From Acidobacteriota bacterium (GTDB taxonomy: Bacteria; Acidobacteriota; Terriglobia; UBA7540): a DNA stretch of 63,315 nt. The DNA lies in the NCBI GenBank assembly GCA_902812365.1, contig CADDZC010000013.1:1-63315 (forward strand). Reading direction: 5' to 3'. Each line of letters opens with the position of its first letter. Positions within the stretch are counted from its first letter, which is position 1. The notes under the pieces are model-generated. The model saw only the letters and a list, made by a program, of their open reading frames with translations, made no database searches and was not told where the DNA came from. Below are positions 1 to 63,315 of the stretch, one piece after another. A program made the translations under genes and the position numbers.

Positions 1-137
1 CCACCGCGAGGTGACGGCCAGCGTGAAGGTCACGGTGGAAGCCGAAGCGGAGGCGCCGCCGTCACTTCTCGGCGGCCGGCGGCGCCTCCGCTTCGGCTTC
101 CACCGTGACCTTCACGCTGGCCGTCACCTCGCGGTGG
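1..137. repeat. 60-bp perfect inverted repeat at the window edge
   Basis: Bases 1-60 are the exact reverse complement of bases 78-137, separated by a 17-base spacer that holds the rplI stop codon. The right arm is the 3' coding end of rplI, so the left arm is a mirrored copy of coding sequence. The arm begins at base 1 and may continue outside. Such terminal foldbacks are usually assembly or library artefacts; a genuine palindrome is less likely. Confidence 0.9.
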
Positions 138-532
138 AGCTTGACCGGCACGGCGTATTCGCCCAGAACCTTCAGCGGCGCCTCGAGCTGGATTTTGCGG
201 CGGTCGAGGTGATAACCCTGGCGGGCCAACTCTTCGGCGATATCCATCGCCGTCACCGACCCGAACAGGGTGCCCTGCTCGCCCGCCTTGCGCCGGAAGC
301 TGATCGTCGCGCCTTCCAGAATCTTGGCCAGCTCTTCGGCGTCGGCGCGCTCTTTGGCTTCCAGCTTCAAAAACTTCACCCGCTGCTGCTCGATCCATTT
401 GCGATTCTGCGGCGTCGCGGCCACGGCCAGCTTTTTCGGCAACAGATGGTTGCGGCCGTAGCCGTCGGCCACTTTGACGACCTGCCCGCGATGGCCCAGC
501 TTATCGACATCCTGAAGGAGAATGACTTCCAT
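62..532 (-). CDS. rplI: 50S ribosomal protein L9
   Basis: Ribosomal large-subunit protein L9, which binds 23S rRNA near the base of the L1 stalk. The 156-residue product starts MEVILLQDVDKLGHRG and carries the L9 signature around GQVVKVADGYGRNHLLP in the N-terminal domain; the C-terminal domain follows a long charged helix. It is slightly longer than the usual ~148 residues because of an Ala/Glu/Pro tail. A GAGG ribosome binding site lies about 10 bases before the ATG. It is the last gene of the rpsF-rpsR-rplI group on the minus strand. The last ~60 coding bases are mirrored at the window edge, so whatever lies downstream in the genome cannot be read here. Confidence 0.97.
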   Translation of the reverse strand: MEVILLQDVDKLGHRGQVVKVADGYGRNHLLPKKLAVAATPQNRKWIEQQRVKFLKLEAKERADAEELAKILEGATISFRRKAGEQGTLFGSVTAMDIAEELARQGYHLDRRKIQLEAPLKVLGEYAVPVKLHREVTASVKVTVEAEAEAPPAAEK

Positions 533-598
533 GTCTCAGTCCTCGCCTCTTTCTGGTCCGCCGGCGGCCGGCCCGGGGTTCCCCGCCGCCCGCCCTCC

Positions 599-910
599 TC
601 ACAGCTCGGTGGCGAACGGCAACAGCGCGATGTTGCGCGCCCGCTTGATGGCCCGGGTCAGCAAGTGCTGGTGGGGCGAGCAGGTTCCCGTCAGGCGCCG
701 GGGCAGAATCTTGCCCCGTTCGGAAATGAACTGCGAGAGCAGCTTGGCTTCTTTGTAATCGATGAAGTCAATCTTCTCTTCGCAGAACTTGCAGACCTTG
801 CGGCGGCGAAAATATTGCTTGCGCTGCCCGGTCGAGCCGCCGCCCGCGGTTGCGCTCTTGCGAGCTCCGCGCTCGGCCGGCTTGGCTGCTGGTGTCGGTG
901 ATGCTCCCAT
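599..910 (-). CDS. rpsR: 30S ribosomal protein S18
   Basis: Small-subunit protein S18, which pairs with S6 on the platform of the 30S subunit. The product is 103 residues with an Ala/Gly-rich N-terminal extension of about 28 residues before the core. The core contains [16 protein letters not shown] and the family signature around [16 protein letters not shown]; the CxxC and later C/H residues suggest the zinc-binding (C+) form. The ATG at 910 follows a GAGGGAG site, so it is preferred to a longer upstream frame. It sits between rpsF and rplI, as in many bacteria, and is probably cotranscribed with them. Confidence 0.96.
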
Positions 911-1034
911 GATGGATGACTCCCTCTGTCCGGTCCGCCGATGGTGCGCCGGGCGCGGACTCAATCACACTCGCCCGCCGGGCTGGCTCCCGCGCGGGCG
1001 GAGGCCAATCCCGCCTGGCCGTTCCGGGCTCCGA

Positions 1035-1442
1035 TCACTCGGCGGCCGCTTCGGCGCCAGCCGGAATGGCCGGCGCGGCAGCGCCCGGTTTCGATTTCGG
1101 ATGCGCGGCGGCCCGCTTGGCCCGCGCCGCCTTGAGCTTCTCGGCGCGCTTCAATTCCTCATCCACGCGCACCGTGATGTACTTGATCACCGCGTCGTTG
1201 ACCTTTAGGCGGCGTTCGCATTCCTTCACCGTCTCGCCGCCCCCCGTCAGCACAAACAGGACGTAATGGCCCTCGCGGTGGCGCCGGACGCGATACGCCA
1301 GACGCCGCTTGCCCATTCGCTCCACCTTCTCAACGGTGCCGCCCGCCCCCGTGACCACGCCTTGCATCTGGGCCACCAGCTTCTCCAGCTCCCCTTCGCT
1401 CACATCCGGCCGCACAATAAAGATCAATTCGTATTTGCGCAT
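1035..1442 (-). CDS. rpsF: 30S ribosomal protein S6
   Basis: Small-subunit protein S6, partner of S18. The 135-residue product begins MRKYELIFIVRPDVSEGELE, and its ferredoxin-like core ends near residue 100 (KYITVRVDEELKRAEK). An Ala/Lys/Pro-rich tail of about 30 residues follows, longer than in E. coli without the glutamate tail. A CGAGG element lies just before the ATG. It is the first of the rpsF-rpsR-rplI genes and lies downstream of pth. Confidence 0.96.
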   Translation of the reverse strand: MRKYELIFIVRPDVSEGELEKLVAQMQGVVTGAGGTVEKVERMGKRRLAYRVRRHREGHYVLFVLTGGGETVKECERRLKVNDAVIKYITVRVDEELKRAEKLKAARAKRAAAHPKSKPGAAAPAIPAGAEAAAE

Positions 1443-1496
1443 GGAACCTCGTTTTGCCGTTCTTCGGCCGCCGCTTCCCGCCCCGGCGAGTGCGGC

Positions 1497-2066
1497 TTAG
1501 CGAACACGCCGGTTAAAGCGATTCATGGCCGGCTGCACGCCTTCATGGACGATCACCCCGACGGCTTCGGCGGCGCGATCCACCAGCTCCGCCACCGCCT
1601 CGAGATCCGCCTGGCGAAACCGCCCGAGGACGTACGCGGCCCGGTCGCTCACCGGATGCTCCGGCTGGACGCCCATCCTCACCCGGACGAAGCGGTCGCA
1701 CCCGAGCGCGCCGATGATCGACTTGAGGCCGTTGTGTCCCCCGGCGCTGCCCTGGTCCCGAATGCGCAGCGCCCCGAACGGCAGATCGGCGTCATCCACG
1801 AGCACGATCAGGTTTTCCGGCGGCACCTGGTAACGCTCCGCCAGCCGTTTCACGGCCAGGCCGCTCAGATTCATATAGGTCATCGGCTTGGCCAACAGAA
1901 TCGCGGCCGGCCCGAGATTCGCTCGGGCGACCAGGGCCTGCGCCTCGGGGCGGGCGATCTCGACGCCGCAATCGGCGGCGAGCTTGTCGGCCACCATAAA
2001 CCCGAGGTTATGGGGCGTCAGATGGTATTCGGGGCCGGGATTGCCCAGACCCACAATCAGTCTCAA
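1497..2066 (-). CDS. pth: Peptidyl-tRNA hydrolase
   Basis: Cytoplasmic esterase that recycles peptidyl-tRNAs dropped by stalled ribosomes. The 189-residue length is normal. Visible family motifs are MRLIVGLGNPGPEY at the N-terminus, TPHNLGF with the catalytic His, KPMTYMNLSG, and VDDADLPFGALRIRDQGSAG followed by GHNGLKSI. The start is a TTG, chosen because the family N-terminus begins exactly there and no ATG fits; the upstream ribosome binding site is weak. It lies 20 bases downstream of rplY, the usual prs-rplY-pth order. Confidence 0.96.
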   Translation of the reverse strand: MRLIVGLGNPGPEYHLTPHNLGFMVADKLAADCGVEIARPEAQALVARANLGPAAILLAKPMTYMNLSGLAVKRLAERYQVPPENLIVLVDDADLPFGALRIRDQGSAGGHNGLKSIIGALGCDRFVRVRMGVQPEHPVSDRAAYVLGRFRQADLEAVAELVDRAAEAVGVIVHEGVQPAMNRFNRRVR

Positions 2067-2086
2067 CGCCGGAATCTCGCCACCCC

Positions 2087-2809
2087 TTACTTGCCTTCCT
2101 TCCGTTCGCTCTTTTCGCCTTTCTCCGCCTTCTCGGCTTTTTCAGCTCCCTCCTCGGCCTCTTCCGTCTCCGCCTTGCCCTTGCGGATCACCTCGGGCTC
2201 GGCCGGAGCCGCCTCCGCCAATTCCGCCGCCGCCGCCTCTTCCTCAGCCCTCGGAGCCACAACGTGGGCGACAACCCGGTGGGGATCGCTGAGCAGCTTG
2301 ACTTTGGCACCGAGCGGCAGGTCGCCGGCGCGCAGGTGGCGGCCGATCGTCAACCCGCTCACATCCACGGTGATATGCTCCGGGATGTCGTCGGGCAGGC
2401 ACTCGATTTCCACCTCGCGCAGCACAAAGTCGAGGATTCCACCCTGCACCTTGACGCCCTGCGGCTCGCCCGTTAAATGGATGGGCACTTTGACCTTCAG
2501 GCGCGCGTCGGCGGCAATGCGGACCATGTCCACATGCAGCAGCTTCCCCTTCACCGGCTCCACCTGCCAGTCCTTCAGCATCACCCGCGCCGGAGTCCGG
2601 CCTTTGATCTCCACCGTAAACAGCGTGTTGTGGCCCGACTCGGAATACAGAATCTGCGAAATCTGCTTGGGATCCACCGCCAGCGGAAGCGCCGAGCCGC
2701 CCGCTCCGTACATCACCGCCGGAATCCGCCCGGCCCGCCGCATCCGCCGCGCCGCGTTCTTGCCGAACTCCTCGCGGAGCTCGGCCGCGATCGTGGTTGT
2801 CTTGTCCAT
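2087..2809 (-). CDS. rplY: 50S ribosomal protein L25 / general stress protein Ctc
   Basis: 5S rRNA-binding protein of the L25/TL5/CTC family. The 240-residue product has the N-terminal L25 domain (RRAGRIPAVMYG near residues 25-36) and the C-terminal TL5-type beta domain to about residue 185. A disordered tail rich in Glu, Ala and Lys, with repeated EKAEK units, ends the protein. An AAGGAG ribosome binding site precedes the ATG. It lies between prs and pth, and the roughly 160 bases up to prs hold no gene. Confidence 0.95.
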   Translation of the reverse strand: MDKTTTIAAELREEFGKNAARRMRRAGRIPAVMYGAGGSALPLAVDPKQISQILYSESGHNTLFTVEIKGRTPARVMLKDWQVEPVKGKLLHVDMVRIAADARLKVKVPIHLTGEPQGVKVQGGILDFVLREVEIECLPDDIPEHITVDVSGLTIGRHLRAGDLPLGAKVKLLSDPHRVVAHVVAPRAEEEAAAAELAEAAPAEPEVIRKGKAETEEAEEGAEKAEKAEKGEKSERKEGK

Positions 2810-2972
2810 GCCGCTGCTCCTTGCTCGGTTTCTTTCCGCCCTCCGACCCCGAAACCACCGCGCCCCGCCCGGGCGTCCAGATTCCGCGCTCGCCGTTCCT
2901 TCTCCGGGCCGCCCTGCCGCGGCCAGGCGGCCGGCCTGTTCCGAAAGGTTCCCACCCGCCGCGCCGCGCCCT

Positions 2973-3926
2973 TCAGATGAACAAGCGGCTGACCGACGTC
3001 TCTTCGTGGATTGACCAGATGGCCTCGGCCAACAGCTTGCCGACGCTCAGCACCTTGATGCGCGCGCAGTCGCGCCCCTCGTGCCGCAAGGGGATGGAGT
3101 TGGTGGTCACCACCTGCTCGAGCTCGGAGTGGCAAATCCTCTCGATGGCGTCCCCGGCGAACACGCCGTGGACGCAGCAGGCGAAGACTCGCTCGGCCCC
3201 CTTATCCTTCAGCGTCTTGGCGGCGCGAGCCAGCGTTCCGCCGGTATCGATCATGTCATCGACGATCAGGCAGACGCGGCCTTCCACCTCCCCGATCACG
3301 TTCATGACCTCGACGGTGTTGGCGTCTTCGCGGCGTTTGTCGATGATGGCCAGCGGCGCCTGAAGCTTTTTGGCGAACGATCGCGCCCGCTCCACTCCCC
3401 CGGTATCCGGCGAAACCACGGTCATGTTCTTCAGGCGCAGCTTCTTGAAATACTTGACGGTGACCGGGGTGGCGTAGAGATGATCCACCGGGATGTTGAA
3501 GTAGCCTTGAATCTGCCCGGCGTGCAGGTCGAGCGCCAGCACGCGGTTGGCTCCGGCCGTGGTCAGCAGATCGGCCACCAGTTTTGAGGAGATGGGCACT
3601 CGCGGGCGATCCTTCCGGTCCTGCCGCGCGTACCCGTAATAGGGGATGACCGCCGTGATCCGGTTCGCGGAGGCGCGCCGGAAGGCATCAAGCATGATCA
3701 GCAGCTCGATCAGATTGTCGTTCACCGGGCGGCAGGTGGGCTGGATGACGAAGACGTCAGCACCGCGCACATTCTCGAGAATCTGGAACTGTACCTCGCC
3801 GTCGGGGAAGCGGCTGACGTCGGCCTTTCCTAGCGGAATCTCCAAATGATCGCAAATCTCCCGGGCCAATTCCGGATTGGCGTTACCGCTAAAAACCTTG
3901 AGCGCGTGCTGTTTGCGATCCGGCAT
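2973..3926 (-). CDS. prs: Ribose-phosphate pyrophosphokinase
   Basis: Makes PRPP from ribose 5-phosphate and ATP, feeding nucleotide, histidine, tryptophan and NAD synthesis. At 317 residues it has the typical length. Class I motifs are visible: RQDRKDRPRVPISSKLVA (ATP/flexible-loop region), DLHAGQIQGYFNIPVDHL, and the PRPP-binding VCLIVDDMIDTGGT. The ATG follows a GAGG site. It is immediately downstream of tRNA-Gln and upstream of rplY on the same strand, so a shared transcript is likely. Confidence 0.97.
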   Translation of the reverse strand: MPDRKQHALKVFSGNANPELAREICDHLEIPLGKADVSRFPDGEVQFQILENVRGADVFVIQPTCRPVNDNLIELLIMLDAFRRASANRITAVIPYYGYARQDRKDRPRVPISSKLVADLLTTAGANRVLALDLHAGQIQGYFNIPVDHLYATPVTVKYFKKLRLKNMTVVSPDTGGVERARSFAKKLQAPLAIIDKRREDANTVEVMNVIGEVEGRVCLIVDDMIDTGGTLARAAKTLKDKGAERVFACCVHGVFAGDAIERICHSELEQVVTTNSIPLRHEGRDCARIKVLSVGKLLAEAIWSIHEETSVSRLFI

Positions 3927-4000
3927 GGATCCTCGCTCATGAGCCGCCGATCGATCGCCCGCCTCCGACAGGCTGGCCCTCGGCGGCCCTCAGCGCTTCA

Positions 4001-4074
4001 TGGCTGGGAGGCCTGGATTCGAACCAGGGTTCCATGCTCCAAAGGCATGTGTCCTACCACTGGACGACCTCCCA
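4001..4074 (-). tRNA. tRNA-Gln (anticodon UUG)
   Basis: The minus strand folds into a full 74-nt cloverleaf. The 7-bp acceptor stem is TGGGAGG/CCTCCCA with G discriminator and encoded CCA. The D arm is GTCC/GGAC with an AGTGGTA loop. The anticodon stem CATGC/GCATG encloses loop CTTTGGA, giving anticodon TTG. The T arm is CCTGG-TTCGAAT-CCAGG. It lies between ispE and prs on the same strand. Confidence 0.97.
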
Positions 4075-4102
4075 AAGCCCAGCTCGCAGCCCCGGCCTCT
4101 GG

Positions 4103-5023
4103 TCACCGGCCCCCGGCCGGCGCTACGGGCGGTGCCAGGCGCTGAAAATATTCCGCGCGCGAGAGCGTCCGCCCCCGGTACTGCAGCGCATCTCCGGGCA
4201 CCTGTGGCAACGCTTCGCGGCACTGTTGGGCGGAGTGAAAAAGAGCGTAGACGGCTGATCCGCTGCCCGTCAACAAGGCTGTTTCGGCTCCGGCCCGGAT
4301 GAGCCGGCGCTTCCAGCGCGCCAGCTTTGGCCACTTGGCGAAAACGATCTTCTCAAAGTCGTTTTCGGCCGGTCCCCAATCTTCCCAGGGTAGCGGTGGC
4401 CACCCACCGAACCCGCCCATTCTATCCCGGCCGCGTCGGGTTGTCAATTGCCCGGCTTGGCGGTAGGCCTCCGCGGTCGCGATGGGAAAACCCGGGAACA
4501 CCACCAGGCAATGGCGGCGGGGCAGATCCGGCAGGGGATACACTTCCTCGCCTCGCCCGCAACCGAGCGCGCGGCCGCCCCACAAGAAGAACGGCACGTC
4601 GGAGCCCAGCTGGGCCGCGATCTCGAAGCGGGCGGCCGGCGGCAGGCGGTCGCCGGTGAGGCGTTCGAGGCCGATCAGGGCGGCGGCGGCGTCGCTGCTG
4701 GCTCCTCCCAGGCCGCTGCCGGCCGGAATCCTCTTTTCCAGGCGAACCTGAATTCCGCCCCGAAACCGCCGCGCCCGGCGCCACAAATCGCAGGCGCGGT
4801 ACACCAGGTTCTCGGGGCCGGAAGGCACGGCCGGATCGTCGCAGGTCACTTCGATTAGCTCGCCGCGCGGTGGCAGCGACAGATCAAGACGGTCGTGAAG
4901 GCTGATGGCCTGATAAACGGTGCGGATTTCGTGGTAGCCGTCGGGCCGCTTGCCCATCAGGCGCAGCCCGAGATTGATTTTCGCGAAAGCGCGAAGACGG
5001 AGGTGGCGGGATCGGGCGGACAT
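4103..5023 (-). CDS. ispE: 4-diphosphocytidyl-2-C-methyl-D-erythritol kinase
   Basis: GHMP-family kinase of the MEP pathway, phosphorylating CDP-ME to CDP-ME 2-phosphate in the cytoplasm for isopentenyl diphosphate synthesis. The 306-residue product has the early AKINLGL motif with Lys15, the GHMP ATP-binding loop PAGSGLGGASSDAAA at residues 100-114, the GSDVPFFLWGG motif, and the third motif LLTGSGSAVYALF. It lies 28 bases upstream of tRNA-Gln and about 50 bases downstream of the TPR gene, all on the minus strand. Confidence 0.96.
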   Translation of the reverse strand: MSARSRHLRLRAFAKINLGLRLMGKRPDGYHEIRTVYQAISLHDRLDLSLPPRGELIEVTCDDPAVPSGPENLVYRACDLWRRARRFRGGIQVRLEKRIPAGSGLGGASSDAAAALIGLERLTGDRLPPAARFEIAAQLGSDVPFFLWGGRALGCGRGEEVYPLPDLPRRHCLVVFPGFPIATAEAYRQAGQLTTRRGRDRMGGFGGWPPLPWEDWGPAENDFEKIVFAKWPKLARWKRRLIRAGAETALLTGSGSAVYALFHSAQQCREALPQVPGDALQYRGRTLSRAEYFQRLAPPVAPAGGR

Positions 5024-5076
5024 CTGGCTGTTCTTCAGTCCCGACCTGCGGAACGCCCGGCGGATTCGCGCGCCGT

Positions 5077-7209
5077 TCAGTTGTGGGCGCTGTCGCCTTT
5101 TTTGCGGGCGAGGCGGGTTTTGAGCTCGTCGAGCTTCTTCTGGAGCCGGGCGGCTTCGGCGGCGTCAAAATCGCTGCTCACCGCTTTGGGCCATTCTTTG
5201 AGCGCCCGCTCCCATTCCTGCTCGGCCAGTTTTTCCTTCCCCAGAGCGAGGTGAAGATTGCCCAAGTGCTCGAGGATGGTGGGGTCATCGGTAATCAGAC
5301 GAGCGGCCTTTTCGAGCGGCCCTTCCGCCAGGTCGAGCCGGTGCATCTTGAAGTAAGCCCAGCCCAGGCTATCCAGGTACGCCCCGTTGTTCGGATCGAG
5401 CTCGAGCGCCTTCTGGATGTACTTAACCGACTCTTCCAGCCGCACCCCGCGGTCGGCCAGCATATAGCCCAGATAATTAGCGGCCGGCCCGTTCAAGGGA
5501 TCGGCGGCCAGCACCTTCTTGAACTGTTCTTCCGCCCGGTCGTACTTCTTCTCCCGCTCGTAAATGGAGCCCAGCATAAACAGGGCGTTTTCCTGGTCGT
5601 CGGCCTTCGAGCTCATCGCCAAGGCCTTTTGGGCGGCCCTTTCGGCGTCGCCGTACCGTTTGGCCTGGGAATAGACCTCCGCAATCGCCAGCTGCGCCTC
5701 CACGTCGCGAGGATGATCCTTCATCAAACCTTCGAGCGACTGGACGGCTTCTTCCACGTGGCCCTGCTCGCCGATCAATGAGGCGCGCAGGGTAATCAGC
5801 GAGCGGTCTTTGGGATAGGTTTGGAGGGCGGCGTTGACCTCGTCGATCGCCTTTTCCGGCTGGCGGTTCAGGCGGAGCGTCTCCACGATCAGCGCTTCGC
5901 CGCGCGGGGCCTGCGCCTGGCCGAGGGCCACAATCTGCCGGAAGACGGCGAGTGCCTGATCATACTTCTCCTGCTGGCGGTAAATCATCCCCAAGCGCTC
6001 GAGAAAAATCGCGCGATTGTTCGCCTCCGCCGGCGTATATTGCCCGTCCGGGCGCGCCGAATCCTTGAGCAACCCCTGGAGCATCTGGATCGCCTGGTCG
6101 TCGTTGCCGACGGCGTCCTCGAGTAAAACCTGTTCGAAGACCACTTCGGCGTTGTCGGGCAACAAGGTTTTGGCCTTGGCCAGCTCCTGGCGGGCCTCGT
6201 CAAAGCGCCCTTCGACTCGGTCCAGGTGTCCGAGACGGAGATACGTGGAGCCGTCTTCAGGATCGGCCTTCAGAATTTGCTCCAACTCGTCGCGCGCCTC
6301 GCTCGTCTTGCCGGTGGCCATCAACGCTTCCGCGTAATAGCGGCGGAGGTCCTGATTGTCGGGATCATCTTTGAGAGCCTGCCGGTAGGTACTGATCGCC
6401 CGCCCGTAATCATGCGCCTGAGCGTAAGCCAGTCCCAGCATGCCGAGCGTCTGCGAATCCCGCTCGCTCTCCGGAATCCGCTCGAGCGCCTCAATGGCCG
6501 CCTTATATTGACCCCGGTCGGCATAAAGCTGGGCGAGGTAGCTGAGCGCCGGCTTGGAGTTAGGATCGCTGCCCAAGGCTTTCTTAAAAACCGCTTCCGC
6601 CTTGGCGTCTTGGTTGCCCAGCCGGTACAGCCGCCCGAGCATCACGTAATTGTTGATCTCTTTCGGGTCCAGGCGCACCAGCGCTTCGTACTGTTCAATG
6701 GCCTTTTGCAGGCTATCTTTGGCCACCTTGTTGGCCTGGTTGCCGCCCAGGTTGTGAACATAAATGTTGGCGAGCAATTCGTGGGCGTCTTTATCGTCCG
6801 GGTTGATCTTCAGGACGCCTTCCGCCTCCCGCACGGCGTCGCCAATCCGGCTGATGCGGTAGTAAAGCTCGGCCAGCTTGACGTGCAGGAACAAGGACTC
6901 GGGGTCGGCCCCAATCGCCTGCTGATACTCGTTAATCGCCTTCTCGACATAATCGCCGCGATTGTAGATTCCAGCCAGTTCCTGATACCGCCGCGCCAGC
7001 ATGAAGTGATAGTAAGCCGCCGCGTGATCGGCCGGCTGCGGCGTGGCGGCGGCCGGCGCTCCCGAAGCCGCGCTCTGGCTGCCCGGCGTGACCGCGGGCG
7101 CCGCCGGCTCCGGAGCCGGCTGGGCTTGGCCCATTCCCGCCCTGGCAACTGTCCCTAAAAACAAAAAGAGGCTGATTCCAGCCCCCATCCCCGTACCGAA
7201 TCTTCTCAT
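5077..7209 (-). CDS. Secreted tetratricopeptide-repeat protein
   Basis: A 710-residue protein with an N-terminal signal sequence (about residues 1-25, MRRFGTGMGAGISLFLFLG...), an Ala/Pro-rich linker, and then TPR units almost to the end (repeated patterns such as AINEYQQAIGADPES, YLGYMLADRG and NGAYLDSLGWAYF). The TPR solenoid suggests a protein-protein scaffold in the periplasm or outer envelope; the partner is unknown. The ATG at 7209 follows a GAAGGG site and is preferred over a frame extending 51 codons upstream through the promoter region. A strong sigma70-like promoter lies just upstream. The gene reads into ispE. Confidence 0.88.
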   Translation of the reverse strand: MRRFGTGMGAGISLFLFLGTVARAGMGQAQPAPEPAAPAVTPGSQSAASGAPAAATPQPADHAAAYYHFMLARRYQELAGIYNRGDYVEKAINEYQQAIGADPESLFLHVKLAELYYRISRIGDAVREAEGVLKINPDDKDAHELLANIYVHNLGGNQANKVAKDSLQKAIEQYEALVRLDPKEINNYVMLGRLYRLGNQDAKAEAVFKKALGSDPNSKPALSYLAQLYADRGQYKAAIEALERIPESERDSQTLGMLGLAYAQAHDYGRAISTYRQALKDDPDNQDLRRYYAEALMATGKTSEARDELEQILKADPEDGSTYLRLGHLDRVEGRFDEARQELAKAKTLLPDNAEVVFEQVLLEDAVGNDDQAIQMLQGLLKDSARPDGQYTPAEANNRAIFLERLGMIYRQQEKYDQALAVFRQIVALGQAQAPRGEALIVETLRLNRQPEKAIDEVNAALQTYPKDRSLITLRASLIGEQGHVEEAVQSLEGLMKDHPRDVEAQLAIAEVYSQAKRYGDAERAAQKALAMSSKADDQENALFMLGSIYEREKKYDRAEEQFKKVLAADPLNGPAANYLGYMLADRGVRLEESVKYIQKALELDPNNGAYLDSLGWAYFKMHRLDLAEGPLEKAARLITDDPTILEHLGNLHLALGKEKLAEQEWERALKEWPKAVSSDFDAAEAARLQKKLDELKTRLARKKGDSAHN

Positions 7210-7248
7210 GTTCCCTTCAATCGCAGGCCTATCCAGGCCAACACAGTG

Positions 7249-7277
7249 ATTATGGCATGGCAGCGGAAAACTGTCAA
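7249..7277 (-). promoter_or_regulatory. Near-consensus sigma70-type promoter for the TPR gene
   Basis: On the minus strand, TTGACA (7277-7272) is followed by a 17-base spacer and CATAAT (7254-7249). The predicted transcription start near 7242 gives a leader of about 30 bases before the ATG at 7209. It may also drive ispE, tRNA-Gln and prs. Prediction from sequence only. Confidence 0.7.
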
Positions 7278-7425
7278 AACCACCCCCGCTTCGAATCCGG
7301 CCGGTCACGAGATCCGCCGGCTCGCCGCCCGCCTTTTGAATTATCATCTCAACCGGCCGCAAATACGGCTCGTCCAGGCATTTCGCACGGCGGGATCATG
7401 CGCCGGCAGGACTCTTATCGACCCT

Positions 7426-9060
7426 ATGCGTCGGTTTTTCCGCACCGCGCTCGACATCCTCGCTGCTTTCCTGATCCTCGTGATCCTGCACGCTCCCCTC
7501 CTCAAGCTTCCCTACTTCTGGGACGAAGCCGGATACTATATTCCCGCCGCCCTCGATTTTTATCGTCACGGTTATCTGATCCCTCGCGCCACCCTGCCAA
7601 CCGGCCATACCCCGCTCGTGATCGTTTACCTGGGTGCGGCGTGGCACCTGTTGGGATTCTCGTCCCGGGTGACGCGCGCGACCATGATTCTGGTAGCGGC
7701 GAGCGCGCTGGTAGCGCTGCACCGGCTGGCTCGGTGGGTAGCCCCGGAGAGCCGCGAACTGGCGCTGTGGAGCGTCGCGCTGCTCGCCCTCTGTCCGCTC
7801 TTCTTCGCCCAGAGCTCGCTCGCCCACCTCGATCTGGCGGCGGCCCTGTGGACGACGGCAGCCGTGCTGGCGCTCCTCGAACAGCGCCCGGCGGCCTTCG
7901 CCCTCGCCGCCGGGCTTGCCGTCCTCGCCAAGGAAACCGCCGTGGTCCTGCTGCCCGCGGCTTGGCTCTTTGCCGCCCGCCGAGCTCGCGAGCGGCGGTT
8001 CACTGCTTGGATTCTCCTGGCGCTTCCGGTTCTGCCGCTACTCGCCTGGAGCGCCTACTACCACTCGGTCACCGGCTACTGGACCGGTAACGCCCAGTAT
8101 CTCCAATACAACCTCTACTCGACCCTCAACCCCGGGCGCATCCTGCTGAGTCTGGCCCGAAGGCTTTATCAAGTGTTCGCCGGAGGCTTCCATTGGCTGC
8201 TGACCGCGGCCGCGATCCTCGGCTGGCGAGCGGCACGGAAGCCGGAACGTTCAGCCGCCGGCGCCGAGCATCGATCCGCCCTCGGCGACTTCTACTTTTT
8301 GACCGCGGCTCTGGCCGTCGCCTATCTGGCCCTGCTCAGCGCCGTCGGCGGCGCCGTTCTGCCCCGCTATCTGCTGCCGGTCTTCCCCGTGCTCTATCTG
8401 TCCGCCGCGCTGCTGGTGTGGAATCTGCCCCGCCGGCGGGCGCGGACTGGACTGGCCGCCGTGGCGCTTGGATTCGTCGGCTCCTGGTTCCTCAATCCCC
8501 CTTATCCGTTTCCGTTCGAGGACAATCTTGCCTACGCGGATTTCATCCGGCTGCACCAGCAGGCGGCGTGGTTTCTGGAGCACCGGGCGCCGCCCGGCCG
8601 CATCCTGACGGCGTGGCCCGCCTCCGATGAACTCCGGGAGCCAACGCTCGGCTACGTTGGCCGCCCTCTGGCCGTCGTTTGCGTCGAAGGATTCGCGGCG
8701 CGGGACCTCGCCCCGGTGGCGGCTGATTCGTTCGACCTGGTTTATTTTTACTCCCGGCACTGGCAGCCGCCCGATGGCTGGCTGGGGCGCTTTCCCGCCT
8801 TGGCCGACCTCGAGCGGCGCTACTTTGACTACGCGCCAGAAGTCTCCGCCCCCGACTTGGAGGCTCGCTATCGTCTCCGCCTGCTGGCTCACTTCGAACG
8901 GCGGGGTCAATGGGTGCGCATCTACGCGGCCGGGGGCGGGCGGATCCCAGCCCTGTCCGGCGCGGCCGGGCTCCGTCCCATCCCGCTACGGCTCCGGTTT
9001 GAGCACCAGACGATGAGCGGCCCCAGCGCCGACGGCGGCCCCGCTAAACAGCATCGGTAG
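7426..9060 (+). CDS. GT-C family membrane glycosyltransferase (ArnT/PMT-like)
   Basis: A 544-residue integral membrane protein with about 10-12 hydrophobic segments. The first extracytoplasmic loop contains WDEAGYY (W32-D33-E34), the acidic motif expected of dolichyl/undecaprenyl-phosphate-sugar-dependent GT-C enzymes. This suggests transfer of a lipid-linked sugar onto a protein or lipid outside the membrane; the acceptor is unknown. The ATG at 7426 places the first membrane segment at the N-terminus, so the upstream 60 codons of open frame are probably untranslated. It is convergent with the penicillin acylase gene, and the two coding ends overlap by 75 bases. Confidence 0.82.
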   Translation: MRRFFRTALDILAAFLILVILHAPLLKLPYFWDEAGYYIPAALDFYRHGYLIPRATLPTGHTPLVIVYLGAAWHLLGFSSRVTRATMILVAASALVALHRLARWVAPESRELALWSVALLALCPLFFAQSSLAHLDLAAALWTTAAVLALLEQRPAAFALAAGLAVLAKETAVVLLPAAWLFAARRARERRFTAWILLALPVLPLLAWSAYYHSVTGYWTGNAQYLQYNLYSTLNPGRILLSLARRLYQVFAGGFHWLLTAAAILGWRAARKPERSAAGAEHRSALGDFYFLTAALAVAYLALLSAVGGAVLPRYLLPVFPVLYLSAALLVWNLPRRRARTGLAAVALGFVGSWFLNPPYPFPFEDNLAYADFIRLHQQAAWFLEHRAPPGRILTAWPASDELREPTLGYVGRPLAVVCVEGFAARDLAPVAADSFDLVYFYSRHWQPPDGWLGRFPALADLERRYFDYAPEVSAPDLEARYRLRLLAHFERRGQWVRIYAAGGGRIPALSGAAGLRPIPLRLRFEHQTMSGPSADGGPAKQHR

Positions 9061-11454
9061 GCCGCGGCCCGTGTACCAGGCCGGGAATTGGTCTTGGTAA
9101 TAAGGACTCCCGAGCTGGCCAGATTCGCCCAGGGTGATATGGTTGACGGAATCGTCTAGGTTTCCCAGATCCACCACCATGCGCATGGACGGACCGGAAG
9201 TCATGGTGGTGGCTTTGACGGTCGTGGCCGTGCCAGCTTGAGGGAAGGGCCCGAGGTCAAAGAAGCGCCCCACGAGCGGGTAGTGGTCGAGGGCGTGGTG
9301 GAACGTCAGCGGGATCGTTGGGCCCCATCTCCAGGCTCGGCGATCGTCACGGCCGACCATCCGCCGGATCCGTTGCACGCCGTCTTCGAGGCTCTGGATC
9401 AAGGTCACATTGAAATCCGCGTCGCCCGGAGGCAGCCACCGAGTCCAGTGCTTTTCGATGGCGTTATCGACGAAGGTCAGTTCCAGGCCCCAGTGGTATA
9501 GACGCCAGTCGTCGCCGAGCTTGGGCTTCAAAATCCGTTCGAGCAGGGCCGGGCGCGTAGCCTCACAGACGAGCGTCGCCGCCGAGTCCATGCGCGCCTC
9601 GCCGTCCCATTGGCGGAGCAGGCTGAGGGCGTAGCGGGCGTCGGGCGAGCGGGGCGGAAAGGCTTGGGCGGCCTCGAGCAGCCGCTTGGCCAGCCACTCG
9701 TCTTCGAGCGAATGGATGTCCATGTCGATGCGGAGCATGTCAGGCACGGTGAAGCGGCTGCCGGCCTCGAGCAGTTGAAAGATGCGCGCCGTGCGCCACG
9801 GCGGCGCCCAATCATGGGTCAGGAAATAGGGATAACCGTCGGGCACCACGCGGCTGTTGGCGGTGGCGATGATGCCGCCCGGCGGATTGTAAGCATGGGG
9901 CAAGTCTTCGAAAGGGATGGCGCCAACCCAGTCGTCATCGTCGGTGTCGCCCGGAACCGGCAGCGAACCGTCTCCGTGCTTCCGCAGGGGAACCCAAGCC
10001 GGCGCGTAATAGCCGATGTTGCCCTCCACATCCGCGTAGACGATGTTCTGCTCGGGACCCATGAAGGAGCGGAGAGCGGCGGTGAACTCCTGCCAATTCT
10101 GCGCCTGGTCGATCTGAACGACGGGAAACGTCAGCGCGTGCGGCAGCAACGCCGTCCATTCGAGCGCCAGTTGCCGTCCGCGGGCGGCTTCGGCCGGAAC
10201 CAGGGAGGAGATGACGGGGCCGTGACGGGTTACCCGCACGGTCAGGTGTTGATCCGGCTGGCCGCGCACCTTGATCGTTTCCTGGCGGACCTCCGCCTCG
10301 ACCCATTGGCCATTGTGCAGGTACTGGTTGGGATGGCGGGGATTGAACGTCTCGACGAAAAGGTCTTGCACGTCCGGACCCGTGTTCGTCATGCCCCAGG
10401 CGATCTGCCGGTTATGGCCAATCACCACTCCCGGGCTTCCCGGCAGGCTGACACCGGAAACATCCAGCCCCGGAGCTTCGAGATGAATCATGTACCAGAC
10501 GCTCGGGAGGCTGTGACCGAGATGGGGGTCATTGGACAGCAGGGGTTTGCCGGATGCCGTATGAGCACCGCTGACCACCCAATTGTTGCTCCCGAGCGCC
10601 GGATCGAAATCGGCCTCCGGCGAGGTCAGCGCCACCAGGGCCGGATCGGCTGGCGGGGCCGAACCCTTCGCCGGCTCGCGAAGGTCGCCTGAGGAACCCG
10701 CGCCCCGGGCAGCGCTCGGTGCCGCCTGCCGAGGCGGGGCCGCCACGGCTTCGGCCACGGGTCGGTCCAGGGGCGAGCGGTCGGGAAACAGGTCGGCGTA
10801 AAGCTGGGGTCCCAAGCGGTTCAGGATGCGCTCGCGCATCAGGTCGACCCGCCAAGAGGTGTTGAGGACTTTGGCCATGTTGAGCGCGATGCTAAACACG
10901 TCGGAATCCTGCCAGGGGCGCGGCTGATAGTGGAGCAGAAGGAACTCGAGCGGCAGGCGATGGCGGTGGGTCTCGATGAAGGCATTGACGCCGCGCGTGT
11001 AAGCGGCCAGCACCCGCCGGCCGGCCGGGTCCAGTTCCCGCGCGGCGCGCTCGGCGGCTTCCGGAAAGCCCAGAGTCCGGTTCTCGATGTCGCTTTGCAG
11101 GCCTCGCGAGCCGAGAATCTCGGCCAGCTCGCCGCGGGCCAGCCGGCGGCTCAAGTCCATCTGCCACAGGCGATCCTGGGCGGTCACGTACCCTTGCGCG
11201 AAGAACACATCGTCCAGGGATTGAGCGCGGAGATGCGGCACGCCGTGGGCGTCGCGCAAAACCTCCACCGGGGCCTCGAGGCCGGAGACTTCCACCGTGC
11301 CATCCAGTTGCGGGAGGCAGGCGTGAATGCGCCAGGAAACCAGAATAGCGGCGGCAACGAGAACGGCCAACAGGATGACCAGGGAGGCATTCAGGGCGCG
11401 GGAAGGACCAAGGCGGCGCGCCGGACGACGCTCGGTCACTGCGGTGGTGGTCAT
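8986..11454 (-). CDS. Penicillin acylase family protein (Ntn hydrolase)
   Basis: An 822-residue exported or membrane-anchored hydrolase (TM helix about residues 24-42) of the penicillin amidase S45 family, which cleaves amide bonds of beta-lactams, acyl-homoserine lactones or related compounds. The alpha chain has GVPHLRAQSLDDVFFAQGYV. The autocatalytic cleavage site is G288/S289 in GSNNWVVSG, Ser289 being the expected N-terminal nucleophile of the beta chain. An Ala/Pro-rich segment (about residues 230-285) is the likely excised spacer. Later motifs NDPHLGHSLPSVWYM and GHNRQIAWGMTN fit the family. The true substrate cannot be told from sequence. Confidence 0.92.
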   Translation of the reverse strand: MTTTAVTERRPARRLGPSRALNASLVILLAVLVAAAILVSWRIHACLPQLDGTVEVSGLEAPVEVLRDAHGVPHLRAQSLDDVFFAQGYVTAQDRLWQMDLSRRLARGELAEILGSRGLQSDIENRTLGFPEAAERAARELDPAGRRVLAAYTRGVNAFIETHRHRLPLEFLLLHYQPRPWQDSDVFSIALNMAKVLNTSWRVDLMRERILNRLGPQLYADLFPDRSPLDRPVAEAVAAPPRQAAPSAARGAGSSGDLREPAKGSAPPADPALVALTSPEADFDPALGSNNWVVSGAHTASGKPLLSNDPHLGHSLPSVWYMIHLEAPGLDVSGVSLPGSPGVVIGHNRQIAWGMTNTGPDVQDLFVETFNPRHPNQYLHNGQWVEAEVRQETIKVRGQPDQHLTVRVTRHGPVISSLVPAEAARGRQLALEWTALLPHALTFPVVQIDQAQNWQEFTAALRSFMGPEQNIVYADVEGNIGYYAPAWVPLRKHGDGSLPVPGDTDDDDWVGAIPFEDLPHAYNPPGGIIATANSRVVPDGYPYFLTHDWAPPWRTARIFQLLEAGSRFTVPDMLRIDMDIHSLEDEWLAKRLLEAAQAFPPRSPDARYALSLLRQWDGEARMDSAATLVCEATRPALLERILKPKLGDDWRLYHWGLELTFVDNAIEKHWTRWLPPGDADFNVTLIQSLEDGVQRIRRMVGRDDRRAWRWGPTIPLTFHHALDHYPLVGRFFDLGPFPQAGTATTVKATTMTSGPSMRMVVDLGNLDDSVNHITLGESGQLGSPYYQDQFPAWYTGRGLPMLFSGAAVGAGAAHRLVLKPEP

Positions 11455-11977
11455 CGGAGCCTCCTGCGCGGCCGCGGAAAAGGCATCCTACCCAAAATGG
11501 CGGGGGTAAGCAACGCGGGCGTCCGAGAGCGCCGGCGAGCTCGCCTTCGAGGCCGCTGCGGGCCGCCGGAATAGCCAAATCGGGCGAATTGGAGGCGAGA
11601 AGGTTGTCTCCGGCGGACAATTCGGCTTCCGGCGCTCCTCCCAAATGGCCCGCCAGTGCGTGTAACCACGTGGTAACCACGCTTAACTGGCCGGGCTAGG
11701 GGGGTTGTAGCCACCCGCCGGCTTCGAACGATCCTAGGGCCACCGGACGCGAATCCCGCGAGCCGTTTTCCGATCATTTTCGCCCATCCCGCCCGGCGGC
11801 CAGCCCCAGCCCGAGCCAAGCGGCGCCACCCGCCAAGCCGAGCCTCTGGAGGCGATGGCGACCCGGGAAACCCGAAACAGGCACCAGCCCGGAGGTCGCC
11901 TCCCCGACGCCACTCTTTCCCTGCTGCGGCGTTTGATTTATCCTGGCGTGCTTTCTGGATTCCCTGGGGGGTGGCTC
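11455..11977. other. 523-bp divergent intergenic region
   Basis: Lies between the divergently transcribed penicillin acylase and propeller genes. I see no credible gene; the open frames here are Arg/Pro-rich and lack family features. A 9-bp direct repeat at 11662-11681 is the only clear structure. It probably holds the promoters of both neighbours. Confidence 0.6.
11662..11681. repeat. 9-bp tandem direct repeat, possible operator
   Basis: GTAACCACG occurs twice, at 11662-11670 and 11673-11681, separated by TG. The junction creates a perfect 10-bp palindrome, ACCACGTGGT (11665-11674). Its place between two divergent genes fits a regulator-binding site. No regulator gene is nearby. Confidence 0.35.
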
Positions 11978-14900
11978 GTGGCGCAAGCTGACCGTCGTCT
12001 GGCGTGGGTGACCTTGAGTTTGATCGCGGTGATTCACTTCGCGGCTTCGGCGGCTGCCGCCCAACTCTATTCGCCCTCCCTCTATCAGGAACTGCGCTGG
12101 CGGCTGGTCGGGCCGTTTCGAGGCGGGCGGACTCGCGCCGCCTGCGGCGTCCCCGGCCAGCCGAACCTGTTTTATGTCGGGGCCGTGGACGGGGGCGTGT
12201 GGAAGTCGGACGATTACGGCCGGACGTGGAAGCCGATCTTCGACGCGGAGCCGACCCAATCCATCGGCGCCATCGCCGTCGCCCCGTCGAACCCCGCCAT
12301 CATTTACGTCGCCAGCGGCGAAGGCTTGCAGCGCCCGGACCTTTCGGTCGGCAACGGCGTTTATCGATCCACCGATGCCGGCCGGACGTGGACGTATCTC
12401 GGCCTGCGCGACGGCCAGCAGATTCCCACCCTGGCCGTCGACCCGCGCGATCCGAGCCGCGTCTTCGCCGCCGTGCTCGGGCACCCTTACGGCCCGAACG
12501 CCGAGCGGGGCATCTTCCGCTCGCTCGACGGAGGCCGTACCTGGCAGAAAGTACTCTCCCGGGATGAGAACACCGGGGGCGCGGACGTGGAAATTGACCC
12601 CTCGAACCCCGCCGTGGTCTATGCCACCCTGTGGGAGTCGCGGCTGGGCCCGTGGGAATACGGGAACCAATACCAGGGAACGGAAGGAGGAATCTTCAAA
12701 TCGACGGACGGCGGGAACACCTGGCGCCGTCTCACCCAGGGGTTGCCGCCGGGCGTCGAGCAAGCCTATGTGGCGATCGCGCCCAGCCGCCCGCAGCGGC
12801 TCTACGCCACCCTCGCCACCACCGCCGAGACGGGGGCTTATCAGTCCGGCACGGGGCTGGGCATCTACCGCTCCGACGACGCCGGCGAGAGCTGGCAGCT
12901 CGCCACCACCGATCACCGCCCGGCCGAGCGAATCGGCGGCGGCGACCTGCCGGTGCCCAAGGTCGATCCCAAGAATCCCGATGTCGTTTACACCGCCAGC
13001 ATCGTCACTTGGCGCTCGGCGGACGGCGGAAGGACGTGGACGGGCATTCGCGGCGCGCCGGGCGGCGACGATTATCAGAATATCTGGATCAACCCGGATG
13101 ATCCGAAGATCATTCTCCTGGTGAGCGACCAGGGGGCCATCGTGAGCGTGAATGGCGGTGAGACGTGGAGCTCCTGGTATAATCAGCCGACCGCCCAGCT
13201 CTACCACGTCTCGGTCTCGAATACGTTTCCATACCGCCTCTGCGGCGGCCAGCAGGAAAGCGGCTCGGTGTGCATCGCCAGCCGCGGCAACGACGGCGAG
13301 ATCACGTTCCGCGACTGGCACCCGGTCGGCGCCATCGAATACGGGTACGTGGCGCCGGACCCGCTCGATCCCGGCGTGGTCTACGGAGCGGGCACCAATC
13401 AGGTGACGAAATTCCACTGGGCGACCGGCCAAGTGGAGAACGTCACGCCCATTCCCATTCGCTCCCCCGCCGACCGCGTCGACCGCACCCAGCCGATCCT
13501 CTTTTCCCCGGTCGACCCCCATATCCTCTATTACGCCGCGAACGTCCTCTTCCAAACCACCGACGGCGGGCATTCCTGGCAGGCCATCAGCCCGGACCTC
13601 GCCCGCCCGCATCCGGGGATTCCGCCGAACCTCGGCAGTTTCGCGGCCAAAGACCCCAGAGCCGCCCGCCAGCGCGGCGTCATCTACGCCCTCGCACCTT
13701 CCTTTCGCAGCGTGGAAACGCTGTGGGCGGGCACCGATGACGGATTCATCTGGGTCACGCGCGACGGAGGAAAACATTGGCGAAACGTGACCCCGCCCGC
13801 GCTGACGGCGTGGAGCAAAGTCACCCAGCTCGCGGCGTCCCGCTTCGACGACGAGACGGCCTACGCCTCCGTCAGCCGCTTTCGCCTCGACGACCTCCAC
13901 CCGTACATCTACCGCACCCACGACGGCGGCGCCACCTGGCGGCTCATCGTCAACGGCCTTCCCGAGGATGCGCCCGTGGACACCGTCCGCGAGGATCCGG
14001 TGCGCCGGGGGCTGCTGTTCGCGGGCACGGAGACCTCCGTCTGGGTCTCGTTCGACGACGGCGGCCACTGGCAGTCCTTGCAGTTGAACCTGCCGCACAC
14101 CTCGATGCGCGACCTGTGGATTCACGCCGATGATTTAATGGTCGCCACCCATGGCCGCTCCTTCTGGGTGCTCGACGATATCGCTCCCCTGCGCGAGATC
14201 TCGGAGAAGGTCGCGCACTCCGACGCCTGGCTGTTCACGCCCGCCCCGGCCGATCGCGTGCGCCGCGACACCAATACCGATACCCCGCTGCCGCCGGATG
14301 AACCCGCCGGCCAGAACCCGCCGAGCGGCGCCGTCATCGACTACTTCCTCGCCCGGCCGGCCTCCGGCCCCCTGACACTCGAAATCCTCGACGCCAAGGG
14401 CCAGCTCGTCCGCCGCTACGCCAGCACCGACCAGCCGGAATTCACCGAGTCGCAATGGCGGCAAACGCTTGAGGTGCCGCTCTACTGGGTGCGGATTCCC
14501 CCGCGGCTGCTGCCGAGCCCCGGCATGCACCGCTGGGTGTGGGACCTCCACTACCCGGCCCCGCAATCGGGGTGTCACGACTATCCGATCGCCGCCGTTC
14601 CCCACGATACTCCCTGCGGGCCGCTCGGGCCGCGCGCCTTGCCCGGACGCTACACGGTGCGGCTCACGGTGAACGGCCGAAGTCTCACGGCGCCCCTGGC
14701 CGTTAGAATGGATCCGCGCGTGAAGACGCCGCCCGCCGGCCTGGAACGCCAGTTTGAGATGGAGGCGCGCCTGGCTTCATGGATGCGGCGCGGCGATGAG
14801 GCGATCCGGCAGGCGCGGCGGGTGCGCGACCAGCTGGCGAAGCGATCCCGGCAAGCCGGCGGTTCGCTCAAAGACTCGATCGAGGCCCTGGAGAAGAAAG

Positions 14901-15208
14901 TGGCGGCGCTCGAAGGCGGGCCGGCGGGATTCTTTGGGTCGGTACCGGCGGAACTGACGCTCGGCCGTGTCAACGGCGAGGCGGGTACGCTCTACGGCCA
15001 GGTGGATAGCGCCGACGCCGCGCCCACGACCGCGCAGACGGCCGCGGCGGCGGCGGTCGAGCGCGATTTCACCGGCGTCATGAAGCTCTGGACGCGCCTG
15101 CTGGCGGTCGACCTTGCGGCCCTCAACCGCCAACTGGGTTCCGCCGGGTTGCCGGAGGTGCGCGCGGAGCCGCCCGACGGGCTCCGCGGCCGGGAGCAAC
15201 AGCCATGA
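11978..15208 (+). CDS. Sortilin-like Asp-box (BNR) beta-propeller protein, exported
   Basis: A 1076-residue exported protein. The hydrophobic N-terminal stretch (WVTLSLIAVIHFAASAAAAQ) is a signal peptide. Eleven Asp-box motifs of the S-x-D-x-G-x-T-W type follow (for example SDDYGRTW, STDAGRTW, STDGGNTW, SADGGRTW, TTDGGHSW, THDGGATW), the hallmark of VPS10/sortilin and BNR propellers. These are often labelled glycosyl hydrolases, but no catalytic residues can be assigned. The C-terminal part is a beta-rich domain followed by a helical segment. The GTG at 11978, with a GGGGGG-rich site upstream, puts the signal peptide at the N-terminus; an ATG at 11855 in frame is the alternative. Its stop overlaps the dgoD start by 4 bases. 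Confidence 0.85.
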   Translation: MAQADRRLAWVTLSLIAVIHFAASAAAAQLYSPSLYQELRWRLVGPFRGGRTRAACGVPGQPNLFYVGAVDGGVWKSDDYGRTWKPIFDAEPTQSIGAIAVAPSNPAIIYVASGEGLQRPDLSVGNGVYRSTDAGRTWTYLGLRDGQQIPTLAVDPRDPSRVFAAVLGHPYGPNAERGIFRSLDGGRTWQKVLSRDENTGGADVEIDPSNPAVVYATLWESRLGPWEYGNQYQGTEGGIFKSTDGGNTWRRLTQGLPPGVEQAYVAIAPSRPQRLYATLATTAETGAYQSGTGLGIYRSDDAGESWQLATTDHRPAERIGGGDLPVPKVDPKNPDVVYTASIVTWRSADGGRTWTGIRGAPGGDDYQNIWINPDDPKIILLVSDQGAIVSVNGGETWSSWYNQPTAQLYHVSVSNTFPYRLCGGQQESGSVCIASRGNDGEITFRDWHPVGAIEYGYVAPDPLDPGVVYGAGTNQVTKFHWATGQVENVTPIPIRSPADRVDRTQPILFSPVDPHILYYAANVLFQTTDGGHSWQAISPDLARPHPGIPPNLGSFAAKDPRAARQRGVIYALAPSFRSVETLWAGTDDGFIWVTRDGGKHWRNVTPPALTAWSKVTQLAASRFDDETAYASVSRFRLDDLHPYIYRTHDGGATWRLIVNGLPEDAPVDTVREDPVRRGLLFAGTETSVWVSFDDGGHWQSLQLNLPHTSMRDLWIHADDLMVATHGRSFWVLDDIAPLREISEKVAHSDAWLFTPAPADRVRRDTNTDTPLPPDEPAGQNPPSGAVIDYFLARPASGPLTLEILDAKGQLVRRYASTDQPEFTESQWRQTLEVPLYWVRIPPRLLPSPGMHRWVWDLHYPAPQSGCHDYPIAAVPHDTPCGPLGPRALPGRYTVRLTVNGRSLTAPLAVRMDPRVKTPPAGLERQFEMEARLASWMRRGDEAIRQARRVRDQLAKRSRQAGGSLKDSIEALEKKVAALEGGPAGFFGSVPAELTLGRVNGEAGTLYGQVDSADAAPTTAQTAAAAAVERDFTGVMKLWTRLLAVDLAALNRQLGSAGLPEVRAEPPDGLRGREQQP

Positions 15209-16353
15209 AGATCAACAACATTGAGCTGTTCAAGGTTCCGCCACGCTGGCTCTTTGTGAAGGTCTCGACCGACGACGGGCTGGCGGGCTGGGGCGAGCCG
15301 GTGGTGGAAGGTCGCGCCGAGACGAGCCGGGCGGCAGTCGAGGAGCTGACGGCCTATCTGCTCGGAGCGGATGCCAGCCGCATCGAGGACCTGTGGCAGG
15401 TGCTGTATCGCGGCGGCTTCTATCGCGGCGGGCCCGTCTTGATGAGCGCCATCTCCGGCATCGAGCAGGCCTTGTGGGACATCCGCGGCCAGCGCCTGGG
15501 CGTGCCGGTCTACGACCTGCTGGGCGGCGCGGTGCGGGATCAGATGAAGGTCTACGGGTGGATCGGCGGCGATGCTCCCGCTCATGTCGCCGAGGAAGCC
15601 GCCGCCCGCGTCCAGGCCGGCTACCTGGCCGTGAAGATGAACGCCACGGCTCAAATGGAATGGATTGATTCGGCGAGCCAGGTGCAGGCGGCGGTCGCGC
15701 GCCTGGCCGCCGTGCGCGACGCCGTCGGCTACGACGTCGGCGTGGCCGTCGATTTTCACGGCCGCGTCCATAAGGGCATGGCCAAGATTCTGGCGAAGGA
15801 ACTCGAGCCCTTGAAGCCGCTCTTCATCGAAGAACCCGTGCTGCCCGAAAATAACGAGGCGCTCTCCATCCTGCAGCGCCACTCGAGCATCCCGATCGCC
15901 ACCGGCGAGCGCCTCTACACCCGCTGGGGCTTCAAGGCGGTGCTCGAGCAGGGGGCGGTGGATATCATTCAACCCGACCTCAGTCATGCCGGCGGCATCT
16001 GGGAGACGCGCAAGATCGCGGCCATGGCCGAGGCTTATGACGTGGCCGTCGCCCCGCACTGCCCGCTCGGCCCCATCGCCTTGGCGGCTTCTTTGCAGCT
16101 CGATTTTTGCACCCCCAACGCCTTCATTCAGGAAACCAGCCTCGGCATCCATTACAACCAAGGCGCTGACGTGCTGGACTATCTGCTCGATCCGTCCGTG
16201 TTCGCCCTGGAGCGCGGATACATCCGGCGCCCGGCGGGGGCGGGCCTGGGAATCCGGATCAACGAAGCCAAAGTCCGTGAGCAAGCGGCCGTCGGCCACA
16301 ACTGGAAGAGCCCGGTCTGGCGCCATGCCGACGGATCAGTGGCCGAGTGGTAG
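15205..16353 (+). CDS. dgoD: D-galactonate dehydratase
   Basis: Enolase-superfamily enzyme converting D-galactonate to 2-keto-3-deoxy-galactonate. The 382-residue length equals that of E. coli DgoD, and similarity is visible along the whole chain: PPRWLFVKV, GWGEPVVEGRAET, YRGGPVLMSAISGIEQALWD, VDFHGR, FIEEPVLPE, ATGERL, QPDLSHAGGIWE, APHCPLGPIALAA and the terminal SVAEW. Asp/Glu metal ligands (VDFHGR, IEEP, GERL) and the catalytic His in APHCPLGP are intact. The start overlaps the propeller stop in ATGA, so translation is probably coupled. No galactonate kinase or aldolase gene lies in the window. Confidence 0.93.
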   Translation: MKINNIELFKVPPRWLFVKVSTDDGLAGWGEPVVEGRAETSRAAVEELTAYLLGADASRIEDLWQVLYRGGFYRGGPVLMSAISGIEQALWDIRGQRLGVPVYDLLGGAVRDQMKVYGWIGGDAPAHVAEEAAARVQAGYLAVKMNATAQMEWIDSASQVQAAVARLAAVRDAVGYDVGVAVDFHGRVHKGMAKILAKELEPLKPLFIEEPVLPENNEALSILQRHSSIPIATGERLYTRWGFKAVLEQGAVDIIQPDLSHAGGIWETRKIAAMAEAYDVAVAPHCPLGPIALAASLQLDFCTPNAFIQETSLGIHYNQGADVLDYLLDPSVFALERGYIRRPAGAGLGIRINEAKVREQAAVGHNWKSPVWRHADGSVAEW

Positions 16354-16386
16354 AGAGGATTTTTCCGGTCGCCGCCGGAGTTGCCG

Positions 16387-18438
16387 ATGAACGATGTTCA
16401 GCCCGACGCTCTCCCACTCGCCGAGCGCCCAGCCTGGCCGATCGACTTCGGCCGCGAGGTCTGCGGTGATCTCGCGGCCGCCGAGGAGCGCGAGTGGCTG
16501 GTAACGAACGGCCTCGGCGGCTTTGCCTCCGGCACCGTGGCCGGCATGCTCACCCGCCGCTATCATGCTCTGCTCATCGCCGCCTTCCGCCCTCCCGCCG
16601 GCCGCACGCTGCTCGTCTCCAAGTTCGACGAGGTGGCCGATTACGACGGCCACACGTACGCGCTCGGCACCAATCGCTGGGCCGGAGGCGCGGTTGATCC
16701 TTGCGGATATCGATTCCTCGAGCGGTTCCATCTGGAAGGCACAACGCCGGTGTGGACTTTTCTGCTGGCCGATGCCCGCCTGGAGAAACGCATCTGGATG
16801 CAACCGGGCGCGAACACCACTTACGTGCAGTACCGGCTGCGGCGCGCCCGCCGGCCGCTGGCGCTGACCGTCAAGGCGCTCGTGAACTACCGCGACTATC
16901 ATGCCACCACCCGGGCCGGCGACGGGCGCATGAACGTGCGCGCCGTCCCCCACGGCTTGTCGATCGAGGCCTTCGCCGGCGCCACGCCGTTCCGCCTGCT
17001 GAGCGCCGACGCCGCGGCCACCCCCGCCCACCAGTGGTATCTCCATTTCGATCTGGCCGCCGAGCGCGCCCGAGGCCTGGACGATGCCGAAGACCATTTG
17101 CACGCCGGAACCTTTTTTGCCGAACTTCACCCCGGCGCGACCGTCGCCCTGGTTGCCACCGCCGAAGCGGCCGCCGACCTCAATGGCGAGGCGGCCTGGC
17201 AGGCCAATGCCCGCCGCGAGCTCGGGCTGTTGCAGTCGGCTCGGGCGGCCTTCTCCGCCCCCCGCGCGCCCAATCCGGCCCGCGCGGACGCCCCGCCCTG
17301 GATCGACCAACTGAGGCTCGCGGCCAGCCAGTTCATCGTCCAGCGTCCGGTGGCCGGCCATCCAGACGGCGGCTCCGTCATCGCCGGATATCCCTGGTTC
17401 GCCGATTGGGGGCGCGACACGATGGTGGCGCTGCCCGGCCTCACCTTGGCCACGGGACGGCCCGAGGTGGCAAAGACGATCCTGCGCACGTTTTCCCGCT
17501 ACGTTGACCAGGGCATGTTGCCCAACTGCTTTCCCGAAGCCGGCGAGCCCCCGCTCTACAACAGCGTTGACGCCGCTCTGTGGTACGTCGAGGCGGCCCG
17601 GCAATATGTGGCGGCGACCGGCGACCGGGAATTTTTGGCCGAACTGTTTCCCGCGCTCGCCGACATCTGCCGCTGGTACACGCGCGGAACTCGGTACAAC
17701 ATCCACGCCGATCGAGCCGACGGCCTGCTCAATGCCGGCCAAGCCGGCCTCCAACTGACGTGGATGGACGCCAAGGTCGGCGACTGGGTGGTGACGCCGC
17801 GCGCCGGCAAGCCGGTCGAGGTCAACGCGCTCTGGTATAACGCCCTTCTGGCCTTGCGCGATTTCGCGCTGGCGCTGGGATATCCGGCCTCCGACTACGC
17901 CCATATGGCCGAACAGGTTCGGCACAGCTTCCGGAAATTCTGGAATGCCGAAGCCGGCTATGCCTTCGACGTGGTGGACGGTCCGGCGGGCCCGGACGCC
18001 TCTCTGCGGCCCAATCAAATTCTCGCCGTCTCGCTTCCTTACAGCCCCCTCGATGAAACCCAGCAGCGCGCCGTGGTCGACGTCTGCGCCCGCCACCTCC
18101 TCACCTCCTACGGCCTGCGCAGCCTCGCGCCCGGGGATCCGCGCTATCGCGGCCGGTACGCCGGCACCCCGGCCGAGCGCGACTCCGCCTACCACCAAGG
18201 CACGGTCTGGGGCTGGCTGCTCGGCCCCTTCGCGCTGGCCCACCTCCGGGTCTTTCGCGATCCCGCCGCCGCCCGCTCCTACCTCGAACCCATGGCGCAC
18301 CATCTGCGAATCCATGGCCTCGGAACGGCCGGCGAAATCTTCGACGGCGACCCTCCGTTCGCGCCCCGCGGCGCCATCGCTCAAGCCTGGACCGTCGGCG
18401 AATTGCTCCGCGCCTGGGCCGCCTGCGCCGGGCCTTAG
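16387..18438 (+). CDS. Glycogen debranching enzyme (amylo-alpha-1,6-glucosidase, GH133)
   Basis: A 683-residue cytoplasmic enzyme expected to hydrolyse alpha-1,6 branch points of glycogen limit dextrin. The N-terminal beta domain (EWLVTNGLGGFASGTVAG, RRYHALLIAAF) is that of bacterial/archaeal GDE_N. The C-terminal (alpha/alpha)6 barrel carries YPWFADWGRDTMVALPGL, QLTWMDAKVGDWVVTPR, GKPVEVNALWYNALLAL and HQGTVWGWLLGPF, the conserved active-site motifs. The ATG at 16387 has a GGAG 7 bases upstream. It follows dgoD by 33 bases and is probably in the same transcript. A GH57 enzyme elsewhere in the window suggests alpha-glucan storage. Confidence 0.93.
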   Translation: MNDVQPDALPLAERPAWPIDFGREVCGDLAAAEEREWLVTNGLGGFASGTVAGMLTRRYHALLIAAFRPPAGRTLLVSKFDEVADYDGHTYALGTNRWAGGAVDPCGYRFLERFHLEGTTPVWTFLLADARLEKRIWMQPGANTTYVQYRLRRARRPLALTVKALVNYRDYHATTRAGDGRMNVRAVPHGLSIEAFAGATPFRLLSADAAATPAHQWYLHFDLAAERARGLDDAEDHLHAGTFFAELHPGATVALVATAEAAADLNGEAAWQANARRELGLLQSARAAFSAPRAPNPARADAPPWIDQLRLAASQFIVQRPVAGHPDGGSVIAGYPWFADWGRDTMVALPGLTLATGRPEVAKTILRTFSRYVDQGMLPNCFPEAGEPPLYNSVDAALWYVEAARQYVAATGDREFLAELFPALADICRWYTRGTRYNIHADRADGLLNAGQAGLQLTWMDAKVGDWVVTPRAGKPVEVNALWYNALLALRDFALALGYPASDYAHMAEQVRHSFRKFWNAEAGYAFDVVDGPAGPDASLRPNQILAVSLPYSPLDETQQRAVVDVCARHLLTSYGLRSLAPGDPRYRGRYAGTPAERDSAYHQGTVWGWLLGPFALAHLRVFRDPAAARSYLEPMAHHLRIHGLGTAGEIFDGDPPFAPRGAIAQAWTVGELLRAWAACAGP

Positions 18439-18509
18439 TTCCTCGGCCCATGCGCCGCGACTCCCGAGCCCGCGGCGCGGCCAGCGGCCTGTGCTATATT
18501 TGAAGCGAA

Positions 18510-19079
18510 TTGACGTTGCCGCTGACGACCGTGCCCATCTTGCCCTGCCGCCATGACGCCAACGCGCTGGTTCAGATTGAACCCGCGATCGATCTCCTTC
18601 GCCACCTGGACCGTCGCCATCCCGAAGTGTTGCGGCCAGCTGGAATAACGCCCGAGGACTATCACCCGAAACGAATCTTTTGCTCGGCGGTGGAGACCAT
18701 TTGAGGCAGTGTCATCGCCTCCTCCCTCACCCAGCGCCACCAAATGCTGGCCGATATCTTCGGCCGCCTGCGCGAGCAGAGGAAAATAGCGGGGTTCGAA
18801 CCGACGCGCCGAGGAACCCGCCATGACTTCACCCCCATCCTGACGGAGAAGCCGCGAGTGGCGGCGGCCTTGGATGTAAAAGGGGTGAAGGCAACAGCAT
18901 TACGATTACGGAACGTGCCGCCGTGGGCACAGGAATTCCTGATGTGGTGCCACCTGGATGGCGCGATCACGAATCAACCGTCGCCGAGCGTCCGCTCGAT
19001 CACTGTCAACCGGCTGGCGAACGATCTCGTCCGGCGCGGCAAGGTTGTGGACGCCATTCTGTTCAAGGATCAGCGATGC
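18510..19079 (+). pseudogene. Disrupted gene, possible PD-(D/E)XK nuclease-like protein
   Basis: One reading frame stays coding-like (high GC at third positions) from a TTG at 18510 to about 19079 but is cut by a single TGA at 18702-18704. The two halves read ...PKRIFCSAVETI, stop, GSVIASSLTQRHQM... and then LREQRKIAGFEPTRRGTRH with DF and, after 11 residues, LDVKG. The D...DVK spacing resembles the PD-(D/E)XK nuclease core. Further on are EFLMWCHLDGAITNQPS and VVDAILFKDQRCG, after which similarity to any protein shape ends where the minus-strand oxidase gene begins. A TATATT box 9 bases upstream of the TTG suggests the original promoter. I do not recognise the family by name. It may be an intact short gene plus remnant, or a sequencing error at the TGA. 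Confidence 0.4.
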
Positions 19080-19417
19080 GGCTCGCTGAGCGCCGCCTTC
19101 TGCCAGGGCTGGGGCAGAGGAGCCCAATCGCGGCTGTGCATGTCGGCCAGGGTGAGGACGATCAGAAACGACAGCCAGAGGAGCGCGGCGATGATGACGA
19201 TGCGGGTGAGCCCCTTGTGATACTTGAGGCCCATGAAGAACAGCACCACGCAGGTGGCCTTGGAGACGGCAATGACCAGGGCGACGACGGTGTTGAAGTA
19301 GCCGAGATCAATATAGGCCACGCCGGTGGTCAGGACGGTGAGCACGATCAAGGCCACAAACGTCAGGATATAGACCCGCGACGGCACGACGTGCCCGGTG
19401 AGCGAATGGTCCGGCAT
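19070..19417 (-). CDS. ctaF: Cytochrome c oxidase subunit IV
   Basis: A 115-residue membrane protein with three hydrophobic helices (YILTFVALIVLTVLTTGVAY, VVALVIAVSKATCVVLFFMG, RIVIIAALLWLSFLIVLTL), matching the small prokaryotic oxidase subunit IV that stabilises the oxidase. The motif SKATCVVLFFMGLKYHKG is typical. The ATG at 19417 overlaps the stop of the subunit III gene in ATGA, so this start is chosen over an upstream one. It is the last gene of the 12-gene respiratory operon. Confidence 0.9.
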   Translation of the reverse strand: MPDHSLTGHVVPSRVYILTFVALIVLTVLTTGVAYIDLGYFNTVVALVIAVSKATCVVLFFMGLKYHKGLTRIVIIAALLWLSFLIVLTLADMHSRDWAPLPQPWQKAALSEPHR

Positions 19418-20103
19418 CAGTAACGGCCCCCGATGAGATAGAGCAGCGGAAAGAGGAAAATCCACACAATATCCACAAAGTGCCAGTAGAGTCCCACCAT
19501 CTCGACGGTGTTAAAGTCCCCGGAAACAAAGCGCCCGCGATAAGCCATGATGATCAGGAAGGTCAGCAGGCCCACGCCCACCACCATGTGCAAGGCGTGG
19601 ATGCCGGTCATCACGAAATAAAAAATCATGAAGAGGGCGACGTGGGAGAGAGGCGCTCCAAAACGCCGGATCACCTCGAGCGCCTCGCCCTGGGGGGCAA
19701 ACGACACCCCGGGCACGAGATGCTCGAGGTAATCGCCGTACCACTCCCAGCGCAGCTTGATGATGACGAAGGCGGCGCCCAACAGCAGAGTCAGGACGAG
19801 AAACCCGATCAGCGGTTTGCGCCGGCCGAGCTGAGCGGAGCGCACGGCCATGGCCATGGTCAAGCTGCTGCAGATCAGCATGACGGTATAGGAGGCGCCG
19901 TAAGCGACTTTCAGCAGGTGGCTGCCGGCGGCAAAGGCGGCCGGATAAAGGGAGCGATAGAGGGCGTAGCTGGCAAACAGGCCGCCGAAGAACAGGATTT
20001 CCGTGGCCAGAAAGATCCACATGCCAAAGCTGGCCGCGTCCCGCTGCTGGATGATATCGTCGAATTGCTCGGCCACCAGGGCCGGAGCCGGACCCTCAGG
20101 CAA
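19417..20103 (-). CDS. ctaE: Cytochrome c oxidase subunit III
   Basis: A 228-residue heme-copper oxidase subunit III in the inner membrane. It begins with a soluble stretch ([20 protein letters not shown]) and has five hydrophobic helices, with [20 protein letters not shown] in the first and [12 protein letters not shown] and [18 protein letters not shown] in the last. Its start overlaps the ctaD stop by 8 bases and its stop overlaps the subunit IV start. The 5-helix length is that of caa3-type oxidases. Confidence 0.95.
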
Positions 20104-21727
20104 CGTGAGCCTCCTGGCGAGCGCCGTAAGCGTAAGCTTCTTCGGTCACGATCGGCGTCTCATGGAAGTTGTGGGTGGGAGGGGGCGAAGAAGTCTCCCA
20201 CTCGAGCCCTTTCGCGCCCCATGGATTGGGGCCGGCAATCGGGCCGTAGCGCAGGGACCAGATCATGTAGATGAGGGGGATGACGTAGCCGACGGCGAGA
20301 ATCGAAGCCCCGGCCGAGGACAGAACGTTGAGGGCCTGAAACTCGGGCGGGTAGACGGCGTAGCGGCGCGGCATGCCGAGATAACCCAGAATGAACTGAG
20401 GGCCGAACGTCAGGTTGAATCCGACGAAGATGATGAGGGCCGAGAGCCTCGCCCAGGTCTCGGGGTACAGGCGCCCGGTCATCTTCGGCCACCAGTAATG
20501 GAGGCCGCCGAGATACCCCATCACGGCCCCGCCCACCATGATGTAGTGGAAATGCGCGATCACGAAATACGTGTCGTGCAGGTGGATGTCGGCGGCCATC
20601 GAGGCCAGGAAGAGGCCCGTCAGCCCGCCGATGGTGAACAGGCCGATGAATCCCAAGGCGTAGAGCATGGGCGCGTCGTAGGAGACGGAGCCTTGATACA
20701 TGGTGGCCGTCCAGTTAAAGACCTTGACGGCGGAGGGAATGGCCACGGCGAAGCTGAGGGCCGAAAACACCAGTCCGGCGTAAATGGATTGGCCGCTTAC
20801 AAACATGTGGTGGCCCCAGACCAGGAAGGAGATCACGGCGATGGCGACGCTCGAAAAGGCCACAAAGCTGTAGCCAAAGACGCGCCGGCGCGAGAACGCC
20901 GCCACCAATTCGCTGATCACGCCCATCGACGGCAGAATCAAAATGTAGACTTCCGGGTGGCCAAAGAACCAGAACAGGTGCTGGAACAGGATCGGATCGC
21001 CACCGAGCGCGGGGTCAAAAATGCCGACGTGGAAGATGCGCTCGAGCATGATCAGCACCATGGTAATGGCGATGACCGGCATGGCGAGGATGAAGATGAG
21101 GCTGGCCGCGTACATCGACCAGATGAACAGCGGCAGGCGGAACCAGGTCATGCCCGGGGCGCGCATCTTGTGGATGGTGACGGCGAAGTTAAGTCCGGTG
21201 AGGATGGAGGAGAACCCGGAAATGAAGATGCCCATGGCCGCCGACAGCACGTTGGTGTTGACGTAGGTGGTGGACAGCGGCGTGTAAAACGTCCAGCCGG
21301 TATCGACGCCACCGGAAATCACGGCGTAGAGGAAGACGCCGCCGCCGGCGATAAACAGATACCAACTGAGTAGATTCAGTTTGGGAAAGGCGACGTCGCG
21401 GGCCCCGATGACGATGGGAATGGCGAAGTTCCCGAGCACGGTGGGGACGGCCGGGGCCAGGAAGAAGAAGATCATGATCAGGCCGTGGACGGTGAAGAGC
21501 TTATTGTAAGTGGCCGGCTCCACCAGCGAGCCCTGCGGCTCGATCAGATTGAGCCGCATCAGCGTGGCGGCGACGCCGCCAACGACGAAGAAGAACGTGA
21601 TCGAGACCAGGTAGAGCCAGGCGATGCGCTTGTGGTCGGTCGTGAACAGCCACGACCGCCAGCCGTAATTGACGTTGAGGTAATGCACTTCCGGCAAGGC
21701 CGGAACTTCCACCGTGGCCGTGCTCAT
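20096..21727 (-). CDS. ctaD: Cytochrome c oxidase subunit I (heme a / heme a3-CuB)
   Basis: Catalytic subunit of an aa3-type heme-copper oxidase, reducing oxygen to water with proton pumping. The 543-residue product has about 12 membrane helices. It contains [15 protein letters not shown] (low-spin heme His), [17 protein letters not shown] (CuB His-Glu-Val-Tyr centre), [10 protein letters not shown] (CuB His pair) and [17 protein letters not shown] (heme a/a3 His). The Glu in GHPEVY is the D-channel glutamate of A1-type oxidases. Its ATG overlaps the ctaC stop by 4 bases. Confidence 0.97.
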
Positions 21728-22668
21728 GGCTTCGTACCTTTCCTTTCTGGCGGTCCCCCCAAAGACTTAATATAGGCGATCAATTGCAGAATCTGATCCT
21801 CGCTCACCTGGCCCTGGAACGTCGGCATGACGTTGGGATAACCAGCGATGGGCTGCGGGTCGATGATCGCCTCGCGCAGGAAGGCGTCATCCACCAGCCG
21901 CGTCTGGCCATTTTGCATCCGGATCGTCTGGCCGACAATTCCCCGCAGCGACGGCCCCTTGGGGCCGGTTTGGGCGTGGCAACTGTCGCACCCGAGCTGG
22001 TTGAAGAGCTTCTGACCGGCGGCGGCCATGGGCTCGGCCTGCATCTGGCTAGTCAGCCAGCGCGCGTACTCGTCCTGCGGCATCACGTCAATCCAACCGA
22101 CCATGTGGGAGTGGCCCATGCCGCAGTACTGGTCGCAAAACAGGTGAAAGCGCCCGGTGGAAGTGGCTTCGAACCATTCGGTGGAGTACATGCCGGGGAC
22201 GACGTCGCGCTTGATGCGGAAAGCCGGGACGGCGAAGTCGTGGATGACGTCTTCGGAGGTCATGGTGAGCTTGATGGGAACGCCGACGGGAACGTGTAGG
22301 TCATTGATTTCACGAGGGCCTTCGGGATGCTGAACCTTCCACATCCACTGCTTGGCGACGACGAAGACCTCGGTCGAGGCCGCCGGTGGAATCGAGTTCT
22401 CGATGAAGAGCCGGGAGGCCCAGACGAACATGACCACGCACAGCAGGGCGGGGATGATGGTCCAAATCAGTTCCAGTTTGAGGTTGCCTTCGATCTGCCG
22501 CGGAATCTCGTCCTTCGAGCGACGGCGGTACTTGATGGCGAAAATGAAGATGGCGGCGAAAATCAGGGCGCTGAAGAAAACGGTGATGGCCGTCAGAAAA
22601 TAAAACAAATGGTCCCACGCCACCGAGAAGGTGGAGGCTTGTTGAGGTTTTAAGGGAAATATCAACAT
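21724..22668 (-). CDS. ctaC: Cytochrome c oxidase subunit II with fused cytochrome c (caa3 type)
   Basis: Electron-entry subunit. The 314-residue product has two N-terminal helices (about residues 20-45 and 65-85), a cupredoxin domain with the CuA site (H143, C178, C182, H186, M189), and a C-terminal class I cytochrome c domain with the heme site CDSCH (227-231) and distal Met in YPNVMPTF. This fusion defines caa3 oxidases, which need no separate soluble cytochrome c. One CuA position usually Glu is Gln180; only its backbone binds copper, so function need not be lost. The ATG at 22668 is preferred over a TTG at 22731 that overlaps the SCO stop. Confidence 0.95.
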
Positions 22669-22727
22669 CGTCTCTAATGACCGCGCCAGGATTCCATCGT
22701 TGGCCGCCGCTACGCCCCGCCCTCGCC

Positions 22728-23585
22728 TCAAGGGGCCCGGCGAGGTTCGGTCTTGAACATCACCATCACCATCGCTCCCAGCGTCACCACGGTAAAAGCC
22801 GCCGCGATCTTTAGAACTCGGGAAATGATGAAGCTATACTTTCCGGTCATCGGATCATACTGGCAGCAATACAGCAGCACTTCGTCCACCGGATTGCCGA
22901 TCTTGCCTTGCGAGGCCTCCACCAGCCCTAAGCGAAGGCTACCCGCCGGGTAGGTGATTCCGTAAAAATAGCGGGCCAGCCGCCCCTGGGGCGTTAAAAC
23001 CATGATTCCGGTGGCATGGATGAACTGCTGGGTCTGAGCATCGTAGTGGTATCTAAATCCCACGGCATCAGCAAGTTGCCTGATAGACTCCGGGTCGCCC
23101 GTCAGGAAATGCCAGCCGTTGGCTGCGCCGGGGCGTCCGTACAGCCCGACGTAGACGGCCTTCTTAGCCGCCGCGAGCGACGGCTGCTCGCGAGGATCAA
23201 TACTGACCGTCACCACCTGGAAATCTTGACCAACGTTGAACTTAAGCTCTTTCAAGCTGTTCAGAATCCCGTTCAAAACCAGCGTGCACAGCATCGGGCA
23301 GTCGTAATAGACCAACGCCAGGATCACCGGCTGGCGGCCGAAATAATCTCCCAGCCGAACCGCGTCTCCGGCCTCGTCGCGGAACGGCAAGTCTAATGGA
23401 ATCTGGTTATTAAGCCGTTGTTCAATGCCCACCCCTTGAAGCACGGAGGGGAGCGCCTTGGCGTTTCGAACTTCTCCCCGCGCCGCGCCGGCGGCCAGAC
23501 AACCGAGCACTGCCACCGCGCAGGCGACCACGGCGAGGCGGGCCTGGCGGCGGAAAGTCTGGCGGCGAGCCGATAAGCTCGCCAT
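22728..23585 (-). CDS. SCO1/SenC family copper chaperone
   Basis: Thioredoxin-fold protein that helps load copper into the CuA centre of oxidase subunit II. The 285-residue product has an N-terminal signal/anchor, the CPMLC copper motif (C96, C100) and the ligand His190 in QFIHATG. It is longer than usual: after the thioredoxin fold comes YCCQYDPMTGKYSF and a C-terminal membrane helix (about residues 257-280), an arrangement seen in respiratory gene clusters of acidobacteria and relatives. The ATG at 23585 has an AAAGGA site. It lies just upstream of ctaC, its probable target. Confidence 0.92.
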   Translation of the reverse strand: MASLSARRQTFRRQARLAVVACAVAVLGCLAAGAARGEVRNAKALPSVLQGVGIEQRLNNQIPLDLPFRDEAGDAVRLGDYFGRQPVILALVYYDCPMLCTLVLNGILNSLKELKFNVGQDFQVVTVSIDPREQPSLAAAKKAVYVGLYGRPGAANGWHFLTGDPESIRQLADAVGFRYHYDAQTQQFIHATGIMVLTPQGRLARYFYGITYPAGSLRLGLVEASQGKIGNPVDEVLLYCCQYDPMTGKYSFIISRVLKIAAAFTVVTLGAMVMVMFKTEPRRAP

Positions 23586-23611
23586 AACATCCTTTCTTTC
23601 TTGCACTTACC

Positions 23612-24127
23612 TTACCTCCTCCAGCGCGCCGCCAAAGCCGTCGATCCACCCCCCGACGAAGCCGCCCGTTCGGACTCCGCGGCCGTCCTCTGCCCGCCCG
23701 CGTGACGCCCGGGCTTGGCCATCAACGGATTCGCCGGCGCGTTGCTCCTGGCGTGAAGTAAGTTCTTTTTTATCAACAGATCCATCGCCCTGTCAATCGG
23801 TATGCGGACGATCCCTTGCTCCCGGTTGACCCAGCCGTACGAATTGAGGATGCGGTTCTGGCGATCCAGGTACTGCTGTAACTCCGCCGGCGCGTTCACC
23901 TGCAGCCGGGGTTCCGGGGGCAGCGTTCGGACGTTGCTCTCTAACGGGGAGGCCGGCGGCCCCGCATTCTCTTGCGTCGTGTAATACCGGAACGTGACAT
24001 ACGCTACCACCAGGCCCGCCACCAGGAACACGGCCAGTCCGATTCCCCAGTGGATCAGCGTGCGGACACTCGCATCCCGGGTTTCGTGCTTCAGTTCCGA
24101 GTTTGGAACCCCGGAGTTATTCTCCAT
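23612..24127 (-). CDS. Conserved-looking single-pass membrane protein of the respiratory operon
   Basis: A 171-residue protein with one membrane helix (about residues 24-46, HWGIGLAVFLVAGLVVAYV). A periplasmic segment has PPEPRLQVNAPAELQQYLDR and the motif SYGWVNREQGIVRIPIDRAM, followed by a low-complexity Ala/Ser/Arg tail. I recall the W-V-(N/D)-x2-x-G-x-V-R-I-P-I-D-x-A-M pattern as recurring next to alternative complex III genes, but its function is not established to my knowledge. The ATG at 24127 has an AAGGAG site and overlaps the actF end by 11 bases. An accessory or assembly role for the complex III-oxidase pair is inference from position. Confidence 0.8.
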   Translation of the reverse strand: MENNSGVPNSELKHETRDASVRTLIHWGIGLAVFLVAGLVVAYVTFRYYTTQENAGPPASPLESNVRTLPPEPRLQVNAPAELQQYLDRQNRILNSYGWVNREQGIVRIPIDRAMDLLIKKNLLHARSNAPANPLMAKPGRHAGGQRTAAESERAASSGGGSTALAARWRR

Positions 24128-25301
24128 GCCCGTAGACTCCTTCAAATCTCGGGTCGTGAAGCGGCAGGAAGGGCCTCTGCTTCAACTGGGATGTAAACCT
24201 CCACACCCACAGGCCCCCGATGCCGATCGGGGCCACAATGTCCATCCAATGGAGCGACGGGACGGCGGGGTGGAAGGCGGGCACGATGAGCCAGAACAGG
24301 TCCACCCAGGTCATCACCAGCAGCAAGGCGGCGACGGCCGACAGAGCCGTCATGCGGCGCTTCACGTCCCGCGAGAGCAGCAGTACGAAAGGCACGGCGA
24401 AATGGAACAGCACCAAGACCAGCGCCACCGCGCCCCAGCCGCCCGCGGCGCGGCTGGTGTACCAGGGAATCTCGTCCTGCAGGTTCCCCGCCCAGATGAT
24501 CAGGAACTGGTCGAACGACAGATACGCCCACAGCATGACAAAGACCAGGAGCAGGTTGCCGAAGTCGTTGAAGTCCAGCGGCGTGATTACGTTTGACACC
24601 GGATCATAGCGCGCCAGCAGCCGCACCACGATCGTGGCCAACGCCATCGCCGCCAGCGCCGGCAGCACAATGTAGATCATGCCGTAAATGGTGGAGAAGA
24701 ACTGCGGCTCGAGCGACATGATCCAGTCCACGACGGCGAAGGTGACCGTAAATCCATACAGCACCAGGCCCGCCGCGCTGAGCTTCTTCATCTTGCCGAG
24801 CCAGCGGCGGTCGTCATCGCCCTGCTCGTCCTGCCGCCACGACCATCGATTCAGCAGGTAGATGAAGATCACCCAGGCCGCAAAGTAGCCGATCGTCCGC
24901 CCCACCCAAAACGGCACGCTCAAGTACGCGCTCTTGAAAGGCGGCAGCGCCTCGCCGGCCACCGTGGCCGGCTGCGCCCAGCTATAGAGCCTCGGCAAGC
25001 CGAAGAAAAACGGGATGAAGAGCCAGACCATGAGGGTCCACACCGTCTGGGCGGCGGCTTCGAGCGGCCGGCGCAGCAAATAGCCCCACTTCCCGTTCAC
25101 CTGGTGGTGCAGCATGACGATGCCAAAGCTCCCGAGCGCCACGGCCAGCCACAGCATGTAGCCCAATAGGTAAGAGCGGAAGAACTGGGTAGGGTTCGCA
25201 CGCCACTCGAGAGCGCACAGGATCAGGGCCGCCACCCCGACCCCGAGCGCCAGACGCCCCACCCGATCCAGGTTCGGTTGTCCGCTGCCGTTCCCGTTCA
25301 T
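24117..25301 (-). CDS. actF: Alternative complex III membrane subunit ActF
   Basis: A 394-residue polytopic membrane protein with about ten helices, one of the two quinol-related membrane subunits (ActC and ActF) of alternative complex III. Recognisable ActF features are FFRSYLLGYMLWLAVALGS, MLHHQVNGKWG, WIMSLEPQFFSTIYGM, and FDQFLIIWAGNLQDEIPWY. It lacks the cofactor-binding features of soluble subunits. Its start overlaps actE by 4 bases, so the act genes are translationally coupled. Confidence 0.93.
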   Translation of the reverse strand: MNGNGSGQPNLDRVGRLALGVGVAALILCALEWRANPTQFFRSYLLGYMLWLAVALGSFGIVMLHHQVNGKWGYLLRRPLEAAAQTVWTLMVWLFIPFFFGLPRLYSWAQPATVAGEALPPFKSAYLSVPFWVGRTIGYFAAWVIFIYLLNRWSWRQDEQGDDDRRWLGKMKKLSAAGLVLYGFTVTFAVVDWIMSLEPQFFSTIYGMIYIVLPALAAMALATIVVRLLARYDPVSNVITPLDFNDFGNLLLVFVMLWAYLSFDQFLIIWAGNLQDEIPWYTSRAAGGWGAVALVLVLFHFAVPFVLLLSRDVKRRMTALSAVAALLLVMTWVDLFWLIVPAFHPAVPSLHWMDIVAPIGIGGLWVWRFTSQLKQRPFLPLHDPRFEGVYGHGE

Positions 25302-25936
25302 GGTGCCTTCCCCGCCAGCGCGCCGCGTTCCGGGGCCGGCACGTCATCAAGGGTAGCGTGCTGGCTCAGTTGCAGGGCGCGAATGTAAGCCGCAATCCGC
25401 CATCGATCTTCCACCGATACGCGCGCGGCATAGCTGTACATGGCGCCGTAACCGTTCGTCATGACCTCGAAGAAGTGGCCCACGGGGGCCTTCATCAGCC
25501 GGTCGATATGGTAGGAAGGCGGGGCGGGATGCTGGAATCCGCGCTGCACCACCATGCCGCGGCCGCTGCCCGTGTAATCGTGGCACGGCGTGCAGTAGAC
25601 GTTGAAGCGCTCCCGCCCGCGCTCGAGATCGGCGGCCGTGATCGGAAACGGGAATTCGTCGGCCACCACGCCGTTGATCCGGCCCGTGTAGAGCAGCGTG
25701 TCCGTGCGCAGATGGCCGTGCGCCACCGTGCCCGGCACCATCGGCCGCTCCGACCGGCCGTCGTTGAACAGGTCCGTCGGCGCGTAAGGATCAAACCGCG
25801 GCTGAATGTGCATATCGAGGCGGCAAGCCGCCAGACACGAGGCGAGGAGCAGGAGACTAACGCCGGCCGCCGCCCGCTGGCCGCCTTGCCATCGAGGCTC
25901 CCGCCGCGCCCGGGTTAACGTCATCTCGGAATTCAT
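25298..25936 (-). CDS. actE: Alternative complex III mono-heme cytochrome c subunit ActE
   Basis: A 212-residue periplasmic lipoprotein. The signal peptide ends in the lipobox LAAC with the lipidated Cys38, and one heme c site, CTPCH, lies at 115-119. Upstream of it DMHIQPRFDPYAPTDLF is typical of ActE. It is expected to pass electrons from ActA/ActB towards the oxidase. The ATG at 25936 leaves 26 bases from actD; a second in-frame ATG follows at 25924. Confidence 0.92.
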   Translation of the reverse strand: MNSEMTLTRARREPRWQGGQRAAAGVSLLLLASCLAACRLDMHIQPRFDPYAPTDLFNDGRSERPMVPGTVAHGHLRTDTLLYTGRINGVVADEFPFPITAADLERGRERFNVYCTPCHDYTGSGRGMVVQRGFQHPAPPSYHIDRLMKAPVGHFFEVMTNGYGAMYSYAARVSVEDRWRIAAYIRALQLSQHATLDDVPAPERGALAGKAP

Positions 25937-25962
25937 CTCAGAATCACTTCGCGCCCGCAACT

Positions 25963-26502
25963 TCAGCTCTCGACCTCCATCACCCGGGAAGGATTGAGTC
26001 CCTCCAGGAACTCCCGCGTAGTCACCACGTCATAGCGGCGATCGCGGGCCTTAATCACCAGAAAGAATCGGTCGCGGCTGCACACCTCGAAGCGCTCGAC
26101 GTTGAACACCGGATGGTAGGGCGTGGGCAAGCCGTTGAGCGCCAGCATGCCAAAGAAGGTGGTCAGGGCGGCGCACAGAATCGTCAGCTCGAACGTGATC
26201 GGAATGAACGCCGGCCAACTGTTCCACGGCTTGCCGCCGACGTTGATCGGGAAACCGATCACGTTCGGCCACCACTGCAGAAAGAATCCGCCCGAGCACC
26301 CGAGCAGCCCCCCGATGAACACCAGCACCGGCAGGCGCGTGCGATGGAATCCGATCGCCTCGCCCAGGTTCTCGATCGGGAACGGGCTGAAGGCGTCGAT
26401 CTCCCGATACCCGGCCTCGCGGGTCCGCCGCACCGCCGCCAGCAGTTGCTCCGGCGTCTCGAATTCCGCCATCAAGCCGTAAAGTGGGCGCTTCCTCGCC
26501 AT
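25963..26502 (-). CDS. actD: Alternative complex III subunit ActD (DUF3341)
   Basis: A 179-residue protein with two membrane helices (LPVLVFIGGLLGCSGGFFLQ and FIPITFELTILCAALTTFFG) and a cytoplasmic alpha/beta part (YGLMAEFETPEQLLAAVRRT), the standard ActD layout. No cofactor is expected. It is a structural subunit bridging ActC and the cytoplasmic side. The ATG at 26502 begins MARKRPLYGLMAEF, matching family N-termini; the longer upstream frame is not supported. Confidence 0.92.
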   Translation of the reverse strand: MARKRPLYGLMAEFETPEQLLAAVRRTREAGYREIDAFSPFPIENLGEAIGFHRTRLPVLVFIGGLLGCSGGFFLQWWPNVIGFPINVGGKPWNSWPAFIPITFELTILCAALTTFFGMLALNGLPTPYHPVFNVERFEVCSRDRFFLVIKARDRRYDVVTTREFLEGLNPSRVMEVES

Positions 26503-26571
26503 GCTCGTTGCCCCGGGGCACGCGCTTCTCCGGCCGGTTCCCCGAGCTCCGGCCGACGCCACCACGAAACT

Positions 26572-27939
26572 CTAAGCCTTCACTTCCTCCGCCTGCGTCT
26601 TGTGCACCAGGTGCCGCAACTCCGACATCGAGATCATCGGCAACAGCCGCACAAACAGATAGAACAGGGTCAGGAACAGCCCGATCGTGCCCAGGAACAC
26701 TTCCCAATCCACCTTCGTCGGGTAGTACATACCCCAGGCCGAGGGCAGGTAATCGCGGTGCAGGCTCAAAACAATGATCACAAACCGCTCCAGCCACATT
26801 CCGGTCTGGATAATGAGGGCATCCACAAACAGCAGCCAGGGGCTGCGCCGCACCCGCCGGAACCACAACGCCTGGGGCGCAATCAGGTTGCAGCCAATCA
26901 GCGTCCAGAAGACGGCGGCGTAGGGGCCGAAGAACCGGTTCAGCATCATGTAGCGGTCATACGGGTTGCCGCTATAGAAGGCCATGAAGGTTTCCATGAC
27001 GTAGGCATAAGTGACGATCATGCCGGTGGCCAGCATCAACTTCGCCATGTTGTCGAGGTGTTTGAGGGTGACGAAGTCTTCCAGGTGATACCAGCGGCGC
27101 AGCGGGATGGCCAGGGTCAAGACCATGGCAAAACCGGAATAAATGGCTCCGGCCACGAAGTAGGGGGGGAAGATGGTCGAATGCCAGCCGGGAACGATGG
27201 CGATGGTGAAGTCGAAGCTCACCACGGTGTGCACCGAAACCACGAGCGGGGTCGAGATGCCGGCCAGCAGCAACCCGGCCATTTCGTATCGCTCCCAGTG
27301 AATCGCCGAACCCCGCCACCCCCAGGATAGGATGCCGTAAACGATCTTGACGGCCCGGCTCTTGGCCTTGTCCCGCATCGTCCCGAAGTCGGGGATCAGG
27401 CCGAGGTACCAGAACAGGATCGAGACCGTCAGATAAGTCGACACCGCGAAGACGTCCCACACCAGCGGGCTGCGGAACTGCGGCCACGTGCCCATCGTGT
27501 CCGGATACGGAAAGAGCCAGTAGAACAGCCATGGCCGCCCCAGGTGCAGCAGGGGGAACATGCCGGCGCAGGCCACGGCGAAGATCGTCATGGCCTCGGC
27601 GAAGCGGTTGATTGAAGTCCGCCAGCGCTGGCGCATGAGGAGCAGGAAGGCGGAGATCAGCGTGCCGGCGTGGCCGATTCCGATCCACCAGACGAAGTTG
27701 GTGATGGCGAATCCCCAGGCCACGGGAATGTTGACGCCCCACACCCCCACGCCGTAGGTCATCAGCAGAACCACGCCATAGTGGAAGACGATCAGCAAAG
27801 CGATGGCGACGGCGAAGCCCGCCTTCCACCATTTGCCCGTCCCTTCCTTCAGCACGATGTCGCTGATCTTGTCCGTCACCGTGCCGTAGTTGTGTCCGGG
27901 CGCCAGTTCCAGGTCTTGAGGTTCGATTCCGACGGGCAT
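26572..27939 (-). CDS. actC: Alternative complex III quinol-binding membrane subunit ActC (NrfD/PsrC family)
   Basis: A 455-residue, roughly ten-helix membrane protein of the NrfD/PsrC family that binds menaquinol at the periplasmic side of alternative complex III. Motifs such as NFVWWIGIGHAGTLISAFLL, HLGRPWLFYWLFPYPD, SVHTVVSFDFTIAIVPGWHS and TIFPPYFVAGAIYSG are diagnostic. An AAGGAG site precedes the ATG, 12 bases downstream of actB. The presence of menG in the window fits menaquinol as the donor. Confidence 0.95.
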   Translation of the reverse strand: MPVGIEPQDLELAPGHNYGTVTDKISDIVLKEGTGKWWKAGFAVAIALLIVFHYGVVLLMTYGVGVWGVNIPVAWGFAITNFVWWIGIGHAGTLISAFLLLMRQRWRTSINRFAEAMTIFAVACAGMFPLLHLGRPWLFYWLFPYPDTMGTWPQFRSPLVWDVFAVSTYLTVSILFWYLGLIPDFGTMRDKAKSRAVKIVYGILSWGWRGSAIHWERYEMAGLLLAGISTPLVVSVHTVVSFDFTIAIVPGWHSTIFPPYFVAGAIYSGFAMVLTLAIPLRRWYHLEDFVTLKHLDNMAKLMLATGMIVTYAYVMETFMAFYSGNPYDRYMMLNRFFGPYAAVFWTLIGCNLIAPQALWFRRVRRSPWLLFVDALIIQTGMWLERFVIIVLSLHRDYLPSAWGMYYPTKVDWEVFLGTIGLFLTLFYLFVRLLPMISMSELRHLVHKTQAEEVKA

Positions 27940-27951
27940 TCCCGCTGCTCC

Positions 27952-30900
27952 TTACGCCTGAATCTCGGGGTTCGGATTCCTCAGCTTGGCCAGATACGTC
28001 GTGCGCGGCCGCGTGTTCAAATCCCGCAACAGGCCGTATTGCCGCGATTGCGCCTTGAGCCGGCTCACCCGGCTGTTCGGGTCGTTGATATTGCCGAAGA
28101 CGATGGCCTGGGTGGGGCACGTCTGCTGGCACGCGGTTTGAATCTCGCCGTCCTTCACCACCCGGTCTTCCACTTCGGCGCGGATTTTGGCCTCCTGGAT
28201 CCGCTGCACGCAGTAAGTGCACTTCTCCATCACCCCGCGGCTGCGGACGGTGACGTCGGGGTTGCGCAGCGGATAGAGGCTCGGCGTATCCCAGTCCGAG
28301 AACAGGTAGAAATTGAAGCGCCGGACTTTGTACGGGCAGTTGTTCGAGCAGTAGCGGGTTCCGACGCAGCGGTTGTACACCATCAGGTTCAAACCCTCGG
28401 GGCTGTGGAGGGTGGCGCCGACCGGGCAGACGTACTCGCAGGGAGCGTTCTCGCACATCATGCAGAGCACCACCTGGTTGTACATTTCGGGGTTGTCGAG
28501 GCCGCCGCGAAAGTATTTATCGACGCGGATCCACGCCATGTCGCGGCCGTCATCCACCTGTTCCTTGCCCACCACGGCGTTGTTATTCTCAGCGTAGCAC
28601 GCCACCACGCACGCATTGCAGCCCGTACAGGCGTTCAGGTCGATCGACATTCCCCACTGGTAGCCGTGCTGGTAGTCGTAAGGCGGATAGAGGGATTGGG
28701 CGTCCGTCGTCTCCTCCGGCGGATCGGCGGCAAAGTCGGGATGGCTCCTGAACTGCTCGAGCGTCGCCACCCGCACCAGGCCGCGCGCGAAAGCCGCTTC
28801 GCTCTCCTCGGAGAAGACCTTCCTCCCCTCGCGGTCGTTGATGAGGTGGTCGTTCTGGAGCGTGACCAGGTGATATTTTTGTCCGGTCTTGCGCAGATCG
28901 AGCCCCGGCCCAAACCACGGGTTCGCGCTGGTGCGCAAAGCGTAGGCATTGAAACCCACGCCGGTTCCCATCCGCCCGGCCCGCTGGCGCCCATAGCCCA
29001 GAAACACCGTTACGCAATCGTTGGCCTGCCCGGGCACAATGAACACCGGCGCTTCCAGTTCGCGACCCTGGAAGCGGAGGCGGACGAAGTCGGCCCGCTC
29101 AAGGTGGAAACGCTCGGCGGTCGCCACGCTAACGTAGGCGGCGTTATCCCAGGTGAGGCTGGTGAACGGCTTGGGAAGCTCCTGCAGCCAGCCCAGGTTG
29201 GCGTAACTGCCGTCGCCGACCGTCGGATCGGGCCGGAAGATCAGCTCCAGCCCTCCCGCGTCCGGCGCCGCGGGAGCCGGCTCGAACGAGGCCCGCAAGC
29301 TGACCACTTTCGGCGGCAACGCTGTGCCGTCCACCACGCCGTTGTTGAGCCAGGTTTCCCACTGGGTCTCGAAATCGGCTCCGCCGACCGTGCCGGAGCC
29401 GAGCTGCCGCCTCCAGTAATCCCGCACCAGGTCGTGCCCGGATCGCCCCGCCTGGCCGTTCAGCAAGGCGAGGAATTCGTATTCCGACCGCCCGTTATAG
29501 AGCGGAGCGATAAGCGGCTGAATGATGCTGACCGTGCCGTCGTAAGCGCGCACGTCGCCCCAGGCCTCGAGGTAATGAGCCTGGGGAAGGTGCCAGTGGC
29601 ACAGCACCGCCGTCTCGTCCTCGTACAGGCCGAGATGGACGCGGTAGCGAACCTTCAGTAGCTCATCGGCAAAGGACAGGTCGGCGGGGGCGTTGTAGAC
29701 GGGATTGCCGCCGATGATGATCAGCGTGTCGACCTGGCCGGCCTGGATCGCCGCCACCAGCTCGCGGAGCGACTGAAGCTCGTCGACCGGGTTGGCTTCG
29801 ATCGGGGCCGTGTGAATGACTGTCTGGCCGGCATTGCCGAGGGCCTCATTCATGGCGTGCGCCAGGGCGTGAACGATGGGCGGCTGGGCGTCGCCGGCCA
29901 TGACCGCGCTGGCCCCCCGATGCGCCTGAAGATCACGGGCGAGGGCGGCCACGGCCCCCGCCGGGACGCTGGGCGGCACGGCTCCGCCCCCCGCTTTCAC
30001 CCCCAAGGCGGCCGCCACGGCGCGCGCGAAGCCTTCAACTTCGCTCGCCCGCATCGGCCACCGATGGTCGGCCATAGCCCCGGTGTTGCTCGGCGTCGAT
30101 TCGACCACGTAAAGGCGGTTCATCGTGCTCCGCGTATCCACCACGCGGCGCCGGTCGGTGAAGTCGCGGGCGTAACGAACCGTTCCCGGGCCGCAACCGA
30201 GAAAGTCGGCCTCAAGCGACAGCACGACCTCGGCCCGATCCAATCTGTAAACCGTGTTGACGTACTCGCCGAAGGCCAGCTTCGCCCCGGCGCGGGCGTT
30301 ATCGCGGCCCACCGGCTCGTATTGGTGCCAGCGGGCGGAAGGAAACTGGGCGAGAAACGCCTGGATCTGGTCGGCCAGGGTCGGCGAGGTCACCGTGCCC
30401 GTCAACAGCCGGATGCCGGCTCCCTGCAGCGGACGCTGATTGTCCAGATTGTTCCCGATATCGGCCGCCAATTCTTCCCAGGTTCCGAGCCGCCCCACGT
30501 GTTTCACCACCTGCGAGCGGTCCGGATCGTACATCTGCAGCACCGACGCCTGGGCGAAAATATCGGCGGCTCCGAGGCTGCCCGGATGCCCCGGATTGCC
30601 TTCCACCTTGGTGGGCCGTCCCAAGTGGCTCTCGACGAGCAACCCGATCCCCACCCCACTCTGCGGCATGGCCGTGGCATAATATAGCGGCACTCCGGGC
30701 GTGAATTCTTCCGGCTGGCGCACGTAAGGAACGATCTTCTCGATCGGGAGCTTGGTGCAGGCCGTCAGGCCCGCCAGGGCGGCCGAGGCGCCCATGGACT
30801 TGAGAAGGTCGCGGCGGGTCAGGGCCGCGCGCGGCAGGCCGCGGGGAAACTCGTGGTGCAGGGCGCTGGCCACCTCGGGCGTCTCTGCCAGCTCGTCCAA

Positions 30901-30996
30901 ACTGCGCCAGAAACGCCGGCTGGCCTCCCCTGCCTCCGCCGCGGCGCGAATCTGAACCAGGTCCAGTTTCCCCTCCCGGTGGTGACGATCGCTCAT
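27952..30996 (-). CDS. actB: Alternative complex III iron-sulfur subunit ActB (fused molybdopterin-oxidoreductase-like + ferredoxin)
   Basis: A 1014-residue periplasmic subunit. The N-terminus has a Tat-type motif (TRRDLLKSMGASAALAGLTAC). The large middle part resembles molybdopterin oxidoreductases, but ActB proteins are known not to bind the molybdenum cofactor. The C-terminal third holds cysteines for up to four iron-sulfur clusters: CTGCNACVVAC, CMMCENAPCEYVCP, CVGTRYCSNNCP, and CTYC with CQQTCP. Together they form the electron wire from quinol towards the hemes. It lies 19 bases downstream of actA. Confidence 0.95.
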   Translation of the reverse strand: MSDRHHREGKLDLVQIRAAAEAGEASRRFWRSLDELAETPEVASALHHEFPRGLPRAALTRRDLLKSMGASAALAGLTACTKLPIEKIVPYVRQPEEFTPGVPLYYATAMPQSGVGIGLLVESHLGRPTKVEGNPGHPGSLGAADIFAQASVLQMYDPDRSQVVKHVGRLGTWEELAADIGNNLDNQRPLQGAGIRLLTGTVTSPTLADQIQAFLAQFPSARWHQYEPVGRDNARAGAKLAFGEYVNTVYRLDRAEVVLSLEADFLGCGPGTVRYARDFTDRRRVVDTRSTMNRLYVVESTPSNTGAMADHRWPMRASEVEGFARAVAAALGVKAGGGAVPPSVPAGAVAALARDLQAHRGASAVMAGDAQPPIVHALAHAMNEALGNAGQTVIHTAPIEANPVDELQSLRELVAAIQAGQVDTLIIIGGNPVYNAPADLSFADELLKVRYRVHLGLYEDETAVLCHWHLPQAHYLEAWGDVRAYDGTVSIIQPLIAPLYNGRSEYEFLALLNGQAGRSGHDLVRDYWRRQLGSGTVGGADFETQWETWLNNGVVDGTALPPKVVSLRASFEPAPAAPDAGGLELIFRPDPTVGDGSYANLGWLQELPKPFTSLTWDNAAYVSVATAERFHLERADFVRLRFQGRELEAPVFIVPGQANDCVTVFLGYGRQRAGRMGTGVGFNAYALRTSANPWFGPGLDLRKTGQKYHLVTLQNDHLINDREGRKVFSEESEAAFARGLVRVATLEQFRSHPDFAADPPEETTDAQSLYPPYDYQHGYQWGMSIDLNACTGCNACVVACYAENNNAVVGKEQVDDGRDMAWIRVDKYFRGGLDNPEMYNQVVLCMMCENAPCEYVCPVGATLHSPEGLNLMVYNRCVGTRYCSNNCPYKVRRFNFYLFSDWDTPSLYPLRNPDVTVRSRGVMEKCTYCVQRIQEAKIRAEVEDRVVKDGEIQTACQQTCPTQAIVFGNINDPNSRVSRLKAQSRQYGLLRDLNTRPRTTYLAKLRNPNPEIQA

Positions 30997-31015
30997 AGCT
31001 GCGTCGGGCCGTCCC

Positions 31016-31675
31016 TTAGCGGTGACACGTCTCGCAGCTGGTGAGGTAGGTCGGCGTCTTCACGTCGTAAGCCTTCACCAGCCGACGGCCCAGCTCCTCC
31101 TGATTGGCCGGCGGATCGTAAATGGGTTTGAAGACATCCTCGCGGCGCCGGATGTACCGCTCCGGATGCTTATGGCAGTTGATGCACCAGCGCATGTACA
31201 GCGTGTTCTCCTTCCACGTGATGGGCATCTCGCCCAGCTGACCGTGGCAGGTTGTGCAGCCGATCCCCTTGTGAATGTGAATGCTGTGATTGAAATAGAC
31301 GAAATCCGGCAGGGCGTTGACCCGCGTCCAGGCGATCGACTGCCCGGTCAGGAAACTGGCCCGCACCGGCTCGAGCATGGCGGCATTCGTCCACAGTTGC
31401 GAGTGGCAGGTCATGCAGGTCTCGGTCGAGGGTAGGCCCGCGAAGGCCGATTTCTCGACCGAGGTGTGGCAATACCGGCAATCGATGCCGTCGTCCACGG
31501 TGTGGTGCTTGTGGCTGAAGGGGATCGGCTGCACCAGGGGCAGCTTCGCATCCGTGTACAGCGGAGACTGCTCCACCACCCAGCTGACATAAGCCAGCCC
31601 CCCCAGCAGTAGCAGGCCCCCGTAAATACTGACCCGCGCAATGGTGTTAAAACTGCGATGGAAGATTTGGGCCAT
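31016..31675 (-). CDS. actA: Alternative complex III pentaheme cytochrome c subunit ActA
   Basis: A 219-residue membrane-anchored (helix about residues 16-34) multiheme cytochrome. Five CxxCH sites are visible: CRYCH 66-70, CMTCH 87-91, CTTCH 140-144, CINCH 164-168 and CETCH 214-218, plus extra His residues (FSHKHH, FNHSIHIHKG) for distal ligation. This is the expected ActA count. It is the first gene of the operon. The upstream ribosome binding site (TTTAGG) is weak. Confidence 0.96.
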   Translation of the reverse strand: MAQIFHRSFNTIARVSIYGGLLLLGGLAYVSWVVEQSPLYTDAKLPLVQPIPFSHKHHTVDDGIDCRYCHTSVEKSAFAGLPSTETCMTCHSQLWTNAAMLEPVRASFLTGQSIAWTRVNALPDFVYFNHSIHIHKGIGCTTCHGQLGEMPITWKENTLYMRWCINCHKHPERYIRRREDVFKPIYDPPANQEELGRRLVKAYDVKTPTYLTSCETCHR

Positions 31676-32030
31676 CCAAGCAACCTAAAGCCCGGCGCGG
31701 CCAAACGCCGGCCCGCGCAGGTTTGATGATGCCGATGATGACAACCGGTACCGCGCGCTGCTACGACAATCGAAGGTCACAAGCCTGATCGAGGCCCGTG
31801 GATTGACCAGACCCGCTCGGGACGGGAAAGAGGAGACCCCGCAAAAAGCGCGTGCGCCTCGCGCCGCCTCGGACGGCCCACGCCCGGGGGTTCCGCCCTC
31901 CGGCGGCCTTCGGCTCTCACGCCTTGAATCTCCCGAGGTGCTCCTCGCCTTGACCCGCGAGTATATTCAGCCGTCCGCCGCCTTGTCAATACCCCCGGCA
32001 GTTCGCAACCGGAAATTTTCCCCCCGCCCT
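31676..32030. other. 355-bp upstream region and long leader of the act operon
   Basis: No convincing gene lies here; the short open frames are Arg/Gly-rich shadows. The region carries a near-consensus minus-strand promoter at 31960-31989, which would give actA an untranslated leader of about 280 bases. The left part (31727-31800) is less GC-rich with GATGATG repeats. No known riboswitch class was recognised. Confidence 0.55.
31960..31989 (-). promoter_or_regulatory. Near-consensus sigma70-type promoter of the act-cta operon
   Basis: On the minus strand TTGACA (31989-31984) is followed by an 18-base spacer and TATACT (31965-31960). The predicted start is near 31953, just past the end of the M20 dipeptidase gene. 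It faces the 12 respiratory genes, and no other promoter this strong is evident upstream of actA. Confidence 0.65.
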
Positions 32031-33401
32031 TCATTCCCCCAGCCGTTGCCAGTACCGCCCCACGGCTTCGATGCCGCGATAAAAATTCGGCAGATGAAAT
32101 TTCTCGTTGGGCGCGTGCAGATGATCATCCGGCAGCCCAAAACCTATGAGCACCACCGGAATCTTCAGCTTCTCGTGCAACAGGCCGGCCACCGGAATGG
32201 ATCCGCCCGAGCGCGTGTAAACGGTCTTCCGCTTGAAGACCTCTTCCAGAGCTTTGGCGGCGGCTTCGAGGTAACGATTCTCGGTCGAGACCACGGAAGC
32301 GGGGGCCGAACTCAGCACGCGCACCTTCGACGTCAAACCTCGCGGCGTCAGCTTCCGCACGCGGGCGGCGAACTGGCGGGCCACCTCCTTCGGGTCCATC
32401 TCCGGCACCAGCCGCATGCTGATCTTGGCCGTCGCCACGGCGGGAATGACCGTCTTCGCCCCTTCCCCCGTGAAACCGCCCCGAATCCCGTGGACTTCCA
32501 AGGTGGGGCGCGCCCAGGTCCGCTCGAGCACCGAATATCCCCGCTCGCCAACCAGCTCCTTCGATCCCACCTCCGTCCTCAGATACCTCTTCTCGTTAAA
32601 CGGCAGGCGCTTCCAGGCCTCGATCTCCTTTCGGCTGGGCCGCCGGACGCGCCGGTAAAAGCCGGGGATGCGCACCTTGTGATCGCTGCCTTTCAGCCCG
32701 CTGATGATGTGCGCCAGGCCCTGGAGAGGATTCGGCGCCACCCCGCCGTAAACCCCCGAGTGGAGGTCGTGGGCGGCTCCGCGCACTTCCACTTCCGTAT
32801 AGACGAGGCCGCGCAACCCCGTGGTCAGCGTGGGGAGCTCCGGCGCGAACATCTCCGTATCGCAGATCAACGCGGCGTCGCACCGCAGCCGCTCCGGACG
32901 CCTCCCGACGTACTGTTCAATGTGCTCGCCGCCCACCTCCTCTTCGCCTTCAATTAAAAATTTGACGTTAATCGGCAGCTTGCCCTCAGCCTGCAAAAAA
33001 CCTTCGACGGCCTTCACCAGCAGATACGTCTGCCCCTTGTCATCCACCGCGCCCCGCGCGTAGATGTTGCCGTCGCGGACGGTGGGCTCGAACGGCGGCG
33101 ACACCCACTCTTCCAGCGGATCGGGCGGCTGAACGTCGTAGTGCCCATACAGAAGCAAGGTCGGGCGGCCGGCAGCCTCGGCCCATTCGCCGTACACGAG
33201 CGGATTCTGGCCTTCCTGCCCCTCGATCAGCTCCACCCCGCGCAGGCCCATGCCGCGCAGTTCGTCCGCCAGAAACTGAGCGGCCCGCCGCACGTCGGCT
33301 TTGTGCTCGGGCAGCGCCGAGACGCTGGGGATGCGCAGCAGGGCCTTCAGCCCTTCGAGAAACTTCTCCTGATTGGCTCGGTAATAGTCAAAAGCGGTCA
33401 T
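32031..33401 (-). CDS. M20 family dipeptidase
   Basis: A 456-residue cytoplasmic zinc dipeptidase/deacylase of the ArgE/DapE/CPG2 (M20) superfamily, close to the PepV/CNDP-like branch. The metal-site motifs are LLLYGHYDVQPPDPLEEW (His and Asp ligands), ARGAVDDKGQ (bridging Asp) and IEGEEEVGGEH (catalytic Glu pair); a late LPDDHLHAPNE supplies the last His. The start is MTAFDYYRANQEKF at 33401; in-frame ATGs at 33407 and 33413 are equally possible. It converges on nothing and ends just before the act promoter. Confidence 0.93.
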   Translation of the reverse strand: MTAFDYYRANQEKFLEGLKALLRIPSVSALPEHKADVRRAAQFLADELRGMGLRGVELIEGQEGQNPLVYGEWAEAAGRPTLLLYGHYDVQPPDPLEEWVSPPFEPTVRDGNIYARGAVDDKGQTYLLVKAVEGFLQAEGKLPINVKFLIEGEEEVGGEHIEQYVGRRPERLRCDAALICDTEMFAPELPTLTTGLRGLVYTEVEVRGAAHDLHSGVYGGVAPNPLQGLAHIISGLKGSDHKVRIPGFYRRVRRPSRKEIEAWKRLPFNEKRYLRTEVGSKELVGERGYSVLERTWARPTLEVHGIRGGFTGEGAKTVIPAVATAKISMRLVPEMDPKEVARQFAARVRKLTPRGLTSKVRVLSSAPASVVSTENRYLEAAAKALEEVFKRKTVYTRSGGSIPVAGLLHEKLKIPVVLIGFGLPDDHLHAPNEKFHLPNFYRGIEAVGRYWQRLGE

Positions 33402-33583
33402 GCCCATCCCCATTTCCGCCCTGAATCCGCTCGCCCGCCCCCCCGGCAGAGGCCGGCGGGCCGTTGCGAAAGCCGGCAAACGAATGACTCTACACCCCGC
33501 CCCCGGCGCCGTCAATTCGTTCCTTCGGGTTGCGGCCGCACCGGGCCACTTGAGCGCGGCGAAGCCGGTGATCCCTGGCGGAA

Positions 33584-34354
33584 TCAACCTTTGTCGGCTT
33601 CCGCCAGATGCAGAGCCGCCGCGCCGCCCACAAAGTTACGGTAGCGGACCCGCGTGAATCCCGCTTCGCGCAACAGCCGCGCCACCGCCTCTTGATCCGG
33701 GAAGTGAGTGACCGAGTCCGGCAGGTACTGGTACGGCCCCGCCACCCCGGAGATCGCCTGGCCGATGCGGGGCAAAAGCTTGCGGAAATAGAAGCGGAAC
33801 AGAGGTCCCATCACCGACCACCGCATTCGCGAGAACTCAAGGATGGCCAGCGTGCCGCCCGGCTTGAGCACGCGCCGCATCTCCACCAGGCCACGCCAGT
33901 AATCGGCCAGATTGCGGAAGCCGAAGGCCACCGTCACCGCGTCCAGGGAGTCGTCGGCGAAGGGCAGGGCCAGGGTATCGGCTTCGAAGAAAAATACCTT
34001 CCCGCGCGAGTCCCGAACGCCGCCGCGCGCCCGCCGCCGAAGCTTGGCGCGCGCGCGGACCACCATCGGATGGCAAAAATCCGCCCCCACCACCCTGCCC
34101 TTGGAGACCCGCGCCAGCTCGAGCGCCAGGTCGCCCGTCCCGCAGCACAGGTCGGCGGCCAGCGAACCTTCGCGGCCGAGAAGCGGCGCGAGCGCCCGCG
34201 CCGTCGCCCGCCGCCACCAAAGATCGAAACCCGCCGAGAGAACGTGGTTGAGGAAATCATACCGTGGCGCCACCGCCGCAAACATGTCGCGCACGGCTTT
34301 TGACGTCCCCTCAATATCGCCCGGACGGCCGAGCGGGCTGCCGCGTTGTTCCAT
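33584..34354 (-). CDS. menG: Demethylmenaquinone / ubiquinone methyltransferase
   Basis: A 256-residue class I SAM methyltransferase of the UbiE/MenG family, making the last C-methylation of the quinone ring. Visible are the early MFAAVAPRYDFLNHVLSAG, SAM motif I DLCCGTGDLALELA, DALTLPF-type acidic loop (ADTLALPFADDSLDAVTVAF) and GFRNLADYWRGLVEMRRVLK PGG. With an alternative complex III in the same window the product is most simply menaquinone, hence MenG rather than UbiE. It lies 54 bases downstream of aroB. Confidence 0.93.
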   Translation of the reverse strand: MEQRGSPLGRPGDIEGTSKAVRDMFAAVAPRYDFLNHVLSAGFDLWWRRATARALAPLLGREGSLAADLCCGTGDLALELARVSKGRVVGADFCHPMVVRARAKLRRRARGGVRDSRGKVFFFEADTLALPFADDSLDAVTVAFGFRNLADYWRGLVEMRRVLKPGGTLAILEFSRMRWSVMGPLFRFYFRKLLPRIGQAISGVAGPYQYLPDSVTHFPDQEAVARLLREAGFTRVRYRNFVGGAAALHLAEADKG

Positions 34355-34408
34355 AAGCCAGTCCGCCGCCGGATGCCGGGTGGATCGACGGCGCCGTGAG
34401 ATCGCGCC

Positions 34409-35503
34409 TCAGCGCGTTTGCAGTTCGCGGAACACCGCCGCCACCGCGGCGCGGTCCACATCCGGCACGATTCGCACCTTGCCAATCCGCTCGGGGATCA
34501 CCCAGTGGACTTGGCCCCCCACCGCTTTCTTGTCCCGGGGCAGCAGGCGCAGGACCGCGCCCGGCTTCAGATGCCGAATGGGCGGAAGCGGCCCCACGCG
34601 CTCAACCAGCCTCGCCATGCGCTCGCCGTCACTCCGCCCGGAGTCGCCCGGGCCGCCGAGCCATCCCAGCCGCGACGCCAGCCGAGTCACCGCCAGCAAT
34701 CCCCATCCGACCGCTTCGCCGTGCAGAAAGTAGCGGTAGCCGGTCGCCGCTTCCAAAGCGTGGCCGACCGTGTGGCCCAGGTTGAGCACCCGGCGGCCGC
34801 CCGCCTCGCGCTCATCGCGGCTGACGACGTCGATTTTGACCTTCACCGCCGCCGCGATCAGGCGCTCGAGGCTCGGCGCGCTGTCCGGCCGCAATCCGCC
34901 GATCCGCCGCTCCAGCTCGTCGAATAACGGCGGGCCCGCCAGAATCGCGTGCTTGACAACTTCGTACAGCCCCGAGCGGAAAACCCGCTCCTCAAGCGAG
35001 CTCAACACCACCGGATCCGCCAGCACCGCCCGCGGCGGGTAGAACGTACCCACCAGGTTCTTGGCCGCCCCCACGTTCACCGCCGTCTTGCCGCCCACGC
35101 TGCTATCCACTTGGGCCACGACCGTCGTGGGCACCTGGACGCAGTCGATGCCGCGCATAAACGTAGACGCGACGAAGCCTCCCAGGTCGCCCACCACCCC
35201 GCCCCCGAATAGAATCAACAAGGAGCGCCGGTCGGCTCCCCCCCGCAACAGCGCGGACGCCACTCGCTCCAGCTCGGCCAGCGATTTCGACCGCTCGCCG
35301 CCCGGCACGAACACCACCCGCAGGCCGTCCAGTCCGCTGTGATCGAGAAACCGCTCGCCCCACCGCTTCCACAGAACCCGCTCGGTGAGGACGAAGAGGG
35401 AGGAATAGCGGGCGAGCGGCAGCTCCCGAAGCGCCCTCCAGGCGCCGCAGCCGATCACCACCGGATAGTCGCGGTGTGCTGATTTGACTCTGAAACGCCG
35501 CAT
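34409..35503 (-). CDS. aroB: 3-dehydroquinate synthase
   Basis: Second enzyme of the shikimate pathway, converting DAHP to 3-dehydroquinate with NAD and a divalent metal. The 364-residue product has the NAD-binding GGGVVGDLGGFVAS, QVPTTVVAQVDSSVGGKTAVN (catalytic Lys), the metal-site NLGHTVGHALEAATGY and HGEAVGWG. The ATG at 35503, with GGGAAG 6 bases upstream, is chosen over a frame reaching 35800, which overlaps the flippase gene on the same strand. Chorismate from this pathway would also feed menaquinone. Confidence 0.96.
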   Translation of the reverse strand: MRRFRVKSAHRDYPVVIGCGAWRALRELPLARYSSLFVLTERVLWKRWGERFLDHSGLDGLRVVFVPGGERSKSLAELERVASALLRGGADRRSLLILFGGGVVGDLGGFVASTFMRGIDCVQVPTTVVAQVDSSVGGKTAVNVGAAKNLVGTFYPPRAVLADPVVLSSLEERVFRSGLYEVVKHAILAGPPLFDELERRIGGLRPDSAPSLERLIAAAVKVKIDVVSRDEREAGGRRVLNLGHTVGHALEAATGYRYFLHGEAVGWGLLAVTRLASRLGWLGGPGDSGRSDGERMARLVERVGPLPPIRHLKPGAVLRLLPRDKKAVGGQVHWVIPERIGKVRIVPDVDRAAVAAVFRELQTR

Positions 35504-35594
35504 CCAAGCTTCCCGGCCAGCCGCGGCCGAGCGCGATTCTACGAATAGCATAGCCGCCGCGACCTCACAAGTCCGGCGGCGGCCGCCGCCAAGC

Positions 35595-36680
35595 CTAGCC
35601 GGCTTCTCCCGCCACGCCTTTTTCCCTCCCGGCCGCCTGCTGTTCGGCCCAAGCCCCGAGCTTGCGAAACGACAGGCCCTCGAAGACCAGCAGAACGAGG
35701 CTGAGCGCCAGGCACGGGACGAAGATGACGATCCAAACCAGAATCGCGGCGCTCGTCGCGCCCTCGGGCGGCACGCGGAAGATTTCCCGCAGCGCCACAA
35801 TCACGCCCACCTGATAGCCGCCTCCCACCCCGGGAAGTTGCAGCACCAGGCCGAGCGCCGCGAAGAACATGACGAACCCGGTCGCCCACCAGGAGAGCTG
35901 GCCGGCGGCTCCGCCCAGGCTGCGGAAGGTCATCCAGAAGACGCTGGCATTGATCACCCACAAGACAAGGGTCGAGGCGAGGCTGGCCGCCAGGTCGCGC
36001 CAGTTTTCGATCACCTCCAGCCCTTCGGCGAAGGCGCGGGAAAGCCTCCCGACGGCGGCCCGCACCCGCGCGGGAAGAAAAGTCCATCGCTGCGCGCCGC
36101 GGGCAAGCACGGCCCGGGAATAGAACCGAAACCACGCCAAGGTCAGCACCGTCGCGGCCGTCAGGGCCAGCACCAGGAGCGCCCCTTCGTGCATCCGGCG
36201 CAGCGTCCGGGCGGCGTGCTGGCCTTGAAGATGGAGGGGCTGGAAGTAGAGCGCCAGGGCAAACAGCACCGCCAGCGCCACCGTATCGTAAATCCGCTCG
36301 AGAATCAGGATGGCCAGTTGCGACGCGAACGAGACCCGCTCGCGCTTGGCGATGTAAGCCGGGCGCACCAGTTCGCCCGGACGCCCGAACAGGTAAATGG
36401 CGCTGAACCCGAAGATCTGGCCCTTCAGCAGCGTCCACAGAGAGGCTCGCCGGATCGGGTCGAGGAAAAATCGCCAGCGGTAGGCGCGAATGACGTAGCT
36501 CAGGCCCGTTCCGGCCACCGCTCCGCCCAGCCAGGCCGGATGCGCGTGAACCAGCAGCGAGAGGAGGCGATGGGCGCTGAACTGGCGCCAGGTGGCGCTG
36601 CCGGCCAGATGATGGATCATCCAGATCAGCGCCAGGAGGACGAGTGCCGATCCGAGCCACCGGCGCCGGGATTTGGCCAT
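35595..36680 (-). CDS. Flippase-like / lysylphosphatidylglycerol synthase TM family protein (UPF0104)
   Basis: A 361-residue inner-membrane protein with seven to eight hydrophobic helices. The family motifs AYRWRFFL, FSAIYLFGRPGELVRPAYI and QLPGVGGGYQVG are visible, the FGRPGE-R-P motif being diagnostic of the UPF0104/AglD2-like group. Family members are thought to move or modify polyprenyl- or phospholipid-linked substrates; the specific substrate is unknown. The start is MAKSRRRWLG at 36680. It lies upstream of aroB on the same strand. Confidence 0.85.
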   Translation of the reverse strand: MAKSRRRWLGSALVLLALIWMIHHLAGSATWRQFSAHRLLSLLVHAHPAWLGGAVAGTGLSYVIRAYRWRFFLDPIRRASLWTLLKGQIFGFSAIYLFGRPGELVRPAYIAKRERVSFASQLAILILERIYDTVALAVLFALALYFQPLHLQGQHAARTLRRMHEGALLVLALTAATVLTLAWFRFYSRAVLARGAQRWTFLPARVRAAVGRLSRAFAEGLEVIENWRDLAASLASTLVLWVINASVFWMTFRSLGGAAGQLSWWATGFVMFFAALGLVLQLPGVGGGYQVGVIVALREIFRVPPEGATSAAILVWIVIFVPCLALSLVLLVFEGLSFRKLGAWAEQQAAGREKGVAGEAG

Positions 36681-36865
36681 TGCTGGCAACGCGGGTCCTC
36701 GCTGTCGCGGGCAGCCAGCGGCGCCGAAAGCGCTATCCAAAGTCCCCGGCCGCGACGCGCCACCTTCAAGTTATCAAGGGGCGGCGGAGCGGGCAAGGGA
36801 AAGAGGCGGCGCGAGCGCCAAGGCGGCCCCAGCCGCCCGTCTGCAGCCGAGCAGCGCCGGCTCGA

Positions 36866-36874
36866 TGTTACAAT
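36866..36874 (+). promoter_or_regulatory. Extended -10 promoter for pepP, leaderless geometry
   Basis: TGTTACAAT carries the TGn extension plus TACAAT, ending 8 bases before the ATG at 36883. Transcription would begin at or very near the start codon, giving a leaderless mRNA. No clear -35 and no ribosome binding site are seen. Confidence 0.5.
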
Positions 36875-36882
36875 AATGCCGC

Positions 36883-38007
36883 ATGTCCCCCATGGCCCCC
36901 GATTCCCTCGTCCGCCCTTTCGAACCGGGCACCTGGGGCGGCCGGCAGGCCCGCTTGCGCGCCCTGATGGAGCGCCGCCGGCTGCCGTTCTTGCTGGTGA
37001 CCAAGCCGGTCAATATTTTCTATCTGACCGGTTTTCGCGGCAGCGCCGGGGCCGCGCTCTTCGACGGCTCGAACGGCGTTCTGTGGGTGGATCCGCGTTA
37101 CACCCTGCAGGCGCGAGGCGAGGCGCAGGGGGTCGAGGTGCTGGAAGCCCGCACCGCCATTCTTTCTTCCGTCGGCCGATGGCTGCGGCGGCACCGGGCC
37201 AAAGTGGCCGGCTATGACGACCTTCATGTGACCTGCGCCGAACGAGCCCGGCTTGAGAAAGCCAGCGGCCCGAGCGTCGCCTGGCGGCCCGCCGGCGGCT
37301 GGGTGGAAGAGTTGCGGGAGATTAAAGACGCGGGCGAGAAGGAGCGTCTTCGCCAGGCCGGCCGGCTTACGGCGCGAGTCTTTGAAGAGCTCCGCGGCGC
37401 CATCCGTCCGGGCGCCCGGGAGGCCGACTTGGCGACGGAGATCGAGTACCGCCTGCGCCGCCGCGGCGCGGAGGGAGTGGCCTTTGAGACCATTGTGGCC
37501 TCCGGCCCGCGCGGGGCGCTGCCCCACGCGCGGGCCTCCGCGAAACGGCTCGAAGCCGGCGAGTTGGTGATCATGGATCTTGGTGCTATACTCGGCGGCT
37601 ACGCGGCGGATATGACCCGCACCGTCTGCCTGGGCCCGGCGCGAGGCCGCGCGCGGCAGCTTTATCAGGCGGTGCTCGAAGCCCAAGCGGAGGCCGTCGA
37701 AGCGGTGCGGGCGGGGATTCCAGCTGAAGCCGTGGACTCCGCCGCGCGGCTCAGCCTCCATCGCCGGGGGCTGGAGAAGGACTTCCGCCACAGTACGGGG
37801 CACGGAGTCGGGTTAGAGGTCCACGAGCGGCCGCGCTTGGCCCGGGGAGAAAGGAAGAGACTGCGGGCGGACTCGGCCGTGACCGTGGAGCCGGGAATCT
37901 ATCGCGAGGGGTGGGGGGGTATTCGCATCGAAGATACGGTTCTGGTCGGTGCGGATGGAGCCGAAATCCTGACCCCGGCACGGAAAGAGGATTGGATCAT
38001 CGATTAG
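36883..38007 (+). CDS. pepP: Xaa-Pro aminopeptidase (M24B)
   Basis: A 374-residue dinuclear metallopeptidase that removes the N-terminal residue before proline. The creatinase-like N-domain (FYLTGFRGSAGAALF) is followed by the pita-bread catalytic domain with all five metal ligands: D232 and D243 (MDLGAILGGYAADMTRT), H307 (HSTGHGVGLEVHE), E336 (TVEPGIY) and E350 (GIRIEDTVLV). It is directly followed by accB (18 bases); in many bacteria efp sits between them, but not here. No ribosome binding site is visible, and a -10 box lies right upstream. Confidence 0.94.
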   Translation: MSPMAPDSLVRPFEPGTWGGRQARLRALMERRRLPFLLVTKPVNIFYLTGFRGSAGAALFDGSNGVLWVDPRYTLQARGEAQGVEVLEARTAILSSVGRWLRRHRAKVAGYDDLHVTCAERARLEKASGPSVAWRPAGGWVEELREIKDAGEKERLRQAGRLTARVFEELRGAIRPGAREADLATEIEYRLRRRGAEGVAFETIVASGPRGALPHARASAKRLEAGELVIMDLGAILGGYAADMTRTVCLGPARGRARQLYQAVLEAQAEAVEAVRAGIPAEAVDSAARLSLHRRGLEKDFRHSTGHGVGLEVHERPRLARGERKRLRADSAVTVEPGIYREGWGGIRIEDTVLVGADGAEILTPARKEDWIID

Positions 38008-38025
38008 ATCCTTATCGGGAGGGCC

Positions 38026-38565
38026 ATGGCCCAGAAAACTCCACGGGCCGGCGAAGCGAGCGCGGCCGCTTGGGATCTTCGGGAAATTCGGAAGCTGATC
38101 GATCTGCTGGTCGAGCGAGAGATCGGCGAGTTCGAGATGGAGAAGGACGGGCTGCGCATCCGCATCAAACGCGGGGAGGCGCCGTCCTTGGGCGTCTCGA
38201 CGGCCCCGGCGGCGAGCTCGCCGGTCTTCGCCCCGCCGGCTCCTCCGGCGGGGCCGGCGGCCGCCGCGCCGTCTCGGGCTGGGGCGAGCGAGGGGGCGGA
38301 AGCGGTCGAGGGTTTGCACATTGTGAAATCTCCGATCGTCGGCACCTTTTATGCTTCGGCCGCTCCCAACGCGCCTCCGTTTGTTAAGCTCGGAGACGTG
38401 GTGCAGGTAGGCCAGGTGCTGTGCATCATCGAGGCCATGAAGCTGATGAACGAGATCGAATCGGACGTGGCCGGCGAGGTCGTGCGGATTTACGTGGAAA
38501 ACGGGCAGCCGGTGGAATACGGTCAATCGTTGTTCGCCATCAAGCCATCGCACAAAAAACCGTGA
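38026..38565 (+). CDS. accB: Biotin carboxyl carrier protein of acetyl-CoA carboxylase
   Basis: Carrier subunit of acetyl-CoA carboxylase. The 179-residue product has an N-terminal helical region ([20 protein letters not shown]), an Ala/Pro-rich linker (about residues 56-92) and the biotinyl domain with EAMKLMNE, the biotinylated Lys being K139. It is preceded by pepP and followed by accC, so it belongs to the malonyl-CoA supply for fatty acid synthesis. Confidence 0.96.
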
Positions 38566-38649
38566 CTTGGGCGCCGGAGTCTGGGAGGAGGCGGTCCCGC
38601 CCGGGCGGCGCGCCCCCCGGGCATGAACGCGTCTGGCTGGTTCAACCGG

Positions 38650-40005
38650 ATGTTCAAGAAAATCCTGATTGCCAATCGGGGCGAGATTGCGTTGCGGATC
38701 ATCTGCGCCTGCAAGGAACTGGGCATCCGCACCGTCGCTGTGTATTCGGAAGCGGACCGCTATTCGCTCCACGTCCGCTTCGCCGACGAAGCCGTCTGCA
38801 TCGGACCGCCGCGCAGCGCCGACAGTTACCTGAACGTGGCCAGCATCATCTCGGCGGCGGAAATCACCAACGCCGAGGCCATCCATCCCGGTTACGGATT
38901 TTTGTCGGAAAACGCGAAATTTGCCGAGGTGTGCGAAACCTCGAAGCTCGCCTTCATCGGCCCGCGGCCGGAAATCATCCGGCTGATGGGTGACAAAGAC
39001 AAGGCGCGGCGGACGATGGCCGAGCTGGGCCTGCCGGTCCTGCCCGGTTCGGGGATTCTGGCCTCGGAGGCCGAGGCTCAGGAGGCGGCGGAGAAGATCG
39101 GCTATCCGGTGATGGTGAAGGCGGCGGCGGGAGGCGGGGGCCGGGGGATGCGGATTGTGTTTTCCGCCGAGGAGTTGCCGCGGGCCGTCGAGACGGCGCA
39201 GAACGAGGCCAAGGCGGCGTTTGGCACGCCCGACGTTTATCTGGAGAAGTACATCGCGTCGCCGCGTCACATTGAGTTTCAGGTGCTCGGAGACCAGCAC
39301 GGGCGGGTGGTGCATCTGGGGGAGCGGGAGTGTACGATCCAGCGCCGCCACCAGAAGCTGGTCGAAGAGTCTCCCTCCACGCAGGTGGATGAAGAATTGC
39401 GGCGCGAGATGGGCCGGCGGGTGATCGCGGCGCTCGAGAAGGTGGGATACAGCAACGCCGGCACGGTGGAGTTTATCATGGACGAGCGCCGCCGCCTCTA
39501 TTTCCTCGAGATGAACACCCGCATCCAGGTGGAGCACGCGGTTACGGAAATGGTGACCGGGCTGGATCTGGTGAAGCGGCAGATTCAGATCGCGGCGGGC
39601 GAGCCGCTCGACGTCGAGGGCGAGACGGTGGAGTTGCGCGGCCACGCCATCGAGTGCCGCATCTGCGCGGAGGACGCGGAGACCTTTGCCCCCTGCGCCG
39701 GCAAGGTGACCAGCTTCAACCCCCCGGGCGGCACCGGCGTCCGGCTGGATTCGGCGGCCTACACGGAGTCGGTCATTCCGCCCTACTACGACTCCCTGAT
39801 TGCCAAGCTGGTCGTTCACGGAGCCGACCGCTCCGAGGCCATCAACCGCATGGCGCGGGCCCTCGAAATGTTCATTATCGAAGGCATCTCCACCTCCATT
39901 CCGGTGCACCAGAAGATCATGGCCGATCCGGACTTCCGCGCCGGCAACTTCGACACCCACTTCCTGGAGCGATACTCCCGCGACGGGCACGCCAGGAAAG
40001 GCTAA
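38650..40005 (+). CDS. accC: Biotin carboxylase subunit of acetyl-CoA carboxylase
   Basis: ATP-grasp enzyme that carboxylates the biotin of AccB. The product, 451 residues from the ATG at 38650, begins [18 protein letters not shown] like other AccC proteins; an in-frame ATG at 38623 would add nine residues. The ATP loop [14 protein letters not shown], the catalytic region [20 protein letters not shown] with [11 protein letters not shown], and [20 protein letters not shown] are intact. It lies about 80 bases downstream of accB. Confidence 0.97.
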
Positions 40006-40097
40006 CGGCCGAGGGCGCGAGCGGCCGCGGCGGGGGAGCCCGAGACCGGGAAGCCAGGGCGCGGTCGGTTCACAATTCCTCCCCGGGACGAATTCGC

Positions 40098-40760
40098 ATG
40101 TTTCCCCGCCTCTATGCCATAATTGACGCCGCCCAGGCGGCCGGACGCGACGGCGCCAGGATCGCCGAAGCGCTGCTCGGAGCGGGCGTGACGTTGATTC
40201 AATACCGCGATAAGACCGCCTCCTCTCGCCAGCTCTACGATCGCGCCCGGCAGCTTCGCCGCGCCCTGCCCGCCGGCCGTGCCCGCTTGATCATCAACGA
40301 TCGCGCCGATGTGGCGCTGGCCGCCGGCGCCGACGGCGTGCACGTGGGCCAGCAGGACCTGCCGGTGGAGTTGGCGCGCCGCGTCATCGGAGCCGGCCAG
40401 TGGGTCGGTTGCTCAACTCACAACCTGGGGCAAGTCCGCGCCGCCGACGCCTCCTCGTGCGACTACATTGCCTTCGGCCCCATCTTCCCGACCGCCAGCA
40501 AGCACCGTCCCGACCCCGCCGTCGGCATCGACGGTCTGCGGGAGGCGCGGCAGGCCACCGGCAAGCCGCTCGTCGCCATCGGCGGAATCACGCTGGAGAA
40601 TTGCCGCCCCGTCATCGAGGCCGGGGCCAACGCCGTGGCCGTCATCAGCCACCTGCTCGAAGCTTCCGACATCGGCCAGCGAGCGCGGGAATTTCTGCGG
40701 CGGCTCGGCGAGGGGGAACAAACCCCGGAATCACGAGCAACGACGGAAGGACCACTCTAG
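40098..40760 (+). CDS. thiE: Thiamine-phosphate synthase
   Basis: Joins HMP-pyrophosphate and thiazole phosphate to give thiamine monophosphate. The 220-residue TIM barrel contains GVTLIQYRDKTAS, LIINDRADVALAAGADGVHV with GQQDLP, GCSTHNLGQVRAA, DYIAFGPIFPTASKH and VAIGGITLENC, all typical. It is an orphan thiamine gene here; no TPP riboswitch was recognised upstream. The stop is followed at once by the GTG of a permease gene. Confidence 0.95.
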   Translation: MFPRLYAIIDAAQAAGRDGARIAEALLGAGVTLIQYRDKTASSRQLYDRARQLRRALPAGRARLIINDRADVALAAGADGVHVGQQDLPVELARRVIGAGQWVGCSTHNLGQVRAADASSCDYIAFGPIFPTASKHRPDPAVGIDGLREARQATGKPLVAIGGITLENCRPVIEAGANAVAVISHLLEASDIGQRAREFLRRLGEGEQTPESRATTEGPL

Positions 40761-40761
40761 G

Positions 40762-42246
40762 GTGGCTACGCCCGCCTCAACCAACACGGCCGCTTCGGGG
40801 CGCTCGGCGGACCTGATCAAAGGCCTTACGCTGCTCGATTCCACCACCCTCGTGATGGGATCGATGATCGGATCGGGCATTTTCATTGTGGCCGCCGAGG
40901 TTGCCCGCGAAGTCCGCTCCCCGGGCTTGTTCCTGCTTTCCTGGGTTCTGAGCGGGCTGATGACGGTGATCGCGGCCGTGAGTTACGGCGAGCTGGCGGC
41001 CATGATGCCGCGCGCGGGCGGCCAGTACGTTTACTTGCGCGAGGCGTTTGGGCCGCTGTTCGGTTTTCTCTACGGGTGGACGTTATTCCTGGTGATCCAG
41101 ACGGGAACCATCGCCGCCGTGGCCGTGGCGTTCGGTAAGTTTTTGGGCGTTTTCATTCCCGGGGTGTCGGCGGGCAACAGCCTGCTCGAGCTCGGACAGG
41201 TTCCGGTATTCGGCCATCGGGTAACCCTGGCCATCTCTTCGCAGCAGTTGGTCGCCATCCTGGTGCTCCTCGGCCTGGCGGCGGTCAATATTTTCGGTTT
41301 GCGGACGGGCGCGCGCGTGCAGAACATCTTTACCGCGCTGAAGGTCGCGGCCCTGGTAGGCATGGTGGCGGCGGGCCTGGGGTGGAGCGCCGGCCATCCG
41401 GCCGCACCTCAGCCCGGCGGCTTATGGTCGGGCGTGCGCTGGAACTTGGCGACCCTGACGGTACTGGCCGTGGCCCTGGTCGGACCGCTGTTTTCCTCCG
41501 ACGCCTGGAACAACGTCACCTTTACGGGCGCGGAAGTCATCCATCCCAAGCGTAACCTGCCCCTGGCCCTGGCCACGGGAACCATCGTCGTCTGTACCCT
41601 CTATTTTTTGTGCAACCTGGTCTACCTGAAAGTCCTGCCATTGGCCGGCTCGCCGAACGGGGCCGGGGTGATGGAGCGGGGAATCCAATACGCGGCTGAA
41701 GACCGCGTGGCCACGGCGGCCATGCAAGTGATTCTGGGGCCGAAAGGCGCCTTGCTGATGGCTGCCGCCATTGTCATTTCGACCTTTGGCTGCATTAACG
41801 GCCTCACCCTGGCGGGTGCCCGCGTCTACTACGCCATGGCCAAGGACGGCCTGTTTTTCCCTTCCGTCGCTCAAGTGCATCCCCGATACCGCACGCCCGC
41901 CGTCTCGTTGATGGTTCAGGCGGTGTGGGGGTGCCTGCTGACGCTGTCGGGAACTTACAACGAGTTGCTGGACTACGTCATCTTTGCCGTGGTCTTCTTT
42001 TACATTTTGACCATCGCCGGGCTTTTTCGCTTGCGCTGGCGGCGCCCCGACACCCCCCGCCCTTACCGCGCCTGGGGGTATCCGGTGTTGCCGGCCTTGT
42101 ACATTCTGCTGGCTTCCTTCGTCGAGTGGGCCTTGCTGATCCATAAAACCGGACGCAGCCTGGCCGGACTGTGCATCGTGGCGCTAGGCGTTCCGGTGTA
42201 CTATGTGTGGCGGCGCCGCGCCGGGCGGAGGATTGCTCCAGCTTGA
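40762..42246 (+). CDS. APC-family amino acid permease (LAT/SteT-like)
   Basis: A 494-residue inner-membrane transporter with 12 predicted helices. The first helix has the unwound GSMIGSGIF substrate motif, followed by SYGELAAMMPRAGGQYVYLR and FGPLFGFLYGW. This resembles the L-type/SteT exchanger branch of the amino acid-polyamine-organocation superfamily; the substrate is unknown. A GTG start at 40762 is chosen because GGAAGG lies 11 bases upstream and it begins two bases after the thiE stop. The longer upstream frame is a shadow of thiE. Confidence 0.9.
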   Translation: MATPASTNTAASGRSADLIKGLTLLDSTTLVMGSMIGSGIFIVAAEVAREVRSPGLFLLSWVLSGLMTVIAAVSYGELAAMMPRAGGQYVYLREAFGPLFGFLYGWTLFLVIQTGTIAAVAVAFGKFLGVFIPGVSAGNSLLELGQVPVFGHRVTLAISSQQLVAILVLLGLAAVNIFGLRTGARVQNIFTALKVAALVGMVAAGLGWSAGHPAAPQPGGLWSGVRWNLATLTVLAVALVGPLFSSDAWNNVTFTGAEVIHPKRNLPLALATGTIVVCTLYFLCNLVYLKVLPLAGSPNGAGVMERGIQYAAEDRVATAAMQVILGPKGALLMAAAIVISTFGCINGLTLAGARVYYAMAKDGLFFPSVAQVHPRYRTPAVSLMVQAVWGCLLTLSGTYNELLDYVIFAVVFFYILTIAGLFRLRWRRPDTPRPYRAWGYPVLPALYILLASFVEWALLIHKTGRSLAGLCIVALGVPVYYVWRRRAGRRIAPA

Positions 42247-42328
42247 GGAAGGGTTTGAATCGGCCCCGCCGAGGCTGAGTCGCCCCCGGGCTTGGACCCC
42301 AAATCCGGAACCCATCCGAGGAGGCACA

Positions 42329-43894
42329 ATGGCGAATTTGCTGGCAACCAAGCCGATCGATGAAATCTTGGCGGAAGCCGAAGAGCGCGAGGGCGTGACG
42401 CTCAAGCGCGCTCTCGGTCCGATCAATTTGATCACCCTCGGCATCGGGGCCATCATCGGCACCGGCATCTTCGTTTTGACCGGCCAGGCAGCGGCTACCA
42501 ATGCCGGACCGGCCATCGTGATCTCCTTCATTCTGGCCGGAATCGCCTGCACGTTCGCCGGCCTCTGCTATACCGAGTTCGCTTCGCTGATCCCGATCGC
42601 CGGCTCGGCCTACACGTACGGATACGCGACGCTCGGCGAGATTTTCGCCTGGATCATCGGCTGGGACCTCGTGCTCGAATACCTGTTCGGAGCCGCCACG
42701 GTCGCTTCCGGCTGGAGCGGCTATTTCGTCAGCCTGCTGCGGGATTTTGGCGTGCAGATTCCCCCCCAATGGACGGCAACCCCGGGTACCGAGATGGTGT
42801 TTTATGCCGGACGCTGGTCACCCCTCGCCACGATCCGGCCGGCCTTGGAAGCCGCCGGCCTCAACCCCAATACCCTGCCTCACGTCACCGCGCATTTCAA
42901 TCTGGTCGCGTTTCTGGCCATTGCCGTGGTCACGCTGGTACTGGTGATCGGCGTCCGCGAGTCCGCCAACATTAACTCCGCCATGGTGGCCATTAAACTA
43001 GGTGTGGTGTTCGTCTTCATCGGTTTGGCCACAGTGTACGTCATTCAGCATCCGGCCGTCGCGGCCCGACACTGGCATCCGTTTCTGCCCCCCAATGCGG
43101 GCCATTTCGGCGAATTCGGATGGTCAGGGGTCGCGCGCGGCGCGGCCGTGATCTTCTTTGCCTACATCGGTTTTGACGCCGTTTCCACCTCGGCCCAGGA
43201 AGCCAAAAATCCCCAAAAGGACATGCCCATCGGCATCATCGGCTCGCTCATCATCTGCACCATTCTGTACATCGTGGTGGCCGGACTGCTGACCGCCATT
43301 GTGCCCTACCGCACCCTCAACGTCGCCGATCCGGTGGCCGTCGGCGTGGACGCCATCGGCGTCCATTGGGGCAGCGTTCTGGTCGATGCCGGCGTAGTAG
43401 CCGGGTTGGCCAGCGTTATGCTCGTCATGCTGTTCGGCCAATCGCGCGTGCTCTATTCCATGTCGCGAGACCGCTTGCTGCCGGAATGGGTGAGCGCCAT
43501 CCATCCGCGCTTTCGTACCCCTTGGATCACCTCGATCCTGGTGGGGATCTTGGCCGCCATCTTTTCCTCGGTCCTGACCATCAAAGACCTCTCCGAGCTG
43601 GTGAATATCGGAACCTTGCTGGCGTTTGTCATTGTGTGTCTCGGGGTTTGGGTTCTGCGCGTTCGCCGTCCCGACCTGGAGCGGCCGTTCAAGACCCCCG
43701 GGGTGCCCGTGGTTCCGATTCTTGGAGCGGCCATCTCCTTGGGAATGATGGCCAGTCTTCCCTTGACCACCTGGATCCGCTTGCTGCTCTGGCTCGTCAT
43801 TGGCCTGGGAGTGTATTTCAGTTACGGAAGGCATCACAGCCGCGTGCAGAAGGTGCTTCGGGCCGCGGAAGCCGCCGTCCAGGCCAAGCGGTAA
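42329..43894 (+). CDS. APC-family amino acid permease (CAT/YfnA-like)
   Basis: A 521-residue transporter with 12 or more helices. It starts with a short soluble segment (LKRALGPINLITLGIGAIIG), then GTGIFVLTGQAA, CYTEFASLIPIAGSAYTYGY and FFAYIGFDAVSTSAQEAKNP, which mark the cationic amino acid transporter (CAT) branch; substrates may nevertheless be neutral. The ATG at 42329 follows GAGGAGG. It is a different subfamily from the permease just upstream, so the pair is not a recent duplication. Confidence 0.92.
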   Translation: MANLLATKPIDEILAEAEEREGVTLKRALGPINLITLGIGAIIGTGIFVLTGQAAATNAGPAIVISFILAGIACTFAGLCYTEFASLIPIAGSAYTYGYATLGEIFAWIIGWDLVLEYLFGAATVASGWSGYFVSLLRDFGVQIPPQWTATPGTEMVFYAGRWSPLATIRPALEAAGLNPNTLPHVTAHFNLVAFLAIAVVTLVLVIGVRESANINSAMVAIKLGVVFVFIGLATVYVIQHPAVAARHWHPFLPPNAGHFGEFGWSGVARGAAVIFFAYIGFDAVSTSAQEAKNPQKDMPIGIIGSLIICTILYIVVAGLLTAIVPYRTLNVADPVAVGVDAIGVHWGSVLVDAGVVAGLASVMLVMLFGQSRVLYSMSRDRLLPEWVSAIHPRFRTPWITSILVGILAAIFSSVLTIKDLSELVNIGTLLAFVIVCLGVWVLRVRRPDLERPFKTPGVPVVPILGAAISLGMMASLPLTTWIRLLLWLVIGLGVYFSYGRHHSRVQKVLRAAEAAVQAKR

Positions 43895-43940
43895 GACTCG
43901 CTGCCGCCAGACCCCGGGCGGGAGGGGCGGGACGCGGTCC

Positions 43941-43983
43941 GCCGCCTGTGAATCCGGCCGGCGGCCGTCCGAGGGTTTTTTTT
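43941..43983 (+). terminator. Possible intrinsic terminator after the CAT-like permease
   Basis: GC-rich inverted sequence (GCCGCC at 43941-43946 with GGCGGC at 43960-43965, or a tighter CGGCC/GGCCG hairpin at 43955-43967) is followed after about 10 bases by a run of eight T (43976-43983). The gap to the T run is longer than ideal. Confidence 0.35.
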
Positions 43984-44022
43984 ACTGGCAGGAGCTTGGC
44001 GGCGTTCGGGCGGCCGTCGGAC

Positions 44023-44050
44023 TTGATCAGCAGCCTGACGGATCTATAGT
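44023..44050 (+). promoter_or_regulatory. Promoter of the SpoIIE phosphatase gene, leaderless geometry
   Basis: TTGATC (44023-44028), a 16-base spacer, and TATAGT (44045-44050). The -10 box ends 10 bases before the GTG at 44061, so the transcript would have essentially no leader. No ribosome binding site is visible. Confidence 0.5.
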
Positions 44051-44060
44051 AATCTGTAGC

Positions 44061-46175
44061 GTGCTCTTCCATCGCCTCCTGCAGGAATATCGAACCCACC
44101 GCGTGGCGCGCTTCACAGCCTGGCTTCTGGCTTACGGGCTGGCCTTGTGGCTGATGGACCGGTTGACGCACGCCACGCCCCCGCCGCTGTGGACGTTGTT
44201 TTGGGCCGCCGCGGTTCCGAGCGCCGCCTACTACTTTTATCGTAGTTTAGAATTCACCCGCCAACGGCTGCTCTGGCGGCTCCGCTGGCGGCTGATGGTC
44301 ACCTACCTGTTCATTGCCGTCATCCCCATCGGGCTGATTGCTCTGCTGATTTTATTCGGGGGCGTGATCCTGGGGGGGCAGTTCGCTTCTTTCCTGGTGA
44401 CCTCGAACCTCCGCAGCCGTGCCGCGGAACTGCAAGGCCTGTCGCGGGTAATCGCCCACGAAGGTGACTTTTTCGCCGCCACCAGCCGCGAAGCGCTGTT
44501 GGAACAGCTGCAACGCTCAGTCACCGACAACCTGTCGCCGCACCTGGCCAGCTATCCGGCGCTCGAGGTCACGCTGTGGCTGGCCGGAGCCGCGCGGGCG
44601 TTCCGCGTGGACGGGCAGGGCGGATCGAATCCCGTTCGCATCCCTCCCTGGCTGGGCGGGCGGGAAGGATTCGCCGGCGTCGTCGTCGATCGGGGACGCT
44701 TGGTGTTGCGGGGCTTTGACCGCAGCGGAACGCATCTGGGACCCCTGACGGTAATCCTGTCCGAGCCGTTCACGCCGGAACTATTGGACGAAATCGCCGC
44801 CGGCATCGGCCCCGTGGCCCTGATTGCACCCGAAAACAACCCCCTCCAGTCCGGCTCCCCGGACGAGACGTCGCGTCTGGGGTTGCGGGGCGCCGTGCGG
44901 CTGCGCTCCGCTTCCGTGGCGGTGCCTCCGCCGGCCAACCTGTTCGACGCCACGATCAGCAACCTGGCCTCGCTCGAGCCGGTGGAATGGGACGGCCCGA
45001 CCGAGCGGCGGGACACCGGGGCGGGCTTGTTTCTGGTGACATCGCGGATTTCCGCCTTGAACCGGGAAATCCTATCCACTTTAGGGCCGCTTTCGGGCTT
45101 TTACTGGACGGCTCTGGCGGTGGTGGGCGTCGTGTTTCTGCTCCTCGAAATCGTTTCCCTCATCATCGGAGTGAAGCTGACGCGCTCGATGACGACGACG
45201 GTGGACAAGCTCTACACGGCCACCGAACACGTCAAGCGCGGAGACTTTTCCTACCGCATCCGGCTTCCCGCCCGCGATCAGTTAAGCGCCCTCGGTGAGG
45301 CGTTTGACAGCATGACCGCTTCCGTCGAACGCCTGCTGCGCGAGTCCCTGGAGAAGACGCGCCTGGAAGGCGAGCTGGAAATCGCCCGCGAAGTTCAAAG
45401 CCAGCTTTTCCCGCAAGCGGTGCCGCTCGTCCCCGGCTTGCAGCTTTACGGGGCCTGCAGGCCGGCGCGGGTGGTCAGCGGGGACTATTACGACTTCCTG
45501 CGCCTGGACGAGGACCGGGTGGGCTTGGTGCTGGGCGATATCAGCGGTAAAGGCATATCCGCCGCGCTGCTGATGGCGACGTTGCAATCCGCTCTCCACG
45601 CCCAGTTTTACGACGGTGATTGCCCTCACGGCCCCTCGGAGAGCGGCCTGGCACGCACCGCCGAGGTCGTGGCCCGCCTCAACCGGCAGCTCTTCGCCAG
45701 CAGCCCGACCGAGAAGTACGTGACTCTGTTCTATGCCGTCTATGAGGCGGCGTCCCGGCGGTTGACTTACACCAATGCCGGACATCCACCGCCCATCCTG
45801 TTCCGAGGCGGCCGCCTGGAGCGCCTTGAAACCGGCGGCACGGTCGTCGGACTTTTTCCCTCCATCCGCTATGAACAAGCGGAAGTCCGGCTCGAGCCGG
45901 AAGACGTGCTCCTGGCCTTCACGGACGGCATCACAGAGCCGGAAAACAGTTACGGCGAAGAGTTCGGAGACGAGCGGTTGCTCGCCGCCGTCGAGAGCGT
46001 CGCGGGCGCTTCTGCCGAGATCATCGCCGAAGAAATCTATCGCCGCGTCAATGATTGGACGGGCGGGCCGGAATTGCAGGATGATATGACGCTGCTCGTG
46101 GCCCGGGTGGTGCGGAGGGACGACGGGCACCCCGCCCCGGTCGAAATCCCGGGGTCTCCCCGTGCAGCGGGTTAG
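44061..46175 (+). CDS. Membrane-bound SpoIIE/RsbU-type serine phosphatase with HAMP domain
   Basis: A 704-residue signal-transduction protein. N-terminal helices (about residues 13-55 and 75-105) flank a large extracytoplasmic sensing region up to the helix near residue 350 (FYWTALAVVGVVFLLLEIVS). A HAMP linker (LYTATEHVKRGDFSYRIRL) and a short coiled coil lead into the PP2C-SpoIIE domain: VVSGDYYDFLRL, GLVLGDISGKGISAALLMA, YTNAGHPPPILFRGG, LLAFTDGITEP and QDDMTLLVARV, with the metal Asp residues present. Such proteins usually dephosphorylate anti-sigma-factor antagonists, but no partner gene is near. The GTG start at 44061 lacks a ribosome binding site, and a longer frame to 43800 is possible. 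Confidence 0.9.
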   Translation: MLFHRLLQEYRTHRVARFTAWLLAYGLALWLMDRLTHATPPPLWTLFWAAAVPSAAYYFYRSLEFTRQRLLWRLRWRLMVTYLFIAVIPIGLIALLILFGGVILGGQFASFLVTSNLRSRAAELQGLSRVIAHEGDFFAATSREALLEQLQRSVTDNLSPHLASYPALEVTLWLAGAARAFRVDGQGGSNPVRIPPWLGGREGFAGVVVDRGRLVLRGFDRSGTHLGPLTVILSEPFTPELLDEIAAGIGPVALIAPENNPLQSGSPDETSRLGLRGAVRLRSASVAVPPPANLFDATISNLASLEPVEWDGPTERRDTGAGLFLVTSRISALNREILSTLGPLSGFYWTALAVVGVVFLLLEIVSLIIGVKLTRSMTTTVDKLYTATEHVKRGDFSYRIRLPARDQLSALGEAFDSMTASVERLLRESLEKTRLEGELEIAREVQSQLFPQAVPLVPGLQLYGACRPARVVSGDYYDFLRLDEDRVGLVLGDISGKGISAALLMATLQSALHAQFYDGDCPHGPSESGLARTAEVVARLNRQLFASSPTEKYVTLFYAVYEAASRRLTYTNAGHPPPILFRGGRLERLETGGTVVGLFPSIRYEQAEVRLEPEDVLLAFTDGITEPENSYGEEFGDERLLAAVESVAGASAEIIAEEIYRRVNDWTGGPELQDDMTLLVARVVRRDDGHPAPVEIPGSPRAAG

Positions 46176-46244
46176 AGTCGCCCGCGGCACCAGCGGCCGA
46201 CCGGCGGCGGTTCGGGCGTGTTACCACACGGTGGGGAGGCGGTC

Positions 46245-46988
46245 TTGTCGCTTCGAAATCGCGTCGCCTTAGTGACCGGTGCCTCGCGGGGCATCGGCAA
46301 GGAAATTGCCCTGGCTTTGGCGCGCGCCGGCGCGCGCGTGGCGGTCGCCTATCGCACGGACCGGATGGGAGCGCAAAAGGTAGTGAGCGCCATTCAGGCG
46401 TGCGGCGCGGCCGGCGCGGCCATGCCGACCGACGTCACCGACGAGGCGCAGGTCCGGGATTTGATCGCGAGCGTCGTCCGCGAGTTCGGGCGCCTGGACA
46501 TTCTCGTCAACAACGTGGGGGAGTTCGAATGGAAGTCGGTTTATGACTCGACCTTCGAGGAATGGCACGCCCTGGTCGCCTCGAATCTCTTCAGCGTGTT
46601 CCATACTTCGAAACACGCCTTGCCGGCCATGCGGGGGCAGCGCTGGGGCCGGATCGTCAACCTCGGGTCGGTCGGGGCTGAGCGGGCCTTTGGACAAGCG
46701 AAAATCTCCGCCTATTCGGCCGCCAAGTCCGGCGTGGTGGCGTTCAGCCGCTCGCTCGCCCTCGAGGAAGCCCGCTACGGGATCACCGTCAATGTTGTGA
46801 ATCCGGCCGTTATGGACGACCGCGAGCTCACGCGGGAAGAGGCCTTGCGCCTGTCGGACGCGCGGTTCCCGGTGGGGCGCCCGGCAACTCCCGAGGACGT
46901 GGCCGACGCGGTGCTGTTCTTCGCCTCCGAGGAGGCGTCGTTCGTGACCGGTCAAGTGCTCAATGTGAGCGGCGGGTGGATGCTCTAG
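46245..46988 (+). CDS. SDR-family oxidoreductase (FabG-like)
   Basis: A 247-residue NAD(P)-dependent short-chain dehydrogenase. It has VALVTGASRGIGKEIALAL (cofactor loop), LDILVNNVGEF, IVNLGSVG (catalytic Ser), and YSAAKSGVVAF (Y-x3-K), with a C-terminal DAVLFFASEEASFVTGQVLN and VSGGWML. It could be a 3-oxoacyl-ACP reductase or a secondary-metabolite reductase. The TTG at 46245 with GGGGAGG upstream gives the family N-terminus; a GTG at 46218 is the alternative. Context with accBC and an enoyl reductase-like gene mildly favours fatty acid metabolism. Confidence 0.88.
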   Translation: MSLRNRVALVTGASRGIGKEIALALARAGARVAVAYRTDRMGAQKVVSAIQACGAAGAAMPTDVTDEAQVRDLIASVVREFGRLDILVNNVGEFEWKSVYDSTFEEWHALVASNLFSVFHTSKHALPAMRGQRWGRIVNLGSVGAERAFGQAKISAYSAAKSGVVAFSRSLALEEARYGITVNVVNPAVMDDRELTREEALRLSDARFPVGRPATPEDVADAVLFFASEEASFVTGQVLNVSGGWML

Positions 46989-47032
46989 GGAGGGCGGGCC
47001 GCTTTCCGCCGCCGGGCCGGCGCCGAGCAGGG

Positions 47033-47038
47033 TAAACT
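47033..47038 (+). promoter_or_regulatory. Possible -10 box upstream of nnr, leaderless geometry
   Basis: TAAACT ends 6 bases before the ATG at 47045, and no ribosome binding site is present. No clear -35 is seen, so support is weak on its own. Confidence 0.3.
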
Positions 47039-47044
47039 GATGTC

Positions 47045-48619
47045 ATGAAAATCCTCACCGCCCGCCAAATGCAGGCCATTGACCGGCTCACGACAGAGAA
47101 GTACGGCGTCCCGAGCCTGACCCTGATGGAAAATGCCGGGCGCGGCGTCGTCGAGTTCTTGACGGAACGATTCGGCCCCCTCGCCTCCCACCACATCGCC
47201 ATCCTGTGCGGGCGCGGCAATAACGGCGGAGACGGTTTGGTGGTGGCGCGCTGGCTGCGCCAGCAAGGCTGCCAGCCGCGCGTGATTCTGTTTGCCGATC
47301 CCAAAACCCTCCGGGGCGACGCCGCCGTCAACCTGGAGCGGCTGTCAGCGACCGGCGCGCCGGAGGTGGCGGACACCCCCGAGGCCTGGCGACAGCTGCG
47401 GCCGGCGCTGCGCGGAACCACGCTGGGGGTCGATGCGCTGCTCGGCACCGGACTCGCGCGGCCGCTCGAGGGATTTCTGCTGGAGGTGGTTCGCGACCTC
47501 AACCACGACCTGGCGGGCGCGAAGGTGGTGGCGGTCGATTTGCCCTCCGGCCTTTCGGCGGACACCGGGGAGGTGATCGGCGAGCACGTGCGCGTGGACG
47601 CCACCGTGACCTTCACGGCTCCTAAAATTCCCCACGTTTTTCCGCCCGCCTGCCATCGCGTGGGCGAGTGGGTGGTCAAGCCGATTGGCACGCCTCCGGA
47701 GCTCGTCGAACAAGATGCCTCCCTCTTTCTCAGTTTGACGACCCGGCAGGAGGTCTCCTGGACGGCGGCCCCGCGCCACCCCGAGGCTCACAAGGGAGCG
47801 TTCGGCCACGTCCTGCTGCTGGCGGGCTCGGTCGGCAAGACGGGCGCGGCCGCTCTGGCCGCCCAAGCGGCCCTCCGCGCCGGCGCCGGTTTGGTGACCG
47901 TCGCCACCCCGAGGAGCGCCCTGCCCGTCATCGCCGCGCTCGGGATGGAATACATGACGGCTCCGCTGCCGGAGACGGAGGCGGGAACGGCCTCGGTGAG
48001 GGCGCTCGAGAGCGGCGAGCTGGAACGGCTGATCCCCGGCAAATCCGTGCTCGCTCTCGGACCCGGACTCGGAACCGTGGCCGAGACCGCTGAACTGGCG
48101 CGATCGGTGGTGAGCCGCTACAATATCCCGATGGTGATTGACGCCGACGCTTTGAACGCCTTGGCCGGCTGCGCCGATCCCCTCCGGGCCGACGGACGCG
48201 TTCGGGTGCTCACTCCCCATCCGGGGGAAATGGCCCGCTTAACCGGATTGAAGACGGCGGAGGTTCAGGCGCGGCGCGTGGAGATCGCCCGCGAGTTCGC
48301 CACCCGGCACGGGGTCTGCCTGGTTCTCAAGGGTTTTCGGACGCTGGTCGCCTCGCCGGACGGCGCGGTGCGCGTCAACCCCACCGGTAACCCGGGGATG
48401 GCGACGGGAGGAACCGGCGACGTGCTGACGGGCTTGGTGGCGGGCTTGCTCGCCCAACACCTTGACCGCCCGGTGGGCGAGGTGGTGGCCGCCGCCGTGT
48501 ATCTCCACGGCCTGGCCGGGGATTGGGCAGCCGAGGAACGCGGCGAGACCGCGATGATCGCCGGGGACTTGCTCGAGGCCATCCCCCGCGCCTTTCGCGC
48601 CTGCCGGCCCGCTCAGTGA
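47045..48619 (+). CDS. nnr: Bifunctional NAD(P)H-hydrate epimerase / ADP-dependent dehydratase
   Basis: Repairs damaged (hydrated) NADH and NADPH. The 524-residue protein fuses the YjeF N-terminal epimerase (residues 1-215; LCGRGNNGGDGLVVARWL, VAVDLPSGLSADTG) to the YjeF C-terminal ribokinase-like dehydratase (about 230-524; KGAFGHVLLLAGSVGKTGAA, LTPHPGEMARLTG, NPTGNPGMATGGTGDVLTGL). Both active-site regions look complete. It is followed by tsaE, a very common arrangement. Confidence 0.96.
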   Translation: MKILTARQMQAIDRLTTEKYGVPSLTLMENAGRGVVEFLTERFGPLASHHIAILCGRGNNGGDGLVVARWLRQQGCQPRVILFADPKTLRGDAAVNLERLSATGAPEVADTPEAWRQLRPALRGTTLGVDALLGTGLARPLEGFLLEVVRDLNHDLAGAKVVAVDLPSGLSADTGEVIGEHVRVDATVTFTAPKIPHVFPPACHRVGEWVVKPIGTPPELVEQDASLFLSLTTRQEVSWTAAPRHPEAHKGAFGHVLLLAGSVGKTGAAALAAQAALRAGAGLVTVATPRSALPVIAALGMEYMTAPLPETEAGTASVRALESGELERLIPGKSVLALGPGLGTVAETAELARSVVSRYNIPMVIDADALNALAGCADPLRADGRVRVLTPHPGEMARLTGLKTAEVQARRVEIAREFATRHGVCLVLKGFRTLVASPDGAVRVNPTGNPGMATGGTGDVLTGLVAGLLAQHLDRPVGEVVAAAVYLHGLAGDWAAEERGETAMIAGDLLEAIPRAFRACRPAQ

Positions 48620-48680
48620 CGGCGCGCCCAGAAAGACCGGAGGGGCCGGCGGGAAGCGCAGTCCCGAGATTGGGCACACG

Positions 48681-49121
48681 GTGACCGAGACGCTGATCGA
48701 GACCGAGACGGGCTCTGCGGAGGAAACGGTGGCGCTCGGCCGAACCTTGGCCGGACAGTTCCATCCGCCATGCCTGGTGCTGCTCGAAGGGGAGCTGGGC
48801 AGCGGCAAGACCACGCTGGCCAAAGGCATTGTGGCCGGCCTCGGAGCCGCCCGGGAAGAGGACGTGACCAGCCCTTCGTTCACCCTGGTCCACGAATACG
48901 CGGGCCGGGAAAAGGTGTACCACCTGGACCTCTATCGGATCGAAGGAGCGCGGGATATCGCCACGCTCGGCCTGGACGACCTGCTCGAGGATCAGGCCAC
49001 GGTCATCATCGAGTGGGCGGATCGACTCGGCCGCCGCCTGCCCGGGCCTCACGTCCGAATTCGCCTTGAGCACCGCGATGGCGACCGGCGACGCATTACC
49101 GTCGAGCGCGACAGGGGCTAA
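48681..49121 (+). CDS. tsaE: tRNA threonylcarbamoyladenosine biosynthesis ATPase TsaE
   Basis: P-loop ATPase that works with TsaB and TsaD to form t6A in ANN-decoding tRNAs. The 146-residue product has Walker A GELGSGKTTLAKG (about residues 37-48), VTSPSFTLVHEY and HLDLYRIEG. A GTG start at 48681 fits the family length. It lies 61 bases after nnr; tsaB and tsaD are not in the window. Confidence 0.95.
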   Translation: MTETLIETETGSAEETVALGRTLAGQFHPPCLVLLEGELGSGKTTLAKGIVAGLGAAREEDVTSPSFTLVHEYAGREKVYHLDLYRIEGARDIATLGLDDLLEDQATVIIEWADRLGRRLPGPHVRIRLEHRDGDRRRITVERDRG

Positions 49122-49208
49122 CCGCTCCGGGCCGGCACGATCCGCCTGATGCGGCCGTCGCCCGCCGGCGAGCACGACCAGTTCCTTTTTCTGGAGGAGA
49201 CACAACGA

Positions 49209-50018
49209 ATGACGGAAATGGGCGCGCCCACGCGCTGGGCGCTGATTGTGGGATCATCCAGCGGTTTTGGCGAGGCGGCCAGCGTGGAATTGGCGCGCGC
49301 CGGCCTGAACATCTTAGGGGTGCACTTTGACCGCCGTTCGGCCCTGCCCCGCGTGAACGAGATCGTGGAGAAGATTCAACAGCTGGGCCGCCACGCGCGC
49401 TTCTTTAATATCAATGCCGCCGACGCCGAGAAGCGCGCCAAGATGCTCGACGAAACCGAGGACTACTGGAGGAGCCTCGGCGGCCAGCATGTGGTGAAGG
49501 TCTTTCTGCACTCGATCGCTTTCGGGTCGCTGCAGCCGTACATTTCCGAAGACCCCGCGAACCAGGTCACCCAGGCGCAGATGGAAATGACGCTCGACGT
49601 GATGGGCAGCAACCTGGTCTATTGGGTGCAAGAGCTGATGCGGCGCAAGATGCTCGGGCGCGGCAGTCGCATCTTTGCCATGACGAGCGCGGGCGGGCAC
49701 AGCGTGATTCCGAATTACGGTCCGGTGTCGGCGGCCAAAGCGGTGCTGGAGTCTCACATCCGCCAGTTGGCGTTTGAATTGATGCCCTACGGCATCACGG
49801 CCAACGCCATCCAAGCCGGGGTCACCCTGACGCCCGGATCGAGCAAGATTCCCGGCATCGAGAAGCTCGCCGAGTTCGCCCGGCTGCGCAACCCCGGCGG
49901 ACGGCTCACGACTCCGCAGGATGTGGCGGAGGCCCTCGCCGCGCTCATGGACGACCGCACCCACTGGATGACCGGCAACGTGATCCGCGTCGACGGCGGA
50001 GAGGACATCGTGACGTAG
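49209..50018 (+). CDS. Enoyl-ACP-reductase-like SDR (FabI/FabL-type)
   Basis: A 269-residue SDR protein. The cofactor loop is GSSSGFGEAASVELA; HSIAFGSLQPYI resembles the HSIAFA motif of FabI; the catalytic pair is in YGPVSAAKAVLE (Tyr then six residues then Lys, the enoyl-reductase spacing rather than the Y-x3-K of ordinary SDRs). The ending MTGNVIRVDGGEDIV is standard. It is therefore a candidate enoyl-ACP reductase for fatty acid elongation, although FabL-like enzymes with other substrates exist. A GGAGGAG site precedes the ATG at 49209. Confidence 0.82.
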   Translation: MTEMGAPTRWALIVGSSSGFGEAASVELARAGLNILGVHFDRRSALPRVNEIVEKIQQLGRHARFFNINAADAEKRAKMLDETEDYWRSLGGQHVVKVFLHSIAFGSLQPYISEDPANQVTQAQMEMTLDVMGSNLVYWVQELMRRKMLGRGSRIFAMTSAGGHSVIPNYGPVSAAKAVLESHIRQLAFELMPYGITANAIQAGVTLTPGSSKIPGIEKLAEFARLRNPGGRLTTPQDVAEALAALMDDRTHWMTGNVIRVDGGEDIVT

Positions 50019-50101
50019 AGGCGAAACGCCGGCAACGCGGACTCACCCGCCCGCCCGGGTCTCCCGACGGTGGGCCGGCACCGTTCCCGAGGAGGAGCGA
50101 C

Positions 50102-51232
50102 ATGAGCGAGCCAACCGACACTCCGGGCGGAGCCGCCCAGCGCAAGCCCTGTATCGCCTGCCGGGAAATGATCGCCGCCGACGCCGTCCTTTGCCCTTTC
50201 TGCCGGAGCCCGCAGTCCTTGCCAGCGCGCCCGCGCCTCCGCCCGGTCGTCAAATGGGTGGGTGGGATCACGGCCGTGGTCTCGCTCGCTTTGGGGCTCA
50301 GCCAGGTGCAGCAGCTGGTCCGCAATTGGCATCAAAGGCGCGCGGAGGTTACACGGCTGATGGGAGCCGGCGACATTGAGATGGCGCGCCAGGACTATCC
50401 CGCCGCCTTCGACAGTTATGGCGGCGCTTTGAAGATCGACCCCGCCAACCGCTTGGCCCAGGAAAAAGACGAGCAGGCCGCCATGCTTTGGCTGGAAAAC
50501 GCCGCCGTTCAGGGTGAAGAGACCTTTACCGGGCTCGTGAACCGAATTTTGCCGGTGCTCGATAAGGGGCTCGAAACGGCCCGCGGGCCACGGGCCGCCG
50601 ACTTGCTCGCCCACGAGGGTTGGGCCAACTTTCTGAGATGGCGGGAGGCACGGGGCGATCCGGCGGTCGTCAGCGAACTGCTGCGCCGCGCCCTCCAGAT
50701 TGACCCCGCCAACGTCTACGCCCACGCCATGTCCGGTTTCTGGGCCTTGTGGCAGAACGGGAGCCTCGATGAGGCCCGCCAGGACTTCCAGGCCGCCCTG
50801 GCCACCCGGCGGGCGCGAGCTTACGTTCGCCGGCTCGAGCTGCACGCCCTTTTCAACCACGACAGCGACGAGGCGGCGCGAGAATTATTCCGAGTGGCCA
50901 ATGAGATGCGCCAGAGCAGCGAGAACATCGATCCGGGTGACCGGCACCGCTTGGCCGATCTTTTCTGGTCCGCGCACCATGAGCGATCGCGCCTGGCCGG
51001 CCTGCTGTCGGCGCTCGGCCCCGAGGACCGGCTGGCGACGTTTCTGTGGGTCGACGCGGAGGGGGATCTGGATACCACCACCCGCGATTTCGTGGTGGCC
51101 ACGATCCGGGAGCTCTCGGGCGACCGCCGCGGGGCGCTGCAGGCTTACCGGTCGCTGCGGCCGCAACTGGTACGTTCCGGCAGCTCTCTGCTCCCCCAGG
51201 TCGACGCCGCGATCGCGCGGCTGAACCGCTGA
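50102..51232 (+). CDS. Zinc-ribbon, membrane-anchored TPR-like protein
   Basis: A 376-residue protein of unknown function. The N-terminus has a zinc ribbon (CIAC at 17-20 and CPFC at 31-34, approximate), then one membrane helix (about 50-67, WVGGITAVVSLALGLSQ). A soluble part follows with at least three TPR-like helix pairs (AFDSYGGALKIDPANR, ELLRRALQIDPANVYAHAMS, EARQDFQAALATRRA). A strong GAGGAGGAG site precedes the ATG. I do not recognise the family; an envelope-associated scaffold is inference from the layout. Confidence 0.8.
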   Translation: MSEPTDTPGGAAQRKPCIACREMIAADAVLCPFCRSPQSLPARPRLRPVVKWVGGITAVVSLALGLSQVQQLVRNWHQRRAEVTRLMGAGDIEMARQDYPAAFDSYGGALKIDPANRLAQEKDEQAAMLWLENAAVQGEETFTGLVNRILPVLDKGLETARGPRAADLLAHEGWANFLRWREARGDPAVVSELLRRALQIDPANVYAHAMSGFWALWQNGSLDEARQDFQAALATRRARAYVRRLELHALFNHDSDEAARELFRVANEMRQSSENIDPGDRHRLADLFWSAHHERSRLAGLLSALGPEDRLATFLWVDAEGDLDTTTRDFVVATIRELSGDRRGALQAYRSLRPQLVRSGSSLLPQVDAAIARLNR

Positions 51233-51261
51233 GGGCGCGGACGATCCCCGCCCGCAGCCGC

Positions 51262-53364
51262 CTAACTCTCCTCTTCTTCCTTGGCCGGTCCGGCCGCCTT
51301 GGCGGCGGCCACAATCTTCTCCGCGATCGGCTGGGGCACGATGTCGTAATGGGAGTATTCCATCGTGTAGGTGCCGCGGCCCTGGGTCATCGAAGTGAGG
51401 TCGGAAGCATAGGTGAGCATTTCGGCCAGCGGCACCTGCGCCTTGATGATCGTGGAACCACTTTTCGGCTCCATGCCTTGCACCCGCCCCCGGCGACCGT
51501 TAAGATTCCCCATAATGTCGCCGGCATACTGCTCGGGTACGGTGATCTCAACGTTCATGATCGGCTCGAGCAGGCAGGGTTTCGCCTGTTCCATCGCCTT
51601 TTTGAAGGCCTTGGAGCCCGCCAGCTTGAAGGCAATTTCCGAGGAGTCCACTTCATGGTAGGAGCCGTCGAAGAGAATGACGCGGAAATCCACCACCGGG
51701 TAGCCGGCCAAAAATCCCTTCTCGGCCGCCTCCACAATGCCTTTCTCGACCGCGGGAATGAAGTTCTTGGGAATGGCCCCGCCGAAAATATCGTTGACGA
51801 ATTCGAACCCCGCGCCGCGCGGCAACGGCTCCATCCGAATCCAGCAGTCGCCGTACTGCCCGTGTCCTCCCGTCTGCTTCTTGTGCTTCCCCTGCGCCTC
51901 CGCCTTGGCGCGGATGGTTTCGCGGTACGGCACCTTCGGGGCCTTCAGCGCCACCTCGATATTGAACCGGCGCTTCAGCTTCGAGACCGCCACTTCCACG
52001 TGTTGCTGGCCGGAGCCGGAAATCAAGAACTCTTTCGTCTGCGGATCGCGCGAGAAGCGCAGCAGCCGGTCTTCCTCGAGCATCCGGTGGATAGCGGTCG
52101 AAAGCTTGTCTTCGTCGCCGCGCGATTTCGGCTCGATGGCGAACGAGATGGCCGGTTCGGGCAGCTTGACTTGCGGGTACACGATCGGCGCCGACTTGTC
52201 TCCCAAGGTGTCGCCGGTGAGCGCCTCCTTGAGCTTGGCGACGGCCCCGAGGTCGCCGGCGTGAAGCTCCGCCACCGGAGTTTGAGCCTTACCTTGGACC
52301 ACGCCGATGTGGGAAAATTTCTCCGTGCTGCCGCGCCTGAAATTGGTGAGGGTCATCTCGTTTTTCAAGATCCCCGACATGACCTTGAAATAGCTCACGC
52401 GGCCGGCAAAGGGATCGGCCACGGTCTTGAAGATGTACACCGAAACCGGCTCGCGGTCCGCCACCGCGCGCTTGACCGGCGAGCCGCCCTCGCGGTCGAA
52501 GCCTTCTACCCAGCCGCGATCGAGCGGAGACGGAAGGTAGTCGACGATGAAGTCCAGCAGGGTCTGGGAGCCGATGTTGGGCAGCCCGGCGCTGGCGATG
52601 ACCGGGAACAGGCGCCGGTCCGCGACCGCCTGGCGCAGTCCCGGCACCAGGTCTTCCATCGGGATCGTACCCTTGTCGAAGAACTCTTCCATCAGCTTGT
52701 CGTTGCCTTCAGCCACCATCTCCACCAGCGCTTCGTGGGCGCGGGTAGCGGCGTCGAGGGCTTCGGCCGGAATCTCGGAGTCCTGGGCCTTGCCGGAGCC
52801 ATTGGCCTCGTAAAGGAACGCCCGCATCCGCACGAGGTCGATGACGCCGCGAAAGCTCTTCTCCTCGCCCAGCGGCAACTGGGCCGGGATCACCTGCCGC
52901 CCGAAGGCGCCGCGCAAAGCCTGCACGGCGCGCTCAAAGCTGGCGCGGTCGCGGTCGATTTGGTTCACCACCAGGACGCGGGGCAATCCGTACTTCTCCG
53001 CGAACCCCCAGGTCTTCTCCGTCTGCACCTCGACCCCCGCCACGGCGTGCACCACCACCAGCGCGGCGTCGGCCGCCACCAACGCCCCCTCCGTCTCGTG
53101 CAGAAAAATGTTGTATCCCGGCGTGTCGAGGAAGTTGATCTTGGCTTTGTTCCATTCAGCGTAAGCCAGGGCCGCGCTGATCGAAACCTTGCGATGAATC
53201 TCCTCCTCGTCGTAGTCGGTGACCGAGGTGCCGTCGTCAACCTTGCCGAGGCGATTCACCATGCCAGCCGTATACAGCAGCGCCGAAACGAGCTGCGTCT
53301 TGCCTGTTCCGCCATGCCCGATCAGCGCCACATTGCGGATGTTCCGACCTTCGTAAATCCTCAC
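51262..53364 (-). CDS. Elongation factor G-like GTPase (EF-G paralogue)
   Basis: A 700-residue translational GTPase with the full EF-G domain set (G domain, domains II-V; GRVSYFKVMSG and the late PIMNVEITVPEQYAGDIMGN with NLNGRRGRVQGME). The P-loop is GHGGTGKT (16-23). Two canonical features differ: the G3 motif is DTPGY (80-84), with Tyr84 in place of the catalytic His of DTPGH, and the G4 motif is NQID (134-137) instead of NKxD. These changes mark the EF-G-2/paralogue branch rather than the main translocase, and the main fusA is expected elsewhere. A GGGAGG site precedes the ATG. Confidence 0.9.
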   Translation of the reverse strand: MRIYEGRNIRNVALIGHGGTGKTQLVSALLYTAGMVNRLGKVDDGTSVTDYDEEEIHRKVSISAALAYAEWNKAKINFLDTPGYNIFLHETEGALVAADAALVVVHAVAGVEVQTEKTWGFAEKYGLPRVLVVNQIDRDRASFERAVQALRGAFGRQVIPAQLPLGEEKSFRGVIDLVRMRAFLYEANGSGKAQDSEIPAEALDAATRAHEALVEMVAEGNDKLMEEFFDKGTIPMEDLVPGLRQAVADRRLFPVIASAGLPNIGSQTLLDFIVDYLPSPLDRGWVEGFDREGGSPVKRAVADREPVSVYIFKTVADPFAGRVSYFKVMSGILKNEMTLTNFRRGSTEKFSHIGVVQGKAQTPVAELHAGDLGAVAKLKEALTGDTLGDKSAPIVYPQVKLPEPAISFAIEPKSRGDEDKLSTAIHRMLEEDRLLRFSRDPQTKEFLISGSGQQHVEVAVSKLKRRFNIEVALKAPKVPYRETIRAKAEAQGKHKKQTGGHGQYGDCWIRMEPLPRGAGFEFVNDIFGGAIPKNFIPAVEKGIVEAAEKGFLAGYPVVDFRVILFDGSYHEVDSSEIAFKLAGSKAFKKAMEQAKPCLLEPIMNVEITVPEQYAGDIMGNLNGRRGRVQGMEPKSGSTIIKAQVPLAEMLTYASDLTSMTQGRGTYTMEYSHYDIVPQPIAEKIVAAAKAAGPAKEEEES

Positions 53365-53500
53365 CGAAAGCGCCTCCCGCGCCAGCGCTGGGCCCAGCCG
53401 ATCCGGCCGGGCGCAAAGCAGCCCCGCATCCTAACACACTCGCCGAGCAATGTCAGCGGTTAGACGTTGCGCCGCGCCGCTCCGACGGGATGGCCGCCGC

Positions 53501-54676
53501 TCACAGACCGGCGAGAAGGGCGGCCAGCAGCGCCGCCCGCCGGGGTAGCTCGCGGATGACGATGTGTTCGTCGCGGGCGTGGGCCCCGTCGCCGACCCCG
53601 CCGAGGCCGTCCAGAGTCGGAATGCCGAGGGCCGCCGCCAAATTGCCGTCCGAGCCGCCGCCGGTCGAAGCCTCCTCGAGCTCCATGCCGAGAGGGCGGG
53701 CCAGCTCTTTGGCGCGCGCGAACAGTCCGGCCGCCCGCCGGTGCTCGAGGGGAGGGCGGTGGATTCCACCGTCGATTTCCAAGCGCGCTTCGGGGTGGAT
53801 CGGTTGCAGGCCTCGCATCCTGCGCTCGATCCAAACCTGGTCGGCGGGCCGCGAGATGCGGACGTCGATGCGGGCGCTGGCCCGCTCCGCCACGACGTTC
53901 GATCGCGTCCCGCCTTCCACCACGCCCACGTTCAGCGTCAGGCCCCGATCCGGCCGGGCCCAGCTTTCGATGCGGAGAATCTGGCGCGCGAGCTCGGAGA
54001 TGGCGCTCACGCCCGCGGCGGGATTGATGCCGGCGTGCGCCGCCCGGCCGTGGACGGTCAGACGAAATTCTCCCACGCCTTTGCGCGAGGTCTTCAGGGC
54101 TCCGCCGGCCGCCGCCGGCTCCAGAACCAGCACGGCGCGCGCGCGTCGCGCCTCTTGAAGAAGTTGCCGGCGAAAGGCCGCGCTCGAAGCCTCTTCGTCG
54201 GAGTTGAGGAAGATGCGGACGGAGCTGGCGGGCGATAGGCCGAGCGATCGAAGGGTGTGAATGGCCCACAACCCGATGATGATGCCCGACTTCATGTCGA
54301 GGATGCCGGGGCCGTAAGCCTTCCCGCCGCGAACGCGAAACGGCATCCGGGCCAGCGTTCCCACTTCCCAAACCGTGTCGAGGTGGCCGAGCAGCAGGAG
54401 GGGCTTTTGGGGGCGCGAGCGGCTGGACTGCCGACCCCAGAACTCGCCGACCACCGCCGCTCCGGCTGCCGGATGGCGCAGCAATCGGACCCGGCCGTGG
54501 CGGCGCCGCAACTCCGCGGCCATGAAGCGGGCCAGGCGATCGATCTGCGGGCGGCAATGGGTGGGCGATTCGATCTCCACGGCCTGCCGGAGGCCCTCGA
54601 GCATGGCGTCGAGGTGCGCTCGGCAGAAGGAGAGAAGAGATGACGGGTTCAAGAAGACCTCGCGCGATGGCGCCAT
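53501..54676 (-). CDS. M20 family metallopeptidase (carboxypeptidase G2-like)
   Basis: A 391-residue zinc hydrolase of the ArgE/DapE/CPG2 group. Metal-site motifs are LLLLGHLDTVWEVG (His, Asp), GPGILDMKSGIIIGLWA (bridging Asp), LNSDEEASS (catalytic Glu pair) and the final GDGAHARDEHI (His). The dimerisation domain starts near LTVHGRAAHAGINPAAGVSA. It probably removes C-terminal glutamate or similar acyl-amino acids; the substrate is not certain. It is divergent from the GH57 gene. Confidence 0.93.
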   Translation of the reverse strand: MAPSREVFLNPSSLLSFCRAHLDAMLEGLRQAVEIESPTHCRPQIDRLARFMAAELRRRHGRVRLLRHPAAGAAVVGEFWGRQSSRSRPQKPLLLLGHLDTVWEVGTLARMPFRVRGGKAYGPGILDMKSGIIIGLWAIHTLRSLGLSPASSVRIFLNSDEEASSAAFRRQLLQEARRARAVLVLEPAAAGGALKTSRKGVGEFRLTVHGRAAHAGINPAAGVSAISELARQILRIESWARPDRGLTLNVGVVEGGTRSNVVAERASARIDVRISRPADQVWIERRMRGLQPIHPEARLEIDGGIHRPPLEHRRAAGLFARAKELARPLGMELEEASTGGGSDGNLAAALGIPTLDGLGGVGDGAHARDEHIVIRELPRRAALLAALLAGL

Positions 54677-54713
54677 GAAATTCTCGGCTCTGCGAACCGC
54701 CCAATCATTCCTG

Positions 54714-54743
54714 CTGACACCGAAAGCTCAATCATCTTATTCT
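54714..54743 (+). promoter_or_regulatory. Putative promoter of the GH57 gene
   Basis: CTGACA (54714-54719), an 18-base spacer, and TATTCT (54738-54743) in a locally AT-rich stretch between the divergent M20 and GH57 genes. The predicted leader is about 60 bases. Confidence 0.45.
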
Positions 54744-54808
54744 AAGAAGTTAAAGAACACCGACTCATCCCTGGAGAATCCCGTCGGATCTCCTGACAGC
54801 AGGCACCC

Positions 54809-56986
54809 TTGAGCCACGTAACCTTCGCCATGCTGGTCCACTCCCATCAACCGGTGGGGAACTTCGCGCCCGTGTTCGAAGAAGCCTACCAGAAATCGTA
54901 TCACCCCTTTTTGAGCGCTCTCAGCCACCACCCGCGGATTCGCGCGAGCCTCCACTATTCTGGCATTTTGCTCGAGTGGCTGGAGGCCCACCATCCCGAG
55001 TTCTTCCGCTTGCTGCGGCAACTGATCGAGCGGGAGCAGGTTGAGCTGCTGGGAGGTGGTTTTTACGAGCCGATCTTGCCCGCCATTCCCGACGCCGACA
55101 AGGTGGCGCAGGTTCGAAGACTCTCCGCCTATCTTCGAGACAAGTTCGGGCTGACACCGCGGGGCGCATGGGTGGCCGAGCGCGTCTGGGAGCCCGGGCT
55201 GGCCCGGCCGCTGGCCGAAGCCGGCGTCGAATACGTCACGCTGGATGACACTCACTTCCTCGCCGCCGGCCTCGAACCGGCCGAGCTCCAGGGTTACTAC
55301 CTGACCGAGGAGGTGGGATATCCCCTGCGGCTGATTCCGGCCCTCAAGTCCCTCCGCTACACGATCCCGTTCCGCGAGCCGCTGGAGACAATGCGGATTC
55401 TCGAGCAGGGCCGCGCCCCCGGCCGTTTCGGGCCGCAGCCTGCCCTGTTCGTGTTCAGCGACGACTGCGAGAAGTTTGGCGTGTGGCCCGGCACGTTCGA
55501 GCACTGCTACCGCCATTTCTGGCTGGAGCGCTTTCTGCATGCCATCGAGAGCGCCGGAGAATGGCTGCGGACGGCAACGCTGGCCGACTGCGTTGCCGGC
55601 TCGCCGCCTTGGGGCCGCGTCTACCTTCCCACCGCCGCCTACCCCGAGATGATGGAGTGGGCTTTGCCCGAGGGAGCCTCGCGGGAATTCAGGTCCTGCC
55701 GGGAAGAAACCGAGCGGCTGGCGGGCGGCGATCGTTGCCGGCGCTTCTTGACCGGCGGGCTGTGGCGGAATTTCCTGCGCAAGTATCCGGAGTCGAATCA
55801 AATCCACAAGCTGATGTTGCGGATCAGCCGGCGATGGCAGGCCCTCCATGACGCGGGCGGGAGCCCGGAGCGATCCCAAGGGCTGAGCGAGGCGCACCGT
55901 CATCTGCTGGCCGGGCAATGCAACGACGCTTACTGGCACGGAGCCTTTGGCGGCCTTTACGCTCCGCACCTTCGCAGCGGCATCCTGCGCGAACTCATCC
56001 GCGCCGAGGCGATTCTTGACCGCCTGGAGCCCGATGACGACCGCCTGCGGATCGAATCGACGGATTTTGATCTCGACGGCAGCGCCGAGCTGCTCGTCGA
56101 CCACCCCGCGTTCGGCCTGGTGATCAAGCCCTCCGACGGGGCCACCGTCTCCAGTCTTCGCTTCAAGCCGGCCGATGCGGAGTTGATCAACAGCCTCAGG
56201 CGGCGCCCCGAGGTGTACCACGACCGGGTGCGCCAGCAGGCCGGCGGAGCCGGCGCAGAGGCCGGCCACCCCCCGGCTTCCATCCACGAGCGCGTCGCCA
56301 GCAAAGAAGCGAATCTGGCCGCCTATCTCGCCTACGATCGCTATGCGCGCCACGCGCTGCGCACCTACGTCTTTCCGGCAACCAGAACTTGGGAGGATTT
56401 TGCCGGCTTGAACCTGGAGGAATCCGACCAGCTGGCAGGCGGAGCGTGGAGCCTGGCTTCTCAGGCACCCCCGGCCGTCTTCGAGTTCCGCCGTGAAGCT
56501 CGAACCAGCGTTGACGGCCGCGCCGTCCGGCTGGAGGCGATCAAGCGCGTGAGTACGCAGGCGGTGGGAGAAGAGTGGGAAGTGGCCTGCCGGTTGTCGG
56601 TCACCGCCGAGGCTCCCCCCGGCCCGCTCGCCCTCGGTCTCGAGTTGGTTTTCAATCTGCTCGCTCCCGACGCCGCCGACCGCTACTATCGCCTCCTGGC
56701 CGATGGGGGCGAGGTGCGGCGGCCGCTCGGGTTTCAGGGCGAGCTGGGCAGCGCCTCCCACCTGTTCATCGTCGATGGCTGGCAGCACGTGGAAATCGAG
56801 CTTGAAGCCGAGCCGGGGGCCGCCTGGTGGATGGCGCCCATTTACACCGTCTCGCAATCGGAGGCTGGCTTCGAGCGCGTGTATCAAGGCTCGGCCATTC
56901 TCGCCGTCTGGAAGGCGCCGGCCGGCTCGGACGGCGTTCTGCGGGCGGCCCTGCGGGCCCGCATTCGCCAGCCGGAAAAACCGTGA
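54809..56986 (+). CDS. GH57 family glucanotransferase / alpha-amylase with DUF1925-DUF1926 domains
   Basis: A 725-residue cytoplasmic glycoside hydrolase. The GH57 barrel starts with HSHQPVGNF, has the nucleophile Glu124 in WVAERVWEPG, and a candidate acid/base Asp (D218 or D219) in FSDDCEKFGVW. The helical DUF1925 region (QCNDAYWHGAFGGLYAPHLR) and the beta DUF1926 domain (about 400-725) follow, as in GH57 4-alpha-glucanotransferases and amylases. A TTG start at 54809 gives the proper N-terminus; an ATG at 54830 would cut into the barrel. It would act on alpha-glucans, like the GH133 enzyme 38 kb away. Confidence 0.93.
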   Translation: MSHVTFAMLVHSHQPVGNFAPVFEEAYQKSYHPFLSALSHHPRIRASLHYSGILLEWLEAHHPEFFRLLRQLIEREQVELLGGGFYEPILPAIPDADKVAQVRRLSAYLRDKFGLTPRGAWVAERVWEPGLARPLAEAGVEYVTLDDTHFLAAGLEPAELQGYYLTEEVGYPLRLIPALKSLRYTIPFREPLETMRILEQGRAPGRFGPQPALFVFSDDCEKFGVWPGTFEHCYRHFWLERFLHAIESAGEWLRTATLADCVAGSPPWGRVYLPTAAYPEMMEWALPEGASREFRSCREETERLAGGDRCRRFLTGGLWRNFLRKYPESNQIHKLMLRISRRWQALHDAGGSPERSQGLSEAHRHLLAGQCNDAYWHGAFGGLYAPHLRSGILRELIRAEAILDRLEPDDDRLRIESTDFDLDGSAELLVDHPAFGLVIKPSDGATVSSLRFKPADAELINSLRRRPEVYHDRVRQQAGGAGAEAGHPPASIHERVASKEANLAAYLAYDRYARHALRTYVFPATRTWEDFAGLNLEESDQLAGGAWSLASQAPPAVFEFRREARTSVDGRAVRLEAIKRVSTQAVGEEWEVACRLSVTAEAPPGPLALGLELVFNLLAPDAADRYYRLLADGGEVRRPLGFQGELGSASHLFIVDGWQHVEIELEAEPGAAWWMAPIYTVSQSEAGFERVYQGSAILAVWKAPAGSDGVLRAALRARIRQPEKP

Positions 56987-57059
56987 GCGCCGGAAGTTGA
57001 ATTCGGCGGAGCGGTCTGCTATGGTGGGGGGGAGAAGGCCAAAGGAGCGGAGGGGCAAT

Positions 57060-57233
57060 ATGGCCGTCAGCCAGGAATTGCTAGACATTCTGGTTTGCCC
57101 GTTGTGCAAGGCTCCCGTCAAGCTCACGCCGGACGGCGAAGGGTTGAAGTGTGTTCAGTGCCGGCGCGTCTACCCGATCCGGGATGACATTCCCGTGATG
57201 CTGGTGGATGAAGCCCGGGTTGAAGGCGAATAG
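57060..57233 (+). CDS. Trm112-family zinc protein
   Basis: A 57-residue protein of the Trm112/YcaR family. Four Cys for zinc are present: C13 and C16 (CPLC), C31 and C34 (CVQC), with LLDILVCPLCK and RRVYPIRDDIPVMLVDEA matching the family closely. Eukaryotic Trm112 activates methyltransferases; the bacterial role is not settled. A GGAGGGG site precedes the ATG. It lies between the GH57 gene and the GT9 gene. Confidence 0.93.
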   Translation: MAVSQELLDILVCPLCKAPVKLTPDGEGLKCVQCRRVYPIRDDIPVMLVDEARVEGE

Positions 57234-57263
57234 GGCCATGGCCGCCTCCCTCCACGGGAACCG

Positions 57264-58361
57264 ATGACTCCGGGTTCTCTCCTTCCCGGCCTCCCCGCCG
57301 GCTCGCGCATTCTGATCATTCGCCTGCGATCCGTCGGCGACATCGTCCTGCTCACCCCGGCCCTGCAATTGCTAAAGTGCTGGAGGCGCGACCTCGAAGT
57401 CTCCGTGCTACTGGAACGGCGCTTCTATGGATTGCTCGACCATCACCCCGACGCCGACGAGATTCTCTATCTGGGCGACGCCGACGGACGACGGACGGCG
57501 CGGTCGCAGATCGACGCCGTCAGACGGTTGCGCCGCCGCCGATTCTCGCTCTGCCTCAATCTTCACGGCGGCCCCACCAGCGCCTTTTTGGCGCGCTCGA
57601 GCGGCGCGCAGTGGACGGTGGGCTTTCATCACTTTCGCCACCGCCGCCTCTACGATTTCCTGATTCCCGACGCGCGGACGATCCTCCACCAATCGGTGCT
57701 TCATACCGCGGAACACCAAGCCAGTGCGCTGTTCGCGCTGGGCTTGCCGCGCCGCGCCGTCCCCGCCGCCCGACTGTTCCCGAGCGCGGCCGAACTGGAT
57801 TGGTGGCAGACCGAACGCGCCCGGCTCAACCTCGGCCCCACCCAGGCTTACGCTCTCATCCATCCCACCGCTCTTTACCCCACCAAGCAATGGGCAGCCG
57901 AAAACTTCGCGGAAGTTGGCCGGTTCCTCGAAGGCGCGGCCATCGCGCCCGTCTACGGCTCGGGCCCGGGCGAATCGGCGGCGCTGGATTCCGTGGCCCG
58001 CGCGGCCAAAACCAGCGTGCGGCGGCTGGAAGGCGCCAGCCTGGGCCAGTACGCCGCCGCGATCGCCGGCGCCCGGCTCTTCCTCGGCAATGACAGCGGC
58101 CCCGCCCACATGGCGGCGGCGCTCGGACGCCCCCTCGTCGTCGTCTTCGGATCCTCGAGCTCGGCCATCTGGGGACCGTGGCCCCGCCACACCGTCGGGC
58201 GCACGGCCGAGGTCGTCCAGAACCCCTATCCTTGCAACCCCTGCCCGGGAGACCACTGCTATTGCTTTGCGCAACCGGAGTGCATACGGTCAGTCGGCGT
58301 GGATCAGGTTCGTCGCGCCGTCGAGCGGGTGCTCGCGCGAACCGCCGCCTCGGGAGCCTAG
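57264..58361 (+). CDS. Glycosyltransferase family 9 (heptosyltransferase-like)
   Basis: A 365-residue GT-B enzyme of the ADP-heptose:LPS heptosyltransferase family. The N-terminal ILIIRLRSVGDIVLLTPAL is diagnostic, and the C-terminal donor-binding half has YALIHPTALYPTKQWAAEN, FLGNDSGPAHMAAALGRPLV and VVFGSSSSAIWGPW. It ends with NPYPCNPCPGDHCYCFAQPE, a Cys-rich segment seen in several GT9 proteins. A role in the lipopolysaccharide core is likely, so the organism would be diderm. It overlaps nothing and follows the Trm112-like gene by 30 bases. Confidence 0.93.
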   Translation: MTPGSLLPGLPAGSRILIIRLRSVGDIVLLTPALQLLKCWRRDLEVSVLLERRFYGLLDHHPDADEILYLGDADGRRTARSQIDAVRRLRRRRFSLCLNLHGGPTSAFLARSSGAQWTVGFHHFRHRRLYDFLIPDARTILHQSVLHTAEHQASALFALGLPRRAVPAARLFPSAAELDWWQTERARLNLGPTQAYALIHPTALYPTKQWAAENFAEVGRFLEGAAIAPVYGSGPGESAALDSVARAAKTSVRRLEGASLGQYAAAIAGARLFLGNDSGPAHMAAALGRPLVVVFGSSSSAIWGPWPRHTVGRTAEVVQNPYPCNPCPGDHCYCFAQPECIRSVGVDQVRRAVERVLARTAASGA

Positions 58362-58392
58362 CCGGCTTGCCGCCATCGCCGGCCGTCGAGCC

Positions 58393-58797
58393 TCAGTAGG
58401 GCGAATACGCCAGCCCTTTCGTCTTGCGATCCACCAGCAATTTCAGCGGGGGATCGACGCCGTTGATCCGCACGGTCACGACCACCGTTTCGGAGCCCTT
58501 GGACTCGGCACCCAGAATTTTGAAGCTCCGAATCTTTCCGTAATCGCCCTTCTCTCCCCATCCCGCCAGGAAATCGTCGAAGCTGTACGAGGAGCTCGGC
58601 TGCCACAGCCGATAGGCCTGCTGATAGTCTCCCTGCTCGAGAGTGGTCAGAAACCTCGTCACCGCCCGCTCTTCCGGATAATCCCACAGCGCGTACGCCA
58701 CGAGGGTGCCGACGACGGCCAGAATCAGAATCAAAATGGGAAGGTATTTCCGCAAGCCTGTCCGGGGCGGCGGAGCTTTCGCGTCGAGAAGCGTCAT
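58393..58797 (-). CDS. Small membrane-anchored protein of unknown function
   Basis: A 134-residue protein with an N-terminal membrane helix (about 19-39, YLPILILILAVVGTLVAYAL) and a soluble alpha+beta domain (RAVTRFLTTLEQGDYQQAYRLW, DPPLKLLVDRKTKGLAYSPY). The fold pattern resembles small NTF2/DUF4878-type lumenal domains, but I cannot assign a family. A TAGAAT box ends 6 bases before the ATG, and there is no ribosome binding site. It is convergent with the GT9 gene. Confidence 0.75.
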   Translation of the reverse strand: MTLLDAKAPPPRTGLRKYLPILILILAVVGTLVAYALWDYPEERAVTRFLTTLEQGDYQQAYRLWQPSSSYSFDDFLAGWGEKGDYGKIRSFKILGAESKGSETVVVTVRINGVDPPLKLLVDRKTKGLAYSPY

Positions 58798-58803
58798 AAC
58801 GGC

Positions 58804-58809
58804 ATTCTA
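58804..58809 (-). promoter_or_regulatory. Possible -10 box, leaderless geometry
   Basis: TAGAAT on the minus strand ends 6 bases before the ATG at 58797. There is no clear -35 and no ribosome binding site. Confidence 0.3.
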
Positions 58810-58885
58810 CACCGTTCGAGGCCGCATTCGGCTCCTCCCCCGCACTCCGCCCGGCGCCCTTGAGCCGGCCCAGCCGTTCCCGGCT

Positions 58886-59998
58886 TCACAGCGTCCGCCG
58901 GAACAGCAGCGTGGCCGCCACCATCATCACGGCGGCGAACACCACCAGGTAGGCGAGGTCACCCGCAACGGCCACGAATCCCGTGTTCTTCAGCAGCAAA
59001 CTCTTGCAGGCGTGGACGGAGTAACTGAACGGGTCGACGGTGGCAATGGCGCGCATCCAGGCGGGAAAGGCCTGGGGAGGGTAGACGGCCCCGCTCGGGA
59101 AAAACAGCAGGGTGTTGAGCACTCCGAAGGTGGCGCGCGGCACCAGCGGATCGCTCACCCGCACCATGAACAGGAACATCATGCAGACCAGGGCCAGCGC
59201 CGTGGCCACAATCGTGACGAACATGTGAACCAGGCGCGCCGGGTTGAACGGGTCGGGAATGCCGGCGATCACCGAACCGACGGTCATCAGCACCAGGCCG
59301 GCCAGGATCGCCTTGATGGTGCCGGAAAGATTGAAGCCCATGATGAGCTCGAGCTTGGTGATGGGCGTGACGAGATACCCTTCGTGGAGGCCGCGCGCCT
59401 TGTCGTCAATAAAGATAATCCCTCCTCCGATCATCACCATCACAAAGATCGACAGAACAATGGAGCCCGGCAGCAGGTACTGGATGTAGGGAACGTAAGG
59501 ATAGACCTCCACAATATTGAGCGTAACCTGGCTGGCCAGGCGAGGGGCGGGGTCAGGCTGATGATAAGCGCTGACCAGACTCGACAAGGTCCCCTCGAGG
59601 GTCGAAGCGATGAAGTTATCCGTGTTGTCTTCGATCAAGGCCACCTGGGGCGCGGTGCCCCGCAGATCGGCGCGGGAAAAGTTCGGAGGGATGTTGAGGA
59701 CGCCGTTCACACGGCCGTTGCGAAGGTCGGTGAGCGCCCCCTGGAGATCGGAGTCATGGATCGCCACGAAGGTGCGGGCGTTGGCCGTGACGGCGCCGAG
59801 CAGTTCCCGCAGCCGGACGGCGGGCACGCCGCCGTCCTGATCGACGACGGCGATCTTCAGATTCTTCAGCTTGCCGCCGAACGCGTAGCCGAGCACGACC
59901 AGCTGCACGATGGGAAACACCATCGAGACAATGATCAGCGTCGGACTGCGCCGAAACCGGCGGAGATCGCGTTCAATGAGGGCCCACGTCCTGTGCAT
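58886..59998 (-). CDS. ABC-2 type transporter permease
   Basis: A 370-residue membrane subunit of an ABC exporter. The layout is one N-terminal helix (LIIVSMVFPIVQLVVLGYAF), a large periplasmic loop (about 50-175), and five more helices, with the ABC-2 motif region LLFFPSGAVYPPQAFPAWM near the end. It lies 25 bases downstream of the ATPase gene. Only one permease gene is present, so it probably acts as a homodimer. Confidence 0.92.
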   Translation of the reverse strand: MHRTWALIERDLRRFRRSPTLIIVSMVFPIVQLVVLGYAFGGKLKNLKIAVVDQDGGVPAVRLRELLGAVTANARTFVAIHDSDLQGALTDLRNGRVNGVLNIPPNFSRADLRGTAPQVALIEDNTDNFIASTLEGTLSSLVSAYHQPDPAPRLASQVTLNIVEVYPYVPYIQYLLPGSIVLSIFVMVMIGGGIIFIDDKARGLHEGYLVTPITKLELIMGFNLSGTIKAILAGLVLMTVGSVIAGIPDPFNPARLVHMFVTIVATALALVCMMFLFMVRVSDPLVPRATFGVLNTLLFFPSGAVYPPQAFPAWMRAIATVDPFSYSVHACKSLLLKNTGFVAVAGDLAYLVVFAAVMMVAATLLFRRTL

Positions 59999-60023
59999 AG
60001 AATCCGCTCACTGGCCCGCCCCT

Positions 60024-61010
60024 TTACGGGCGCTGGTACATGAAGCTGGTATCGTATTTCGCCTCCTGCAGGGTGTCGCGCAACTGGCGGCCCGTGTAGT
60101 GCATGAACACGTCATCGAGCGTAGTGCTCTGCACGGAAAGCGACCTGATGGTGAGCCGCGCCCTCCGCGCCGCCTCGACCAGAGCGATCGTCGTCTCGGG
60201 GCCGTTCGTCGAGGCGATCCGAAAGACGTGATCCTGGGCCGTGACCCGCTCGACACCCGGCAAGCCCCGCAGCGTTTCGAGCCAGTTCTCCGGGGCGGCG
60301 GGAAAGCTGACCTCGAGGATGTTGTTGCCGGGAATCGAGGCCTTGAGCTTGAGGGGAGAATCGAGGGCCACGAGCTTGCCGTGATCCACAATGGCGATGC
60401 GGTCGCAGAGCTTGTCGGCTTCGTCCATGTAGTGGGTGGTCAGCAGAATGGTCAGGTCGCGCTCCTGCTTCAGCCGGGCGAGCATTTCCCACACCGCGAC
60501 CCGCGACACCGGATCCAGCCCCGTCGTCGGTTCGTCGAGAAAGAAGATTTTCGGCTCATGGACGAGACCGCGGGCGATCTCGAGCCGCCGCCGCATGCCG
60601 CCCGAGAGATTTTTCACCGGCTTGGTCGCCCACGGTGACAGCTCGACGGCGGCCAGCAGCTCGCGAATGGCGCGCTGGCGCCGCTCGCGGGGGACTCCGT
60701 AGAGTTTGGCGAAAATCAGCAGGTTCTCCTCGAGGCTGAGGTCAAGATCGCTGGTCATGGCCTGGGGAATCACGCCAATGCACTTGCGCACGGCGTCGGG
60801 ATTTTTGACGACGTCAAACCCGTTCACGCGCGCCGTGCCCGAGGTGGGCGGGATGAGCGTTGTCAGCATGCGGATCAGGGTGGATTTACCGGCCCCGTTC
60901 GGGCCGAGCAGCCCGAAAATCTCGCCGTGCTCCACACTGAAGCTGATGCCGTCGACGGCCGTGAAGGCGCCGAAGCGTTTCGTGATGTGATCGACTTCGA
61001 TGGCCCCCAT
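60024..61010 (-). CDS. ABC transporter ATP-binding protein
   Basis: A 328-residue ATPase. Walker A is GPNGAGKST (about 36-44), signature NLSGGMRRRLEIARGL, Walker B IFFLDEPTTGLDP and switch His in LLTTHYMDEADKL. A C-terminal extension of about 90 residues (DUF4162-like) follows, as in drug-resistance (DrrA-type) ATPases. It drives the permease encoded next to it. Confidence 0.95.
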   Translation of the reverse strand: MGAIEVDHITKRFGAFTAVDGISFSVEHGEIFGLLGPNGAGKSTLIRMLTTLIPPTSGTARVNGFDVVKNPDAVRKCIGVIPQAMTSDLDLSLEENLLIFAKLYGVPRERRQRAIRELLAAVELSPWATKPVKNLSGGMRRRLEIARGLVHEPKIFFLDEPTTGLDPVSRVAVWEMLARLKQERDLTILLTTHYMDEADKLCDRIAIVDHGKLVALDSPLKLKASIPGNNILEVSFPAAPENWLETLRGLPGVERVTAQDHVFRIASTNGPETTIALVEAARRARLTIRSLSVQSTTLDDVFMHYTGRQLRDTLQEAKYDTSFMYQRP

Positions 61011-61056
61011 ATCCGAGCCTCGGGCGATCGCCGTGGCCGCCCGGCAACGGAACGGC

Positions 61057-62103
61057 TCACGGCCCGGCGATCGGCAGCGTCACATAAGCGGTCATGCCGA
61101 CGGCCAGGGCGCGGTCGCGGTTGTCGCACCGCAAGCGCACTTCAAAGGTCTTGATGTCGCGCTTGGCGCGGCTCACGTCGCGCTGGGTGGCGAAGCCCGC
61201 GTCCACGCCGCGATAGAACACGGTGCCCGTCTTCACGGCTCCGGAGGGCAGCCGCACGGGCAGCCGCTCGCCCAGCCGGATCTGGTCGATATACGTCTCC
61301 GGCACGTCGATCCGCACCCAGAGGTTGTCGGGATTGATCAGCGTCACGATGGGCTGCGCCGGGTTCACCACTTCCCCCGCCAGCGCCGCCCGCACGTCGA
61401 CGATGCCGTCGATCGGCGACCGGATCTCCGTATAGCCCAGGCGGACGCCGGCCTTCTGCCGCTCGGCCGCCGCCGCCGCCCATTGCTGCCGGCCAGCCGC
61501 TACCGCCGCCGCCCGCGCCGCCACCTGCTGGGCGTTTGACTCGGCCAGAGCCACCGCCGCCTTCGCCGCCTGGACCTGCTTTTCGAGTGCCGTCACCCGG
61601 GCCTGAGCGGCTGCGAACGTGGTGCGCGACTGGTCGTACGCCTGGGCCGAAACGACGCCCTGGCCGTAGAGGCCCTCCGTGCGCTGGAAGTCGAGCCGGG
61701 CGTTCTCCAAGGTCGCCTGCGCCTCGGCGACCTGCGCTTCCACGGCCGCCAAGTTGGCCTCCGCCTGCCGAACCTCCTCGCGGGTTTGCGCTTCCTGGTA
61801 TTTCAGTTCCGCCTCCGCCTGGCGCACGGTCGCCGCCGAGCTGGCGGCCGTATGGGCGTAAAACGACAAGTCGGCGCGATACTCCTGCGGCTGGAGCACC
61901 GCCAGCAGCTCGCCGCGCTTCACCGGGTCGCCTTCGCGCACCCACAGCTGGCTGAGCCGCCCTTGAATCTCCGCGCTCACCACGACGTCGTCGGTGGTGA
62001 CGATGCCGGTGATGACCAAGTCCGGGGAGCGGCGCGTGGTCGCGTAGTAAACACCGCCGAGCACGGCGAGAACCCCCGTCAGAACCAGAAGCCGGCGCTT
62101 CAT
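61057..62103 (-). CDS. HlyD-family membrane fusion protein
   Basis: A 348-residue periplasmic adaptor. The N-terminal anchor (LLVLTGVLAVLGGVYYA) is followed by a biotinyl-lipoyl half (VSAEIQGRLSQLWVREGD), a long alpha-helical coiled coil rich in Ala/Gln/Glu (about 85-210), the second lipoyl half (GYTEIRSPIDGIVD) and a beta barrel. It would link the ABC permease to an outer-membrane channel, which is not encoded here. The gene set HlyD-ATPase-permease resembles YbhG-YbhF-YbhSR. Confidence 0.94.
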   Translation of the reverse strand: MKRRLLVLTGVLAVLGGVYYATTRRSPDLVITGIVTTDDVVVSAEIQGRLSQLWVREGDPVKRGELLAVLQPQEYRADLSFYAHTAASSAATVRQAEAELKYQEAQTREEVRQAEANLAAVEAQVAEAQATLENARLDFQRTEGLYGQGVVSAQAYDQSRTTFAAAQARVTALEKQVQAAKAAVALAESNAQQVAARAAAVAAGRQQWAAAAAERQKAGVRLGYTEIRSPIDGIVDVRAALAGEVVNPAQPIVTLINPDNLWVRIDVPETYIDQIRLGERLPVRLPSGAVKTGTVFYRGVDAGFATQRDVSRAKRDIKTFEVRLRCDNRDRALAVGMTAYVTLPIAGP

Positions 62104-62309
62104 GCGGCGCGTGCCTCCCAGGGCCGAAACCGGGCGAGGGCCGCCGCGCGCCGGCGGTTGAGCGCGCCAACCGCCGGGAGCAAGCGAAACCCAGCTCTTT
62201 CAAGCCACGACTTCATGCTATCACAGCCCGCGGAGCGGCCGGCGATCCGGCGGTCGCGCAGCGGCAGAGCCGGGGAGCGGCGGCCAAGTCCCCATCGCCC
62301 GACGGGGCA

Positions 62310-62341
62310 ATAGTACTGTATTGTTTAATACTATAATAGTA
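62310..62341. promoter_or_regulatory. Palindromic AT-rich element, candidate operator
   Basis: ATAGTA (62310-62315), 13 bases, TACTAT (62329-62334), one base, ATAGTA (62336-62341). The right pair forms a perfect 13-bp palindrome, TACTATAATAGTA. The element overlaps the -10 region of the promoter called for the exporter operon, as operators of TetR-like repressors often do. No regulator gene lies in the window. Confidence 0.4.
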
Positions 62342-62356
62342 TATAGACCTTGTCAG
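62328..62356 (-). promoter_or_regulatory. Putative promoter of the HlyD-ABC exporter operon
   Basis: On the minus strand CTGACA (62356-62351), a 17-base spacer and TAGTAT (62333-62328). It faces the HlyD gene 225 bases away and lies just past the end of the sugar isomerase gene. Confidence 0.45.
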
Positions 62357-62420
62357 GAAAAAACGAAAGGGCCCGCCTTCCGCCGGGCGACGGGAGCGGG
62401 AAGCGCGGGAAATCCCAACT

Positions 62421-63263
62421 CTAGAGGTCCCGCACCAGCTCATTGACGACGCTGCGCACGCCTTCGTAAGGATCGCCCGCGCCTTCGTACTCGATGGAGT
62501 AGATTCCGCGGAAATGCGCCTGCCGGGAGATCTCCACGCAGCGGGCGAAATTGAACCGGGTTTCGTTGCCGTTGGCGTCGAATTCCAGGCCCTTGGCGTG
62601 GCAAACCGTCTTGGCATAAGGAAACAGCATCGGCAGGCCGCGCAGGCGGGTGGCCTCGTCGGGAAAGTTGCCGAAGTCGGGCAAAGAGCCGAGAAACGGG
62701 CTGTTGACGCCTTTGAAGAGCGCAATCAGAGCTTCCGGGTGAGTGGAACCGATCTCGCCGTGGTTCTCAATCAGCACGTAGATGCCTTTCGACCGGCCGT
62801 AAGCGGCGAGCTTCTTGTACGAATCGATGGTCAGCGTCAGGCCATTGAGGTTCATCCTGCCGGGGTCGCAGCGCACCGACTGCGCCCCGACGGTCTTGGC
62901 GACATCGATCCATCTCTTCGCAGCGGCAATGGCCGCGTTGCGCACGCTTCCGCTCGGGTCGGAGAGTCCTCCTTCGCGCCAAAGCTCCTCGATGTCGACG
63001 GGGATGTTGACGAGGCGCGAATGGGCGGCCGCCAGCTTCAAGCGCAGCTCCCGAAGGTAAGCCGGCTCGGTGGAGGCAAAGTGCGGCGCCACCATTTCCA
63101 GGTGATGAACATGGTAGCGGTCGGCAATCATCTCGGGGAAGTCCAGCAGCACCAGGTTCTCGGCCGCCGGCGCATTCTGATCGCGCGTCGAAGCGAACAG
63201 ATTGTGAAAACTCCAGGAAGAAATGCCGATTCGGGCGAGCTTCGGATTCTCCGGCCGCGTCAC
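62421..63263 (-). CDS. Sugar phosphate isomerase/epimerase (xylose isomerase-like TIM barrel)
   Basis: A 280-residue (or longer) TIM-barrel protein of the IolE/hydroxypyruvate isomerase-like superfamily. Visible are LARIGISSWSFHNLFA at the start, the metal-site Glu in YVLIENHGEIGS, GSLPDFGNFPDE, and a final RGIYSIEYEGAGDPYEG. The substrate is unknown. The GTG at 63263 has no ribosome binding site and the frame stays open, through an Arg-rich stretch, to the window end, so the real start may lie outside and could add a Tat-type signal. It is treated as possibly 5'-incomplete. Confidence 0.82.
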   Translation of the reverse strand: MTRPENPKLARIGISSWSFHNLFASTRDQNAPAAENLVLLDFPEMIADRYHVHHLEMVAPHFASTEPAYLRELRLKLAAAHSRLVNIPVDIEELWREGGLSDPSGSVRNAAIAAAKRWIDVAKTVGAQSVRCDPGRMNLNGLTLTIDSYKKLAAYGRSKGIYVLIENHGEIGSTHPEALIALFKGVNSPFLGSLPDFGNFPDEATRLRGLPMLFPYAKTVCHAKGLEFDANGNETRFNFARCVEISRQAHFRGIYSIEYEGAGDPYEGVRSVVNELVRDL

Positions 63264-63315
63264 GGGCCGGCGCCGCGGCCGCCGCCGCGTGTGCTGGGGG
63301 CCAAGCGGCCCGGCG

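What the first reader, a model, noticed from the sequence alone, without database searches (positions are those of the whole stretch)
23612..24127. Uncharacterised single-TM protein between actF and the SCO chaperone
It is embedded by overlap in the operon exactly at the complex III/oxidase junction and carries a striking YGWVNREQGIVRIPIDRAM motif. Position suggests an assembly factor or a linker subunit between the two complexes. No function is known to me.
Basis: inference. Interest (0 to 1): 0.5.

Follow-up and report, generated by a model that had tools for sequence, protein, structure and literature searches.

The report
ActG subunit of alternative complex III
The unnamed small membrane protein between two respiratory-chain gene blocks is ActG, an already described small subunit of the bacterial alternative complex III, for which the two protein-family databases searched hold no entry.

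Summary
The ORF is real. It lies on the minus strand (24127 to 23612, 171 aa), overlaps the end of actF and is followed by SCO and caa3 oxidase genes. It is not of unknown kind. Its only credible PDB match by sequence is 8k9e chain G, named ActG (E 2.7e-5; family profile 8e-11; profile-profile probability 98.9%). The striking motif is ActG's conserved core, which AlphaFold2 models as helix, beta-hairpin, helix behind one membrane helix. Homologues fill the same operon slot in many phyla. Among 297 Acidobacteriota genomes all 147 with ActG also have ActD. The 'linker or assembly factor' idea is weakened: the ActG of solved structure is encoded in a cluster without oxidase genes nearby, and other act clusters that do adjoin oxidase genes lack ActG. 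Its genes follow the ActA/B/E module somewhat better than the ActC/D/F module. None of 57 members matches a Pfam or NCBIfam family convincingly. Verdict: new member of a known kind, low interest. One open lead is a pair of conserved elements found mainly in oxidase-adjacent ActG.

The parts
23612..24127 (-). actG: single-TM protein, 171 aa, homologue of the ACIII subunit ActG
   Evidence: ORF; PDB match to 8k9e chain G; profile-profile
24137..24143 (-). Shine-Dalgarno-like GAAGGAG before the ATG of actG, inside actF
   Evidence: sequence printed
24074..24088 (-). N-terminal HETRD box (residues 14-18), E15 conserved 93%, D18 84% in 57 rows; common in oxidase-adjacent ActG, not seen in stand-alone ActG
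23969..24067 (-). predicted membrane helix (residues 21-53; hydrophobic core 28-46)
23900..23920 (-). PPEPRLQ box (residues 70-76) after the membrane helix; P73 96%, L75 98% in 57 rows
23747..23893 (-). predicted helix 79-94, beta-hairpin 96-101/105-110, helix 111-127: the ActG core domain
   Evidence: AlphaFold2 model; conservation; aligned to the solved ActG
23783..23839 (-). motif YGWVNREQGIVRIPIDRAM (residues 97-115)
24117..25301 (-). actF (context)
   Evidence: no Pfam or NCBIfam hit
25298..25960 (-). actE, monohaem cytochrome c (context)
25963..26565 (-). actD, Pfam PF11821 (context)
26572..27939 (-). actC, NrfD family (context)
27952..30996 (-). actB, iron-sulphur subunit (context)
31016..31675 (-). 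actA, multihaem cytochrome c (context)
22728..23606 (-). SCO1/SenC copper chaperone (context)
19070..22731 (-). ctaC, ctaD, ctaE and caa3 subunit IV genes (context)

Best explanation
The protein is ActG, the small single-span accessory subunit of alternative complex III. Shown: it is homologous to the ActG chain of solved ACIII structures over the core domain, has one hydrophobic span and no haem motif, and keeps company with ACIII genes. Inferred: it anchors in the membrane by one helix and packs its conserved helix/beta-hairpin/helix domain against the complex. This domain would sit on the side of the ActA/ActB/ActE electron-transfer module, which in Rhodothermus marinus is periplasmic, and would help hold that module on the membrane. 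It is not catalytic: it shows no redox-centre motif, and many ACIII clusters do without it. Its position before SCO and the oxidase genes reflects the act-cta superoperon rather than a duty as a bridge.
For: PDB by sequence: 8k9e_G (molecule names 'Uncharacterized protein | hypothetical protein | ActG', also 8k9f, 8x2j, 9ilt), E 2.7e-5 with the single protein, 6.4e-10 with a 14-row profile, 8.1e-11 with a 57-row profile; next best 0.48, none listed up to 1, and 0.55 respectively. Profile-profile of 57 ActG rows against 9 stand-alone Chloroflexota ActG rows: probability 98.9%, E 1.8e-17 over 50 columns. Locus L186 encodes a protein identical in 112 of 112 residues to 8k9e_G and lies directly after actA-B-C-D-E-F. 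C. aurantiacus actG is a named ACIII component in both its operons, and the Cr operon has actG, SCO1/SenC and oxidase genes in the same order as this window (PMC3150298, passages). One predicted TM and an exclusive link with ACIII are stated in PMC5928083 (passages). Acidobacteriota: 147 of 147 ActG-positive genomes among 297 have ActD, 74 have ActD only, 76 neither. actF lies upstream in 78 of 80 homologous loci, the other 2 being contig edges. Link to the A/B/E module: the Cr-type cluster is actB-E-A-G without C, D, F in 10 of 10 Chloroflexota genomes examined, and Cp-type ActG is reported to reach its highest abundance together with ActA, B, E and not with C, D, F (PMC9316378, passages).
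Against: The alignment to the solved ActG covers only the C-terminal core (41 to 58 residues of the query or profile); the N-terminal arm, linker and tail do not align. Foldseek of the model against the PDB returned no match at E <= 0.001, and 8k9e_G is not among the 50 rows shown of 168, so structural confirmation is missing. The side of the membrane is not settled: positive-inside counts are tied or lean the other way for the oxidase-adjacent type. The A/B/E association has counter-examples: L148 has actC-D-F-A-B without ActG, and many full act clusters lack ActG. I could not read the structure paper. PMC9316378 says ActG is absent from R. marinus ACIII, PMC5928083 says it was confirmed there by peptide mass fingerprinting; I could not test R. 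marinus.
Confidence: 0.93

Rival explanations
1. It is a bridge that ties complex III to the caa3 oxidase in a supercomplex: the core binds ACIII, while the extra N-terminal HExxD box and the PPxPRLQ linker, found mainly in oxidase-adjacent ActG, contact the oxidase.
For: N-terminal box in 94 of 120 oxidase-adjacent ActG ORFs against 0 of 15 non-adjacent ones (one of the 15, L210, is a spurious match); linker box 106 of 120 against 3 of 15. In the 10 Chloroflexota genomes with both copies, the oxidase-adjacent copy has both boxes in 10 of 10; the other copy lacks the N-terminal box in 10 of 10 and the linker box in 9 of 10. [quoted passage not shown] marinus (PMC5928083, passages).
Against: ActG also occurs in ACIII clusters without oxidase genes nearby. 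Of 40 act regions read from genomes without a profile hit for ActG, 18 contain oxidase genes and only 2 of these 18 show a diverged ActG. 26 of 120 oxidase-adjacent ORFs lack the N-terminal box. The stand-alone copies are mostly one Chloroflexota lineage in the tree, so the contrast may be one event.
Confidence: 0.2
2. It is an assembly factor for the oxidase (copper or haem delivery), working with the SCO protein encoded next to it.
For: SCO or ctaC lies downstream of actG in 77 of 80 loci; the other 3 end within 560 nt.
Against: No cysteine in the protein, no CXXCH in any of 57 rows and any Cys in only 10 of 57, so no conserved metal-binding Cys. The ActG of solved structure is a chain of ACIII, and its cluster has no SCO or oxidase hit in the stretch read.
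Confidence: 0.04
3. It is an unrelated small membrane protein that happens to share a short IPIDRAM-like motif with ActG.
For: Only the core aligns; the single-sequence E-value is modest.
Against: Profile and profile-profile scores, same order of core after TM, same operon position, and intermediate Cr-type sequences.
Confidence: 0.03

Closest known systems
ActG of photosynthetic-type ACIII, PDB 8k9e chain G (Chloroflexus aurantiacus Cp operon; organism of the PDB entry recalled, not shown by a call)
   Same: one membrane helix then the LNSYG...G.V.IPIDRAMDL core, gene directly after actF
   Different: 112 aa against 171; arginine-rich N-terminal arm instead of the acidic HETRD arm; no PPxPRLQ linker; hairpin 2 residues shorter; no oxidase genes in the stretch read
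ActG of the Chloroflexus-type Cr (respiratory) operon
   Same: HExxD arm, PPxPRLQ-like linker, SYGWVN core, followed by SCO and oxidase genes
   Different: operon order actB-E-A-G, without actC, D, F; no long C-terminal tail
ActG of Rhodothermus marinus ACIII
   Same: predicted single TM, gene not in all act clusters (PMC5928083, passages)
   Different: sequence not compared here; two papers disagree on its presence
SCO1/SenC and other oxidase assembly factors
   Same: neighbouring gene
   Different: no Cys, no homology found

Membership tests
ActG (alternative complex III subunit) | sequence homology to the ActG chain of a solved ACIII | tested here: met
   core only
ActG (alternative complex III subunit) | one transmembrane helix, no haem motif | tested here: met
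   in 57 of 57 rows one hydrophobic segment and no second one above 1.6; no CXXCH in any row
ActG (alternative complex III subunit) | gene in an act cluster | tested here: met
   139 of 143 distinct ActG ORFs in the loci read have act genes near; the other 4 are one spurious match (L210) and three ORFs at contig edges (L088 twice, L096)
ActG (alternative complex III subunit) | occurs only in organisms with ACIII | tested here: met
   147 of 147 ActG-positive Acidobacteriota genomes have ActD; 27 of 29 in Chloroflexota, the exceptions being a spurious match (G448) and a 4.3-kb contig with actF beside ActG in a genome without an ActD hit (G477). Other phyla not counted.
ActG (alternative complex III subunit) | same three-dimensional fold as 8k9e chain G | tested here: inconclusive
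   Foldseek gave no significant match; coordinates not available to me
ActG (alternative complex III subunit) | co-purifies with ACIII | not testable with these tools
   needs biochemistry
Oxidase assembly factor (SCO-like copper chaperone) | conserved Cys metal site | tested here: not met
   query has no Cys; Cys in only 10 of 57 rows
caa3 oxidase subunit IV | TIGR02229 match | tested here: not met
   no such match for this protein; a separate gene at 19070-19465 matches

The most novel reading that the evidence does not exclude
ActG comes in two builds. A minimal one serves stand-alone (for example photosynthetic) ACIII. A longer one, with a conserved HExxD arm on one side of the membrane and a PPxPRLQ linker on the other, serves ACIII that feeds a neighbouring oxidase. 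The added parts would be the docking site for the caa3 oxidase, so that a single small subunit sets the electron acceptor of the complex. In Chloroflexus the Cp and Cr ActG copies would be exchanged together with the A/B/E module to switch partner.
Probability: 0.18. Interest if true: 0.55.

Novelty: new member of a known kind. Interest (0 to 1): 0.2.

Why it matters
It replaces 'hypothetical protein' by a subunit name for a family of which no member among 57 scanned matches a Pfam or NCBIfam family convincingly, and whose members come from at least eight phylum-level groups by the record titles and the labels. A family model would improve the annotation of many act operons. If the oxidase-adjacent build proves to be a docking element, it would give a simple genetic handle on how complex III and the oxidase find each other.

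Tried and rejected
BCCT transporter hits in Pfam and NCBIfam (E 0.003-0.009; a further one at 0.062) cover the membrane-helix region only, are below the cut-offs, and no other of the 57 rows matches those families at E 0.01 (two other stray single-row hits, DUF6479 and SctD): rejected. No relative in viral contigs. Long open frames around some ActG hits looked like ActF-ActG fusions; reading them showed alternative GC-rich frames with no hit to any other window protein in the same frame: rejected. Foldseek gave nothing usable. Positive-inside topology was inconclusive.

Limits of the box test: it used simple regular expressions; L021-L100 are the best 80 of 158 relatives; L161-L180 were picked by hand, mostly for odd features; at least L050 was mis-parsed; 8 ORFs near contig ends were left unclassed. 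In the tree L188 and L192 (unclassed) were labelled stand-alone, L210, L088, L096 and L050 were left out by me, L205 was dropped by the script's filters, and only every third oxidase-adjacent row of L021-L100 was used. Two of 38 distinct 'ActD only' genomes whose act regions I read (40 regions, of 74 such genomes) have a diverged ActG in the slot (L102, L105), so absence is overcounted.

Literature: the searches listed no held paper on the 8k9e structure; three look-ups by identifier were not held. Passages only were seen of PMC5928083, PMC8552683, PMC8361435, PMC11448878, PMC3150298, PMC3534657, PMC12342949 and PMC9316378. From recall only: that 8k9e is the C. aurantiacus complex, and that the abstract of the 2024 Plant Cell paper says ActG and ActI contribute to complex stability.

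Full report
What is there. On the minus strand the window carries actA, B, C, D, E, F (31675 to 24117), the ORF in question (24127 to 23612), SCO, and the caa3 oxidase genes ctaC, D, E and subunit IV. The ORF starts 11 nt inside actF behind a Shine-Dalgarno-like sequence and ends 5 or 26 nt before SCO, depending on the SCO start.

Identity. Pfam and NCBIfam give only weak, sub-threshold transporter matches to the membrane-helix region. A phmmer search of the PDB gives one sensible match, 8k9e chain G, called ActG in at least one of its four entries, E 2.7e-5, over the motif region. With a profile of 14 rows the E-value is 6.4e-10 and with 57 rows 8.1e-11; no other match is below 0.5 with either profile. 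That the entry is the Chloroflexus aurantiacus complex is recalled. A profile of nine such stand-alone ActG proteins matches the 57-row profile with probability 98.9% and E 1.8e-17 over 50 columns.

What the literature says. PMC3150298 (passages) names actG in both C. aurantiacus operons, Cp (actABCDEFG) and Cr (… actB, E, A, G, SCO1/SenC, oxidase genes); the G-SCO-oxidase order is that of this window. PMC5928083 (passages) describes ActG as a predicted single-span protein that seems to be present only in ACIII, confirmed by mass fingerprinting in R. [quoted passage not shown] PMC9316378 (passages) reports ActG as a membrane-bound ACIII subunit of C. aurantiacus whose Cp form is most abundant together with ActA, B and E. 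It also says that R. marinus ACIII lacks ActG, in conflict with PMC5928083. PMC3534657 and PMC12342949 (passages) report act clusters without actG.

Distribution. A scan of genome contigs with the family profile confirmed 158 relatives, of which the best 80 were kept. In 78 of 80, actF lies upstream; the two others start at a contig edge. In 77 of 80, SCO or ctaC lies downstream; the three others end within 560 nt. By record title or tree label they come from Acidobacteriota, Verrucomicrobiota, Chloroflexota, Planctomycetota, Pseudomonadota, Armatimonadota, Deltaproteobacteria (one labelled Myxococcota), Methylomirabilota and Binatia. Among 297 Acidobacteriota genomes, 147 have ActG and all 147 have ActD; 74 have ActD alone and 76 neither. 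Among 251 Chloroflexota genomes, 29 have ActG and 27 of these ActD. Of the two exceptions, G448 is a spurious match in a 497-residue frame without act genes near it, and G477 is a 4.3-kb contig with actF next to ActG.

Does it go with the oxidase? I read 40 act regions from 38 of the 74 'ActD only' genomes. Eighteen contain oxidase genes; of these 18, two (L102, L105) show a diverged ActG in the slot and 16 show none. In eight of the loci printed the slot between actF and SCO holds instead a membrane-anchored monohaem cytochrome c (L106 confirmed by Pfam). I also read two act clusters in each of ten genomes that have at least two; several of these genomes have a third ActD that I did not read. 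ActG lies in the actA-F-G-SCO-cta cluster in 10 of 10. The second cluster, of actC-D-F type, has no ActG in 10 of 10 (one hit of E 0.94 in L159 disregarded), although oxidase genes lie nearby in 9 of 10; L155 shows none in the stretch read. In 9 of these 10 no actA, B or E was found by tblastn in the stretch read; L148 has actA and actB. Conversely, 10 Chloroflexota genomes carry an actA-G cluster without oxidase genes in the stretch read (in two, L188 and L192, less than 3 kb downstream could be read) plus a second actB-E-A-G-SCO-cta cluster that lacks C, D and F. So ActG does not need an adjacent oxidase, an oxidase-adjacent ACIII does not need ActG, and ActG tends to travel with A/B/E, with L148 as a counter-example.

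Structure. AlphaFold2 on the 57-row alignment gives mean pLDDT 72.9 and pTM 0.34. Residues 21-53 are one confident helix; residues 79-94 helix, 96-101 and 105-110 a beta-hairpin, 111-127 helix; the rest of the C-terminus has no regular structure and low confidence. The most conserved residues or columns are L94, Y97, W99, G105, I109, P110, I111, R113, A114, M115, L118. Foldseek against the PDB found nothing significant, as may be expected for a long thin protein with a 50-residue domain. No CXXCH occurs in any row and Cys is not conserved, so a haem or copper role is unlikely.

How it probably works. Shown: homology, one hydrophobic span, company of ACIII, absence from many act clusters. Inferred: it is a small scaffold subunit that clips the peripheral A/B/E module to the membrane part through its core domain. 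The periplasmic side is inferred from the A/B/E link and from the arginine-rich N-terminal arm of the L186 protein; charge counts for the window's own type do not decide it.

An open lead. A box of the form HExxD before the membrane helix occurs in 94 of 120 oxidase-adjacent ActG ORFs and in 0 of 15 without adjacent oxidase genes; the linker box occurs in 106 of 120 against 3 of 15. Eight ORFs near contig ends were not classed, and one of the 15 (L210) is spurious. In the ten paired genomes the oxidase-adjacent copy has both boxes in 10 of 10, the other copy neither in 9 of 10 and the linker box alone in one. In a tree of 63 rows the Cr copies form one supported group, and thirteen of the 15 rows labelled stand-alone fall into one moderately supported Chloroflexota group (91/76), so this contrast may reflect one or two events. 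It is a hypothesis for oxidase docking, not a result.

Verdict. The protein is ordinary in kind: a diverged, unannotated ActG. The useful by-products are the assignment, the lack of a convincing Pfam or NCBIfam match for any of 57 members, the co-occurrence table and the two-build lead.

Noticed in passing
L149, L153, L157, L141, L103 (Acidobacteriota): A second act cluster with actC-D-F, a ~240-257 aa protein with signal-like N-terminus (weak CarboxypepD_reg-like domain in L149) and a divergent caa3-type oxidase; actA, B, E not found by tblastn in the 14-20 kb read; an amine-oxidase-like flavoprotein gene precedes actC in L149.
   Followed up: partly
L106:12235-12933 and equivalents in L107, L108, L111, L112, L115, L116, L140: In clusters whose ActD open frame is 392-402 aa (662 in L115), probably an ActD-ActE fusion, the slot of actG holds a membrane-anchored monohaem cytochrome c (Pfam for L106 only).
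   Followed up: partly
L102:12178-12501, L105:12382-12699, L174, L178: Strongly diverged ActG forms keep only a short core such as GRVSMPIDAAIEKLV; a profile built from the main group misses some of them.
   Followed up: partly
L177, frame starting at 4071: A 219-residue frame in the place of actG with a membrane helix but without the IPIDRAM motif.
   Followed up: no
window 23756-23764: The window protein departs from the family right after the motif: N122 where 96% of rows have G and L124 where 84% have P; its C-terminal tail also lacks the QYTVPKGYTP-like ending of several close relatives.
   Followed up: no
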